Positions 1 to 64,000 of a DNA stretch of 64,000 nt are shown piece by piece; positions within the stretch are counted from its first letter, which is position 1, and each line of letters starts with the position of its first letter. Made by a program: the position numbers and the translations under genes. The notes beneath the pieces are model-generated. The model had not been told where the DNA came from, searched no databases, and saw only the letters and a program-made list of their open reading frames with translations. Source of the DNA: Bryoerythrophyllum caledonicum (lineage: Eukaryota > Streptophyta > Bryopsida > Pottiales > Pottiaceae); the NCBI GenBank assembly GCA_963971425.1, contig OZ020525.1, positions 17,118,187 to 17,182,186 of the forward strand, written 5' to 3'.

Positions 1-597
1 ATCCTTAGGCTAACCATATCTCCCTTTACAAAATCAAAAGAAGTCAGCAGTTAACCACTAGGGTCACTCCTCCATCCAAAGCCTACCAAAGGACCGTGGT
101 TGTAGCTAAGATCAACATAGCCTATGCTTCCAAATGGATGGCATATTTATCGAGAGATGCATATGAGCACGTTTCTAGAGCATTTGTAAGGCGATAATAT
201 CTTGCCTCAGGAGATCAATAACCCAATTCTCATACCCTATTCGTGTACGAAGAATCCAAAACTTGATGAACGTTGGTTCCATCTCTAAATGTGAACTTCC
301 TCTGCTATCAATTGTAGATTTAGATTACAGAAGACTAGAGGCTCGATAGGCCTTGCTTTCACAGTTTGTATACTTATTACAAACCCCATAATGGCACCGA
401 AAGCCTCCATTCTGGCACTGGCAGCCCCTATTTTGGCATCGGCAGCCCCATGCCGACACCAACAATCTCGGTTGGCAAGCAACAAAAACACTGAGAGTAC
501 ATGCGGATATCAACTTCGAGTTGTTAGATATTGAAATGACAACCAAATGAAAGATGTTACTTGAAGAACCTTCAATCCAGAGGCAGGTGCGATGAAG

Positions 598-973
598 TTT
601 CTTGTAGGCACTTCTGAAAGAGTTCCGGTGCCGGCGGCCTCCTAGAGCACACTCTTGAGAATTTGATACGATTTATAAAATGGTGTGGCACATTAACAAT
701 GGAGCTCGGATGAGAAAGTTATGCATGAATGAAGTTTTGTGTTGACATACTTCATCTGCACATAATGCACTCTACGAAGCTCAATTCTCAATGTGCCACG
801 CCATTTTAGAAAGTGCGTCCCAAGCACAATTGCGAGGTTTAAATATAATGGACTTATCATTCACTACCAAGGAGGTGCCACAAATGGCACCCCTTTTGAA
901 CGTGCCTTGGAGTTTTTTGTAGGCACTATTAAAGGGGTGTCGGTGTTGGCGGCCTCCTAATGCATACTTTTAA
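598..973 (+). repeat. diverged direct repeat, two ~60-bp copies
   Basis: A segment at about 598-658 containing TTGTAGGCACTTCTGAAAG and GGCGGCCTCCTA recurs diverged at about 914-973 (TTGTAGGCACTATTAAAGG, then GGCGGCCTCCTA). The inverted repeat at 677-807 lies between the copies, so the whole may be the remains of one small element. Confidence 0.5.
677..807. repeat. imperfect inverted repeat (30-bp arms)
   Basis: Arms at 677-706 and 778-807 are reverse complements at about 26 of 30 positions; both contain the TGGCACATT / AATGTGCCA core. The roughly 70-bp loop has no coding sign. It could form a hairpin or be a short MITE relic. I see no clear target-site duplication. Confidence 0.5.
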
Positions 974-3900
974 ACATTTGAGCCCTCCATGTTCTTGTTC
1001 TTTGTCCTTAATGTTGCCTTCCTTGTATACCAATGGCATTGCACCATCCTCTCCAATAGTTGATAAACTCTCACTTTCATCAATCTCTAACGATAGGGCA
1101 CAAGGAGCATCTCCTAAGTCATCCTCTAAGCCTTGCGTCTTTCCATCCTTGCCTTCCTCAATTGCTTACTATTTAAGAAATGAGAAACCACATTTCCTTA
1201 TTTCTTCTTTTCCTCAATTATATAAACATGTATTCAAGTAACAATTTCTTTAAGAATCTGCAATAAATTACATCTCCTATCAATCTAATTGGAATGTAAT
1301 GCACATGACAAAAGATCAACCACGTACCCTCATGATTGAAGTTCAACTCACTCTCCCTTCCCCCGAAGAGGATCAATTTTTTTCGTCCCGAAGTAAAGAC
1401 CAAGTCGGCCAAGGCCTAGAGGACTCGTGAAGTTCTTCGAGAGGTTGGTGAGGGTGCGGACCTAGATGTGGATGTCGATTTAACTACTGACACAGTAAAT
1501 TCTCCAAGTCCAAAACGTATGGACAACATTATTGTTGGGCACAATCGACTTTCTTGTGTTGCAAGATCAAGGAATCCAACCGTGATGTTATCGATAGGTA
1601 TATCACCCAAGTACCCAAACATTGCTCCAATGTAGCATGTTGGGTTCTTCAAGGCCCCTCAAGGAAGCAATGCACAATAAAGATCATCCAAAAGAAGAAA
1701 GGCCACTATGTATCTCACATACACCGGAAAGTGGATGAACTATCACATTGGTAGAATCTAACACATGGGTTCTATTTCTACCTCGATGATGTTCACCGTT
1801 GTGTGTTGGGCTCTTGCAAGAAGTTGGTTTTTACTTGCCTGACTAACGTACCATAAAATTGGCATGTTAAGATGCACCAATCTCAAGCAGTCGGAGATCA
1901 TTGCCCCTAAGCGCGTTGTTTTCTAGCTTCCATAAAAGAAAGAAGTGTCTCTGACCAACACTTCCAATCAATCAATTTTGATGGTGTTGGCCTCGTTGCA
2001 TATCTAATTCCATAGGACGCTAACAAGCATCTCACCTTCCGGTTCACAAAGTGGTGAAGCTTAAGTCATTCCGGCAAGCCAATTGCTCCCAACTTCATCA
2101 ATGGGGTCCGCCCCTATAGTGAAGGCTGCGATTTGGATGCGCCCAATGTTAAACTTCACCGGATTGAGTGCATTATAGATCTTGAGATTGATTCCTCTAC
2201 TACCCATGCCTTGGAGCATTGTTAAGTTGAAATCAATTCCGGCTTGAACATGTCCAAACTTTGTTTCAATGCATGCGAAGGTCAACCAATTCGGCCGATC
2301 TTGGGTAAATTGCAAGCATTTAAACTTTCTCTATGGAGTCTTGTGCAAGCTCTATAAGCTAGAAAACTTGTTTATCCATGCCGCAACACTCAGCTTCAAG
2401 GAACTCATATCCGTAGTTAGAGCAATTTTGTTGTGGAAGTTTGCTTGAAACTTTGTAGGCAGATAAGAAGTAGGGGCGTTGCTATAGCATTGATTGTATA
2501 CAATTGGCTAGTATTGTTGTGTTTTGTCTTTGCCTCGTATCATGTTCGCATATTTCATTTTAATCATAAGTCTAATATAGATTCAATGTTTATGCCACTT
2601 CAGGAATGTGACATTGTGTATATGTCTCATGTTTCATTTGTTCCAACTTTCACAACTTCGCCTCAATTTATCATCCAACAGAGTGACCCAAAGACAATAA
2701 GGGTTATCATTTACATCTGCAAAAATGAGGAAGTTGTGACATTTTCCACGGTAATGGGACCCCTGTTTTTCCAAATTTTATAGTTTATCATTGAAATTCC
2801 AATGATTCAAAAATCATTTACATTCATCATAAGGAAAAATGAGTAAAATGTTCCATGGGAATGGGTCCATATATTTTCCAAACTTAGATCATCTAAACTA
2901 GAAAATATACTTTTAACATCTAATTTTAGAAATTGTAGAAATGCTAATTATAGGTATTTCTTTTCAGTTCATCACTCACCGCGAACGCTCTTCAATTGCT
3001 CACACGGTCTTGTTGTTGTTTCTTGCTGCACTTGTTGTTGTTCAATGTGTGCAACTTGATCAATTCACACGCTTGAAGAGAAGTGCAAAACTCCCTGATA
3101 TTCAATATGATGCTGCAAGACAACGGACATCATAATTTTGGCGCTCGTGCGCCCTCTCCTTATTTGTTAGGTCAACGCAACGCTCACGACTAAGGCAATT
3201 CCAATGTTCAAGTGTTTTTTTTGCCATTTTGACGTGTACGGGTGGGTTTTTTGAGGGGAAGAAAAAGACAATCATATGTAAATCAATTCTAGTATATATA
3301 TAGTATCAACTATGGAAGTTAGAGTGATGTTTTGAAACGATAATATTTCTTCTATAAAATATGTGATAGATATTAAACAATTTAAAATGCTGATTTAATA
3401 AAATGTAAAGAAATTTGTATAGAAAAATTTGTTGAGTCCAAAATTTAATCTTCAAATTATTTTACTCATTGCCTATATATGTTTGATGTGAATATTTTGT
3501 CCATAAATTGCCCTTCAAGTATCATCCTTTCCAGATTTTTTACATATTATTTTTTGGAAAAGAATTCCATGTCATAACTTTTTGTTATATATTCAAGTTT
3601 TGCTTATATTTTCTTTTTTAGTGATTTATTTTTTAATAAGCTTGTCAATAGATATCTTTATCTTTATCCATGTCATATTATTTTGTTTCATATTTTATTT
3701 TTGCATGTATTTCATATTAGAATTATCCTTTTTAATTGATTGATTTTTTAAACATTTATCAAATGACATTTTAATCTTTAACTATGTCATAATTTTTTTT
3801 TATCTTTGCAAATACATCGTATGGAAATATTTGTTCACACTGATTGATTTTTAAAGTATTTATCAAATAGAACTGTAATATTTATTTTATTTTAATTTAA

Positions 3901-4616
3901 TATAGTAAATTGTAATTATGAGTATTTCATTACATATATATTTCCAAAAATAAAATAATAAATTTATAATCATTTATCTATTTTATAAGTAAGTTTATTT
4001 CACGGGGGGGGCACTCAATGGTAAATTGCGACATCACGTGCGATCAAGCCCTCATTAAAGGGGGGCTATGTAGGTAAATTCTGTGAATTAATATAGCCCT
4101 ATCTTTACCTAAATTTCAAAATTTGGTTAATTTCATATACCCTATCTTTCATTATACATTTTTTTTTGCACTAATTAAATGTAGGCTATCTTCATTTAAA
4201 ATACAACTTACGAAATTTACGAAATTAGTGTTACACATACACTTGAAGTTGGGACATGTGCACATACATGAAATTGCTTGCAGTGAAGTATACATGGGTG
4301 TGTGTTTGCAAAACAGTGACAAGTGAAGCGGTTTAGGTGTTTATAAACACTGTGAAACAAAGTACAAATATTGAAAATTGCTGCCATGTACTAGGCAGCG
4401 AAGTATAGAAACTGAAATCCATGCATGGGAAACACTTGTGTGTGCAAAAAAATCCTTTGAGTTTCTGCAAACTGCTGCAAACTGCTGCTAAACATGAACC
4501 TGCAAAACACAGAAAAACAAGCATAAGAAAAACAGCGTGAACCAAGGATGCAAAACAAAAAAAAACAACGAAGCAAAAGCAAACTGTAAGCCAAAAAGGA
4601 TCAGGAAAACTTACCT

Positions 4617-5129
4617 TCATCGAGCTGCGGGTGTAACCCAGATGCAAGGATCGCCCATGGATCCATGGCCTCGTTGTAGGGTAGCCCCCAAGCAGTAGTT
4701 GCGTCGAAGCATGCTACGAAGGAGGTCGAGATCCTTCACATGCAACTCTTCAAGGGGTTTAGAATGAAACTCCAACGGAAAACTGCGCTCGAAAGTCCAG
4801 GACTTGCGGAAGAGCGAGACGGCCTCATCGATATGTCCAAGAACAAATTTGTTATTCCTTCGTCTGCTCCAGCAAGGACCTCCAGGAAAGCCTGCAAAAT
4901 CATGAAGTGCCAGTCGCAATGCAGCCGCTGGAATCGGACCTGCCATCTCCAGCAGCTCCTTCGTTCCCTTCGACAGCGCCGCCACTGTCGAGAAAACCTG
5001 CAAAAAAGCAGCACGATCCTCGTGCATTCGGCCCACCCACTCCCAACCATCCTCAGGGATGGCGGAATGATCCGCCACCCACGCGCCAAAAACCTGCGCC
5101 AATTCCCACGCTCCTGCAGGGTTCTCCAT
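4617..5129 (-). CDS. hypothetical 170-residue protein of the 7.4-kb element
   Basis: The frame is open from 5,273, but the codons above 5,129 read through minisatellite sequence, so I chose the ATG at 5,129 (start MENPAGAWEL). The product is non-repetitive, rich in Trp, Ala and Leu, and includes WVADHSAIPEDGWEWVGRM followed by an Ala/Leu-rich helical stretch and a charged C-terminus. I recognise no domain. It lies downstream of the transposase-like gene on the same strand and has its own purine-rich minisatellite just upstream, as that gene does. It may be an accessory protein of the element or one exon of a larger gene. Confidence 0.4.
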   Translation of the reverse strand: MENPAGAWELAQVFGAWVADHSAIPEDGWEWVGRMHEDRAAFLQVFSTVAALSKGTKELLEMAGPIPAAALRLALHDFAGFPGGPCWSRRRNNKFVLGHIDEAVSLFRKSWTFERSFPLEFHSKPLEELHVKDLDLLRSMLRRNYCLGATLQRGHGSMGDPCIWVTPAAR

Positions 5130-5159
5130 GTCGATAGGCCGCCAAGCACGAGCGAGAGC

Positions 5160-5520
5160 AGATGAAGGCAAGAGCAGACCGAGAGCAAATGAAAAGCGAG
5201 CGCAGGAACAAGCGAGACCGACAGCAGATGACTTGCGGTTTAAGGAACAAGCAAGACCGACAGCTGATGACAAGCGAGAGCAGGGACAAACGAGAGCGAG
5301 AGCATATGGGAAGCGAGCTCAGGAAGAAACGAGACCGACAGGAAATGGGAAGCGAGCGCAGGAACAAGCGAGACCGACAGGAAATGAGAAGCGAGACCCA
5401 CAGCGACTGACAAGCGAGAGCAAATGATCGACAAGCGAGAGCAGGAACAAGCGAGACCGAGAGCAAATGGGAAGCGAGCGCAGGAACAAGCGAGACCGAC
5501 AACAATTCAAGGCGAGAGCA
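5160..5520. repeat. purine-rich minisatellite upstream of the 170-residue gene
   Basis: Degenerate tandem units of about 35 bp built from GAAGCGAGCGCAGGAACAAG and CGAGACCGACAGGAAATG fill the segment. Long low-complexity frames on both strands arise only because the period is close to a multiple of three, so I do not call them genes. A telomere-like TAGGGTTTAGGGTTTAGG follows at about 5,610-5,627. Confidence 0.8.
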
Positions 5521-5927
5521 ACAACGAGCGAGAGAGTGCGATCTCTACGACAAACAAGCGGTTTTATGCGCAACAGCCCTCCCAAGCACAACCATCCCTT
5601 AAGTAGGTATTAGGGTTTAGGGTTTAGGCCCTCCCAAGCCAAAGCTTTTTATCACCACAACCATCTCATAATCACGTAAAGGAATAACAAGCAGGTAAGC
5701 AGGTAAGAGGTTAAGGAGTAAGGGGTTAGCACCGGGAGAAGAAATTAGCACCACAACCAGTCAACCATCCCTTAAACAAGCAAGGGGTTTAGCACAAGGG
5801 TTTAGACTAGGTAAGGGGGATTAGGAGTAGTTCTGTTGGGCCATTTAGGCAAGGGTTCCAACCAGATTTAGCATTTTGACCACCACCAAAATCATACATG
5901 CATCGGCCTCAATAAATACTGAAACTT

Positions 5928-8900
5928 CTACGGATCAGACCTATTGTTTGACACATAATCATTCAGGTTTTCTGCATCACCCCTGTCCAGGCTATACACT
6001 TGACTTCCACAGTTGTAAGTGAGAGTAACATTTGTGATTATTGACTCAAGGCTAATCCATTTAGAATCAGTTACATTGTACTTAAACTTATATGAACCAG
6101 GTGCTCGTGCGTAGTAATGTAGGATAACTTCAATACTAGAAACGGGGTTAGACTTCTTCCCTGTACTCACCTCACGGTTTGCTAGGTCCACGGGCTGCTT
6201 CAACGACCCCCACGAGGTGCCGCCAACTCGCTTTCGCATTTTCTATATGCGACCAACCCACCAAGTGCCCTCGTCCATGCCTTGGATGGTTGAAGCAGGG
6301 TAACCCCTCTTCCCAGCTCGCCCACCTCTCCTCTTTGCTGCTGTCACTATGGACGGCCTACTAATTGTAGTGCGTTGTACAAAATATGCACCAACGTCGG
6401 ATCCAATTCCCACAAAACACGTATTGGCACACCGAGCAGCACCAAGATAATCATCGCTATTGTTAAAATACAAAGAGTTCTTAACACAAGTCAACCTGTC
6501 TTTGGAAAGAAATGGGTTACCGTTAAGTTGCCCCACCAAAGTTGACTTGAATATTATGTTACCACTGAATTCCACGAAAGCTTCCACTTTTGCAGGAACA
6601 GGTATTGCCTGAACATGGTCCTCGTGGCTGCTCAACATCTCTGATATGCAATGCCGTGTTTCACTCTCCGCAACTGAGAGTGCTGGAACTCCGTCATCGA
6701 CCAGCTCCTCCTCCACATGCTCTCCTGCCGTGGTGTTCGTCAGGTGGTTCTGTTGCTCTTCAGCAGCTAATCCTCACGCAGCACCTCCATGTCGCCATCT
6801 TCCCCACGTACAGGCTTGGACGACGCTGCCCAAGCAAATGACGACTTGTCTGCAAGCTCCACTACCCATGGTTTATCAAACCAGGTCCTAATATGCTTCG
6901 CAGTTGCTTGTAGATTTGGGGCCATATTCAAGGAATTGATCATCCTTTGTGCATCTCTCAAACCCTCCTTCAATGCCTGCACAACACACTCATTGCTAGA
7001 CACGGCCGTATAGTCACCTAGATCTGGCACCATCTCATCTTCTTGCAGTTTGTGCAACTTTGCCCAAATGTTCTTCATCTTGTTGTGTGCCCTCCCAAAC
7101 TTGATCCCGTTCCCTCCATACTCAATCTGGGACAGATGGTTAACGGTGTTGGCACAGCTCACTAATTCTTGAAAATCATACGCCCTCTCCATACCTACCA
7201 TGCCCCCTACCTTGGAAAAAAAAATCTCGCACGAATCACTTCCAGTTAAGTGGAATGGCACAGGAAGATGCGGATATTTGTCACGGAAGTGGCAGATTAA
7301 GAGCACAACAAAATGACATGACAACTGAATGTCAAGAAAACACTGTTGACTAACAAAGTTTTGTTTGGGATCAGAGTGTTCTGTATTCCCTAATACCCCG
7401 TGGTTGCCGTGCTTCATCCATAATTTCCAGATTCTGAAAAAAAAAAAAAACCTTAGCAGCCTTCACAATCCGAGCGCGCAGGTCGTGACGTGGAGACAAA
7501 AAGATATCGATGTAGTCAGCACATATCTCTAAATACATCTCAGTCCCTAGAGTCCGTTCACGGTGCAAATCAGTGGACAGACGGAGCGCCCTCAGACAAT
7601 CTCTCACCTTCTGAGAACACAATCTCTGAGCGCTAGCCCAATTCTGACGATCCTTTCTATCATAATCTTCTTGGAGCAACCCGTGCTCATCCACTGTAAA
7701 CCGGTTAAACACCTGACAAATCTGCTGGTGAAGAGCAAAATCACCTCCTAATCTCAAGGTACGGACATTGCTATCAATGGGATTCAACAATTTCTTACCA
7801 TTATGTATGTAGTCCTGATCATGCAAGCCGGTTGCTTCTCCCTCTAAGTTCAGGTTAGCAGAAAATACCCAGCCCTCCCAATCCACAGATAACCTTGACC
7901 CCCCTAAACCTCTGTAATCAGCCAGCATTAACTGCCTTCTCCGAGAGTCCCCATCACTAGCATGTCCTATAATAGGACCCACATCAGCATAACAGTGAGT
8001 ATTCCACAACTCATCAATCCTATTCCATTGACTTCGAACCCAACTCGCATCAAAACAACCGCAAGTGCATGAAGCAACTAAAACTAAACGAGGGAGTGCA
8101 TCATGCATAGGGTTGACAACAATTACTCTTGCAAAACCGCCAATCTTGTTAGTCCTAAACGCATCGACCATATTATTGTATCCTTCCTCACCAACTCCAA
8201 CACTAGGCTTATAGTGTGGTGAGCAAGTGTGACATTCTTTTGGGCCACAGAATCCCACCAGCGTATCCCACCTGGCATCCCAGGAAACTCGACCCCTCAC
8301 CTTTGTTTCGTCTTCGGCAAGTAAAACAGGGACGGGGCCAGTAATCCCAACAGCAGCCTTAGCATCGGTGTAGATGCTAGCAATGGACTGGAATATTTCA
8401 GCATGTTCCCATGAAATGAACTGAACTCCTTTTCTAGACTCCCTGCGAATAGTGTCATAACTAGGACCAACAAAGTTCAATGAAAACAAATCAGTTAGAC
8501 ACCGACCTCCATAGATCTTCATCGCTTGTGAAAAACATTTTGTGTTTTCACTGAAGCGATGCCCCTCATCCTTTCTATTGAGATTTTGAGCTACGTCTTT
8601 CATGAAATCCCATAATCCAGGTTTCCCACCAAATGCCCCTATTCTATGTGCACTAATTATGTTGTTACAAAACTTCATGAGATTATTGTCTGATGATGCA
8701 TTAATGGCACTCTCACGCAAGGTTGGTCTTTTGGCTTTTAATTGAACAATCCTTGTCTTAGCATGCCAATAATGCAGCTTCTCTAATTGATATTTTCTGG
8801 ACAACTCCCTCGCATGTTTTGACACTTCCAACACAGACAAATACCCTAACCGTATCCCTCCTGCTGTGGTTCTGTGGCCCCTCTTTACGGATGCCTGGTC

Positions 8901-10235
8901 CTCTCTTCTGACTCTCATTCTGAAATCATTTTGACGTGGTATCTGGGCACACATGGGGCAAGTCAGATCTGGGAAAGGCTGTTGAGATACTGACAACCGG
9001 TTACACTGTCTATGGCGGAAAGACCCACTCACATGGACTACTTCATTCTGCATTTCTATGGCTGCAATGAGATGAGGTTCGGGGTACCAATCAGCACCTG
9101 AGTGGGGATCATTCACCAAGGCATTCAGAGCATACACATTCCCACCATACTCAACAGTTGGACCACGGTATCCATAACACATGAGGGTAGCAAGGCAATT
9201 TCTATCAACGGGATGATTCGTACCTCCCGTGGTGTTTGATGAAGCCGTTCTAAACCAACTGTGCAAGTCAACCTGATTGGAGTGCAAGCTCGTGGTGCTT
9301 GACCTAGATGGCCGCCCCGGTCGACCTGACCTTGCTGGCTCGCTAGCAATCTGTTCAGCATTCTGAACTGCCTTCAGATGTTTGGAACCTGCAATGTGAC
9401 TTCGAAGATTCACCTCCAATGTCTTCTTTGGTAGGCACAGGACCATCATCTCCCTACAATACGGGCATTTAACCTTAAACCAGTAACATCTGGTATCATC
9501 TGCTGTCAAATTCCCCAATATGGTGAATTTCTTGTGATCATCAGGGAGGCTGCTGTTCACATCTTCCACTATCTGAACACCTTCATCGATCATCCTCTTA
9601 TGGTCATGTGGAGTGAGAGTCAGTGACCTCCCATTCTTAGCCTCAGATTGCGGGTGGTCATCGAAGTTCACATTCTTCGCAGCACAAAAATTACGTACAT
9701 GGGCTATGCTCATGATGTGTGATCTCTTGAAGTTATTGAACAAGTTATCAATCTGCGCTTTCGTGTGGTCTTTGCTGCCACCACCGCAGTCCTTTTTGCA
9801 CTCGCCACACCAAAGCTTCACAACTCCAGCGCCATTCAAATCAAACGACTTCAACCACCACTCGTGATCAGACATGGCCACCTTCTGTAACTCCGCTCGT
9901 AACTTCTTCGCCCTCTCCAAGTATCGATCCATGACGTCCAACGGTAAGAGGGTTGATTTTAGTGGAGTATCTGTGACCTCGGCGGAGTCTGCGATTGCAC
10001 TCACTCTCGATGACCCAGCGGGCAAGGAGGCTGCAGTCGCAACGTCCTCTTGAACGTCAAGGCTATTGTCTGAGAGAAGGGGGATCTCCACGGCGGTGAC
10101 GGTGAAAGATCCATCTCGAAGCCGCCTCCGTTTGTTGCCCTCATTCAGGTCCTCCTTCGCCTGAATCACGTACACGTCCTTGGAGAACGCGTTGAGGCGC
10201 TCCAATTTCTTCCTCACACGCCCCTTATCCTCCAT
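5928..10235 (-). pseudogene. zinc-finger transposase-like gene, frameshifted
   Basis: The first frame (ATG 10,235 to 7,371, 954 residues) has an acidic N-terminus, then a Cys/His cluster (LWCGECKKDC...H...H) and a second CPYC...H-x5-H finger near residues 140-290. The C-terminal half has possible catalytic acidic motifs: LLAEDETKVRG, GHASDGDSRRRQL and DQDYIHNGKKL. The homologous text continues in another frame beyond a T-tract at about 7,438-7,451 (FHLTGSDSCEIFFSKVGG), shifts again near 6,768, then crosses a TAG at 6,243-6,245 and ends at a TAG at 5,928. Joined by frame it covers about 1,400 codons. The layout resembles a DDE-type transposase, but I cannot name the superfamily. The homopolymer shift could be a sequencing error. 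Confidence 0.7.
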
Positions 10236-10441
10236 GTCTCAAAACTCAAATGGCCATTCCAGAACGTCATTGCTCTCCAACGTAACGCGCAATGCTCCCA
10301 ACGTCGACGCGCCTCCAATGTCCACTTTCCCAAAGTATTCTGGATCTGCAAAATCCCCCTCCAACGTCCACAGCGTGATCCTATCCAGCGCCACTCCCAT
10401 TTTCCACTAAACCTAGGCAGCACAAGAAATGAAAACTGCAG

Positions 10442-10860
10442 AGTGACCCTAAACCCTGCAGAGAATCCAGCGCATCAAACCCTAAACCAAGCAACAAGGA
10501 AAACAAGAGAAGCAAGAAACAAGAGCTGGAAACAGGAGCAGGAAACAAGAGCAGGAAACAGGAGCAGAAAACAGGAGCAGAAAACAGGAGCAGCAAATAG
10601 GAGCAAGAAAGAGGAGCAGGAAACATGAGCAGGAAACCGACCGCAGGAAACCTAAACCCTAAACAGGAGTAGGAAACGAGAGCAGGAAACAAGAGCAGGA
10701 AACGAGAGCAAGAAACATGAGCAGGAAACAGGAGCAGGAAACCGACCGCAGGAAACAAGAGCAGGAAACAGGAGCAGGAAACCGACCGTAGGAAACACGA
10801 GCAAGAAATACAAGCAAGAACATGAGCGAAAACACGAGCAAAAAGCGACCAAGCAAGGAG
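10442..10860. repeat. purine-rich minisatellite upstream of the transposase-like gene
   Basis: From about 10,500 to 10,860 the sequence is a degenerate array of AGGAGCAGGAAACAAGAGC with interspersed GAAACCGACCGCAGG units. It sits just above the ATG at 10,235. Telobox-like CCCTAAACC motifs flank and interrupt it (about 10,447, 10,480 and 10,653). Composition and position match the array at 5,160-5,520 above the other gene of the same element, so both may be promoter-type repeats. Confidence 0.7.
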
Positions 10861-11442
10861 GCGAAACACATTCACCAGAATATTAGCAGGATACGCAGTC
10901 TCTCCGTACTCCCAGTCCACGCCTATCGGATACGCGCGCTACTCTCAGAAACCCACGGCAGTCTCGCATCAACAATGCACGCAAAATATCAGGAAACACT
11001 CAACGGACACAGAAGCATTGGCGGGAGCATTGGTGAGGGCTGCGTCGAAAGAAAGTGAGCGCCAAACCCTAGGCAGCCTCGACCTGCGTCAATAGTTCTC
11101 CACTTTCGCGCGCTGCCAAATGAAGATGTCCCATTCGTTATACTCCTTTTCATCCACCAGTACTTGTCATGATGGCACGGCATGATGGAGCATTGGATCC
11201 AATCCTTTATAGACATGGCATTTACATTTGCATTCTACCTACCCTATTTTAGAACTAAAATTTTCCTAAATTTTAGTATTTTCACCTACCCTTTGTTATT
11301 TATAAAGGTCAAACGCCCTATTATGATGACCCTAATTTACTTCGAACCCTTTTCTAAGTTTTTGGACACATGCAATTATAATACCCCTTCATTTGATTGC
11401 ACGTAAAACTAAATAAACGCGCAGTACTCCCCCCGGGGTTAA

Positions 11443-12860
11443 TTTGTCCTTAAGATTAGATTTGAACTTATTTCAAATTCAACATCAAATCATAGACAAT
11501 TTAAATCAAACCATATTTTTAACTATTTTTCAAAAATCAAATAAATTGCATGTTTGTTACTTATTTATATATCATTGTAAAAATAGAACTATAAATCCAT
11601 TTTACAGTTACAATAGAATAGTGATGGATTTTAATAATTCTACGTGAAATTTTCAATCTAAAGATTTTGTAATTTGAACCTTGAAAATGATAGGAAATAT
11701 AAAATTAATATTTTTTTTGAAATTCATTAATAAATTTAAATGGCCCTAGTTGAAAGGCTGCCAAGGTAATGGTTGATGATGAATGGTTGCCAAATCTTCA
11801 AATGGTTCTAAGTGGAATGGTTAACTAATTCTATTACATGTATAGATTTATGTCAAAAAAAAACACCATCATTGTATACTAAACATTATGAAGCATATCA
11901 CATACGAACATCAAGAACTTGTTAAATTTCAAAAAGTCAACAAGAACTTAGAAGCAAACCTCTCTAAGGTGTACATCGACAACAATGACATCTTTGTCGT
12001 GCACAAACACATTGTGCAAAGATAACATCGTGCCAAGAGGTGAAAGCGCACAATTAGAGACAAACCCGGAGCAACGGTGACTAAATCATCATTGTTGCCT
12101 TTGTATACAACAAAAATAATACTTTACACAAGAAACTATTAAACACAAAGCAACTTAGGCTAGGGGAAAAGAAATAAATACCCAGACTACAACATAAAAT
12201 AATTGGTCTATATATATCCCTTTACTTGCCCCCTTTGCCCGTGCTAAAGCCCCTTTCACACCGGCAAACCACACAATTAACGTAAATTGGAGGGACGACT
12301 AATCATGAAAACCTCTCAAGTCCAGAGAAATCAATTCGATCTACATAAAGGACACTAGCAGACCGTGTAAACAAAGGATAAGCTAGGTGCAATGGGAGTT
12401 CCATCGTTAATCGCCTCCAATACTTTTTAATGGATAGACCTTGTCTACGTAGATTCTCAATGTGTTAAACACTGTGGACACAACCATTGACCCACTGGTT
12501 CTTCTAAAAGAAGTGGAATGAAACATTCCATATGCCACCCCGTTAAACACAAGCCACAAATGACCATTGCGGCTGCCCGTTAAGCACTACCACACAAGCG
12601 ACACCGTAATCCAGCAAAATTTTTACAAAGTCCAAAGTGTACCGTCCCGTCAATGTTTGGCTACTGACAAGGTGCGCAATTACGCATGTGATTCTTCCAC
12701 AATTTGCCATCACAACCCTCCAATAATAATACACCCGAATCTTTTACCTCACAAACTCACAAGACTATCCGTCATGCTATGACATCCAAGGTACAGTTGG
12801 GCGTTGCTTGCGGTAAATACACATAGTATGTAGGAGTAAAACGCCACACTTGCGATTGCT
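11443..12860. other. no gene seen
   Basis: AT-rich sequence to about 12,200, then mixed composition. I see no coding frame with family features, no RNA gene and no clear repeat in this 1.4-kb stretch. Confidence 0.5.
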
Positions 12861-12865
12861 AGCCA

Positions 12866-15800
12866 TTAACCGTTACTTGCGGTTGGACGCATTGCCAACA
12901 CACTTAGAAAAGCCAAACAATGCCAACCTGGCAACGGGTCGGTCTCACCCTCACTGTGCCACCTAGCGTCCATAGCATCTCCTTGGTTTGGAATCGGATT
13001 GTGGCTTAGGCCGTCGGCATCCATGTTCACCAATTTCGCTCTGTGCACAACCTTGAAGTCGTATTCCATCAACATCAAGGCCCATCCTGCTTGTTTCTAT
13101 GTCAGTTTGTCACATTCCATCAATAACATTAAAGGTTGATGATCTACAACTAACAGAAACTTGTTACCTTAAAGGTAACACCAAATGAACAATTGCCCAT
13201 ATCATGGCCGAACATTCCCCTTCATATGAGCGACACTGAGCCTCTGTATTGTTGTGAGACCGGCTGGCGTACGCGATCACAAACTCATTTTGTCGTCATC
13301 CATTTGCGTTGACACCGCGCCAATTTCCAACGCGCTCTAGTCCGTATGTAGCTGGTATGTCCATCCTCCTATCAGCCTTTGACGTATAGGCGTTGATGTC
13401 AAATAGTTCTTCAACTTTTGAAAGGCCGCCTCTTGCTCATTTCCCCTCATTCAAGGTTGATCATTCATTGTCAACATGGTCAATGGCTTTGCAACAACAC
13501 TAAAAGTCTTCACAAACTTTCTATAGCAGTTACATAATCCTAAGAATGCACGTAGCCTACTAACATCTGTTGGCCTAGGAATAGACATCACTTCTTCGAT
13601 TTTTCTAGCTACCACACCCAATTCACTTGGATATATCATGTGATTTAAGTACTCGATGCGGTCAAAGTAGAATTTGCACTTATCATGGTGCAACTTCAAA
13701 CTACGGAGCCTTTATTTAGCAAACACTTCCATTAAATATTGCATATGCTGCTTTCGATTCTTGCTAAAGACAACGACATCGTCAATGTAGCAGCTCACAA
13801 AGTTGAAGCCTAAGAATACTCAATCCATAACCCTCTGGAATTTGGCAAACGCATTCTTCAATCCATATGGTAAGAACTTCCATTGGAACAACCGGTCCTT
13901 CCCATCTTTGTCAATGCCCCAAAACACGGTCTTCTCCTTGTCTTCCTTTTTCAACCCAATCTGGTAGTATCTAGAGCGCAAGTCCAACATACTGAACACT
14001 TTGGCGTGACCAATAGCCTCAAAGTTATCCTCCGGCATTGGCATGGCACAACGATCCGACTTGATGAATAGATTAATCCTCCAATAATCCCTACACATCC
14101 TCTTCTCATTCCAATTATCGTAGATATCTTTCTTGGATGGCATAACCGTTGCCAATGCGTATTGACAATCCAATGGAGCCAACTCTACTAGCCTTGCAGC
14201 CACCAACTCCTTTGAACGAGCATGTATCATCCTCCGTTGAATGTCGCTATACTTGTACAACTTGCAGTAGATTAGTACTTTGCCCGTCAAGTTGATACGT
14301 ACTTCTTGCCCCTTCAACACTCCTAGGGCTTCTAGACTAAAGGCAAAACAATCCATCTCCTCCTTGAGGGACTCATATTTCTGCACCTCAACTGCTCCAT
14401 CCGCAAGTATTAGCCCTACTGTCGTTTTCCAAGTATCTTTGGTCACCGCCTACTTCAATCCCTTTGAAGCAGCGTATTCTTTCCTAGATTGTTATTGAAT
14501 TCCGGATGCACAAAGCTCTTCTTTCTTCATCCCAAGCATGCTTCCAAGCCCTTCCTATTGGTTTAGATTGCCAATCTCCTCGATTTGGCGAGCTGTGTAT
14601 TCTTCCATGAACATCGTCTCCAGAGCTTCCTTCAAATCCCTCCTTTGGTTGGCCAATTCCCCACTTTGGCTCCGATCTTCTACTCCATGGTAAGGATTCT
14701 CAGCCTTAAGCGTCACAAAAAATTTTCTAGTATTCCACATGTTCCATTGATGAGGTGCCAAGGCCCTCCCACCTCAACCACCTTGCATGTCAGCTTGAAA
14801 AAAATAGATTGCCCTCCGGGCGCCCACAACTAATAAAATCTCATGCAACCGGTCAAACTAGAATCTAACCACTTATGTTCGGCAACCAGCAACAAAACAA
14901 TCCAAGTCAAGCAATTTAAATCCATTTCTAGCTCAAGAAAAAAATTGTTGTTGTTGCTCCGAAATGCCAGGCGCATTGATGGTCTGAGTGTGAAAGTCTA
15001 TGGCGCTCTCCCGCTCATCCGCATTTGGCTCTACCATTTCTTGAGACAAGGAACTTCAAATAAGGTCAGGGCTCTTCTCCTTACAGCCATACGATCTAGC
15101 AAAGCTAATCAACGTAGGCAATGCCCTACACGGTTCTTCCTTATGGTTTACCACTGCCAAAAGTGCTTTGTTGTCATGGTAAACGCGCCGAGGTGACCTG
15201 TGAGGATCCAAAATATCACTCACATTGACATCTATCCGTTTGATACAATCCACAGCGGATTGTAGCAACTCTTGAGGTGCCATATTTGTCCACCATGACT
15301 ACGGGCGATGTGCTCGCGATCCCACCGCAGCCACATCCAACAATATTAGCAAACCCAGAGTCTGGTGTATGCGGTGATGCCCTTTAAGGTCTTCAATTAA
15401 GCCACTTCCAATCCTCCCAAATAACTCCAATAAGACAATACCATCCTTAGGTGCCTTCTACTGAATGGTGGAAGTGTCCAGAGGTGGTCCTAAATCTTGG
15501 TCCCTTCAAGACTCTTCTTCCACTTGTGGGAATATTGAATGCTACAAAGCATCTTCGATGACTTGCCCAACATCTATTTAAAAGTACAATCGTGGTGTTC
15601 CACGCTACTTTAATTCCGGGTTGATACCTCTCCGTATCTCTAACACTCGTGTCACCTACATGGGCATCTACTTCAACAAGTGTAGGAGTAGTGATAGAGA
15701 AATCTTAAACACCTGCCTAAAGTCATGGTGGTTTCTTATCCATACCTCCCAATAAGGCAAACACATCCGTAAGGTTACTAGTCAGAACTTGAATTAATCA

Positions 15801-16250
15801 AGCTCGTAGCTAGGCCTTCCGTCCATCTCCCGCTTGCCATTCTCGCCAATGACGTCTAGAGCCTCTGGCTGTAGGGCCTCGATGAAAGACATGGCGACCT
15901 CCTTGACGAATTGGTGAGAATTCTTCAGGAACACTCTTCGACGAGCGGCAGCTTGCTAGACCCTACCACACGCTCTCTTCTTCTTCTTGCATGCACTTCA
16001 CCGCCTCATCTCTTTTGACCCTATCACATCTCTTTCTTGTTGTGCTGTAGAATAAGGTTGTAGCACTTCAAGCGCTGTGCAAGTATCCTCTTTGCTCGCG
16101 ACGTTGATCTTGTCTCAACTCTAGGCGTCAAACCACGCATCCACACTCTACGTAAAAGTCCCGAAACATGGAATCTTCTTCAAATCCGGCCTCATCTATC
16201 TGTGCAGGATGATGAACTTCTTCCTACTACACTTACAAACAAATTAGCTT
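12866..16250 (-). mobile_element. decayed Ty3/gypsy retrotransposon, no LTR identified
   Basis: Minus-strand pieces read in pol order. A gag-like piece lies at about 15,930-15,800 (MSFIEALQPEALDVIGENG). A pre-RT piece is at 14,761-14,555. Reverse transcriptase at 14,446-13,820 contains ATVMPSKKDIYDNW, FSMLDLRSRYYQIGLKKED and QWKFLPYGLKNAFAKFQRVM. A frame after a TGA at about 13,817 carries the FVSCYIDDVVVFS active-site region. The thumb at 13,699-13,451 has LRAFLGLCNCYRKFV, and the RNase H end is at 13,078-12,866. Numerous stops and shifts separate the pieces. The RVMD-TGA stop replaces an Arg codon usual in this family, consistent with CGA-to-TGA decay. I did not find LTRs, so borders are approximate. 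Confidence 0.85.
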
Positions 16251-17977
16251 GCCTCGTTCTCCTCAAGGAACTCTGCCATTGCTCCTTCTCCTCGAGTCCA
16301 ATGCACTTAACCACTTCTCAACTCTAAATGCTTAAACAATTCCACAAAAGTATCACTCAAGGAAGAAAATCCATTAGGTGTGTTATAATATCATGATTAC
16401 ACCCATTGTTGTGATATGATCTTTGTGAAGTAATAAATAAATGGAAAACACTTACAAACCCAATAAGCCGAGTCCACGTGACTCTTCAAGAGTGAAAGCA
16501 TGATATTGATGAAACTAATGATGTGCAAGACGCACACACCCTCGCCTCATCGCGTGGGAGACTCAACTTGAAAAAGATGAGTCTCCCTCAACCACATGTG
16601 GAGGTCATTTGGGCTTGAAGTCCCAAATGAGGTGTCAAGAGACACCACCGTTGACCTAACCGTTACTAATCCTAACCCTAGTTCTAACTAATTCAAACAC
16701 TAATTACTAACTAGGGCTAACATCTAGACCTCTTGGTAACTCCACAACTCCTTACTAGGTGGTTATAACCGGAAACCACCTACGCAAACGCCTCCATGCG
16801 TTGATCCTAACATCTTTGTCTACTACACAACTATAAATTCTCTAGTTTTTCTTACACACTTAAACAAATTACACACATCAAAGTGGTTTTTCAATTAAAT
16901 ACCTCAATGACAAACTTCATATTAAACCTAAAATTTCAAATCCAATGTTTTTTCTTCCGATTCAATTAATAGAAGAAATTGTAACTCTAGATCAAAACAT
17001 AAAGTATGTTATTGCTAGTATGTCATTAGCTAGTGTATCATTGACATGTCATAATTCTTTAAGGCCTACAAGGGTGACCATGCCTAGGAGAATCTACAAG
17101 TGTAATAGATAATGTAAAACATAACGTGTACAATGGGTACATTTGATTGCAACTAGTTGTCATGGAAATCACTGTAGTTTGCCAATTAGACTATGATACA
17201 CATTCTCACTACATTTGTTGGAAGTGTACGGACCCTTGGAACCAACCCCTAAAGGCCTTTGAGCTCACGAGGCCCATGAAAAATCTATGAGTGTGATAGA
17301 TAATGTGAAACATCATCTACAAAGAGGGTACATTTCATCACAACCCCACTTCGCTTCACCACCAATTCTTGGGGCCGATTTGTGCGCCTATGATCTCATC
17401 GGAATCGCCAAAATGTGTTGTACATATGTTGCAAAGACTGTTTTGGTCCGTATTTCCTCAATTCATTGCTACAGTGCAATTTTACCCCCTCTAGAGACCA
17501 CTCATAGGCCTTAAAGGCCTTAAGAGGTTAAACTAAGATCGTGGATCAAACAAAGATGAAATATCAGCCCACCAAAATTGCAAATTACTTCAAAAGTGAC
17601 CACCTTTGGGCCTCTCGTCCTGACAAGGCTATTGCCACCGTCCTTTAGTGAGCTAAAACGATTTAGCTCCCTATGAAATGAATAGAATAAGAGAATTATA
17701 CACTGATGTGCTTTTCTCTTCTTTGGTAGCAACATCCTACTAATGCATCTATATGAGACCTTGAAAATTCATATGTTCTTCTACAAGAATAGGAGTCATA
17801 AAAAAAAATACCCTTCAACTTTCAGAGTCGTATAAATTGCATGAATGTTAAAGAAAAAAACCTTAGAAAACAATTAATACTAAAGGGCATCAACATGTGA
17901 TACCCTTTAATATTGTATGTAAAATGTATGTAAAATGTAAAATGTGGAATCCATTGTGAAACACCTGAAAATGTATG
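16251..17977. other. no gene seen
   Basis: Some of this may be retrotransposon 5' region (about 16,250-16,500). The rest has only short frames without recognisable features. No RNA gene or clear tandem array is visible. Confidence 0.4.
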
Positions 17978-18544
17978 TGTTGCAAACACAACACCACGAC
18001 CTTGGTGTAGTGGTTTGGATCATGGCACACTGGTGAGGTAGTTGTGAATGCAAGTCCTATTGCCGGCGTGGTGCCTACCACCATAGTCCACCCAATTATG
18101 GTGGGGGGTCCCAAGGCCTCGTTGTATGGGGACCCACAAAGCCCTAGGGGGAAATGACATGTCGATTGTCTTTAAGGCAATTAATGTAGGGAAGCACTTA
18201 GTGTAGAAAAGTGTTTACCCTCGAGAAGGGGAAGTAGTTCTATTACACTAGCCTATGTCCAGTGGCCATATGCTTAGTGAAGAGAATGAACAAACACTAT
18301 ATTTTTCTTCTCTTGCAAACACTACACAAAGCCCTCGAGGGAGATGACATGTCAGTTGTCTCTAAGACAATTAGTGAAGGAAAGCACTTAGTGTAGAAAA
18401 GTGTTTACCCTCGAGAGGGGGAAGTAGTTCTATTACACTAGCCTATGTCCCATGACCATATGCTTAGTAAAGAGAATGAACAAACACTATATTCACACCG
18501 GTCTCCTTCGGAGACCGGAGTTCTTCGTCTTCTGTTGCAAACAC
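17978..18544 (+). mobile_element. tRNA-derived SINE-like element with 12-bp target duplication
   Basis: TGTTGCAAACAC occurs at 17,978-17,989 and again at 18,533-18,544, flanking the element. The 5' part (about 17,998-18,060) resembles a tRNA gene promoter, with TTGGTGTAGTGGTTTGGATC like an A box and GTGAATGCAAGTCC loosely like a B box. The body contains a direct tandem duplication of about 190 bp (copies beginning near 18,134 and 18,325, each opening with ACACAAAGCCCT or CACAAAGCCCT). A strong hairpin, CCGGTCTCC-TTC-GGAGACCGG (18,498-18,518), lies near the 3' end. A third partial TTGCAAACAC at about 18,314 sits at the duplication junction. Confidence 0.6.
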
Positions 18545-19391
18545 TAAATATTAGTAATGTGGTATTTTCAGCCAGAAATGGCTCCTTTCTTCCGGCACAA
18601 TAAACGCTTGTGGGCCACCCCCACTCACAGCAAATATCACTCAACGCTTCATTCGGACTTCTAGACCTCAAATCTACAAAAATCCTAGACTGAACGACTT
18701 CTTCAGACAAAAAGAAAATCCCATAGAGCCGTGTGCCTCCTTCACTATCTAAGACCTGCCTAGATCTAAGAGACTCACTTTGTAAGTGAAATGTAGGTAA
18801 CTGTTGCTGTGAGGTTTCCTTTCCGTCACTCGTACAAACGCGACACTTACCACAAACACGACACCGTCAAGGGGAATCTTCGAAATGTAAAGAAAAGGCA
18901 GAGATCTCTCTTGGTAGCTCAATTGAGTCTCATCTCTCCTCACTCGAGGAAACCATACGTTCTACAAAAAGTGAAGATACAGGCGCTTAAGTTGTACCTG
19001 AAGGGTAGATACTCCTCGTGGTAACACATTTGGGTCCCCCTAATCCCAAAAAGGCGACAAAGTCGTTCACCTAACATTTTCTACATATTATTAAGATTTG
19101 TTGAAAATATTGTGCGCTCTGGGTAGACGCCAGAACTAGTGACGTAATTGAGACATAACGCCTCTTTCTATATATTCTGAAGATTTACTACTGCAGAATG
19201 TTCATTTGAGGTAGAAGTTTTGGCAAATGACGTAATTGAGCCGCCTCGTAGGGCGCGGTGTGTTGCTGTCGCGGAGGAGCTGATTGCAGGGAAAGGCTTT
19301 AGCCGGGACGCGCCACAGCCATAGCCACTGCGGCCCCACTCAAACCCCAGGCTCGCGTCTCCTCGCACCAGTTGAACACCATCGTCACTAG

Positions 19392-19701
19392 CCAGCCTCG
19401 AAATCGAGGACTGGCTGTGGCCAATCATCCCCGTCGATCTCATTTGAGATGATCCTCGCCGTTGAATTCAAACACTAAAATATGCGCAATATTCTCCAAG
19501 GAAATGAGTGAACCCATATGAAGGTAGGAGACCATTAAACAATTGACTCATTAACCCTAAGCGCCCTTCGGGCGCAGGTGGCTATTTGGCCTACCGGACA
19601 AGGGACAGGATCTTCTTTTGGCAGCCATCGATGGCCGTCGATCTCCCAGCCAGATCGACGGCCAGATCTTCTCCCAGCCAGTCCTCGATTTCGAGGCTGG
19701 C
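19392..19701. repeat. perfect 26-bp inverted repeat
   Basis: The 26 bases at 19,392-19,417 are the exact reverse complement of 19,676-19,701 (core CCTCGAAATCGAGGA). Both copies can encode SLEIEDWL, on opposite strands. They are therefore probably inverted fragments of one coding repeat and not a regulatory hairpin. A minus-strand frame at 19,830-19,591 (start MANTRARNRKRSATEV) contains the second copy and may be the N-terminus of that element gene. Confidence 0.7.
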
Positions 19702-20126
19702 TGGTCGCGAGGGTTGCGCACTCGGGGCCGTGCCTGCTTCCCCGCTGCTGCTGCCGTCGTGACCGGGGCCGGGAGAGGAGGTGACCTCTGTTGCACTCCT
19801 CTTTCTGTTTCTCGCTCTCGTGTTCGCCATTCGCAGTGGGCGGAAACTCTCGCTGTGACCGTCTGACGGTGCGTCAGGTGGTGCAGACTGAGTCGTAGGG
19901 AGGCGCGGACGGGGAAGGTGCCGGAGTGCGGGGAGGGCGATGATCGGGAGGACGGGGAGGGGTTTGCGCGATTGATAGATCGGGCGATCTGGAGGAGAGG
20001 AGAGGGGAGGGTTTGAGATCTAGGGATAGAGTGAGCATTTGGTCGTAGTGGGGTTTGGTTGCGTGGAGGTGAAGAGGAGGAGGTGGAGCGGCGGTGATCT
20101 GGTGATTTGGATCTGGTGAGAGCGCC

Positions 20127-23100
20127 ATGGGGGACAACAGAGCTGCCGTTGAGCGGTTTTCGAGTGCGTCTGCCCCAAGCGTCGTTGCGCTTGGAAGCGT
20201 GGTATGTTTCTTGTGGATCTTACTTTCGGTCGATTTTCGTTACGAGGTTCTGTTGAATTAGGTTAAGTTCAGCTGGTGTTTAGATATGTTAGGGCCACTG
20301 GCGTATCAGATCTTTCGCTGCGTTTGCTTATTGTGTGGAGGCATGCAGGTTTCTCCGCTGATTTGGAATTGTGAGGATCACATAATCGTGTAGTGGTAGT
20401 CGATCCGTCGTCTCTCGCTTTCTTGAGTAGATCTTCAATGAGCGCAGTTTAGCTCAAGGACGATCCTCCTTCGCCGTAGCGTGCATGAGGGTGATCTAAG
20501 TGAATTCAAGAAATATTTTCGGATGCATGGCAAGGATCGCATAGAATTGGAGGAGTCTCTGCACTGCATGCAGTGGTCGTTGTTCGGACTTTCTTTCGAA
20601 TTCGAAGACTAGGTCGTGCATCACAGGATGCTGAGATCTGCCAAAGCCCTCTGGAACCGTTATGGATTTACTGTTAGGCAATGTGCTCCTCAATGTGGGG
20701 TGAACGTGGCAGTGTGAGCAGCTTGATGAACCTACAGCTTGGTTCAGGATCAGTTACAGCCAGCGTATACTGGTGATTCGGCTGGATCTTTTCTCGGTGC
20801 TGTTGATGTGAGGTGTAGCTGCCACAGAGATTCTGAATTGCACCTTTGGTAGACTCGCCTTGAAGTGACGAAACCGACAGGGATTAATGTGCTTGAGTTG
20901 TAGTAGAAAATCATTGTGGAATAGGTTACTGAGTTGGCTCTGCTATTTGGGATGATGCAAACGCTGCAGAAATTTAGTGGTCAGGAATGGCATAAGTAGA
21001 GCTAGGGAAATCTTCTACGCCCTTCCCGAGGAAAGAGTTGTTCTGGTAGTTTTGGAAGCAGTTTGTGAAGCTACAAGGAATCGAGCTCTTTTGAAGTGAC
21101 TAATGCTTCAATGTGGACTATTTTTGGGAATTGTTTACCTTCCTCTAGGTTTTTTTCTATTATGTGACAGTTGTTGTGGATATGTGCGCTAATATGGCTA
21201 TTTTAAGCGTTTGATTTCTCTTGTTTGTTAAATTTCAGAGTGCTGGGAAGTCGGCGGTATTGAACAGTCTTATCGGTCACCCAGTCTTGGTAAGTGGATT
21301 TAACTGTGTTTGATTAGTACTCGCATATGATTACGTAAGTCAATTTTCATTTTAGTTTATTAGGAGAGAAATATGAAATCAGCTTTCTCGGGCGTACATC
21401 TCGTGCTTTAAATTTAGTGTTCAGCATTTTACTGGGAAAGCAATTTTAGGTCGTTTGTTTCATTCTCGTTGTCTTGTATTTCTCAGCCAATGGGTGAAAA
21501 TGGAGCCACTCGAGCCCCCATTATCCTTGATATGGAGCGTGACAAGTCGGGTAGCAGCAGAGGTTTGGCGGTTGTATTGGAAGGAAGAACGCAAAATGTC
21601 TCAGCAAGTGAGTAGCTTGTTTCAAGAGTTCGTAATTCTGTTGTGGTTAACGGATGTCTTCCGCAGCAAGTACAGAGCAGCCTTTGTCGTTGGGCTGGAT
21701 GTCTAGCTGCTTGACCATTATTTATCTGATTAAATGTACTGTGGTTTTGTATAGGTGACGTACGTCACTCATTGCAAAAGAGACTGAAAAACGCAAGGTC
21801 CTCGAAAGGAAGGAATGAAGGAATTCGTCTGACTCTTCGCTCTGCCACCAGTGAGTAATCTGCAGTTACAATAACTTTGCCATGCATTTTATTAACTTGA
21901 ACCCACCTAGTCTAATTTTCTAATTATGTTCGTGAATTATCGAAATTGTCCGCTGAATTCGAATTGTCCTGTCAGCCCCGGAGATAATGGTAAATCGAGT
22001 CAGTGTAGTATGGCAACTGTGTAGTAAACTGATTTTTGAGTTACTCAAATCATTTGTTGCCTGAATGTTTTTATCTTTGTGTCCTTTGGTGAACGTTGGA
22101 CTTGAGCTTCTTGTACTTGCCTCACGTGATTTCTTGTTTCGCCTGCGCAGGTCCGCCGTTGAAGCTAATCGACCTTCCTGGGATCGCCGGATCAATTGAT
22201 GACTCGCCTGTGAGCCCTGACACCGTCATTGCTTGCTTGTATTTCATTTATAATCTAGTTGTGTCTATGAGCTTATCTGAATTGTTGTCAACTGTGCAGG
22301 CTCACGACCTTGCTGCAAACAATGATACCATATTGCTGATTGTGATTCCAGCGACCTCATGTCGGGATGTTGCAGCTTCTAAAGCCTTGAAGTTGGCTCA
22401 AAAACTAGATTCAGATGGTCAGTGACTCAAACTATTTTACTTTGGGTTTCAAACCAAACAATTTGCTTTAGTTTGGAATTCCTAGTGATGCTCAGAAGAA
22501 TTCCTGTCTTTCTGCAGTCATGAAACTGTCGATATGGATTTACGAGAAGTGATTCTTATTATGGTGCAGGAACAAGGACTGTAGGAGTTATTAGCAAAGT
22601 TGATCAAGCAGCTTCAGATCCTAGAAGTTTAGCTGCTGTAAATGCACTTATTTCTGGACAAGGCCCACCATCCACTGCGGACATACCTTGGGTTGCACTG
22701 ATTGGCCAGTCTGTCTCGATAGCTGCTGCCCACTCGAATGGCGAGGACTCCTTAGATACAGCTTGGAAGGCAGAAATGGAATTATTGAAATCAATTTTAA
22801 ATGGAGCACCTTCTGCTAAACTAGGACGGATCGCCCTGGTTGAAACTTTGTCACACCAAATCCGAACTCGACTGAAGCAAAGACTTCCGAATTTATTACC
22901 TGGGTATGACGGTCTACTCAAAATCTACGGTAGTAGATGTGAACGTTGTTCGTGCTATGGATTTAGCTGCGAAGTTGGTGGTGCATGCGTTATGCGGCAT
23001 TGCAACGAACGAGGTCTAGTCGGATCTCCAGAGATTTCTATAATTCTGAGGTTATTTATATGCAATTTTTGGGATTTTGTTGTTTAGTTCAACAGTTTTG

Positions 23101-23724
23101 GTTGGTTTCTGTGAGCAGGCCCCAGGGAAAGTCACAAGTTGTTGAACAGGAATTAGCTAGATTAGGAGAACAAAGGGTGCAGACCTCGGAAGGGACGCGT
23201 GCAATTGCTCTAGAGCTATGTCGAGAGTTGTTTTTGCAGCACATAAACACTGGGGAGGTATGCTAACACATGAACTAGTGCTGTCTGCTGTAGTTATGAT
23301 ATCATTTATTCTCTTTGGTTTAGTGAATTAAATCAGGCCGTGTTGGATCTTTTCTTGTGGACTTGAACTACTTATTAGTGTGTACTTTGCGAAGTCATTT
23401 TACCCTGTGTGATTATTGGCTACTTTGTTATTTATAAACTGTTATATAATATCTTCATAGGTTCAAGGCTGGAAAGTGGTCTCAAGCTTTGAAGGTGTGT
23501 TACCAAAAAGAATCAAGAGTCTGCCTCTTGATCAGATGTTTGAGATCAGCAGCATTAAGAAGGTATTTAATCATACCTGGGCTTGATCTTTATAATGATT
23601 GTAAACCCCATTCTTTTACAATATTGTTCCAAGACGTGTTTGTACTGTCCTAGATCTGTAAGGCTTTTTCATTTAACTCTTTACTGCTATTCTGTGCCAC
23701 AGCTTGTCCTGGGCCCCTGGAATT
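20127..23724 (+). pseudogene. DRP2-type dynamin, GTPase half only (truncated)
   Basis: Nine exons splice cleanly with GT-AG introns and matching phases: 20127-20201, 21239-21289, 21487-21607, 21755-21850, 22151-22209, 22300-22417, 22570-22903, 23119-23257 and 23461-23562 (365 codons). The G motifs are present: GSVSAGKS (P-loop), NGATRAP (switch I Thr), DLPG (G3) and SKVD (G4), plus [12 protein letters not shown] and the ARLGEQ bundle region. Plant DRP2 proteins act in endocytic membrane scission and usually exceed 900 residues with PH, GED and Pro-rich regions. Here exon 10 opens correctly (LVL, 23703-23711), then diverges and stops at TGA 23722-23724. A few residues are also missing after ELCRE. 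The sequence fits the DRP2 subfamily better than DRP1, but it cannot encode a complete dynamin. Confidence 0.85.
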
Positions 23725-23772
23725 GAAATTTTCACGTTTGAACTTGTCAATGACTAGCACTCCTGCCATCAT

Positions 23773-24798
23773 ATGTTGCCATCACCTGGTGAGTCAACAC
23801 CTCAGGCTGCCGACCCGGTAACGATGGGTATGCAGGACCTGATTTCTGGTTTGGAGCAGAACCTGACAGCAGCAACCCAGCTTTGCAGCCTTCATGCTGA
23901 CCAGCAAGCACAGGCAGTGCACAGGTTGGAGCACATCCGGCTCCAGGAGCAGAATAGTTCTCTCCAAGAGCAGGTGGGAGCTTTAGAGATTGAGTTGACC
24001 CGGACAAGACAGGAGCTGGAGGAATCCTTACAGGTGGAGGCGGCCAACTCTGCCTCCCGATTACGGCGCCTAGAGATCGAGATGCTCGTGAATGCTAGGC
24101 TGAAGGCTCATGACCAGTTGGTCTTGGATCACTATTTCTTGATGGAGGACTATCGGCAAAGAGGCCTTACTCCACTGACTCGCCCAGGTATGCAGTATAG
24201 CCACATGAGCCCTTCTTACCGGTTGTTGTGGGATTCTTGGAAGCACTATACAGATGATGTGGCACGGTATCGTCGGTACTTGAATCGGTTCTCAGCGGCC
24301 TATCCAGACTTCGATTTCCTGGCTGGCGACCTGGAGTTGCAGCTGAAGTCCGACATTATCTTGACCCAGATGTCCACTAGTGCCAGTGTAGGAGCCCCTT
24401 CAGCGGTGACCTCGGATGGTGGGGAAATGCCTGGCTATCCTCAACAGGGATGGGATGCATTCCGTGCCCATTATACACCGATGGTGCCGTCCCGGTCACC
24501 TCCAGTTTCTGAGCTCGGGAGTTCTAGTGTTCAACCTCATTTTTGTGGAGTGCCGTGCAGGCTTAAAGATAGTCTCCAGCCTGCCTTGGGTAGCGTTCAG
24601 CCTGACAATCCGACTCTCCAAGTTGGCCCTTCATCCAGGGGCAAAGGTCCGGTGGGTGTCTCAGTAGGAGTATGTCCTCCTTCTGGTGGTGGGATTGCAT
24701 GCAGCATTCATAGAATAGCGGATAGAGGCACTTGTTTGGCGGTGACACCATGTATTGGGGCACCCGGAGATATCTCCAGCAGAACATTGGAGGATTGA
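23773..24798 (+). CDS. gag-like coiled-coil ORF, 341 residues
   Basis: Opens 49 bp after the DRP2 breakpoint stop. Residues about 30-115 form a coiled coil rich in Leu, Glu and Gln (LQEQVGALEIELTRTRQELE). A central region with many aromatic residues follows (WDSWKHYTDDVARYRRYLNRF), and the C-terminus is Pro/Ser-rich. No zinc knuckle or enzyme motif is visible. The TGA stop is followed at about 24,808-24,824 by a polypurine-like run (AGAAGGGGAATAATGTTAAG), where TGTTA could begin a 3' LTR. This suggests a gag-only or truncated LTR element that joined the dynamin gene, but no 5' LTR lies between them. A chimeric host gene is the alternative. Confidence 0.45.
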   Translation: MLPSPGESTPQAADPVTMGMQDLISGLEQNLTAATQLCSLHADQQAQAVHRLEHIRLQEQNSSLQEQVGALEIELTRTRQELEESLQVEAANSASRLRRLEIEMLVNARLKAHDQLVLDHYFLMEDYRQRGLTPLTRPGMQYSHMSPSYRLLWDSWKHYTDDVARYRRYLNRFSAAYPDFDFLAGDLELQLKSDIILTQMSTSASVGAPSAVTSDGGEMPGYPQQGWDAFRAHYTPMVPSRSPPVSELGSSSVQPHFCGVPCRLKDSLQPALGSVQPDNPTLQVGPSSRGKGPVGVSVGVCPPSGGGIACSIHRIADRGTCLAVTPCIGAPGDISSRTLED

Positions 24799-25514
24799 TG
24801 TGGTTTAGAAGGGGAATAATGTTAAGTGGAGAACTAGGATTAGAGGTCCCGGGTAGTAATTTTCTTTTTGATCACCAGATGAGTTTTTAGCTCTCCAATG
24901 GATGAATCTAAACATATGGATGAATTTTTCCTGGATAGTGTTTCATCCATTAGATTGGCCGGATGAACCTTGGATAGGTGGATGATTTCGTCCTGACCAG
25001 TGTTCATTCGCTAGTTGGATGATCCTGGACAACCGTAAGCATTTTCAGCACCTAACAAGGGGATGAAGTGGATGAGGAAGGATCCCTCTCACCATCGGCC
25101 CGTAGATCCCGAACCAAGTGGATCCCGAACCTATGGATAAGGTATTGACAGGGGGACCACCCAAACCCCCTCTTCATTCACTAGCTCATTCACTTATGTT
25201 CGTCCTCTGGCTGCTGCTTGGTGTTGCTACTCGGTGGTGCTGCTCGGTGTTGTTGCCGGGTGTTGCTTCTGGGTTACGGTGACGTAGAAGATTGAATCCT
25301 TCAGGTTGGTGTCCAATGTCGGTTTTGGCGGTTTAGGGTTGTTGGGCATGCGTGTGTCCGCGTTAGATCAATTTGTGGGATGGGTTTTGTGAAATGGTGT
25401 ACAGTACTACACCTTGGGAGGCGGTTTTTGAATCACTGCTCCACATTAGGTCCATTCGGAGAGTAGTTTTGGTGTAGGAAGATTCACAGGTCGATCACAT
25501 ATGGGATCTCCTCG
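24799..25514. other. possible 3' LTR region, no gene
   Basis: After the gag-like ORF the sequence carries many degenerate GGATGA motifs (about 24,895-25,120) and a GT-rich GGTGTTGCT run (about 25,210-25,270). No coding signal. It may be the 3' LTR of the element that cut the dynamin gene, but I found no second copy to prove it. Confidence 0.3.
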
Positions 25515-25650
25515 TGTGCTGGTGTAGGGTGTGATGAGATGTGCTGGTGTGATGTGCTGGTGTAGGGTGTGATGAGATGTGCTGGTGTGATGTGCTGGTG
25601 TAGGGTGTGATGAGATGTGCCGGTGTGATGTGTTGGTGTAGGGTGTGATG
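25515..25650 (+). repeat. 38-bp minisatellite
   Basis: About 3.5 tandem copies of a 38-bp unit made of GTGCTGGTGTAGGGTGTGATG plus AGAT and the partial repeat GTGCTGGTGTGAT. The last copy is degenerate (GTGCCGG, GTGTTGG). Confidence 0.85.
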
Positions 25651-26267
25651 ACATCGGTTGTATTGGTTGAGCAGTCCTTACCCTTCCTTTAGCAAGTTGG
25701 GTTTCTGGGTTTAGAAGAGGCGATCGTTGTTTACAGTATTGCTGTAGAATTCTATAGTCGTGGCCGAGGTTGAGTAATCATTGTCGTTGATTGTACGTGG
25801 CATGTACTTGCTATTATACCGCTCTCTTTTCTCAGTCGAGGATTCTATGATTTCGGTGCTAGATGTTTGTTTAGTTCAACACCTTGCTCTAAGCTGTGAG
25901 AATGATGAGCTGCAATCCCGTTCTGGATTACGCGACTCATGGTGTTTGGATTATGCGACTCATTTGCGAACCCTTGCATACTTGGAATATCTAGCGTCAT
26001 AACTAGTTAGGGCTTTGGGATTAGAACAAAGTTCCTTCATGTTAACGTGGAGTGAGTCTTTAGAAGTGCATGGCTGGGCAATGGTCACTACAAATTTATT
26101 GACTGGGTACTGTATTCCATTGCAGGTCTGTGAGGCACGGGGGGCTGTTGCGGGGCGTGGGGGGTGTGCATTTAACTTTGTTGTTTCGGTGTTGGATTGT
26201 ATTTCTGGGGTTTTAGGTACGGTTTTGTGGGATAGGGTATTGACAGGTATAGATCATGGACGAAATT
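25651..26267. other. no gene seen
   Basis: Short frames only. A possible continuation of the inserted element beyond the minisatellite. No downstream dynamin exon (PH, GED or the expected EADGYQPYL start of exon 10) is found here. Confidence 0.4.
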
Positions 26268-27483
26268 TTTGCTTCAACTTTGATTGGTATGACAAACAAA
26301 CACATATTGAGAAGTTAAAAAAAAAATACTAAATTGACAATAATACGTCAATATGTAGTCTTCAAATAACTTTCCGACATCCCCAACCTTGTCAAAGAGG
26401 TCAACAAGCGCTTCGGTAGCTCGTCCTATAAAATGTTCTTCACTCTCTTGGAAATTTTTTGACTTGTACATAATTTGTTTCATTCCATAAGCCAAATGTC
26501 GGGCATCTTCATGAGTTCTCATCTTTTCGTTGGCCCTGAGATTTCTATTCTTCAAAACATGCCATAAACATAAGTAAATTTAGATATTTGCTTCTTTCCA
26601 CACGGTCCTGTACAATAACATTCTCATAGATTACTAGTGAAAGACAAACTATAAATCTTGTGTTCACAAAACAAAATCAAGACTCAAAGGTTAAAATTGG
26701 ATAGATAGAGGAACGTAGAGTAGATACTGTATTGCGTCATGAGTGGCATCATTATCATCAACCACAAAGCATGTTGGTATAAAGGTGGGACATTATTGTA
26801 GAAGTTGCTCCTTCACGGTCTTCATGAACATTGTGATACAAGACTCTATCTCACGATTGGTAATAACCCAAGCCGCCAGAAAACCACTACGGTGGTTGTC
26901 ATACACAAGAAATGTGTACAAGTAATATCGGACTCTAGATGTCCCAAATGTTTTATCCAACGAAATTGCGTTCTTATCACCAAAACGGACCATTACCTCA
27001 AGTTGTTGAGGGGTTTGAATTTCCAAAATAAAAGGTTGATCTTCTGGAATACCTGGAACTTCACCTGTCCATTGGTTTATGAAGACAGATTCGCAATTAG
27101 ATTCTATCCAAGATGAAGCACTCTCCGTTTCACTATTGGCCCACTTCCACTTTCCCTTTGCATGACATTTCTCGAGATTTCGAACGTTATCCATTGTCAT
27201 GTAGTCATCTCTCCGCATTAATTCTCCATGGCACTTCCTTTCTTGCCAAACCCTCAAGTGCTCATAAAAAATCTGCTTTGTTGTGAATCCAGCATCAAGG
27301 CGGTTCCAAATGAACACCTTCGCTACCTCAGAGATTCGAGGGACCACTCTTGATGCGCGTGAGTCAGAGCTCCTATCCCCTTCTCCATGCACAACCGAGC
27401 CATCCAACCTTGTATGCTCCATACAGTAGTAAGAAATTGTAGAAGCATCCTTTTCAATATACTCTTGCTTAATTTTGAAATTG
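26268..27483 (-). pseudogene. MULE-type transposase, 3' half (split by the 18.5-kb element)
   Basis: This minus-strand half starts at the insertion point with FKIKQEYIEKDASTISYY and runs through a 209-codon ATG frame (27,422-26,793). It contains AISLDKTFGTSRVRYYLY and FLVYDNHRSGFLAAWVI, matching the first catalytic region of MULE transposases. An in-frame TAA at 26,793-26,795 interrupts it, and the same frame resumes with PTCFVVDDNDATHDAI (second catalytic region). After a presumed intron, YLCLWHVLKN and the C-terminal frame 26,555-26,274 follow. The 5' half lies at 46,437-45,963. The family could also be described as FAR1-like, since FAR1 proteins derive from MULEs. It is inactive because of the TAA and the large insertion. 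Confidence 0.8.
27480..27483. other. left target-site duplication ATTG
   Basis: ATTG immediately before the left terminal inverted repeat. The same ATTG follows the right repeat at 45,959-45,962. Confidence 0.85.
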
Positions 27484-27509
27484 ATGCCATATTTAACTAT
27501 TTCTGGACT
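27484..27509 (+). repeat. left terminal inverted repeat
   Basis: 26 bp beginning ATGCCATATTTAACTATTT, matching the right repeat with one mismatch at 27,503. TCTGGACTA recurs at about 27,501 and 27,520, suggesting a subterminal repeated motif. Confidence 0.9.
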
Positions 27510-27704
27510 ATGAGGTGAATTCTGGACTAAGGACTAAAAGATAGATCCGGAGATGTGCCTCATAAAAGATAATGAAGCATAAAAGTCGAGGAGTTTAGAG
27601 TACTATTCAAGCATTAAATGCATCACCGATGACACTTATGAAGGAAGAAATGGCTAGAGCGACCAAATTTGAATTTAGACAATACGTGAGTCCGTAGCAT
27701 GCAG

Positions 27705-27888
27705 CCGGATATCTCCGGGTAAATATCAAGGTGGAATTCAGAAGAAGAACCGAGTCCTGAGAACAGAAACTGATACATACTGTACATCACAAATGTGTGG
27801 TTAGGAAAAATATGGTAGGGAAAACTGGGACAAAGCTACGGACAGAAAATACTCGCAATTGATAGAACATGCAACCGGATATCTCCGG
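27705..27888. repeat. palindrome copies 1-2 (left subterminal)
   Basis: CCGGATATCTCCGG at 27,705-27,718 and 27,875-27,888, each one base from the consensus CCGGAGATCTCCGG. The first is preceded by CAG. They are the outermost left copies, within about 400 bp of the terminal repeat. Confidence 0.85.
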
Positions 27889-28004
27889 ATGAAATGAGAA
27901 TAAGAGCCCAATACTAAACTGTTTCATTATAAAAAAGTGTCATACAATAAATGAGGGGTGGCCGTTGCTAAGAGACGCGCGTAATCTATGGAAAATCGAT
28001 TCAA

Positions 28005-28454
28005 CTATTCTAATTTAAGTGCTTTACAGATGCCCTCTACCCGTCCAGTATGGTGTCTCCCATAAGTTAGATAATGAACTATAGCCTTTCTAGGATTCTT
28101 GAATGGATCTAGATATGCAACAACACATTTGGGCCACAAATAATGCCTTGTTCGAGGATTAAATGAAGCCTTCTTGAAGATGTGGAGAAACCTAACATAG
28201 GTGGGCCTTCGAGTCTGTTTGCTGGCATAGCAAAAAAGAATATCTGATAAGATGTTTGGGGGCAATAACAATTGGGCCGCCTCCATGAGCCTATCTGGAC
28301 GCATAGGAGACCAGATCCCGACATTGAAATACCGCAGTAGTATTCGAATAACATCTGCCGTGTCATCAAAGGAAGGCAGCTGCGTGGAGCGGGATTTGGC
28401 CGAGTCAAGGACCTCATCCGAGCAGAGAGGACCGCGGAGTGATATTATTATGAC
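28005..28454 (-). CDS. hypothetical protein exon of the 18.5-kb element
   Basis: An exon starts after a strong acceptor (TTTTATTTGCAG, reading minus) at 28,454 and is open for 149 codons to a TAG at 28,007-28,005. If that TAG is also read through, the frame continues about 27 codons to a TAA. It contains TRHYLWPKCVVAYLDPFKNP and is rich in basic and aromatic residues. No recognisable domain. It lies downstream of, and on the same strand as, the ParB-like fusion gene, and may be a further exon of it or a separate gene. I did not find an upstream exon to pair with it. Confidence 0.4.
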   Translation of the reverse strand, partial: VIIISLRGPLCSDEVLDSAKSRSTQLPSFDDTADVIRILLRYFNVGIWSPMRPDRLMEAAQLLLPPNILSDILFCYASKQTRRPTYVRFLHIFKKASFNPRTRHYLWPKCVVAYLDPFKNPRKAIVHYLTYGRHHTGRVEGICKALKLE

Positions 28455-28547
28455 CTGCAAATAAAAGGGCAAGACCATCGAATTAGAAATAGAGCATTGG
28501 AATGAGGAGAAAATATGGTAGGAGGAGTTCAAGTGACACGAATTCGA

Positions 28548-30674
28548 CCGGAGATCTCCGGGTGACCCTCCCAGATCAACGTTCGGCAGTCGAAATGGTC
28601 AGGAGAATACTCAGAAGTGATCACAGATATTGAAAGGTGAAGCTTGGGGGCGAGACACTAACAATAACAAATAAAAAGAAGGACCTCAACAAATAACATT
28701 ACTGAGAACAACATTTATCTTCAAAATTGAATGGTCGAAATCCCACAGACATCCTTGACGTAACATTTACAAAGCATAGAGTTTAAAATAACCAGTATAA
28801 TTCATTGTTCTAAGGAGCCGAAATTATGCCCTTCACCACGGACCGGACCTCTTTGGAATTTTTGTGTACTGGATCACTGGCAAACATCAATGGATGACGT
28901 CTAACAAAGTTGGGAACATCCTCATTTGACGCTAGCAGTACGGAGAGCCATGGAAGAAAAATGGTGGACACCCAGGTATCTTTCGAATTCCCAGTCCATG
29001 ATGGCGGATGAACTGCGCTGAATGTATCGTTAAGGACGTTCTTTAGTGGAGTATCGTCCACAAGCAAGACATCCTTGGGAGACCTGGGCCACGCCTTGGC
29101 GTTGTAAATTGTCAGGTCCTTAAGGAAAATTGGCTTCGATGGATGGGATGGGAGCGTATATGATGTTTTTGTGCAATGGGCCTGCGTCAGGATTGTGACG
29201 CCTTCCGGAATGGCAGCACCTTTCTTGCGCAACTCCTTGATAATATCCACAATATTCTTTTCCAACACACTGCTCCAGAATGAGATAGTAGCCTTCTCTC
29301 CCACGAAGTTCAGGAGTTCAGTGGAACCAGGCCTTACTTTGATGTCTCTCGGTTGTTCCTGTTTGAATTCCCCCCTGTGCACAAGAACTCCATTTAAGTC
29401 AAACACGACATGATAAACCCGATTGGATGTTACCTAATCCTCGGTTGGAGGCTCTCGGACGATCGTAGTAGGCTTCGTCCAACCTGAACCCAAAATACGA
29501 GTACGTAGACTGAGATGAGGAAGTTGTTCAGCAAAGTGAAATTTCAATTATACATATAGAAGTGTTCTGCACTCACAATCCAGAATTGTTGGATGGAAAA
29601 ATGAGCACAATATAGATGATGGCACATAAGTATGAATGTACATATTAGGCACCTGGGACAGTAGGTGGAGTATCCCTAGAAGTCTGAGCTACACCAGAAA
29701 CTTGAGCAGTCTGTGCGGGGTTTCTGTCACCGACATCCTTCGACTGTGTTGATCCTGCGGACCCCTGAATACCCGTAACGAAGTGGTAAGAATAAGGTCT
29801 GCATCCAGTGAACTGTCCTTAGAACAATGAAGAAGGTTTGATGGACAAATAACTATTCACCTTATCTTTTTAGGCCCTTGTCCAAATTGTAGGTGGAGGT
29901 GGAGGAGCTTTCGCCGTAGGATTCTTCGCGATTGCTTTTCTCTTCTCTTTTTGAGCCAGCTGCCCGTGGCTCCGCGGAGGGCTGCGTAGAGGGCTCATAG
30001 CATGTAATTCACGCAATGTTTGCTGCGCCGATGCCTCATCCATCGTTTGATCGGTGCCACGCAACGTCAAGTCTTCGGCACTCTTGCACACAACTTCCAC
30101 TAATGGACGCGTCCTCGAAAGGTTGGCCAACGGGAGATCTCCGGGTGCTCTTTGAGAATCGTCAAAGTCCAGGCGATCGGACATTGCCGTGTCATCGTCC
30201 CGACCAGGCAAAGGAGAACGTGGCATGCCGGAATGCCAACTGGTTTCTTTTTCAGAAGTACCGACTCTAGCGGCCGGAGTAGAGTTGCTTCTCGAACTAG
30301 ACGAGGCTTGCCTGATTGGAAGAGGTGGTTCATCAACGTCTACCTAGATAGGGTGGGATGGCGTACCCGCACCGACGATCCGCGCGGCAATGGCCAAGGA
30401 CTGGAGTCCAATGTTAGGTGCCGCTGATGAACTCGGTTCATACCGCACATCAACTTCAATCATCGTGGCATCATGCGTCTGCGTCACATTGACGAAGTCA
30501 GTGGGAAGAACATTAGGATGCAATTCAAATGAGAACGGTATAATACACCCGGAGATCTCCGGTTCAAAGTGGTCCATGTCTACCGGGTGAACTATATCTG
30601 AGCAAGGCGATGAGAAATATGAGCCCTAATATATGCAGGGCATCCTAAACATATGATCAGCCGGAGATCTCCGG
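28548..30674. repeat. palindrome copies 3-6
   Basis: CCGGAGATCTCCGG is perfect at 28,548-28,561, 30,549-30,562 and 30,661-30,674; CGGGAGATCTCCGG occurs at 30,131-30,144. The copy at 30,131 lies inside exon 4 of the fusion gene and is read on the minus strand as part of APGDLPL. The others are in an intron or between genes. Confidence 0.9.
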
Positions 30675-33600
30675 GTCATGAAGTTTTATTAGCTGTTATA
30701 CCTCGCCGCTGTAGTTCATCCTCGACATTGCCCGTGTTAGAACACCAACGCCTGGGGTTGACCCAGTGATGGCAGTCTCCTTTGACTCCTCTGCAGCGGC
30801 GTCGGGTACGTCGGGTACGTCGGCTAAGAGATTCAAGTGGTACTTGAATATTTCTTCAGCGCAGGATTCTACCTTGAGTTTGGCATCTTCGCTGCTCACA
30901 ATCTCGAGGACCCGGGCGTCGTGAGTCTGCAAGATAAAGCCTGCATAAGGCAACATCCATAAAATATAACTGAAGACGGACCAGAAATCTATGACGTTGA
31001 AGTGCTTGGGAAGGATGTTCTGCTTACCAATCCGAGGTATGTTAAATGTGGTCCACCATGGACATTGACGACCACCATATCCTCTCTAATGAACCCCGTG
31101 AACAGCAAATCAAGGACCGAGATCCTCAGCTGTGGGACACCGGTTTGCTTCCAGCGCTGGATGGTTTCTGGATGTTGAGCAGGTGAATAGAAGGCCTGCA
31201 TTTTGTCTGCGTGGACTTTGTAGAGCCTCTTGAATGACTGAGCAGGCGTCTCGCTCGAGTCGTATTCATATAGGAATATACAATACACTGCCTCCTCGAC
31301 CCCGATTACTGGGGTCGGAAACCAATCACCTGGGTGGGGGAAGTAGTAGACCACATGCGTCGCCCACAATTTCACCTTGCCCCTGGACTCTCTCTGCCGA
31401 AGACTGATGTACCTCTTCAATTCAACGAATCCCGCGACATCGGTGATAAAGACGGACGGTGATCTGACCCTCGTCCTCCCGTCCTTCGTGTCCACTTCCA
31501 GATGGTCGAAAATGGTTCTGAAGTCCAACGCATCCAGGACCTGTGCACGGCATACGTCGTCTTTTACGCGATAGAAGAAAAAGAAGTAAAAGTGAGGGTC
31601 ATTGACGTTACGCCAGTCCTGAATGTCCGGCATGATAAGTACTTTGGCGATCTCGCCCCCTCTCTCTGGCATAACCCTACAGGTGTATTTGGAGTCGAAC
31701 AAGGACTTGTCATCCGTGGGTGTGGCCTCGGCAGCATCCTCAACGATGTGTTGACTCCAGATGGACACAAGGACGTCCGGGGTGGGGTCGGTCTCCTTGT
31801 TGATCGCCTTCAGTCGACCCTCAAGCCAAGCTTTACCCTTGGTAGAGTGATTAGCGGCGTCCACCCAGGACTCGAGCTGAACCCGTCCAATATCCCACTC
31901 TACCGCAAAGGCGTCCCACTGCTCCTTCGTGTAAGAGACGAAGTCAGCAGCCTTTGAGGGAAGGGGGTGAGACTTGTAATTTAACATGAGTTCATTCTTC
32001 ATAGCCCGGATTCTCTTCTCCCTGTTCGCCGCGTTTTCGAGTGTCTCGGCCTGCCCTTTCATAGTACCTTGGTTTGCCGCTTTGGAGGACTTCACACAGA
32101 CCTTCTTCACGAGCACTAACTCCGCGAGGTAGTGAAGGTCTTCAACGCGCATTTTATAGAGTGGCTTGAAGTCGTTCTACACCAAAGGCTTCCGTTTCAA
32201 CTTAGCTGGGTCGCCAGTCTTCCCGTTCGAGTCTGGTAGGAGTCCAACGACGAACATCCTATCGATTACGATCCACTTCTGGACCACCGCGTCATCCATC
32301 TCGAATAGAAGAGGGACCTTCGCGTCTTTTGGGTCAGTTTTGCCGAGGTGAGTGAAAACCGTCGGCACCACTTGCCGTTGAAACGTCTGCAATAATATAT
32401 AACTCAGTGTGTGAGCAGCCGGAGATCTCCGGTAGATTGGATTTGTTGCTTGAAGAATGAGCTCATTGATGAAATTGAAATATATTCAGGTGGAGGATGT
32501 AAGCTTACCGAGAATTCGTCAGATTGTGGACGACCATAGAGTTGGGGGGCGGGTTTCCCGAACTCAAACCACTTCACTCTGCACGTTTGCAGCTGCTCGG
32601 TAAAACTCTGCTCCTTCCGCAGACCCGTCAGATCTTGGTTCAGAGCGCGCGAGAGTTGTAGCAGGGTCATGTCTTTGGGGTTTGGTTTGATCCAAACCGG
32701 GATGATAGAGAAGTGCGATATTTCTTCGAGCGTCCACGTTGATGGCAGTTCGTGTGACAAGATCTTGTGCGCCTCCACAGTATGCTGACCACCAATAATA
32801 TAAAAGTGTGTCGTGTCCCTAAGGCAGTCCTCCTTCGTCGGTTTGGTCGCGAAGAACTCCACCTTAGTTCCGTCAGGTTTATTCTTCAGTGGCAAGACTC
32901 GAATGTGAATCTCTGGGGCCGTGGCCTTCGACGACGCACGAACTGCGTTGATGATTCCTTCGAGCCGTTCTTTTTGGATGCCCCTGTACACTAATCCTCC
33001 AGGGGGGGCCCTATGTAGATTATTGAAATGAACGAGCTTCACGACATTCTTCTTCGTGACAGGGTCTTCTACTGTCAAAGTCTTATTCTTGAGTATGTAT
33101 ATGTTCTTGAACGCGTCGTCGAGAACCTTGCCAATTGCTTCAACTTCAGTCCTCTTCATTTTGGCGAGGTCAGCCTATGTGAAGTTTAGGCACTTTTCGA
33201 TCGCCAGGCCAGGCTCATCGGCCTTCGCTTTCTTTCCCTTCTCTGCCCGCGACGAGGAACCTGGGGTCGAAGTTTTCAAGGTTGTCTTGCGTTTTCTTCC
33301 CGGGGTTGATTTTGGTGTCAGAGACAGAATGGGTGTCGGGTCTGGAACGGGCTTTCGGGACTTTTCTTGTGCTTCTGCCATCCACTTCCACTGCTCATTA
33401 ACGTACGCCGGACTCCATGTATCACTCGTGGGAGGGCTGAATAAGAAGTTCTCATTCTGACATGTCTCCGCCATCTCATCCGAAATCTTAGATGTCTCCA
33501 GAATCAAGCCGTATATGAGAGGCTCGGTGGATGAGTCCACGTTCTCCTGGACGACAAGGAGGCAGACATCGTCGTCAAGACCTTGCATCTGTAGAACCTC

Positions 33601-33835
33601 GAGTCCAATGTCGGGGTGTCCCCGTTTCCCAATCCGAAGTTGGGGGACGTATTCCCAGGCTTCTTCAGGGGTTTTCAAGAGCTTCATTCCCCACTGGGTA
33701 ATGCTCTCTCGGCATTTGTAGACGTAGCCAACATTGTGAATTCCTCTGTAGACAAACTCAGGGAGCTAGAACTCTACAAACGCCCCGAGCTTCCCGGGAC
33801 GACTTTCTGTCGGAAGTGTGGTTGTCCACGAATCC
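28810..33835 (-). CDS. ParB-like / methyltransferase-like / HAD-phosphatase-like fusion protein
   Basis: Exons on the minus strand, all with GT-AG borders and agreeing phases: 33835-32509, 32386-31028, 30926-30702, 30478-29861, 29764-29653 and 29483-28810, about 1,437 codons; the 5' exon with the ATG was not found. Exon 1 carries a ParB/sulfiredoxin-type N-domain (FYIIGGQHTVEAHKIL, then LSRALNQDLTGLRKE). Exons 2-3 look like a beta-class DNA methyltransferase end (AQHPETIQRWKQ, then EDMVVVNVHGGPHLTYLGL, then ARVLEIVSSED), but a clear DPPY is missing; TDVAGF may replace it. Exon 6 is FCP1/HAD-like (VVFDLNGVLVHRG, Lys in IFLKDL, LLVDDTPLK), with Asn for the second motif-I Asp. In-frame TAG at 33766, 33175, 32177, 30344 and 29434 and TAA at 29870 interrupt it. 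It is either a pseudogene or recoded. ParB-like proteins bind palindromic sites; binding to the element's palindromes is inference. Confidence 0.65.
32419..32432. repeat. palindrome copy 7 (in an intron)
   Basis: Perfect CCGGAGATCTCCGG, preceded by CAG, inside the 123-bp intron between exons 1 and 2 of the fusion gene. Confidence 0.9.
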
Positions 33836-34068
33836 CTGCAAGATGAGTTCGAAAGAGCACAAACGCAGTTAGAAATCACTGCAATTGACCAGTAACCTAT
33901 GGAGAGTCCGTCACTCAAAACCGGCTGCATTCCTAGGGATGGATGATAGAAATCGAGCTTCAAAAATATTATATTACAGCCGAAGCAAGGGGAGGTCTTC
34001 GCACAATTATCAGATCTACAGACACTTGACTGATCTTAAATCGCTTGAAGTATCTTGCATGAGCTCAG

Positions 34069-34532
34069 CCGGAGATCTCCGGTTCGTCAGGAACGATCTG
34101 TAGTCGGCGTGAGGGGGTATCGAAACATGCTTGAAACGTCCCGAGATCTACAGCTCTATGTCGGATTGTGAGCAGCAATGGCGTTTGTTTTCGTTTAATT
34201 CCATTGCGAACGTATCCGAAGATCTCCGGCTGATTTGCGGGTGTCGTGTGCATCCGTCCAGGAACGATTCGGTACGTATCAATCGGAGCCACTTCTGTCC
34301 TGAACCGGAGATCTCCGGATGATGACCTGATGGTCGAGTTTCACGATATTCACATCTTCCTACGCGCGTATATAAACTACTTCGTAACGTCCGGAGATCT
34401 CCGGATATTTTTGAGATTTACGAAATCGTGGGAAAATATATCAAGATTCATCATACCTCGACATTATCCGGAGATCTCCGGCTGATTATTGGAACTCCGT
34501 ATTCCGTTCGGGATGCAACCGGAGATCTCCGG
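34069..34532. repeat. palindrome copies 8-13 (densest cluster)
   Basis: Six copies in 464 bp: perfect at 34,069, 34,305, 34,391, 34,468 and 34,519, and CCGAAGATCTCCGG at 34,216 (start positions). The cluster lies just upstream of the minus-strand fusion gene, so it is a candidate operator, nucleation site or divergent promoter. Flank polarity changes here: CAG precedes the first copy, and CTG follows 34,216, 34,468 and 34,519. Confidence 0.9.
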
Positions 34533-34559
34533 CTGATGCAAGTACGGATTAACATTGCA

Positions 34560-36230
34560 CTAATCGCAACTTACCATCACGCGTATATTCACATTCATTC
34601 ACAGAGAAGTTTGACATACTACACTGGAAGTTTTACATACTCAAAATTCATGTTTCAAGTTACAAAACACACTGAGACGAATCAAATGCTCACACAATGC
34701 TTTCAAGAACCGACCTTACACACAAGAAATTGAATCTGCAAATGTTCCGATGGAACGCCAAATGTGACGTTAGCACATGGATTAATCTTGTCACTAAATC
34801 GGACCGGACTTGAAGGACTCAGTATGGACAAGCACATTCTGACGTTCGTACAATACCATCATCACTCGCAAATTCATGATTCGAAACACACTTCTGTTCA
34901 TGGGACATCAAAAATAAAATCGACTATAGCCTAACAGATATTTGAATTCTAGTACTCATCCTCTGAGGTTTCTCTTCATTATTTAAGTGTACTTTGTTGT
35001 CATACACCCGCTAGGAATCAAATGAAAAAACTTGAATCACAATAAAATATAGAATCCACACACAGTCGCTCGGACACAGTGAAAACAGTTCAATGTTGTC
35101 GACTTACCGGTCTCCTTTCCATGATGTCTCACTCGACGTTCCAGCTCCAGTCGCCATTTCCCAACCTCCTTGAGGAACTCCTCGGGATTGAAGCGAATTC
35201 ACAGCTCTGGATGACATCAACGTTCAACAACTCAGCCTCACAAACTCTACAATTTTTCAGATGCCCTAGAATTTCAGGTCCACATTTGATTGACAAGATT
35301 TCCGCGAAATAAATTTCAACACTGCTCATTTACGGATAACATGCTCATTTACACGCATAACATGCATAACATGCTCATTTCCGGACCTTTTATACTGAAT
35401 GCACTGAATACCAGAACCCTATACCCTAAGCCCTACAATTCCGCTTCGACGTCTAACAACATCAGAATTACTCGACTCTTTTGAACCCTAATGGCGCTTA
35501 CCGAACCCTACACCTGCCCCAGTGCCGATTCTAAGCAGTCCTGGGAAACTTCGATATTTGATGACACTGAATTTTAATCTGTGAGACAGTACATACCTCT
35601 TCACTGACCGATTCGGCACACCCGTTCCTCGTGGTCGTTCGTGAAGACGCCACCCTCAACCGCAACGTCGTTTCAGCTTCGCTCGTGAACCGAGGCGCTC
35701 GCTAAATTTAAAAACCTATTTCAATATCTTTGTTCCAGTCCTGCTCTCTGACCTTCAGTCCATATCCAGAAACAACCTCTGGACGATATGCTCAATGTCC
35801 CTCACTTTTATCAACACTCACCTCGTACACCAACAGCCTCTCACAGCGCACACCGCCCTAACCTACTGCGTTGACGCCTACTACGCAAACCACGAAAAAA
35901 ACCCCTCCCACCACTTCCGCTCACTACCTACGACATTACAAAGACAACACCCATAAAAAACAAGAAAGGTTTGATGCTTGGAGTTCCCCTAACCCGATAG
36001 GGACAAGCTGGACGGCTCAAGGGCTGTGACGGCTCATGATGACAGTGGGTGAACTTAAAAATCAGCTCTAATCACGTACATATACAACGTGTACATTTCA
36101 CAATCATGAATTGTCAATGTCGTGAGCATGCGTGACAAGACATATTGATACCCGGATTCCTGGGTATTACATATGGCTACAGTAGATACTCGGGTTCACC
36201 GGGTATTAGAGTAATCATCATACTTGAATT
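34560..36230. other. spacer without a supported gene
   Basis: Unique-looking sequence between the divergent gene blocks of the 18.5-kb element. No palindrome copy and no supported coding frame. The short frames at 35,079-35,329 show no domain. Confidence 0.45.
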
Positions 36231-36239
36231 TAAAACGTC

Positions 36240-37085
36240 ATAAGTGAAAAAGCTTAATCTCCCTCTCCGTTACACTCCCTCCCTTCTTTCCCTCACTTGT
36301 TTTTCTTATTTATGTTTTGCTCTCCCCTCCTTCTCCATCGCCATCTCATTTTTAATCTTGATTCTAGTAGTTTTTAGGCTCCCCGTGATTTCAATAATTA
36401 CACATTCTTAAATTAACCTACTACTCTAAAAATAAATCCCGCACTCTTCCTTGCTTACTCTCCCTCCCTATCCCTTATTCTCCCTCACTTCCTTACTCTC
36501 CCTCTCCATCTCTTTTCTAATTTTGATTTTTTTTTTTATTCCCTAAATTCCCCTAGTGCCATATTCTAAAAATATAAACTACTTTAAAATAAATCCCTCC
36601 CTTACTCTCCCTCTCTTACTCTCCCTCTCTTACTCTCCCTCTCTTACTCTCCCTCTCTGCCTTATTCTCCCTCGCTTACTCTCCCTCCTACTTGTTTTTA
36701 ATTTGTTATACTCTTACTCTCCTCTCCTTCTCCATCTCCATCTCTATTTTCCTTTTGAAGTTTACTTTTTTGGATTTTCCTTCTTTCAATAAATTCACAT
36801 TCTAAAATTAAATAACTACTCTCAAAAACAATCCCGCACTCTGCCTCGCTTACTCTCCCTCCCTATCCCTTATTCTCCCTCCCTACCCCTTATTCTCCCT
36901 CACTTCCTTACTCTCCCTCTCCATCTCTTTTCTAATTTTGACTTTTTTTTTTATTCCCTAAATTCCCCTAGTGGCATATTCTAAAAATATAAACTACTTT
37001 AAAATAAATCCCTCCCTTCCTCTCACTCTCTTACTCTCCTTCTCAATTACTGTCCTTCCCTTACTCTCCCTCTTCCTTGATTTTA
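36240..37085 (+). repeat. CT-rich microsatellite with a ~415-bp tandem duplication
   Basis: Runs of TTACTCTCCCTC dominate. A block ending in CCCTAGTGCCATATTC then AAACTACTTTAAAATAAATC (about 36,540-36,600) is repeated near 36,957-37,013 with the same preceding CT-rich text, giving a tandem duplication of about 415 bp. Not coding. Confidence 0.8.
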
Positions 37086-37779
37086 ATTTATTTTACTTTT
37101 AATTACCCCTCCTACTCAATATCCATCCTTGGTTATTAATATTGTACTATTGAAATAGTAAAATTATTTTTTCTATTCTATTCTATTGCATTATTAAATC
37201 ATGCATAGGTTTCAAAGAGATATATACTTTGTTGTTACCTCTCTTCTTAATTATTTTGTGATATTAAAACTACATTAATGGTTGAACTAATGCGTTGCAA
37301 AGCAAGCCCCAACTCCTAGCCATAGTACTAAAATCATAATTTGCGCCATAAACCACGAAGTGAACTATCGCGTAGTCAACCATGCTGTGAACTACAAAAA
37401 CGCTACTTGAACCGTGGTGTCAACTGTACAGTGAATCATTCCACCTTTCATTTTTTAGTATTTTTAAATATTAAAAATACATAAAAATGGTTGGGCTAAT
37501 GCATTGCAAAGCAAGCGCCAACAGCTAGTCTACTCTAAAATTATATCCATTATCCTCCCTCTCTTCTTTATTCTCCCTCTAACTAAATTATAATGTATCA
37601 AAGTCTTAAATAGTTAAAGTTCAATTATCACTAAATATTCTTACACGCTATTGAATCCAGCTTTTTTAAAGTTATAGTTATTGATAAATTTAAGGTTATA
37701 GTTCATAGTATCAATAAATTTTTAATTTATAGATTTAAAGGTGATATAAGCCCTCGACCTTCATGAACCCAGAACCTTC

Positions 37780-37935
37780 CACGGTGAACCGTAAACCGTG
37801 AACCCTAAACCTTCAACCCCAAAGCGTGAAGTAGAAACCCTAAACCCTAAACCCTAAACTGTAAATAGTGAACCCAAAATTTTAAACCGTAAACCCTAAA
37901 CCTAGACCGTAGACCCTAGACCCTAGACCCGTAAA
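37780..37935 (+). repeat. interstitial telomere-like repeats
   Basis: Perfect and degenerate CCCTAAA units (CCCTAAACCCTAAACCCTAA at about 37,838), flanked by drifted forms such as AACCGTAAACC and GACCCTAGACC. Too short and too decayed to be a true telomere. Confidence 0.8.
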
Positions 37936-38158
37936 TCCTAAAACCGTGATGAACAATCCTGCCTTACCACGGAAGCTGTACCCGTTTTCATAGGACCAGG
38001 TTGCTGTACTTGTAAAAGCATCTGCTCAGTTATATATTTCTGCACGTATCTTCAAAAGTAGACAAATAGCTTCTGTCGAACTAGGAAATTTTGGAGATAT
38101 TTCACATTGGAAACGAATGTCGACGTTCTACTTGTGTCCTGTAGTGTCAATTGAACAA

Positions 38159-39304
38159 CACTACACTAAAAGTTTCATTTAGTGTAGTGCACACTAAATA
38201 CGAACCCATACACTAATTGTCAACTACGCAATTAGTGTAGTGACAAAATAGTACACTAAATGTGAACTACTACACTATTTGTGAACTTTTGTAAACTTGA
38301 TTGGAATATTAACTATTTTACTCGTGCACGTTTAGTGTATTGAAAGTAGAAGAGAATTATGTGTTCTCAAAGGTGAAGAAGAGAAAAAATAAAACTCATA
38401 AACAAAAAATTGGAAAAACAACAATTGCGAAAAAATAATAATTAGGAAAAAACAACAATTTGGGAAAACAACAAATAGGTAAAAACAACATTTTTGCGAA
38501 AACAACAATTAGGGAAAAACATTTAGGAAAAAACAACATTTTTGAAAAAAACAAGAACTATGAAAAAACATCAATTCGGGGAAAAAAGACAACTTACCAT
38601 TTGAAAAGGTAAACTTTTGTAAAAATAAGCTTTCCCAAATGTGAACATTTGAAAAAGTAAAGATTTGATAAAGTAAACGTTTGAAAAAGTGAACTTTTGA
38701 AATAATTTTCTTTTGAAAAAGTGAACTTTTGCGAACGTGAACTATTTCAAAAGTTCACTATTTCAAAGTAAACTTGGAAGAAAGTAAATTTTTGAAAAAG
38801 CTAAGTTTTGAAAAAGTAAGGTTTCGAAGAAGTAAAGTTTTGAAAACGTTATTGTATGGTAAAGTAAATTTTTGAAAAAGTAAATGTTTGGAAAAAGTAA
38901 TTGTATGGTAAAGTAAAGTTTTGAAAAAGTAAATGTTTGGTAAAAGTAATTGTATGGTAAAGTAAAGTTTTGAAAAAGTAAATGTTTGGTAAAAGTAAAT
39001 GTATGGTAAAGTAAAGTTTTGAAAAAATTGATATTTGGAAAAGTAAATTTTGTAAAAGTTAACTTTTTAAGAAGTAAAACGTGAATAAGTAATATCTTGT
39101 AAAAATAAGCTTAAAAAAATAAAATTTCCAGGGAGTGTACTCCGATAAAGTTATCATTGATGAAGTAATTTTTGATCGAATTAACTATTTAGAATGTACA
39201 CTTGTTTGCAATTAGTACACTATTTGTCAAGTTGTTTGCAATTAAAGTACAAAGGTAAGTACACTATTCGTGCCATTACACTAAATGAAACTTTTAGTGT
39301 AGTG
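38159..39304. mobile_element. 1,146-bp nonautonomous TIR element nested in the 18.5-kb element
   Basis: The first and last about 32 bp are inverted repeats with about two differences (outer CACTACACTAAAAGTTTCAT, then TTAGTGTA). Each end is itself partly palindromic (CACTACACTAAA / TTTAGTGTAGTG). The interior is A-rich with no coding capacity. A related left-end sequence is found at 49,612-49,796. No clear target duplication is seen. Confidence 0.7.
38881..39030 (+). repeat. 49-bp tandem repeat
   Basis: Three copies of a 49-bp unit begin at 38,881, 38,930 and 38,979 (TAAATGTTTGG ... GTATGGTAAAGTAAAG ... TTTTGAAAAAG). More degenerate GAAAAAGTAAA units extend left to about 38,600. It lies inside the nested element. 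Confidence 0.85.
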
Positions 39305-39799
39305 GGCAGCAGTGGGCCGACTGTTATCCATGCGTAGGGTATAATTTCATTCACAATGGTGAGTACAAGAAGAATATTACGATTACATTATACTTAGTCC
39401 ATGACGTGATACGGCCCTTGTAATCACAAAGACACACCATGGGGCATACTTCATCTTCCGTTTTCTAATTTGCAACACTCTGGGAACTAGATGGTTTCCT
39501 TACAATACGGTCATCCCACGAGTACGAGCCTTTCATTTATCATGAGTGGAATGTGGCCTCAGTCGTGGGCACGTCGAAGAATGCGCACTATCATGATGGT
39601 GTACAACAGTTACTATGATAGAGTATGCATGCCCAAGATTCGTTTCAAATTTGAGCGCCTGAATTTTTCCACCAGGAGGTGGTGAGGAGGTTGATAAGAG
39701 TATCCTTCAACTCAGCTCTCATCCTTTTTTGCTCTAGAGGTTTGGGATACTGTGGGAGCTGAGCCAGTTAGTGAGAGTGTTTGAGTGCGTGACATCGTG

Positions 39800-40216
39800 C
39801 TAGAATTCTGCAGGGAAACAATTAGACAGTAGGTATTCCAGGAGTGTTAGGATTGTATCCTCGTATAATTTCAAATCGGCATTCAGTTTGATAGGATTGG
39901 TGTAGATTGTGTTTCTCTTCGCCCTCAAAGTCGACCGGAAGCTGTCGTGTAGTGATTCAGTAACTAAATCGTCTCCTAATAAAGAGATAGATCCGGAGCG
40001 CCTAATATATTTCGACTCGAGAAGTAGGATGACGTGACTGATCGGGGTGTGAATCCGAACAGTTCTCAGGGATTGGCGACTGAATCTTTTTGCCACATCC
40101 TCGAATATTCCGTACGGCCGATGTTTCGATAACGACGTTGATGCGAACCGGAGATCTCCGGCTGTTCTAGCCGTGACATTCTGGATTCTGCCATGCTCAC
40201 TTGCAGGCCACGGCAA
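39800..40216 (-). CDS. hypothetical 138-codon ORF
   Basis: Open from 40,216 to 39,800 on the minus strand, crossing a palindrome copy (read as TAGDLRF). The C-terminal part is Leu-rich and of ordinary protein composition (LYEDTILTLLEYLLSN). No domain recognised. It may be an exon, a chance frame or antisense to an upstream exon of the DUF7869-like gene. Confidence 0.25.
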   Translation of the reverse strand: MPWPASEHGRIQNVTARTAGDLRFASTSLSKHRPYGIFEDVAKRFSRQSLRTVRIHTPISHVILLLESKYIRRSGSISLLGDDLVTESLHDSFRSTLRAKRNTIYTNPIKLNADLKLYEDTILTLLEYLLSNCFPAEF

Positions 40217-40444
40217 CTATCCCAAAAACATCTAGCTGTCCCATTTTACGAGCCCAGGGTTCCCGAGGATCTCCGGCTATTCAAAGGCGAGATGATCATT
40301 GAAAGATATCACGGCAGCGTGGTTCGGATGAACCAGAGATCTCCGGTAAGATTCGAATAGAACTTCTAGCTTCACCCTTCACATCCTCACTTACACGAGG
40401 AATCGACGTTGCTGATCAATATCGAGTCATCCAGAGATCTCCGT
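40148..40444. repeat. palindrome copies 14-17
   Basis: Perfect copy at 40,148-40,161. Variants are CCGAGGATCTCCGG (40,263), CCAGAGATCTCCGG (40,333) and CCAGAGATCTCCGT (40,431). The group sits just upstream of the DUF7869-like gene, so it may be part of its promoter. The variants differ mainly in the left half-site. Confidence 0.85.
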
Positions 40445-40603
40445 CTAGACACACCCTACGATTTTGACCATGGTTTTTCAGTTCTAATCCACGTCCACTT
40501 ATTCATGTACTAAGGCCATCGGCCACCAGCCGAACATCGACCGACGGAGGCCGGAAGATTGTCTGACTCTGATTGGTGGGAGAGTGACTCGGACGATCTT
40601 GCC

Positions 40604-43600
40604 ATGGTCGCAGCTCAGTGCCCTGAATTCGGTCGAGCGAATTCTATGGAAGAAGATGATCCATCCGAAGAGTCTACTGGAAGGTCGGAGGTTTTGTGGT
40701 CAGGATTGTCCGTGAACCTCTTGAGGCCAGGCTCAGGCGAAATTGGAGAAGCATCAATTGTCGAGGTTCACCCAGTTGGTCAATGGCTTGGAGTTGACAT
40801 ACCAGTCGGTTCCAGTGAGTTCGTATTACTCAGACCAACGGCCATAACATCTTTGGCGGAAGAGTTTCCACTCATTCCCTTGCAACGCGGATATTGTTCA
40901 CTTGTTCAAACACTTCGGCGGACGGTCCTGTGGAGAAGGGCGGATGTGAAGATTTCAACCGGAGATCTCCGGTCCGACGACTCCCCTTTCGTTCCACGTG
41001 AGCGATGGGTTGGACTTGAAGTGCAGCGATTGGACGGGAATCTGTTAGTACTATGCTCTGGTAGAATCATGGCGTCGTTAGCAGGGGATCACTTCCGAAG
41101 TGGATGCTTGGGAGAAGATAACATTGGTGTAACTGTCCTCGACGTTTTTGTGGGGGACACGGAGAGAATTATGAGTCATGAATCGTGGCCCATTCTTGAA
41201 TGTTGTTTTCCTTCCGGGAGGTCTTTAAAAAGCACAATAGATCATTTCGCATCCCTGCCTTTACAACGTGATTCTGGTGCTTATTTGGGGGGTCGTGCAA
41301 AGGAGGCTTACCGCTTTATTTTCCGACAGCAAGACCTTAACAAGAAAGAATCCTTGTACACCAAGAGGACTATGGATGACGAAATTCGCAAAGTCAGCTC
41401 GGAAAGGTGTTGTCCCAGACGATGCTGCCAATATTTTCAACAATCCCAGACTCTTTCTGTAAGAGAAGAATTCTATGACAAATCCTTTGAAGATCAAAAG
41501 GAGTATGCGATCTCGGTAGGCGGGCAGTTTCACTCAATTGATGGGGACCAGAAGAGAAAGTACGTCACTCTATTAGGAACGGAGGTCTGCTCCGTTGCAT
41601 GGTACACGATCCATGGAATTCGGAAGTCCACGTTTCACTCGTACATCGCACATTTCAGTAGAGGAATCATCAATGCAACTCACGGTAACAAGGGCATCAA
41701 GCGCCCACGGCTTGCCACTATTCAAGCAATGGGGTCAATGACGTCGATTATTAATGACAACGCGGATCAGATGCCTCACCAAATGCGTAGTGTCGGGAAT
41801 GGTCGGATTGACACTCTCAAGTATCTTCCTGCGGGAAACAACTGGAAGCAAATTCGAGCAAGCGTCAATGCTGTAAGTTACTTGTCCCTGCACAATGATA
41901 TGGATTAGATCTCTCTTTCTTCAGTCGACCGAAGTCCTAGTTAGTGAACCGGAGATCTCCGGCTGTGTCAATGTTGAAATGAAATTTCCTTTCTTTGCAA
42001 TACTCTATTCTTCGCCCTGTCTGCTGGATTGTTCTTCTGATATACTCTTCTCACTTGGTAATTATTTCATCTTGCAGACAAACGACTCCTATGGTCTTCC
42101 TCCTGTAAGTCAGTCCACAGTTAGTAGGGTTAGAAAGGAATTTTTCGGGAATGTTGCTATTAAGCCATCTGGAAGCACCTTCGTAAAATGCAGTACTTGC
42201 GATGAATTCAATCAGTTCTTACTGACGACTCCAAAGGGAACGCCCACTTACGAGCTATTCTATAGCAACAGGCAGGCTCACTTGAATCACCAGCAATCTT
42301 GCCGGAAGCTCTACGCGACATGGAGAGAGGAGTCGAAGGCGAAGCCGCTGACCTTTCTTTGTGTCATTCACGACAAGATGGACACTGCGAAGACTGCACT
42401 TCCTCGCATGTGGAGGACTACGAAGGCGACATCTGGTCTTGGACAGCTTTCCATGAATGTCATTGGTATGGTGGCTCACGGTCATGTCGACGGAGCGTAT
42501 GCTCACTATGCTCCTACTTTATGGCCTGGAGATTCGAACGCCACCATCTTCTCCCTGGCAAAACTTTTTCGGCGGCTTGAGGGAGCACCTTTACATGAGA
42601 CGCGCGCGCTCTTCGAGCACCCACCTCCAAACTCGATGTTCGCGGCGCTTATGAGGGGAAAGAGCATGTGCGTGGACGCTTTAGAGCCCGTGGAGCCGAG
42701 TGCTTTTAAGGGACCGAAACCATTGCCACCGAAATTGTTCCTACAGCTTGACAACTCAGCGAAGGATAACAAGAACCAATACTTGATGGCATTCTTATCA
42801 CTGCTAACTGCTCGAGGTGTTTTCAAGGAGATACAGGTTGGCTTCTTGGTAGTTGGACATACGCATGAAGATATTGATGCTTACTTTAGTCATCTTTCAA
42901 AAGAACTGAAGAAAATCAGTACATATATTCTAGCGGATTTGATGAAGGCATTCATGAAGTCACAGAAACTAGCCTTCATGCCGGAAGTTATCCAAGAGGT
43001 CGCCGACTTCAAATCGTATGTCGATGGCTATCTATGCAGCGGGGCGGGATGTCTGGTAGGACTTAGTGATATGTATCTTTTCAAGTTCTTCGTTGACAAT
43101 GACGGTGTTCCGGTCATGAAGTTCAAGAAATCTGCCGTTGACGCAGAGTGGTTACCCATGAACAGAGAGCCGATAAAACTTTGGAAGGTAGATGACTTCG
43201 GACGTCCCATGCTTCCAACAGGATCTCCCAAGCCCGTTCCATTCAAGCCTATATGGGGTAATGAGGAGCAGAGCCCTATTGGAAACCAAGATGTTGCCAG
43301 AGACAAGGCCAGGAAAGCGACGGAGAACAAAAACTTTATAAAGACGGGTCTTCGGAAGTACATTGACTACTGGGCGTCCGGAATGACTAAGTGCGCAGGG
43401 TACGCGGACTCCATTCGCCCATACCTGCAGTACTGGAAGGATGTCATTGACGAGCTTGACAAGCCACTTCCCCAGACGCCTTCCGAACTCGAAGAGGGAT
43501 TCTGGCCTGCCCATGATTGGAGAGGCCCTCATGAGGGAGGTGAAAATCTTCTAGGACTGCTTCCAGAACCAGAGGATGTCACTCCCGAGGATGAGGTTCT

Positions 43601-44015
43601 TGAGCCTTACTGCGGACCCGCTAATGAAGCCCCCAAGTCCACATTTAATCCTTGGCGTGACATTCGTCATGGCTCCTAGGTTTTAGTAAGACCTAGTGAT
43701 CCTGACATCTATCCTGTCTGGCAGGGAAGAGCAGTTTCGGAGGTCGTCAGGGAAGATGGTAATGTCAACTACGGGAAATTCCTTGTTAAGTATTGGGAGC
43801 CTGATAACAAGTAGAAGAATCTGAAGAGGAAGTACCAGGACTGTTGGGAAGCCACTTGGGTTGCGGACCAAGAGAAGCCTGTTTGGTGTCATGTGAGTTC
43901 TGTGTTGTTTGCGACCTGGTCAAGCAAAGTTAACCAACTTACGAGGTCCATTCCACGAAAAATGAAAGAAGCAGCGCTTGTGAACTTAGAGAAAGCGAAT
44001 GCCGCTGATCCCTGA
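40604..44015 (+). CDS. DUF7869-like putative transposase, two in-frame TAGs
   Basis: Exon 1 (open from 40,514; first ATG 40,604) ends at 41,872. The intron 41,873-42,077 has GTAAGT and TTGCAG borders and contains a palindrome copy. Exon 2 runs from 42,078 to TGA 44,013-44,015, through TAG at 43,677 and 43,812. Exon 1 is acidic at its N-terminus and has a HGNKG motif. Exon 2 has VKCSTCDEF plus a His pair (zinc-like), then IHDKMDTAKTALP, FLQLDNSAKDNKNQYLMAF and VVGHTHEDIDAYFS, the signature acidic motifs I associate with DUF7869 proteins; I read them as an RNase H-like catalytic core. After the first TAG a Trp-rich tail continues (VLVRPSDPDIYPVWQGRAVS). As the best transposase candidate in the element, it probably acts on the terminal repeats; this is inference. 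Confidence 0.7.
40959..40972. repeat. palindrome copy 18, inside the coding exon
   Basis: Perfect CCGGAGATCTCCGG within exon 1 of the DUF7869-like gene, read in frame as TGDLRS. A multi-copy site kept inside a coding exon suggests either selection on DNA or tolerance of the peptide. Confidence 0.9.
41949..41962. repeat. palindrome copy 19, inside the intron
   Basis: Perfect CCGGAGATCTCCGG followed by CTG, within the 41,873-42,077 intron of the DUF7869-like gene. Confidence 0.9.
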
Positions 44016-44106
44016 TACGTTTATCAGTCCCTCTACCTATAATTCAGTTCTGTGAAATTCTCTTCGTTTAAAATCTCGAAGAGTTGCTCATTCACACCGA
44101 AGAGCA

Positions 44107-44524
44107 CCGGAGATCTCCGGCTGTGGGCGCTTTTATATATCTGGGCCCAAATTCAGCATCCTTTCTTTCAACTCTTGTCAGTCATCGTGAAGAGGACCGA
44201 AATTGTGCTCTTCCATTCAATGAAATTTGGGTACATTGAGGAGTGACAGAGTTACTGTTGACTCAATTTTACCAGCGGTATATTTTTGGACCCTCACGTC
44301 TTTCTGAAAGCTTACCGGAGATCTCCGGCTATGGAAGTAATATTTTGTGGACCTAAAGATGTTCGTATATTGCCATGTTTCAGTCGGTGAGATCTTGCCG
44401 GAGATCTCCGGATAGGAGATTCACATCCCCCATTCTCGTCAATGGGGTTCCAATTTTGAGCTTCCAAATTATGAGCTTACCTAGGTGTTCTGATTAGTAT
44501 TGAATCATATCCGGAGATCTTCTG
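44107..44524. repeat. palindrome copies 20-23 (3' of the DUF7869-like gene)
   Basis: Perfect copies at 44,107, 44,315 and 44,398 (start positions). A decayed copy, CCGGAGATCTTCTG, lies at 44,511. The first two are followed by CTG or CTA. Confidence 0.9.
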
Positions 44525-44999
44525 TGGTTTCGATAATGCATTTCAATTTACGATGGATGTTTCAACAATGTATCAGAGACCTTTCGGTTATTCCCGTGGC
44601 TGTTTCCTTCTTAGATTTTTGACATGCCATAAGTAAAATGATAATACGCGGTCAATTACACACTTCATATCGGTTGTACGAGGACCTTCTTATCATTGAT
44701 GTGATGCTAATGGTTGGCGGCGGAGATTATACTTCGCACATCACGTTACGACAGCACGCTTGACGGGTCGCCTCCCATGTTGGTCATTCATGTCTGTGGA
44801 AGCTACCTTTATTTTTATCAATCTCGGTGTTATGGCGACTTCTATCAATGACTCATCCTTTACCTACGCTCGAGACCTGTAATTAATGGGTTGGTAGAGA
44901 GGATAGTATAAGAAAGGATTCGGGTCTGCACCAATTCATATGTTTTGTCTTTCAACTTGTTAGTTTTCTTAGTCGATAGCCAGGGTTGAGAGAGAGGAG

Positions 45000-45437
45000 A
45001 TGGCTTTTGCAAGTAGGAAGAGGGAGAGGGAAGAGTCTGATTCGGTAGACCGTAGAGTTTCTCGAAGGATCGTGAGCGACGCTCAGGGTTCAGAGAAGGG
45101 ACGACTGCTACGCTTTCAAGTCGGGTACACAGGGACGATAGGTTCTATTGGGCGTGCTCGGGACGAATTGGAGGAGGACGCTCAGAGCAAGTATGTTCCA
45201 GAGGAGGAGGACGGCAGCGACTATGAAGCGAAGGACGAGAACGAGGTCGACTGTGATGAAGATGAGTCGGTCTTCGGAGGTCGTTTGGTTGAAGATGAGG
45301 AGAAGGACGACCTCTGGTATGTTGACAAGGAGGAATCTTCTTCGGAGGGCGGCTGCAGCCCATTTCAAACTGGTTGTGACACAGGGTCTGATGTTGATTC
45401 GGACATGTACGCGCCGGCGCACTGGAAAGATCTTTAG
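45000..45437 (+). CDS. acidic protein, 145 residues
   Basis: The ATG at 45,000 opens a frame with a basic start (MAFASRKREREESDSVDRR) followed by a strongly acidic region with EEEDGSDYEAKDENEVDCDE and a Cys-containing tail, ending in TAG at 45,435. The composition resembles acidic N-terminal exons of nuclear transposon proteins, such as the start of the DUF7869-like gene. No domain is recognised. It lies about 500 bp inside the right end of the element and is transcribed toward it. Confidence 0.45.
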   Translation: MAFASRKREREESDSVDRRVSRRIVSDAQGSEKGRLLRFQVGYTGTIGSIGRARDELEEDAQSKYVPEEEDGSDYEAKDENEVDCDEDESVFGGRLVEDEEKDDLWYVDKEESSSEGGCSPFQTGCDTGSDVDSDMYAPAHWKDL

Positions 45438-45620
45438 AAGTCTTCAGAGGTAGTGCCAGGATAGGTTTTGCTCTTTCATGTAGGAGTTTCACTGAGACTA
45501 GTCATTGCTGTCTCATAGAGTTGATCAAGTATGTGATGGTCTTGTAAACGGACTCCCTTCCGAAAAAGCAATTTTGTTTTTCAAAGCTGACCAACTGTTT
45601 TCTGTTTTCCCTGCTTTCGA

Positions 45621-45831
45621 CCGGATATCTCCGGCTCTTTTAACGGCATCCATGAAATGTCAATGCCTTCTGCTCTAAGTTCATTTTCTCTAAATTCTTC
45701 CCCTAAGTACTCCCTGGGAAGAAAATCAAGTCAGTACAATTTCTGTCGATAATCCCATAACATGCTTGAGCAAGGTTCTATCACTGTAATCGATTCGTAT
45801 CGTCTGACTGAAATCATCCGGAGATATCCGG
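45621..45831. repeat. palindrome copies 24-25 (right subterminal)
   Basis: CCGGATATCTCCGG at 45,621-45,634 and CCGGAGATATCCGG at 45,818-45,831, the latter followed by CTG. Like the left subterminal pair, each differs from consensus by an A-T change in the centre, so the end copies may form a subtype. Confidence 0.85.
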
Positions 45832-45920
45832 CTGAATGACTAAGTTTATTTTTATTTGTATCCCTCTCAATCTATTGGGTGCCACAATTCTACTACACTG
45901 AAATCCTTCTTTCTTATTTC

Positions 45921-45938
45921 TGGACTTTGCAAAGTCCA
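45921..45938. repeat. 18-bp palindrome overlapping the right terminal repeat
   Basis: TGGACTTTGCAAAGTCCA is a perfect 18-bp palindrome straddling the inner edge of the right terminal repeat. The left end has TGGACT but not the second half. Confidence 0.85.
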
Positions 45939-45958
45939 TAAATAGTTAAATATGGCAT
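45933..45958 (-). repeat. right terminal inverted repeat
   Basis: Reverse complement of the left repeat with one mismatch. Followed by ATTG (45,959-45,962), the right copy of the target duplication. Confidence 0.9.
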
Positions 45959-45962
45959 ATTG

Positions 45963-46437
45963 GCCAAGCATCCACGCTTGTGATTGGCTCGTATGTCTTT
46001 GTTGTCACGATGATCTTTGGGGCCATAGGAACACCTATAGCTGCAAATATGGCACCATAATATAAGTAATAGTGTGTGATGATACCCTACTCCATCAACA
46101 GAGGGGATATGGATGATGACCTCAACTAGAAGCATTACTTAATCATGAACACATAACACTTAATCCATGGCAGAGAAGATAGTTGCAAAGAAAATACAAT
46201 AATTAAAATGAAGATGGAGAGTAAGTCTTACTATCTATGCCCCTTATGCATATCCAACTTTGGCTTTGGATGGCCATCAACAATGCCACGTTCATTCTTC
46301 TTCTTGTCCCACTCAATCCCATCTTGAAGTAAGCGCTCTCCAATGAGGAATTCTTCAATCCGTGATGTAGGAATCCGTACTTGGTTGCAAGTCTTCACAA
46401 TGTCTTTTCCTTTCCGCACAAAATCTCTCCAAATCAA
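45963..46437 (-). pseudogene. MULE-type transposase, 5' half
   Basis: Reading minus, the last frame before the insertion contains YRCSYGPKDHRDNKDIRA then NHKRGCLAN, with Cys and His spacing like the N-terminal zinc region of MULE transposases. It joins in frame across the single ATTG to FKIKQEYIEK in the 3' half. An upstream frame at 46,437-46,231 (DIVKTCNQVRIPTSRIEEFL) is probably an earlier exon. The true start is not seen. Confidence 0.7.
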
Positions 46438-47375
46438 GTCATAATGAGAGAAGGGGGACTATGGAAGATCTTGTATGGCCCATAATTGTGCCATATTGAA
46501 ATCCTGAAACACCAAGACAGAAAATATGCACGACATGGAAGAGCACAATTTTACATATTCTTCTGTCAGTACCCTATCCGAGTATAATGGTCGCAGTCTA
46601 CGACCATTGGCTGAAGCTGGCATAAATGGATTTTCACAATGCGAAGACAGTATCCTATCTACACTTATTGAAATTTTAGGACGATGAATCCGTTGAGAAC
46701 AATAGACCATGAAACATAGTTCAAACCATGAAGTTTGTACTACTCCTAGTAAGGAAAGATTCAAAAAAATATACAAAGTTGAACCCTAAAACCTGACAAT
46801 ATCCTATCATATAGGCCCGCAGAAAATTTGATCTATTTGTGGAGAATGAAGCTACAAAAGCAATAAACAAAGCAAAGTTGGAGTAAGCATACATTACCTT
46901 AGAGTGCTCCTCAAGAAAGCATTAATGATTGAAAGAATAATGGACTCTCACAATGGTATAGAGGTGCACCACACTCCCCCAAAAAGAAAGATGTAGAAGA
47001 GAACTTGGGGATGTTATTCAAAAATTGAGATCCACTTTTTTAGGGAACTCATTCCTTGGTGGAGAACACCATAGAGATGTTGTAAGCAAATTAAGTATTA
47101 AAATGTTGCATTTGTTTGAAGTTTTGAATAACACTTAAGTGCATTGAAGGGATTTGAACGAGTTTAGTTCTTTACTTAAAAAATTGTTTAGAATTATTTT
47201 AAAACCTATAACTATGATGTTTTATTCTAATACATCCAATAAACTCGAATGATACAACGATTTCCAGCAGTTTAACCAAATGAATGCTAAAGAATATTGA
47301 ACATGCATGATAATATTTGAGAAGCCTCTTGAGGTAAAAATTAAAAATGAAATAAATTTTTTGAGAGAGTAAGAA
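46438..47375. other. no gene seen
   Basis: Possibly further 5' sequence of the MULE gene. A minus-strand frame at 46,776-46,459 has no recognisable motif. Confidence 0.35.
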
Positions 47376-48700
47376 TATTTTTATTTGAAATGTAAAGCAA
47401 AGTTAATGGAGAAGAAAAGGAAAAATAAAAAATAAAAAAATTGAACAAAATACGTGTAAGAGTATAAATAGTTATATTTAAATTTTAAAGCAAAGTGAAT
47501 GGAAAGAAAAAATAAAAATAAAAGGATTGAACAAATTATGTGTAAGAGTATAAATAATTTTATTTGAATTGTAAAGCAAAGTTAATGGAGAAGAAAACGA
47601 AAAAAATAAAATAAAATAAAGATTGAACGAAATACGTGTAGGAGTATAAATAGTTCTATTTCAATTTTAAAGCAAAGTGAATGGAATAAAAAAGAAAAAG
47701 AAAAATAAAAAAGAAAAAAAAGATTGAACGAAATATTTGTATCTATAAAAGAATACAGGATGATAAATTCGTCGATGGATGACCCGTGGATGAAAAATGA
47801 GCACGCCGATGAAAAACCGCAAGTTGGATGAAACTACCAAATCAGTAGACCGGAAGTGCGCGGTTGCGACCGCTTGGCGACCTCCGTTGATAGGGGGCCG
47901 GGGGATATCGTGTTCACTGGAACTCCAACCACGCGGCGGCTAACCTTTCCGCTCGAGTCTCTGTGATTCCCGCCTTCTCAGTTGGTCTCCGCGTCACATG
48001 TGGAGCTGACTTTCTGCTGCACCAGTAAAGCATAAGTGCGCTCGTAGTGTGGCTTCGGTCATGTGTCGGCGACGTGAAATTCCGAGATTTTCTGGAGTTC
48101 TAGCGTAAGGATATTGCCTTTTGCCACACGTTCAATCAATGGTGACCAGCGCTACCGTTTTCTGTGGCGTGGGCATCAAATGTTCGCAGTTAGGGTTTGC
48201 ATCGAGTCATTCCCTGTGTTCTTTAGGTTCCCGAATGTGTTTGTATTGTTCCGTAATATGAGCGATTTTTGCGTGTGCGATTTGGCTGCTGGAGAACGGC
48301 ACCTCAAATTCAAAACTGGTCATGTTTACTGGTTCCCGGGGCGCTTTGTTGGTTCCCGAACTTGAGAGCAGGAATCAAGTCTGAAATTGACGGCGATATT
48401 GTCAGACTGCCGACTGTCGTTTGCGCGATTCCCGGAAGAACAGTCATCTGAAACTGTTACGTATGGTTAGGTTTTAGGACGAGGACGGGTAGAGGTATGG
48501 GGACGGGGACGGGGACGGGGAGGATGGATTGGAGGTAAAGGGCTAGGAGACGGGGAGATGGGGACTCAACACAAAAAAATGTTGTGTCCGGAGGACATGG
48601 GTACCCCACTAATGTGTAAGAGTATAAATAGTTCAATTTTAAATTTTAAAGCAAAGTGAATGGAAAGAAGAGAAAAGAAAAAAAGAAAAAAACACAAAGT
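47376..48700 (+). repeat. ~90-bp tandem array split by an ~870-bp insert
   Basis: Units opening with GTGTAAGAGTATAAATAGTT and containing TAAAGCAAAGTGAATGGA begin at about 47,454, 47,540 and 47,636, and the pattern resumes at 48,614. The stretch between (about 47,750-48,610) is GC-richer, resembles single-copy DNA, and ends in a (GGGGAC)n run at about 48,498-48,525, a possible G-quadruplex. The short ORFs in the insert (for example 48,114-48,365) show no domain. Confidence 0.7.
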
Positions 48701-49611
48701 ACCTTATATGCTTATTTTGGTATATGAGAATGTGTTCCAAAAAATGAAGTGAAATAAATTAATTATAAGAATATGGATTTTATTATTCAAACTTAAAAAC
48801 CTTCTGAATGAAAAATCAGTATTCAAAATAAAATGGAATACTTTATATATAGATTATTAATTTATCTTTAATAAAAATGTAGGTTTAAATATTTTGAATG
48901 TAATTAAAGTACTTTGCGTTTCCTTAAATTTAACATGAAGGTAGTGAGCATTATAATGAAAACCCTCAATTGTAAACCGCATAGCCTCAATTTAGAACCC
49001 TAAAGTTGTAGTGTGTGTACAAAGAACCCTAATATGTGATATTCTGCAACCCTAAGCTTTAAACCGTACGTGGATGAAGATATCAGGGATAGGATACTGA
49101 CAGTTCCATCACAACTCCCCTATCAATTTCCTATCCAAGTTTTAAAGCATAGATCTGATCCCACATTAGCGGTATTTTTTAATGTGGTGATGGCTAAATT
49201 AGAGTTTATTTTTTAAAATAAAAAAATTCTATCCTTATTTGGGATTTTCAGTATATAATTAATTATTTGGAGAATTTTGGAAGAATGTGGCATCTCCCAT
49301 ATATGCACATGCCACCTCAACTAATAGAGAATAAAGACAAAACTTTATTTAGTGGACACAAGGGACACATGGGATACATGGGCGCCACCCACCTATCATA
49401 CAAAATTGGAAAGGGGGGAGACAAACACTTTCCCCCCATTTCCGCCCACTACCTACCTCCTTCCTTTTTTCTAAACGTAGGTTTGGAGATGGCTCCATCT
49501 CCTTCTCATCCTTCAAAAAATTACTGCCACTTAGTTACTCAGGTGCTACGAACCGTTGCCCCCTGGACAACCATATGACTTTCATCCAATCTAGTGTTCA
49601 TCTGTCGGATG
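48701..49611. other. no gene seen
   Basis: AT-rich sequence with a few telomere-like CCCTAA words near 48,960-49,070. The ORF at 49,267-49,578 shows no domain. Confidence 0.45.
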
Positions 49612-49796
49612 AAGCTACACTAAACATCCCATTTAGTGTCGTCTACACTAAATACGAACCCTTACACTAAATGTAAGAATCACAATTAGTGTAATGATAC
49701 AACATTACACTTAATGTGAAACATTACACTATATGTGAATGGCAGTAAAAATGGGTGTTTTTTTTTACTTGTGCACAATTAGTGTATGAAAAAGCT
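49612..49796 (+). mobile_element. fragment related to the 1,146-bp TIR element
   Basis: Matches the left end of the 38,159 element with drift: CTACACTAAA, then CATTTAGTGT, CACTAAATACGAACCC, repeated TTACACTAAATGT-type words, and TACTTGTGCAC, then TTAGTGTAT. No matching right end is seen, so this is a truncated copy. Confidence 0.65.
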
Positions 49797-49866
49797 TGCC
49801 ACAGTGAATAAAAACAACACTATTCAAGGAGCATAAGTCACTCAAAAAGGATCGGAATTACAATCA

Positions 49867-49919
49867 TGAGATGTTTTTTGACATCTACATTTTCTGCAGA
49901 TGTCAAAAAAACATCTCAT
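49867..49919. repeat. perfect-arm hairpin
   Basis: TGAGATG-T6-GACATCT and AGATGTC-A7-CATCTCA are reverse complements except for one base in the homopolymer, around an 11-nt loop. Likely a foldback element; no gene is adjacent. Confidence 0.8.
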
Positions 49920-50136
49920 ATGTTTAATTTGAAAAAAAATTGAGTAAGTTATGGGCATTCAAAGATTTTGGTGATGTAAATTAAACAAAGTGGCAAAAAT
50001 GAAGGAATATTTGTATTAAAAAGACTAAAATCATAAGTTAGAAGACATACAATATATTTAATAAAATAGGGATAAAAAAAATATGAAAGGAAAATAAAAG
50101 TAGAATTGAAAATTCATATAAAAAAGAACTCATACA

Positions 50137-50540
50137 TTAATTTGCCATAGGCAAATTTGGGACTTGTTGTCCTTTAAAGTAAGGACGATATTTTGCAATA
50201 ACTTCCCGAAGGTGGGGAAATAGTTGCTCAATAGTCCATGTGCCATCTAAACCTAATGATAAACCGCATCTAATCATGGCTTTTCTGGCATATGAAATAT
50301 GTTGAGAATCAACCATGCCGTTTACATCATCTGCGGCATTTGCTGCTAATTGAAGAAGAAAAATTGCTTACCCGGATTTTGAAGCTTCCCGGACCATTGA
50401 CCGTCACCGCGTGGAGTATTTTGGACGGGCCAATATATAGGCAATGCTCAAAAACAACTCTTTCTCGAAATTAAAAGATAGTCCTCCATTCACATGCCCC
50501 ATTTGCAATTCCACAGAGCCAGACACATGGCTACACATAT
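50137..50540 (-). pseudogene. unknown protein relic
   Basis: One minus-strand frame reads GHVNGGLSFNFEKELFLSIA, then ILARPKYSTR, a TGA, SMVREASKSG, a TAA, then LAANAADDVNGMVDSQHISY and TWTIEQLFPHLREVIAKY, ending in PMAN and TAA at 50,137. Protein-like composition continues across both stops, so this is a decayed exon. The family is unknown to me; the TGA fits decay of an Arg CGA codon. Confidence 0.5.
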
Positions 50541-50578
50541 TACTTAAATGTTAGCAACAACATATTCATGCACTCATT

Positions 50579-51171
50579 GTCAAAAGACATAACAAAGCAC
50601 TTTTGAAAATTAGACAACTACTAGTATCATCTAGCAAATCAAGATGCTTTACCCTACTAAATGCGGGTATCTTTAACAACAGCTCACCTGAGAACACAAT
50701 ACCACCTTGGCTACTACATTGCACATGTGACACACAAAGATGCCAATGTAACGCCTGATTTATACCAGATATACTATGTGTTTGGGGTCTACGATACAAC
50801 AACTCCCCACTGACAGAATGCAATTCAGACCTTACCATACAATACATAGAATTCACATATTGTAATGATAGATTCTCACCCGACACAATCACACAAAAGA
50901 TAAACAAATACCAACCACTTATCGACAAAATTACCGCGAGAGGTTGGAAAGCAGACCCTCTAATAGTAATCACGGCTGGGGCCCCAGCCTCAACACATAT
51001 CTCCTTTATGAAAGCAATTGAAAACACATTTAAAATCCCAACGACCCCCATTAGAAACTCCTTCCAAAACATCAGCACCATAGCTATCAAACATGCCATG
51101 TCCATCCTCTTCCACAAACATAGATTGGAACACAACCAACCTCTACCCAACCAACATGATCCCCGGTATTA
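50579..51171 (+). pseudogene. C-terminal end of a non-LTR retrotransposon polyprotein
   Basis: The plus-strand frame reads SSSKSRCFTLLNAGIFNN, then HCTCDTQRCQCNA, a TGA where Arg would fit, FIPDILCVWGLRYNN, then LTIQYIEFTYCNDRFSPDT and KYQPLIDKITARGWKADPL, ending in LEHNQPLPNQHDPRY and TAA at 51,169. The Cys cluster followed by KYxPL...RGW resembles the restriction-like endonuclease region of R2-type elements. No reverse transcriptase is left. The minus-strand ORF over the same bases is a shadow. Confidence 0.5.
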
Positions 51172-51329
51172 AATCTATAATTTCAAAATAGACCTTTCAA
51201 ATGAATCCATCACCTCCAACACATTAAAACCCCCTACCTTGCCCCCCCAATTTTCTACTAAAACTACAAATCTCCCAGTGCTCTATAAGCTCCTTCTCTT
51301 TTTTAGTGTCTACCCTTGAAAGGAGGAAG

Positions 51330-51440
51330 TAGTCCGATGCTACTAATCTTTTGTCCAATGGACATTCGATTTAGTGGTGGAACAAACAGACACTCTATTC
51401 ACATCGGCCTCTCCCGAGAAACCAGAGTTCCTCTACTTCA
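51330..51440 (+). repeat. fragment resembling the SINE 3' end
   Basis: GAACAAACAGACACTCTATT, then CACATCGGCCTCTC and ACCAGAGTTCC, parallels the 3' part of the 18.0-18.5 kb SINE (GAACAAACACTATATTCACA, then CCGGTCTCC and ACCGGAGTTC). Confidence 0.45.
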
Positions 51441-52929
51441 TTATAAAAAGAGCAAGGCCAATAATCGGACCGATACCTAGGCATTCCAAAATGCGCTAAG
51501 TGGCAATATCCGGGCCACTCTTACTGTATATACATAGGAAATCTGGGTATCTAAATAATGGGCATATGCTTACTTTATTGGCAATTATCATTGGCCCGTT
51601 GGAGACAACAGGGGATCCACTAGAGTAAAATATAAGGCATATGAATATCATGTGGTATCTTAGTGATACCCGCTGTAGGAAGCGGCGACACGTGGCATTT
51701 ACTTTTGTTTTACTTTTACAATTTTAGTTAACTTACCTAAGCTTACATTGTCTGTTGGGGACAACGGATAAGTATACTAGTTATATATATATAGAGAGAG
51801 AGATTTATGTTTCTCACTCTTTTATTTTTCTTTTTCAACCCTATGTTCCTTTTTTCACTTTCCTTCTTCTTTTTCTTTATCTTTTTTGTTTTTTTCACAC
51901 TTCATTTTAAAACTGGATCCCATAGCATTTGGAGTTGTTTTTTGGGTAAAATTCACCTTAAAATACTTGTTTTGCTCTTTAGAGCAAACAAAATTAACCA
52001 CAAGAACAAAATACTTTTTAAATTCCAACCATGGGATCTTAATCTAAACCATTAAAAATGTATAATAAGAATTTCATGGATGTTAATGAGAAAAGTTGAA
52101 GGACTGGAGTGTTTGAAATGAAGAAAAAGGATTTTTTCACCTAAGTTACATGAAGTTGACCAACAAAATTTGAGTTCTTTTGTTATCAATTTTTACACTA
52201 TATAGGATCCAAATTCATTACTATTGCTGTCTAAAATGATGTCCGTTTTCTGGAATATCAAAATTTTGAGGTAGTCAAAGGATGTGGCATTCTCAAAAAA
52301 TTGTGCATAATATGAAGGTAGAAAAATTGCCAATATTCATTTTATCTTTTAGTAAATTCATTTTAGTATGAATTGCAATTGTATATTGTCAAAACTATAG
52401 ATTTTTTTATTACAACCTCAAGTAATAAATAAATAAAAATCAAGGAAAACAAACTCTCATGATTTCAAGAAGGCTAAAAAAGGTTTTTTGATATGGTATA
52501 TGATAGGATAAAGATGTGACTTTGATTCCTTGTGGAGTGAATGATTTGCATTATAGAAGGATTTTTTAAAAGATTCTAAAGGAAAACCATGATAGTTTCT
52601 TCATTCAAAAATATTACATGTGTTTAAAAAGTGTAGGAAAGAAAATGTAGACTCCTTGTGCTAAGTCACCAAATAGTTAGTCAAGATGGCAATGGATGAA
52701 AACAATGTTTATTTAAAAAAAATTGAAATGAAATTTGATTTTATAATAAAGGCATTGCAAAGTTTCTTTTGTGTTTTAAGAAATATCCAAAGTTTCAAAT
52801 ATTACAATCCAAAATCTTAAACTACACATTGATTCTTTAAATGAAAGGAAGCATATATTTACAATACAAAAATAATCCTTACATCACACAACAAAATATT
52901 GGACTATAAAAGGTTTTTTCACATATTTC

Positions 52930-52932
<3 letters not shown>
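51441..52932. other. AT-rich, no gene seen
   Basis: Very AT-rich sequence. The ORF at 51,807-52,055 is a Phe-rich low-complexity frame and not a credible gene. Confidence 0.5.

Positions 52933-53000
<68 letters not shown>
52933..53000. repeat. (TA)n microsatellite
   Basis: About 34 uninterrupted TA units. Confidence 0.95.
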
Positions 53001-53004
<4 letters not shown>

Positions 53005-53058
53005 TTACAGATATAGAAAGAATACAACATTTTTAAGAGTCCTATTTGAAAAGATCTT

Positions 53059-53243
53059 GGGACATATGCAATCAAGTCAAAATGGGGACATAGGCAATCA
53101 AGTTAAAAATTGAGACATATGCAATCAAGTCAAAATGGGGACATAGGCAATCAAGTTAAAAATTGAGACATATGCAATCAAGTCAAAATGGGGACATATG
53201 CAATCAAGTTAAAAATTGAGACATATGCAATCAAGTCAAAATC
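53059..53243 (+). repeat. 26/27-bp tandem repeat, 53-bp higher-order unit
   Basis: GACATATGCAATCAAGTCAA alternates with GACATAGGCAATCAAGTTAA, giving a roughly 53-bp dimer repeated about 3.5 times. Confidence 0.9.
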
Positions 53244-54755
53244 TTAGGATATGCTTCCACCACAACAATTTGACTTCAATTTTTTTAAAGATCATCAAAA
53301 GTCTTTATGATTTTAAAACTCATCATTGCAAGAGTTTGGTTTATTATCAAATTTTCTTTATTTGAATTCAAATGATTTATTATAGCTTATATAAATTCAT
53401 ATTAAACGTTGGATAGAAATGTGAAATAAAATAATGTTGCAAATCTTGAATAAAAAAACCAAAAATATGAGAGTGGTATTTATGTCCATGGTGTCCTAAA
53501 TGTTTGCATTCTGATGACATAGTGAGGAAAACACATAGTTGTATTCAAATTGCACCATCTTAAAAATAAAAATAAAAATAAAAATAAAAATTCATTACTA
53601 CCTTATTCCGGTAAGTTTCTAGTGATTTGATGTGTGAGCTATGGCTGTGTTCAAACCTGCTCCGACACCCAGAACCGTCACCCAACCCAAAACCGTCTCT
53701 TTCCACACACCTCGTAGATTGTAGAACCGGGAATCTACCAATGTTAGATTGTACTGTTGAAGTGATGGATTCGAGCCCTCAAGCTCATTTTCTTCAACTA
53801 AAGCCAATTCAAAATTGTCCTCACCCCACAAGTGCCCTTACAGCATCGCAGATTGTCGCACCCAAAGCCTCTTCTCGCACGCCATAGCTCCCCTCACAGC
53901 ACCGCACCCCTCGCAAGTCTCACCTTGAGGAGCTCAATTTGCTCTCTCCAGAGTGCATCACCTCGCTGCTTTTAGTCCAGGAAAACGTTCGGTACATGTA
54001 TCGTAGTAGAGCTCACCTAGTGCGGGGGATTGTTGTGGTGAGCTCTCTAATCGTGTATGGGTGTGGTTTCTAGTTGTTTTCTATGTGACTGGAGTACTGG
54101 ACGAGCTCTTCTGTTGTCATTGCTCCTTTAATTGTTCTAGGTTTGTTTGTTTGCGATCATTAGTTGTGCGATCATCCATTTTTTTGTGATCAACAATTTG
54201 TGTGTGAATAACACTTTGGTGAGTGTATTAACATTGAGAGAGTTGCAATGAGCAAAAGGAGCTCATATATATACATGAGTGACTGAGTGGCTACTGTACT
54301 ACAGGAGGCGGTCCAATGGAAACCGAGAATGGAATAGTGACGGATGTACAAACAGATTGAGAATACCAATAGCCCCCCCCGAGTTCTGATTTCTAACTTC
54401 GCAGGTGAAGCAGGAGAGAGCGAGTGTAGACGAGTGCGGGCAAAGAGCAAGAGGAACGAGCGAACCATGAGCTGTGTTCGCAAGCTGGTGAGAGAGGGGT
54501 GCGCTTCGTAGCGGTTTTCGGGAGGCAGTCCCCTGATTGGTGGTGTGTCGGTATTGGTGCAGGGCGTCTTGCTGTGGACGTGGTTACACATTTCTTTGTT
54601 GAGACTCAGGTCTTCATGGAGCCCGTAGAGGCAGCCGAATATTGTGGTCGATCGGGGAGGGTTTTGAGACTGGTAAGAGGGCGTGTGGGGTTTCCTTGTG
54701 GTTTGTTTTCCTATGTGTTTACAAACTGGTATGGTTGTGTACAGAGGTTCCAAGA
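53244..54755. other. no gene supported
   Basis: From about 53,600 the GC content rises and short frames appear on both strands. A plus-strand frame near 54,670-54,780 (GRVGFPCGLFSYVFTNWYG) is faintly like a degenerate hybrid-binding domain preceding the intact one. I see nothing else. Confidence 0.35.
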
Positions 54756-55034
54756 ATGCAAGCCAGTTCATCTTCAGCGAGCGGTGTTGGTGCAGTGGGA
54801 AGGAAGGAGAAGTGTGAAGATTGTGGTAGGGAACAGGAGGTTGGTCATTATAGAGTCCGGCTGTCTTCTCCTATAGGAGTTGGTTCAAAGGTGTATGCAG
54901 TAAGGCGGGGTTTCACTTGTGGTTTGTTCTACTCTTGGCGGGAGTGTGAAGTCCAAGTGAAAGGTTATAGTGGTGCGCAGTATAAGAGTTTTAAGGACTT
55001 GAATAGGGCTTTGGAGTATCTAAATGGTGTCTAG
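54756..55034 (+). CDS. small RNase H1-type hybrid-binding-domain protein (92 aa)
   Basis: From the ATG at 54,756 the protein opens Ser-rich, then has CEDCGREQEV (possible zinc pair), then VYAVRRGFTCGLFYSWRECE and VQVKGYSGAQYKSFKDLNRA, ending EYLNGV and TAG. That is the signature of the RNase H1 N-terminal hybrid-binding domain (also called viroplasmin/Cauli_VI), about 45 residues, with the conserved YAVxxG, W-x-EC, QV-x-GYSGAQYKSF and YLNG. Such domains bind RNA-DNA hybrids. No RNase H catalytic domain follows; the next bases are the antisense end of a copia element. It may be a stand-alone gene, a captured exon or part of an adjoining retroelement. Confidence 0.7.
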   Translation: MQASSSSASGVGAVGRKEKCEDCGREQEVGHYRVRLSSPIGVGSKVYAVRRGFTCGLFYSWRECEVQVKGYSGAQYKSFKDLNRALEYLNGV

Positions 55035-58000
55035 GTTGGAGAGGGGGTGGAGAAGGTGATACCTAGAGCTGATCGGTGTAGTTTGAATTTTGTGCGTGAG
55101 AGGGATTTGGTGAAGATGTCTGCGGGTTGTACATCCGCTGAATTGTAATGAAGCTCTATTTCCCCTTTCAAAACGCGTTGGCGCACAAAGTGATGTGCAA
55201 CTTCTATGTATTTAGTCCTAGCATGAAAAATCGGGTTTTTTGCTAGTTTAATTGCAGATTGATTGTCGCAGTAAATATGGATAGGTGAGAAGGTGTGAAG
55301 ATCTGCACGGATTTGTTGGCTTGTGATGGTAAGAGAGAGATGAGTGTGAGGGAATGAGAGAGGAAGGAATTTCACAGATGAGGCGACGAAGCCAGGTGGC
55401 CTCAAAAGTGCCAATAGAGAGAGAAACATATTCTGATTATGTAGATGACTTGGCTACTATGGATTGACGTTTGGATTGCCAGATAATGGCAGCTTCTGCG
55501 AGGATGAAGCAGTATCCCCCTGTGGATCTAACATGCTCAGGTTTGCATTCCAACATGCCACTTTCGGTTAGGATTTGAATGGCATATTTGGATTGGTTTA
55601 GGAAAATGCTTGTAGGGAGATGTCTGAATTCTACCCCTAAATATTTGTTGACTATGCCAAGATCTGTGATAGCAAATTCGGTTTTGAGTTGTCTTTTCAA
55701 CCAACAAATGGCTTCCTTGTCACCGCCGGTGATGAAAAGATCATCAAGGTAGACAATTAAAAGGGTCTTGTTGTCGCCTGAACCTTTGTAATAGAGATTG
55801 TTGTCACTTTCACTGGGTGTGAAGCCTTGTGAAATCATACATGCATTGATGCATGCATACCATGCCCTCGGGCTTTGTTTTAAGCCATATAATGCCTTTT
55901 TAACTTGCAGACAAGGTGTTCCTGGCCGGGTTCTACAAAGCCTTGTGGTTGTTCTAGGTATACTTCCTCCTCTAGATTTACGTATAGAAATGCAATTTTG
56001 ACATTGAGATGGTGAATGTCATGTCGTAGTTGAGATGCGCGTGCTGCAATTGTTCAAAAGGTGGACCACTTGACAACAGGAGCAAATAGCTCTTCAAAAT
56101 CAATGCCATGTCTTTGCTGAAAGCCGCGAGCCAGAAGTCATAGGTGGAGTGATAAGCAGTGGCATTGGAGCTGTAGCAGGGGAGCTTGGCGACGTCTGTC
56201 TGCTGAAAATCGTAGAGGACTGCCCAAGAGAGGAGGTCTGTTACGTGGTTTGAGAGTCTTTATCTGCGCCTCTGGAGATAGCTGGAGAAGGTGAGGTCGG
56301 GGGGAGACCCATGGAGGTACAGGGCTGGTAGAGACCCGGGAAGGTACTGGACTGGGGTAGGTCTGTGGGATTTGGGTCTCGGGAGGTATGGTCAGAGGAG
56401 GGGGGTTGGCTAGTGGTGAACTGGTGAGTTCGAATTCTGTGGTGTCGTTCCCGTGGGACCGCGTCGAGGTGAGGTTGGGTCTCTGGAGCTCGATTTGAGC
56501 GTGATCATGAGCTCGAGTTGATGATGGTTGAGAGTTTCGGAGTAGAAATTCTTCTACAATCTCGTAATCTGAGATGTTGGACGGGGTGGGAGAGGGGAGG
56601 CCGAGAATATTTTCATCAAACATGAAATCTCTAGAAATCAGGATTTAATTGTGAGAGAGGTCAAAGTAGCGGTAGGCCTTGGATTGGTCGTCATACCCTA
56701 CAAGAGTAGAAACCAAGGATTTTGGTTGAAGTTTGTTACATGTTTTGAGGTGAATGTATGCGCGACAGCCATAGATTCGTAGATGTGAGATGTCTGGTGT
56801 GTTGCCAGTATATCTTTCGTAGGTAGTTGTCATAGATAGAGCTTGGTGAGGCATGCGATTAGATATATATGTGGGGGCTCGAAGTGCTTCCTCCCATAAA
56901 CACCACATTCATTATATTGGGAGATTGAAAGCCTCCCAAAATATTGTAGGAAGCTTAAGTCGACCTAAATATGCAAATGTTTAGTGAATTTACACAATGA
57001 ATTTTGTCATGTATGTACAATATGGGTATATATTCAGCTCGAGTTGAGCTAAATGTGCACAATCAATTTCTATTGGGAAAACCATTCATACCTTTCAAAG
57101 TCATGGAAATCTCCCAATATAATGAATATGGTGTTCATAGTGTTGTTGGTAAATTTGCTCCAAATAATAAGGTACGCATAGTCTCGCATAGGTGACGATT
57201 CTTTTGCTCAGCGATGCCGTTTTGTTGTGGTGTATGAGCGGAAGTCAGGTGGCGCATAATCCCTTGTTTTGTGCAGTAGTCGTTGAAGTTGGTTGACAGG
57301 TATTCACCACCACGGTCTGTACGGAGACGTGCCATAGAAAGAGAGGTTTGTTTCTCTACCATGCGTTGGAAATTCTGAAGAACCGAGTAGGTATCACTCT
57401 TGGCAGAGATAAAAAAATGCCCATGTGTGCCTGGAATAGTCATCTATAAAGGTTAGGACGTAGCGGGAGCCTATAAGAGAGGTATGTGGGAATGGTCCAC
57501 ATAGGTCTGAGTGTAGAAGTTCTAAAGGCCGTGAGGTTTGCGAGAGGCTTTGTTGAGGGATGGGATGAATATGTTGTTTGCCTAGGATGCAAGATTCGCA
57601 TATAGGATGAACATTTTTCAGAGGTGGTAATCCAGCACTAATCCTTGACATGAGAAATTATGCAGTGTTTGATAGTTGAGATGCCCTAACTGTTTGTGCC
57701 AAAGTTCAGTAAGTTTTGGTGGAGTGAGAGAAGCAAGGTTTAGTGAGGGAGATGAGTAAAACTTGTGCGTCCTCCCTGCTAATGATGTGTTGAGTCTATA
57801 TAGACTATTTGAGTGAGATTGTGTGCCAAGTAACATAACCTTGTTTGGATCATGCCTGTGAAATATCCAATAGTTTCTAGGGCCAAAGAGAGTAAAGTGA
57901 CTGTTATCGGCAAATTTGCCCACCGATAAAAGATTCTTGCATAGGGTAGGGATGTAAAGAACTTTGGTAATCTATTTATTTCCAGGAAGAATGACAACTC

Positions 58001-59060
58001 CTTGAGCGTTTACAGGAAGAGAACGTCCGTTGGCAGTAATAATCTTCGAATTTGGTCCTCTCCTTATGTTTGTGAGTAGATTTGTGTTGCCTGTGACATG
58101 AGTAGTTGCACCAATATCTAGATACCAGTTGTTGGAGGATAGATAGGTAGTAAATTCAGTAGCATTTATCTCATGTTCTTCATTGGTGTCGTTGTTGGTC
58201 TGATTCTCCTCAACTTCTTCTTCAGTTTCTGCGATATTTGCCTTTGAGTTCTTCCTCCAACTTGAACCTTGACTTCGCAGTTCCCTGAGTTTGTTTTTGT
58301 GGTAGCGGATTTTGCAGGTGTCAGCCCCGTGATCGGGGCTGCCACACTTGTGACACACCCCCTGATCATAAGTATGGTTGGAAGATTCTATGTCTGGGCT
58401 TCGTTTGTAGTCGCGGCCAGAGTTTTTGCTCCTTGCAGGGAACTACCGTTGTGTGTCGTAAAACTGCCGCTGGAGGCCGCAGGGTAGCCGCCGCGTGCCG
58501 CCGAACTTCCTCCGCGTGAAGTCGCGCTGCTCGTCCTGCCGTTGAGAGAGCGTTCGCCGTTTCTACCTGATCCTCGGCATCCACGACCTCTGTTTCCTCT
58601 ACCACGAGGTTTGTGGATGCCTTCTGTATAGAGTGCCTCTTCAGTAGTGTTGCAATTCTTGTAGCGCGACCTGCATTCATCTTCTTGTAGAAATAGTGAT
58701 TCTAGTTATGTGTATGAATTTCATTTTCTCTGGCTATTATGAATTGGCTGTAAAAAGACCATGATTCTGGGAGACTCATGAGAATTCTTTCTACGAGTTC
58801 TTCATCAAATAGAACTACGTTGATATTTGCTAATTGTGCTACAAGGGAGCTGATGTTTCTTAGGTGATCATCTATGCTCGTTTTGCCGGACATTCGCAAG
58901 TTATATAGTTGAGTCTTTAGGGTTAGCTTCCTATTGATTGACGTTGATTCATAGAGAGTACGAAGTTTGTTCCACATCTGTCTAGGATCTCTAATATGCA
59001 TGATGTGAGGAAGTATGGAGTTCTTAACTGTAGAGATGATGATCCGCATTGCTCTGGTCT
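55035..59060 (-). mobile_element. decayed Ty1/copia retrotransposon, no LTR identified
   Basis: Minus-strand order: gag (59,049-58,702, MWNKLRTLYESTSINRKLTL), zinc knuckle CHKCGSPDHGADTC (near 58,350), protease YLDIGATTHVTGN with Ile for the usual Ser, pre-integrase ELWHKQLGHLNYQTL, integrase (HSDLCGPF, FIDDYSRHTWAFF, TPQQNGIAEQKNRHL), Pro/Ser-rich linker (56,623-56,138), reverse transcriptase (LLIVYLDDLFITGG) and RNase H (STGGYCF and IYCDNQSAIKLAKNP, in different frames). Many shifts and stops plus a MITE insertion make it inactive. I found no LTR pair, so the borders are approximate. Confidence 0.9.
56899..57135. mobile_element. 237-bp MITE inside the copia element
   Basis: About 32-bp terminal inverted repeats (outer AACACC[A/C]ATATTC-like, inner 19-bp TTCATTATATTGGGAGATT exact) flanked by CATA at 56,895-56,898 and 57,136-57,139. 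Removing the MITE with one CATA rejoins the copia frame (LPTTL to WEEALRAPTY). No coding capacity. Confidence 0.85.
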
Positions 59061-60831
59061 TCTGGTCCTTCAGTTGCTACTGGTCTACTGTGGCACTTGG
59101 ATTCAACTTGCTCTTGCCGCGTGGTTCAGCTGCGCTTGTGTTGATAGCAACTGATGATTCATCTACGTCTGATTCATCCGGTGTTGATGCCTGAGGACTA
59201 GGGGGAATGCTATTCTGTGAGCAGTGAGCGGTGAGCTGTGAGCAGTGAGCGGTGAGCTTTGAGCGGAGAGTAGAAAAAAAAATAAAAAATTGCAGTAAGT
59301 TGTTCCGATTTATAAAAAAATTAGCGATTCATGAGTAATAGGAGTGCCTATGACCGTGAATGACTAGGGAAAAATAGAACTTATAAATAGAGGTTTAATT
59401 TAAGTATAAAAGTAATGAACTTGGTTTTAGGATTTAAGAAGTTACCCTATGACCGTAGACCAAGATTACTAGGGTATAAGTAAAACAACGCAAGTAATTA
59501 GAAAAATTTGCCCTGTATGTTTAAAGAAATGAAATGGATAACCGAGGAAATTTGGCAATAGTAGAGGCCTATATCCGTGTGAATTTGAGAGTGGAACAAC
59601 CAGTATATTTATGAACGATATGTATTAGTGAAGTGAGTATGTATGGGGTATGGGAGTGGTCTAGCCTCCGTAGACAATTTGCACTAATATCCATGAAAGC
59701 AATATGAATTGGCTTGTTCATGCATATGTTTAATTGTATGACTCTTTAACCCCTAAAAGACCACGACCACTTTCGCTCTAAAACCAGTCCAAAACTGTCA
59801 CTACCAAAAAGAGACATGAAAATCACATTCTAAAGTGAATTTTGGATTTTCAACCGTAAGATCTTAAAATAGACTTCTATATAAACATGCCATTCAATTT
59901 TGGTTGCAATCCACCGCACGGATTGACCGATATTAGTGTTTGAAGTCAAAACAATGGTTCATTTTCTTCCCTGCGTTGATTAGATCAGCAAACTTTGACT
60001 TCACTTTGTATCCAATTTTTGCATTCTAAGAGGTCTAAATCTTTTACCATTGTCTTAAGCATGATGTTATTTCCCAGCTGACCAATTTTTAGAGGTAAAA
60101 AAGGGGTGTAGCATATTCAAAACAAGTGTGCAAGGAGTGGAGGTCCAAAAATTGCCATTTCACGTTTTATTTTTTTGTGAACTACGTATGTATTTGAATG
60201 ATAATCCAAACGGCCAATAAGAAGGTTTTCACCACATATTGTTGTTGAAAAAATAAAAAGTGAAAAATATGAAGATCTCTAGGTTTTATGTAGAAAAGAT
60301 GAATGTTTTTTCCCCCGTTGACGTATAATGTGTGAAAATGTTTGACTTGGAATTAAATGCCTTTTTACACTAAAGACAAGTTTTTTTTTTGATAATTTAG
60401 GAAGATGGAAATATTCTTTATATGTGTGAAAAATCTCATTGTCAATAGAAACTTTTGTCAAAAAGTTTGGAGGTGCCCGGAGTCCCCACTTTTGGCTTTA
60501 AGTGGTACTAACTTTCAAACCATAAATCCAAAAAATAAAATAAAAATATGTCCACAAAGCTCTTATCAGAGGCTATCTTGTATAAAATTTTCAAATAAAA
60601 AAGATTTTTTTTCGAATTGTAGGTACATGCCCGAAATCCAATTTGACCCCGGGGGGACGTTTGGTCCTTAGGGGTTAATTATATTTAAAAATCCTAGCAA
60701 ATATAACACAGGGAACGGCAAAAAATATTTCATTAACAAATAAGCTTGAAGATGATGTTGAGCTCAATTGTAGTCGGATTTATCAAAATAAAACACAATT
60801 GAACTTGAATTTAGAAATAAAACAAAGATAA
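59061..60831. other. no gene seen
   Basis: 59,219-59,271 is a short GTGAGCRGTGAGC tandem repeat beside the copia 5' end. The rest is AT-rich with no supported frame. Confidence 0.45.
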
Positions 60832-63800
60832 CTACTCCATGTCATCTGAACTATCCTCGCTATGAAAGCCTTTGTGTACCTCAACATCTAGGTATTTCGA
60901 AACACCCTCATGATAATTACGGTGGTGACATCGAGGTCGTGGAGATCTTACCCTGGACATCATTGCCGCCGCTGTTTCAACGTAAACTGGAAGAGTGAAT
61001 GTATGCGGTGGAGATAGCGGTAAGGGCCGCAACATAAAAGGAATACGAGAAGTTTGCTCAACTCTGCAAAAGTAAGAGAAAATGAATGAAATGTCTATAC
61101 TTCAAACAAGGCACATATTTATGTTGATTGAGAAAATAACATATTTAATCCTAAAACTTACTCACATAAAGGAATGCGGTTGCTCTTCTGTTTCTTCTGA
61201 GGCGCTTCTCCTGGCATACGTCGGACAACTTTTCGCTTTGGCAATATTGGGATGGTGGGTGACTTGGGAATGAGTGGTGCCAGGAGATTTTGAAAAATCT
61301 TTGAGTCTTCTTCAAAAGCCAGTATGTGTCGACCAAGTGACTGACAAGCGCGAATGGCGGGTCCTATTAAAGAGAGAGCAATGGAAAATGATGCTTTAGT
61401 CCTTATTGAAGAAGAAAATAGTAAATGAAAGTTTAAATATATGTGGAAGAAATGCTCACCGGTGGAGGCATTCCAATCAACAATGTCCTCAATTGAAGTC
61501 AACGATTCAATCATTGACTTCAAGAAATCATCGGATTTCTCCCGAGGGCCCCGCCAAGGTGATTCTCCACGCAAATGCTGAGTTGAAGCATTTACCGGAT
61601 TGAATAATATGTCCAGCTCCCCCAATGGAGCGCTAACACGGAATCCCGAGACATCAATAGTATCTCGTACAAATAATTGGATACAAAAGCGCGTGCCCTG
61701 AAGCAAAGTACAATTATGTTTAGTGTAAATCTCCCAAAAATTCATGATATTGATTGCCAATACATCAACAATAGCAAATAAAAATTATATAATTAAAATA
61801 TATAATTACCGTGGCAGAAGGATCTCGAGGTAAAGCAAGAGGGAGCTCATTTAAAGCCCACCAATCGTTCAGTAACTTCAAATCGTATGTTACTGCACAT
61901 TCTTCAATCTCCAATTGCAAATCTCGGTCGTTGGCTGAAACAGAAGCAAAGCTGCATTGTCATGAAGATAGTTGTCAGCAAACTCAAAAATGGTATCAAT
62001 GTACTTCTCCGGCCGAACATTCCACGGAGGAATGGCCGGATGAGGAACAAAGATCCCTGGAATGGGCAAATTTCTCTGGAATGTTGGCAATTATAAGATC
62101 CAATCGAGAGTGCTTGTAAGTTTCACTTGAAACTTGCCGTGATCGATCTGTTCCAACCTGAAAAGCAATTAAAGTAAGAAATTGGAAACAATGTTTTACA
62201 TAAATTTCAACAAACAAAAGTGATAAAATCAAATCATACCTTTGATATGAATTCATGAAGACGAGCCCAAGGCTGTGGTGGACCACCGGGCTGAGAAAGA
62301 GACTGCATGAGCAAAAATAGAGAGCAATTCAGAATTAAAGACTCTGAAGAGACAATCTGAATTGGTGCAACGGATGACTCTGATTGTTGAAATTGACGTT
62401 GTTTGCGTTGGTGAACCTCCATACGTGTAACTTCAATAAGACTGGATCCTGCAGCTTGAGAAGATGCCATGACCAGCGATCAATTCCAAGCAAGTTCATT
62501 ATCTCTGGTCACATCTGTTTGGTTTGGTAGCACAGAAACATTAACAGTTGCCCTTGATGCAAGGGCAGTAGCTACAGCCTCCTCAATCTCAGCCTTCTTA
62601 GCCGCCTCCGCCTTCTGAGCCACTTCAATCTCCAACTTTGCCTTCTCAGCCTTGGTCAAGCGCTTCTTTTTGTTCGAAGTTTCATCTTGGACAACTACTG
62701 GCGGCACAGATGACTCCTCGTGTTCTAAATCCTCGCCCTCAGGATTAGTTGAAACATTGGGGGATGTAGAACCACAAAGACTACTGTAAAGCTCCAACTC
62801 CTCGTCTTGAATGAAATTAGAGCTACATTCAAGGTACCATCCACCACCCTTTAGAAGAGGGACAGAGTATTTCTCCTGCTGAATATTTGTGAAAATACAT
62901 AGATCCGAAAAAGATTGAATCCATGGAGATAGGAAAGCAGGGCATGAGACAACTCCAAGCGCATTTTTAGGCATCAATTCCCTGATAATGTACCTAAATG
63001 AACACAAAGCAACGTGATAAGAAATGAGTGAATGAATTTGAAATGTTTAAAGAGGCACAAAGTGGAGAAATTAAATGAAAAATACCTGTAGAATAGACGC
63101 TTGATGAGAAGGTCATCTTCCAGTAAACCATTGAAGTTTGATTCCTTCAGAAATGGTGGCTTAATACTTAGATGGACAATATGCATGAATGCCTTCTCCC
63201 ACAAGATCATACGCCATTTCTCAATATAGTCCGACGGACGCATAATCCCCGGAGAGGCGTTCCAGTCCACAGTCAATGCGCCCGACTTACAAAGATTCTC
63301 GAATTCAGAAATGAAGCTATCTTCAAGCTGAATATTGTAAACAAATATTAGGAAACAATAAAAAAAAATATGATAAGAAAATAACAACAAATGAATAATT
63401 GAATCACCTGTGCCCAAAATGATGCACGATTCAGGAATAAGTCAAGTGTGGTGTCTTTGAAACGTGCACTTGGAAATCGATAGGAAGATTGAATAAAAGC
63501 TGGAGAATTCCACTGATGCAACCACCTTGCTTTGAAAAGTGGCCCAACAATAGGGGTTGTAACCTTCTGCAACCTCTCGATAGTCATTTCAGTTGTTTTG
63601 AATTGACTGAAATGATTGTTGATCTACAAGAAGAAAATTCTAATGAATATGATGAAAAATAATCAACAAAAGAATTATCAAATTGTCTAAACAATCATTG
63701 AAAACAAAGTAAGATAATAAGGGAAAAAATACCTCTTCAAAAAATCCTTCGCCGTGCTTTGGATTTGCAACAGAAAGATATTTGTGAAAATCTTTGTTTT

Positions 63801-63930
63801 TAATGGATTTCACCATCGATTCTTCAGCAACATTCATAACTCTCCACACACCTTCTGCCGTTCTCTCCTCTGCAGGCGTGGTTCTTTCGTATTCGATGGC
63901 GGCTTCGTCAGCAACTCGAGCGAGGTCTTG
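60832..63930 (-). pseudogene. eight-exon gene with DNA-methyltransferase-like C-terminal half (5' end off window)
   Basis: Exons on minus: 63930-63733, 63623-63418, 63327-63086, 62993-62240, 62157-61810, 61697-61460, 61363-61162 and 61063-60832, with GT-AG borders and consistent phases where tested. The N-terminal exons are unassigned (LTVDWNASPGIMRPSDYIEK). Exon 4 holds a Lys/Ala/Glu coiled coil (TKAEKAKLEIEVAQKAEAAK). Exon 5 has LDLIIANIPEKF, in the place of motif IV, and PPWNVRPEKY. Exons 6-7 give WRGPREKSDDFLKSMIESLT, then EDIVDWNASTGPAIRACQSL and GRHILAFEEDSKIF, the tail of a beta-class amino-methyltransferase with motif I variant NASTG. TGA at 62,480 (Arg CGA expected) and two frameshifts in exon 5 suggest decay. 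Ends in TAG at 60,832. Confidence 0.6.
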
Positions 63931-64000
63931 CTGCAATAAACAATATTGTTTGAGACATATAAATTTGATATTTTCATAGTGTTATTTATTCTTTAAACAA

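Follow-up and report, generated by a model that had tools for sequence, protein, structure and literature searches.

The window analysed here is a 64,000-nucleotide stretch from the moss Bryoerythrophyllum caledonicum. Positions 27484-45958 of it are a DNA transposon of 18.5 kb, bounded by inverted ends of 29 bp and flanked by a duplicated 4-bp target site. The transposon's ends and genes are as follows (features given without a strand are strandless):

27480..27483: left target-site duplication ATTG, matching 45959-45962
27484..27512, plus strand: left terminal inverted repeat, starting ATGCC, 93% complementary to 45930-45958
28005..28532, minus strand: ORF of unknown function, no Pfam match
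28810..29406, minus strand: NIF/CTD-phosphatase-like ORF (PF03031, E 1.5e-12, 47.9 bits, cut-off 21.8)
30989..34035 (approximate limits), minus strand: gene for a putative ParB/sulfiredoxin-fold protein, from homologs and a fold match
40559..43679, plus strand: DUF7869 gene, exons 40559-41872 and 42078-43676 (predicted splice sites)
45003..45437, plus strand: small acidic ORF of unknown function, no Pfam match
45930..45958, minus strand: right terminal inverted repeat, ending GGCAT, its last 19 bases free of mismatches in 18 of 18 other right ends
45959..45962: right target-site duplication ATTG

The 437-Mb genome contains 250-290 candidate places of the element. ATGCCAT opens all 30 fetched left ends (window included), each after a different flank, and the target duplication is exact in 15 of the 18 other paired copies and one base off in 3. 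Inverted ends with a fixed-length duplication at many loci place the element among Class II TIR DNA transposons. Rfam gave no match in the window. A weak match to MULE, at 26796-27422, falls outside the element; the transposase-like protein of the element itself is not a MULE transposase but the DUF7869 protein, a probable transposase.

Among the structural matches listed, the ParB-like protein resembles the ParB/sulfiredoxin fold with moderate confidence; its domain lies at about 32509-33174, and an intron is predicted at 32391-32508. The window copy of this gene carries in-frame TAG codons at 33766, 33175 and 32177, all three of which are open in three other copies that hold the region. The DUF7869 gene has an in-frame stop at 43677-43679, where homologs read on; of four other copies, three are open at this place and one has a gap there. 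As the left gene is broken by TAG only, a reassigned genetic code with TAG read as sense was considered; it was rejected because other copies are open at these stops and at 43677, and because the changes seen across 30 copies are those of methylation-type C>T mutation. A Pfam scan of the element's ORFs, which short exons may escape, gave no DUF1985 or DUF287 match. No relatives were found of protein P0001 in a viral contig collection, or of the DUF7869 exon in a genome contig collection.

Dispersed through this transposon are 25 sites of the palindrome CCGGAGATCTCCGG, of which 15 are exact, 7 deviate at one base and 3 at two bases. They lie within 27705-45831, and the rest of the window has none at up to two mismatches. 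The sites are:

27705..27718, plus strand: subterminal variant CCGGATATCTCCGG, exact in 29 of 33 aligned left ends
27875..27888, plus strand: subterminal variant CCGGATATCTCCGG, exact in 26 of 33 aligned left ends
28548..28561: exact palindrome, exact in 28 of 33 copies
30131..30144: one mismatch (second base), within ORF 29873-30343; cp1 and cp2 share this form, and cp4 has one more change
30549..30562: exact palindrome
30661..30674: exact palindrome
32419..32432: exact palindrome, in the predicted intron of the ParB-like gene
34069..34082: exact palindrome, cluster 5′ of the ParB-like gene
34216..34229: one mismatch, same cluster
34305..34318: exact palindrome, same cluster
34391..34404: exact palindrome, same cluster
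34468..34481: exact palindrome, same cluster
34519..34532: exact palindrome, same cluster
40148..40161: exact palindrome, 5′ of the DUF7869 gene
40263..40276: two mismatches in the window copy; exact in cp1, cp3 and cp4, one mismatch in cp2
40333..40346: one mismatch
40431..40444: two mismatches in the window copy; exact in cp1 and cp2 (correspondence from flanking bases)
40959..40972: exact palindrome, DUF7869 exon 1, in a stretch aligning poorly with homologs
41949..41962: exact palindrome, in the predicted DUF7869 intron
44107..44120: exact palindrome
44315..44328: exact palindrome
44398..44411: exact palindrome
44511..44524: two mismatches, a degenerate form shared by cp1 and cp3; three mismatches in cp2 and cp4
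45621..45634, plus strand: subterminal variant CCGGATATCTCCGG
45818..45831, minus strand: subterminal variant, inverted (CCGGAGATATCCGG), exact in 16 of 18 other right ends

The first-pass annotation had reported 15 exact and ten near copies confined to one element, with a six-copy cluster, and our recount agrees, the cluster lying at 34069-34532. The sites do all fall inside one element, but this extends beyond the motif span that had been given for it. At up to three mismatches the window holds 29 matches against 0.93 expected from shuffles, the three-mismatch ones being at 18515 and 22177, outside the element, and at 34140 and 44097, inside it. Palindromes precede both main genes on the 5′ side and also occur within introns, in intergenic stretches and close to either end of the element. 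The introns and intergenic stretches first named as their locations stand, whereas the coding exons named with them are rarely used: coding ORFs (our own list) make up 44.5% of the element yet hold only 2 of the 25 sites (p = 1.4e-4). The palindromes are single sites with unique spacers, not same-orientation tandem arrays. Judged by column make-up, conservation reaches past the 14-mer to a 20-bp site, YAN-CCGGAGATCTCCGG-NTR, whose extension matches on both sides. The second flank base is complementary within single sites in 57 cases against 62.8 expected from column make-up; the 20-bp symmetry therefore belongs to the consensus.

The idea that this 14-mer marks copies of the element is supported: the genome has 2718 exact sites against 3 for a reversed control, and every one of the 50 exact sites listed, within the first 6.8 Mb of contig 1, belongs to one of four element copies. 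At up to two mismatches, 29 of 30 copies lack any site in the 1.5 kb upstream, and the thirtieth, which does have one, looks inserted into another copy. Frequent occurrence outside such elements, which would have counted against the idea, is thus not what the genome listing and these flanks give, and they rule out CCGGAGATCTCCGG as general genomic DNA. Conservation between independent copies, likewise at stake, is evident in four diverged copies compared with the window: the sites differ by 1.6, 3.3, 1.4 and 4.9% substitutions and their 30-bp flanks by 25, 26, 28 and 19%, respectively. Coding DNA, at 8-11% divergence, also lies above the palindromes, and none of 10,000 random noncoding 14-mer sets was as conserved in any of the four copies.

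Beyond this genome, a scan of viral contigs returned at least 120 stretches with the motif; the 80 listed hold one site each, a number as by chance in so large a collection. Evidence for the site in other species is indirect: among 126 homologous proteins, two contain [TSPA]GDLR, where composition predicts 0.37 for this peptide and 1.7 for the three readings searched taken together. One, P0094, a metagenome homolog, has RSGDLR at the place corresponding to the intron site 32419..32432, which is compatible with a conserved site; the other, P0050, may be chance. At the exonic site 40959..40972 the peptide is absent from eight DUF7869 homologs whose sequences were aligned across exon 1; we count the position of this site in a poorly alignable stretch in favour of a binding site. 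A literature search, outside which most subscription papers lie, returned nothing on DUF7869 and no occurrence of the 14-mer. The 10-bp core of the palindrome does occur, in 58 papers, and none of the 15 listed concerns transposons by title. Among the other matches listed no title describes such an element; papers on VANC were also returned.

Taken together, element specificity, low divergence, avoidance of coding sequence and a fixed terminal variant identify CCGGAGATCTCCGG as a selected, element-specific site. As the palindrome is almost unchanged while the surrounding DNA drifts, a protein very probably docks at it, perhaps one encoded by the element. The dimeric DNA-binding protein proposed at first is partly supported, in that a palindromic site fits it, and recognition by a dimer is probable from the symmetry. 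The ParB/sulfiredoxin-fold protein and the DUF7869 transposase are candidate binders.

Settled copies show C>T changes at 3.9% of CG and 3.6% of CHG against 1.1% of CHH, an excess that identifies the element as a silencing target. Inside three left-end palindromes of settled copies this decay does not differ significantly from that elsewhere (CG, 3.1 against 3.9%, p = 0.56; CHG, 2.2 against 3.6%, p = 0.23), and there is thus no sign of lasting protection. We hypothesize that a dimeric protein, most likely element-encoded, recognizes the palindromes, which would mark the full 18.5-kb transposon as self. Once bound, it would act on the noncoding DNA of the element, most likely keeping promoters open against CG/CHG methylation and regulating the element's genes, while the subterminal variant sites would help to recognize the ends. 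We prefer this model as a whole tentatively, a little short of even confidence.

An ordinary autoregulator, in which an element-encoded repressor or activator limits copy number at its own promoters and leaves chromatin unaffected, would also use a palindromic site, and each of the two divergent gene sets does have a cluster on its 5′ side (34069-34532 and 40148-40444). However, sites well away from these 5′ regions, in introns, on the 3′ side of genes and close to either end, are also kept, and we consider this reading unlikely, if still a serious contender. Rather less likely is a role in transposition, the DUF7869 transposase using the palindromes to locate and pair the ends, with internal copies serving as sinks or for titration. 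Ac/Ds and En/Spm carry a short motif repeated near their ends and bound by their transposases, and two variant sites near each end are kept in the copies compared here. Unlike in those systems, most of our sites are internal, kilobases from the ends, and the terminal ones form a distinct variant, with a base fixed in 18 of 18 subterminal sites and in 0 of 86 internal ones.

Bacterial ParB/parS and Noc pair a protein with dispersed palindromic sites, and here too a putative ParB-fold protein is encoded together with many dispersed perfect palindromes; the present case differs in being a eukaryotic transposon, and its likeness to ParB is one of predicted fold. A ParB/parS-like system, whose protein would be loaded onto DNA at the palindromes and then slide or spread, seems to us improbable. 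We hold equally doubtful its fuller version, in which a ParB-fold clamp would spread from the palindromes along 18 kb and open chromatin, the end variant handing DNA to the transposase. A host protein, as silencing nucleator or exploited activator, would agree with the methylation-type decay of settled copies but is very improbable, since the site is almost absent outside the element in the sequence examined, and sites that silence an element should tend to be lost from it, not kept.

Among described transposons, Sola1 elements have 4-bp target duplications, like ours, and we know of no internal palindromes in Sola, such as the present element has. Sola1 has been reported from moss, being named for Physcomitrella in PMC9033089. 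The most likely role of our palindrome, self-recognition for regulation or anti-silencing, would be comparable to that of the VANC motifs of Arabidopsis VANDAL elements, which encode VANC anti-silencing proteins (PMC5735166, PMC10398659). VANC21 motifs in VANDAL21 are described as noncoding, element-specific and present at many sites (PMC5735166), and VANC motifs as short, not palindromic, arranged in same-orientation tandem arrays and of fast turnover (PMC5735166, PMC10398659). VANDAL elements and ours are alike in being plant-type DNA transposons with several genes, in which one short motif recurs in noncoding DNA (introns, intergenic stretches and the ends) while the remainder of the genome seldom has it. 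They differ in that our element has single 14-20 bp palindromes kept across subfamilies, DUF7869 in place of a MULE transposase, and scanned ORFs without the DUF1985 or DUF287 domains named for VANC.

Escape of transposons from plant silencing is, to our knowledge, understood in sequence-specific detail for few systems. The present element, a family of hundreds of candidate copies in which a single palindrome is less diverged than coding sequence, may represent a second dense code for self-recognition, apparently of independent origin. A sequence-specific opener with such a clear site would serve as an epigenome-editing tool. If the recruitment of a ParB-fold protein is true, a plant would have a system of the parS type for marking an element as self and for anti-silencing.

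The 14-bp perfect palindrome CCGGAGATCTCCGG occurs in the window as 15 exact copies, 7 with one mismatch and 3 with two, all within 27705–45831, which agrees with the 15 perfect and ten near-perfect copies that the first-pass annotation had confined to one element, here an 18.5-kb transposon at 27484–45958. Allowing up to three mismatches raises the number of matches to 29, against 0.93 expected in shuffles. The window lies at C14:17118187–17182186 of a 437-Mb genome in 894 contigs; genome-wide, 2718 exact copies were counted, versus 3 when the motif was reversed as a control. The 50 listed of these 2718, which follow one another along contig C1 as far as 6.79 Mb, fall into four groups (16, 16, 7 and 11), all in copies of the element; this was the check that the first-pass annotation had asked for, whether the 14-mer marks it. 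Nor is the motif equally frequent outside such elements: in the 1.5 kb upstream of each of 30 copies, with two mismatches allowed, 4 sites were found in total, every one of them beside a single copy, L145. Three of these are spaced 86 and 89, like the palindrome cluster near 34 kb, and L145 is therefore probably nested in the cluster of another copy; the position of this probable nesting is L145 bases 444–759, after reverse complement.

The element is a terminal inverted repeat (TIR) DNA transposon, as its shared ends and 4-bp target duplications demonstrate. The left ends of 30 fetched copies, window copy included (drawn from 40 scored of 286 candidates), all start ATGCCAT after differing flanks. 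The right end was compared in 18 of these copies, and all 18 share the last 19 bases with no mismatch. Their 4-bp target duplications agree exactly in 15 cases and differ by one base in 3; ATTG lies either side of the window copy. Among four diverged copies on C1 (cp1–cp4), a 4-bp duplication was found in two (TAGG, ACAA); of the others, one has no left half and one has a left end that was not placed. Candidate places number about 250–290 (286 by left end, 251 by right end, 40 of them scored for each). The features are as follows.

26793–27533, minus strand: MULE/FAR1-like transposase fragment, below Pfam cut-offs, adjoining the left end
27484–27512 and 45930–45958: terminal inverted repeats, 29 nt, 93% complementary
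28813–29406, minus strand: NIF/CTD-phosphatase-like gene carried by the transposon
36250–37100: degenerate tandem array, CT-rich (CTTACTCTCCCTC), in the middle of the element, varying between copies
about 38163–39300: nested insertion with inverted ends CACTACACTAAAAGTTTCATTTAGTGTAGTG, its core made up of AT-rich 16-bp repeats

The insertion site of the element may be within or next to an older MULE, and the phosphatase-like gene, unusual cargo for a transposon, might influence transcription. The nested insertion is absent from the four diverged copies; the CT-rich array falls within the longest palindrome-free stretch, 34533–40147. The best homologs of the DUF7869 gene, the probable transposase gene, are metagenome proteins (identity up to 73%), and those with a named organism come from Physcomitrium, Ceratodon and Riccia. 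Together with the decay of the copies at CG and CHG, these homologs suggest a moss-like genome. Reading frames of the window copy are interrupted at 33766, 33175 and 32177 (minus strand) and at 43677 (plus strand), each time by TAG; a changed genetic code, first suspected from this, was rejected since the same four places are open in most other copies compared.

Conservation between copies, the lack of which the first-pass annotation had named as a refutation, was found. Four diverged copies were compared, along with 33 left ends and 18 right ends, first listed or best scored. Against cp1–cp4 (the copies holding the 50 listed sites; three long, one right half), and with sites outside BLAST alignments dropped (22, 24, 10 and 25 of 25 kept), substitutions in sites amount to 5/308, 11/336, 2/140 and 17/349 aligned bases, versus 25.1, 25.9, 28.3 and 19.4% in 30-bp flanks; noncoding values are 20.0, 20.2, 21.5 and 14.6%, and coding values 10.4, 11.0, 9.1 and 8.1%. 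Identical sites number 18, 18, 9 and 14 of those kept; among noncoding 14-mers drawn at random outside the repeat-rich centre, 9.7, 9.5, 8.2 and 20.5% are identical. None of 10000 random 14-mer sets was as conserved as the sites in any copy, in a count that scores one cp4 gap as a change (18 changes in cp4). Near 34 kb the sites persist and spacer lengths vary (89, 55, 76, 41 in cp1; 89, 86, 76, 51 in cp2). Across 33 aligned left ends, divergence is 1.4% in the three sites, 2.7% in the 60-bp flanks of these sites and 2.3% elsewhere, a small difference that is expected if these changes mostly post-date insertion.

The sites avoid coding sequence: 2 of 25 lie in ORFs counted as coding, which make up 44.5% of the element (p=1.4e-4; nested insertion excluded, our own ORF list, without transcript support), and one of these two is in a stretch aligning poorly with homologous proteins. 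The other sites are found on the 5′ side of the two main genes, within two inferred introns, in intergenic stretches and close to the ends. The first-pass annotation had placed copies in coding exons as well; by this ORF list few are there. Column make-up over 104 sites (up to two mismatches, five copies) widens the palindrome on both sides to YAN...NTR, the second flank base being A in 70 on the left and T in 91 on the right; flank complementarity within single sites was not above column make-up in this set. One fixed change (CCGGATATCTCCGG) is present in 18/18 sites near the ends, the outermost right site having it in inverted form, and in 0/86 others; the palindromes therefore form two classes, kept apart. 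Of 33 left ends, 29 have this subterminal variant exactly at one site and 26 at the other; 16/18 right ends have it exactly.

Because the palindrome is perfect, conserved, element-specific, noncoding and two-class, it is best read as a predicted binding site for a dimeric protein, putatively encoded by the element itself. The layout matches that of the motifs of VANC21, an Arabidopsis anti-silencing protein, in its transposon VANDAL21; these motifs occupy introns, intergenic stretches and terminal noncoding DNA, are uncommon in the rest of the genome, and guide methylation loss (PMC5735166). The sites described here differ from those motifs: they are palindromic, do not form tandem arrays and persist across subfamilies. 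The element itself, unlike VANDAL21, is not a MULE. The binding protein may instead be an autoregulator, the transposase or a ParB-like loader.

The C>T rate over 30 young left ends is 3.9% at CG and 3.6% at CHG, above the 1.1% at CHH, an excess that we read as a mark left by CG and CHG methylation. Decay inside sites in these left ends was not significantly slower (CG 3.1%, p=0.56; CHG 2.2%, p=0.23), so settled copies show no sign of lasting protection. Anti-silencing may still act in active copies: an activated VANDAL21 copy is reported to be re-silenced after loss of the transgene by segregation (PMC10398659).
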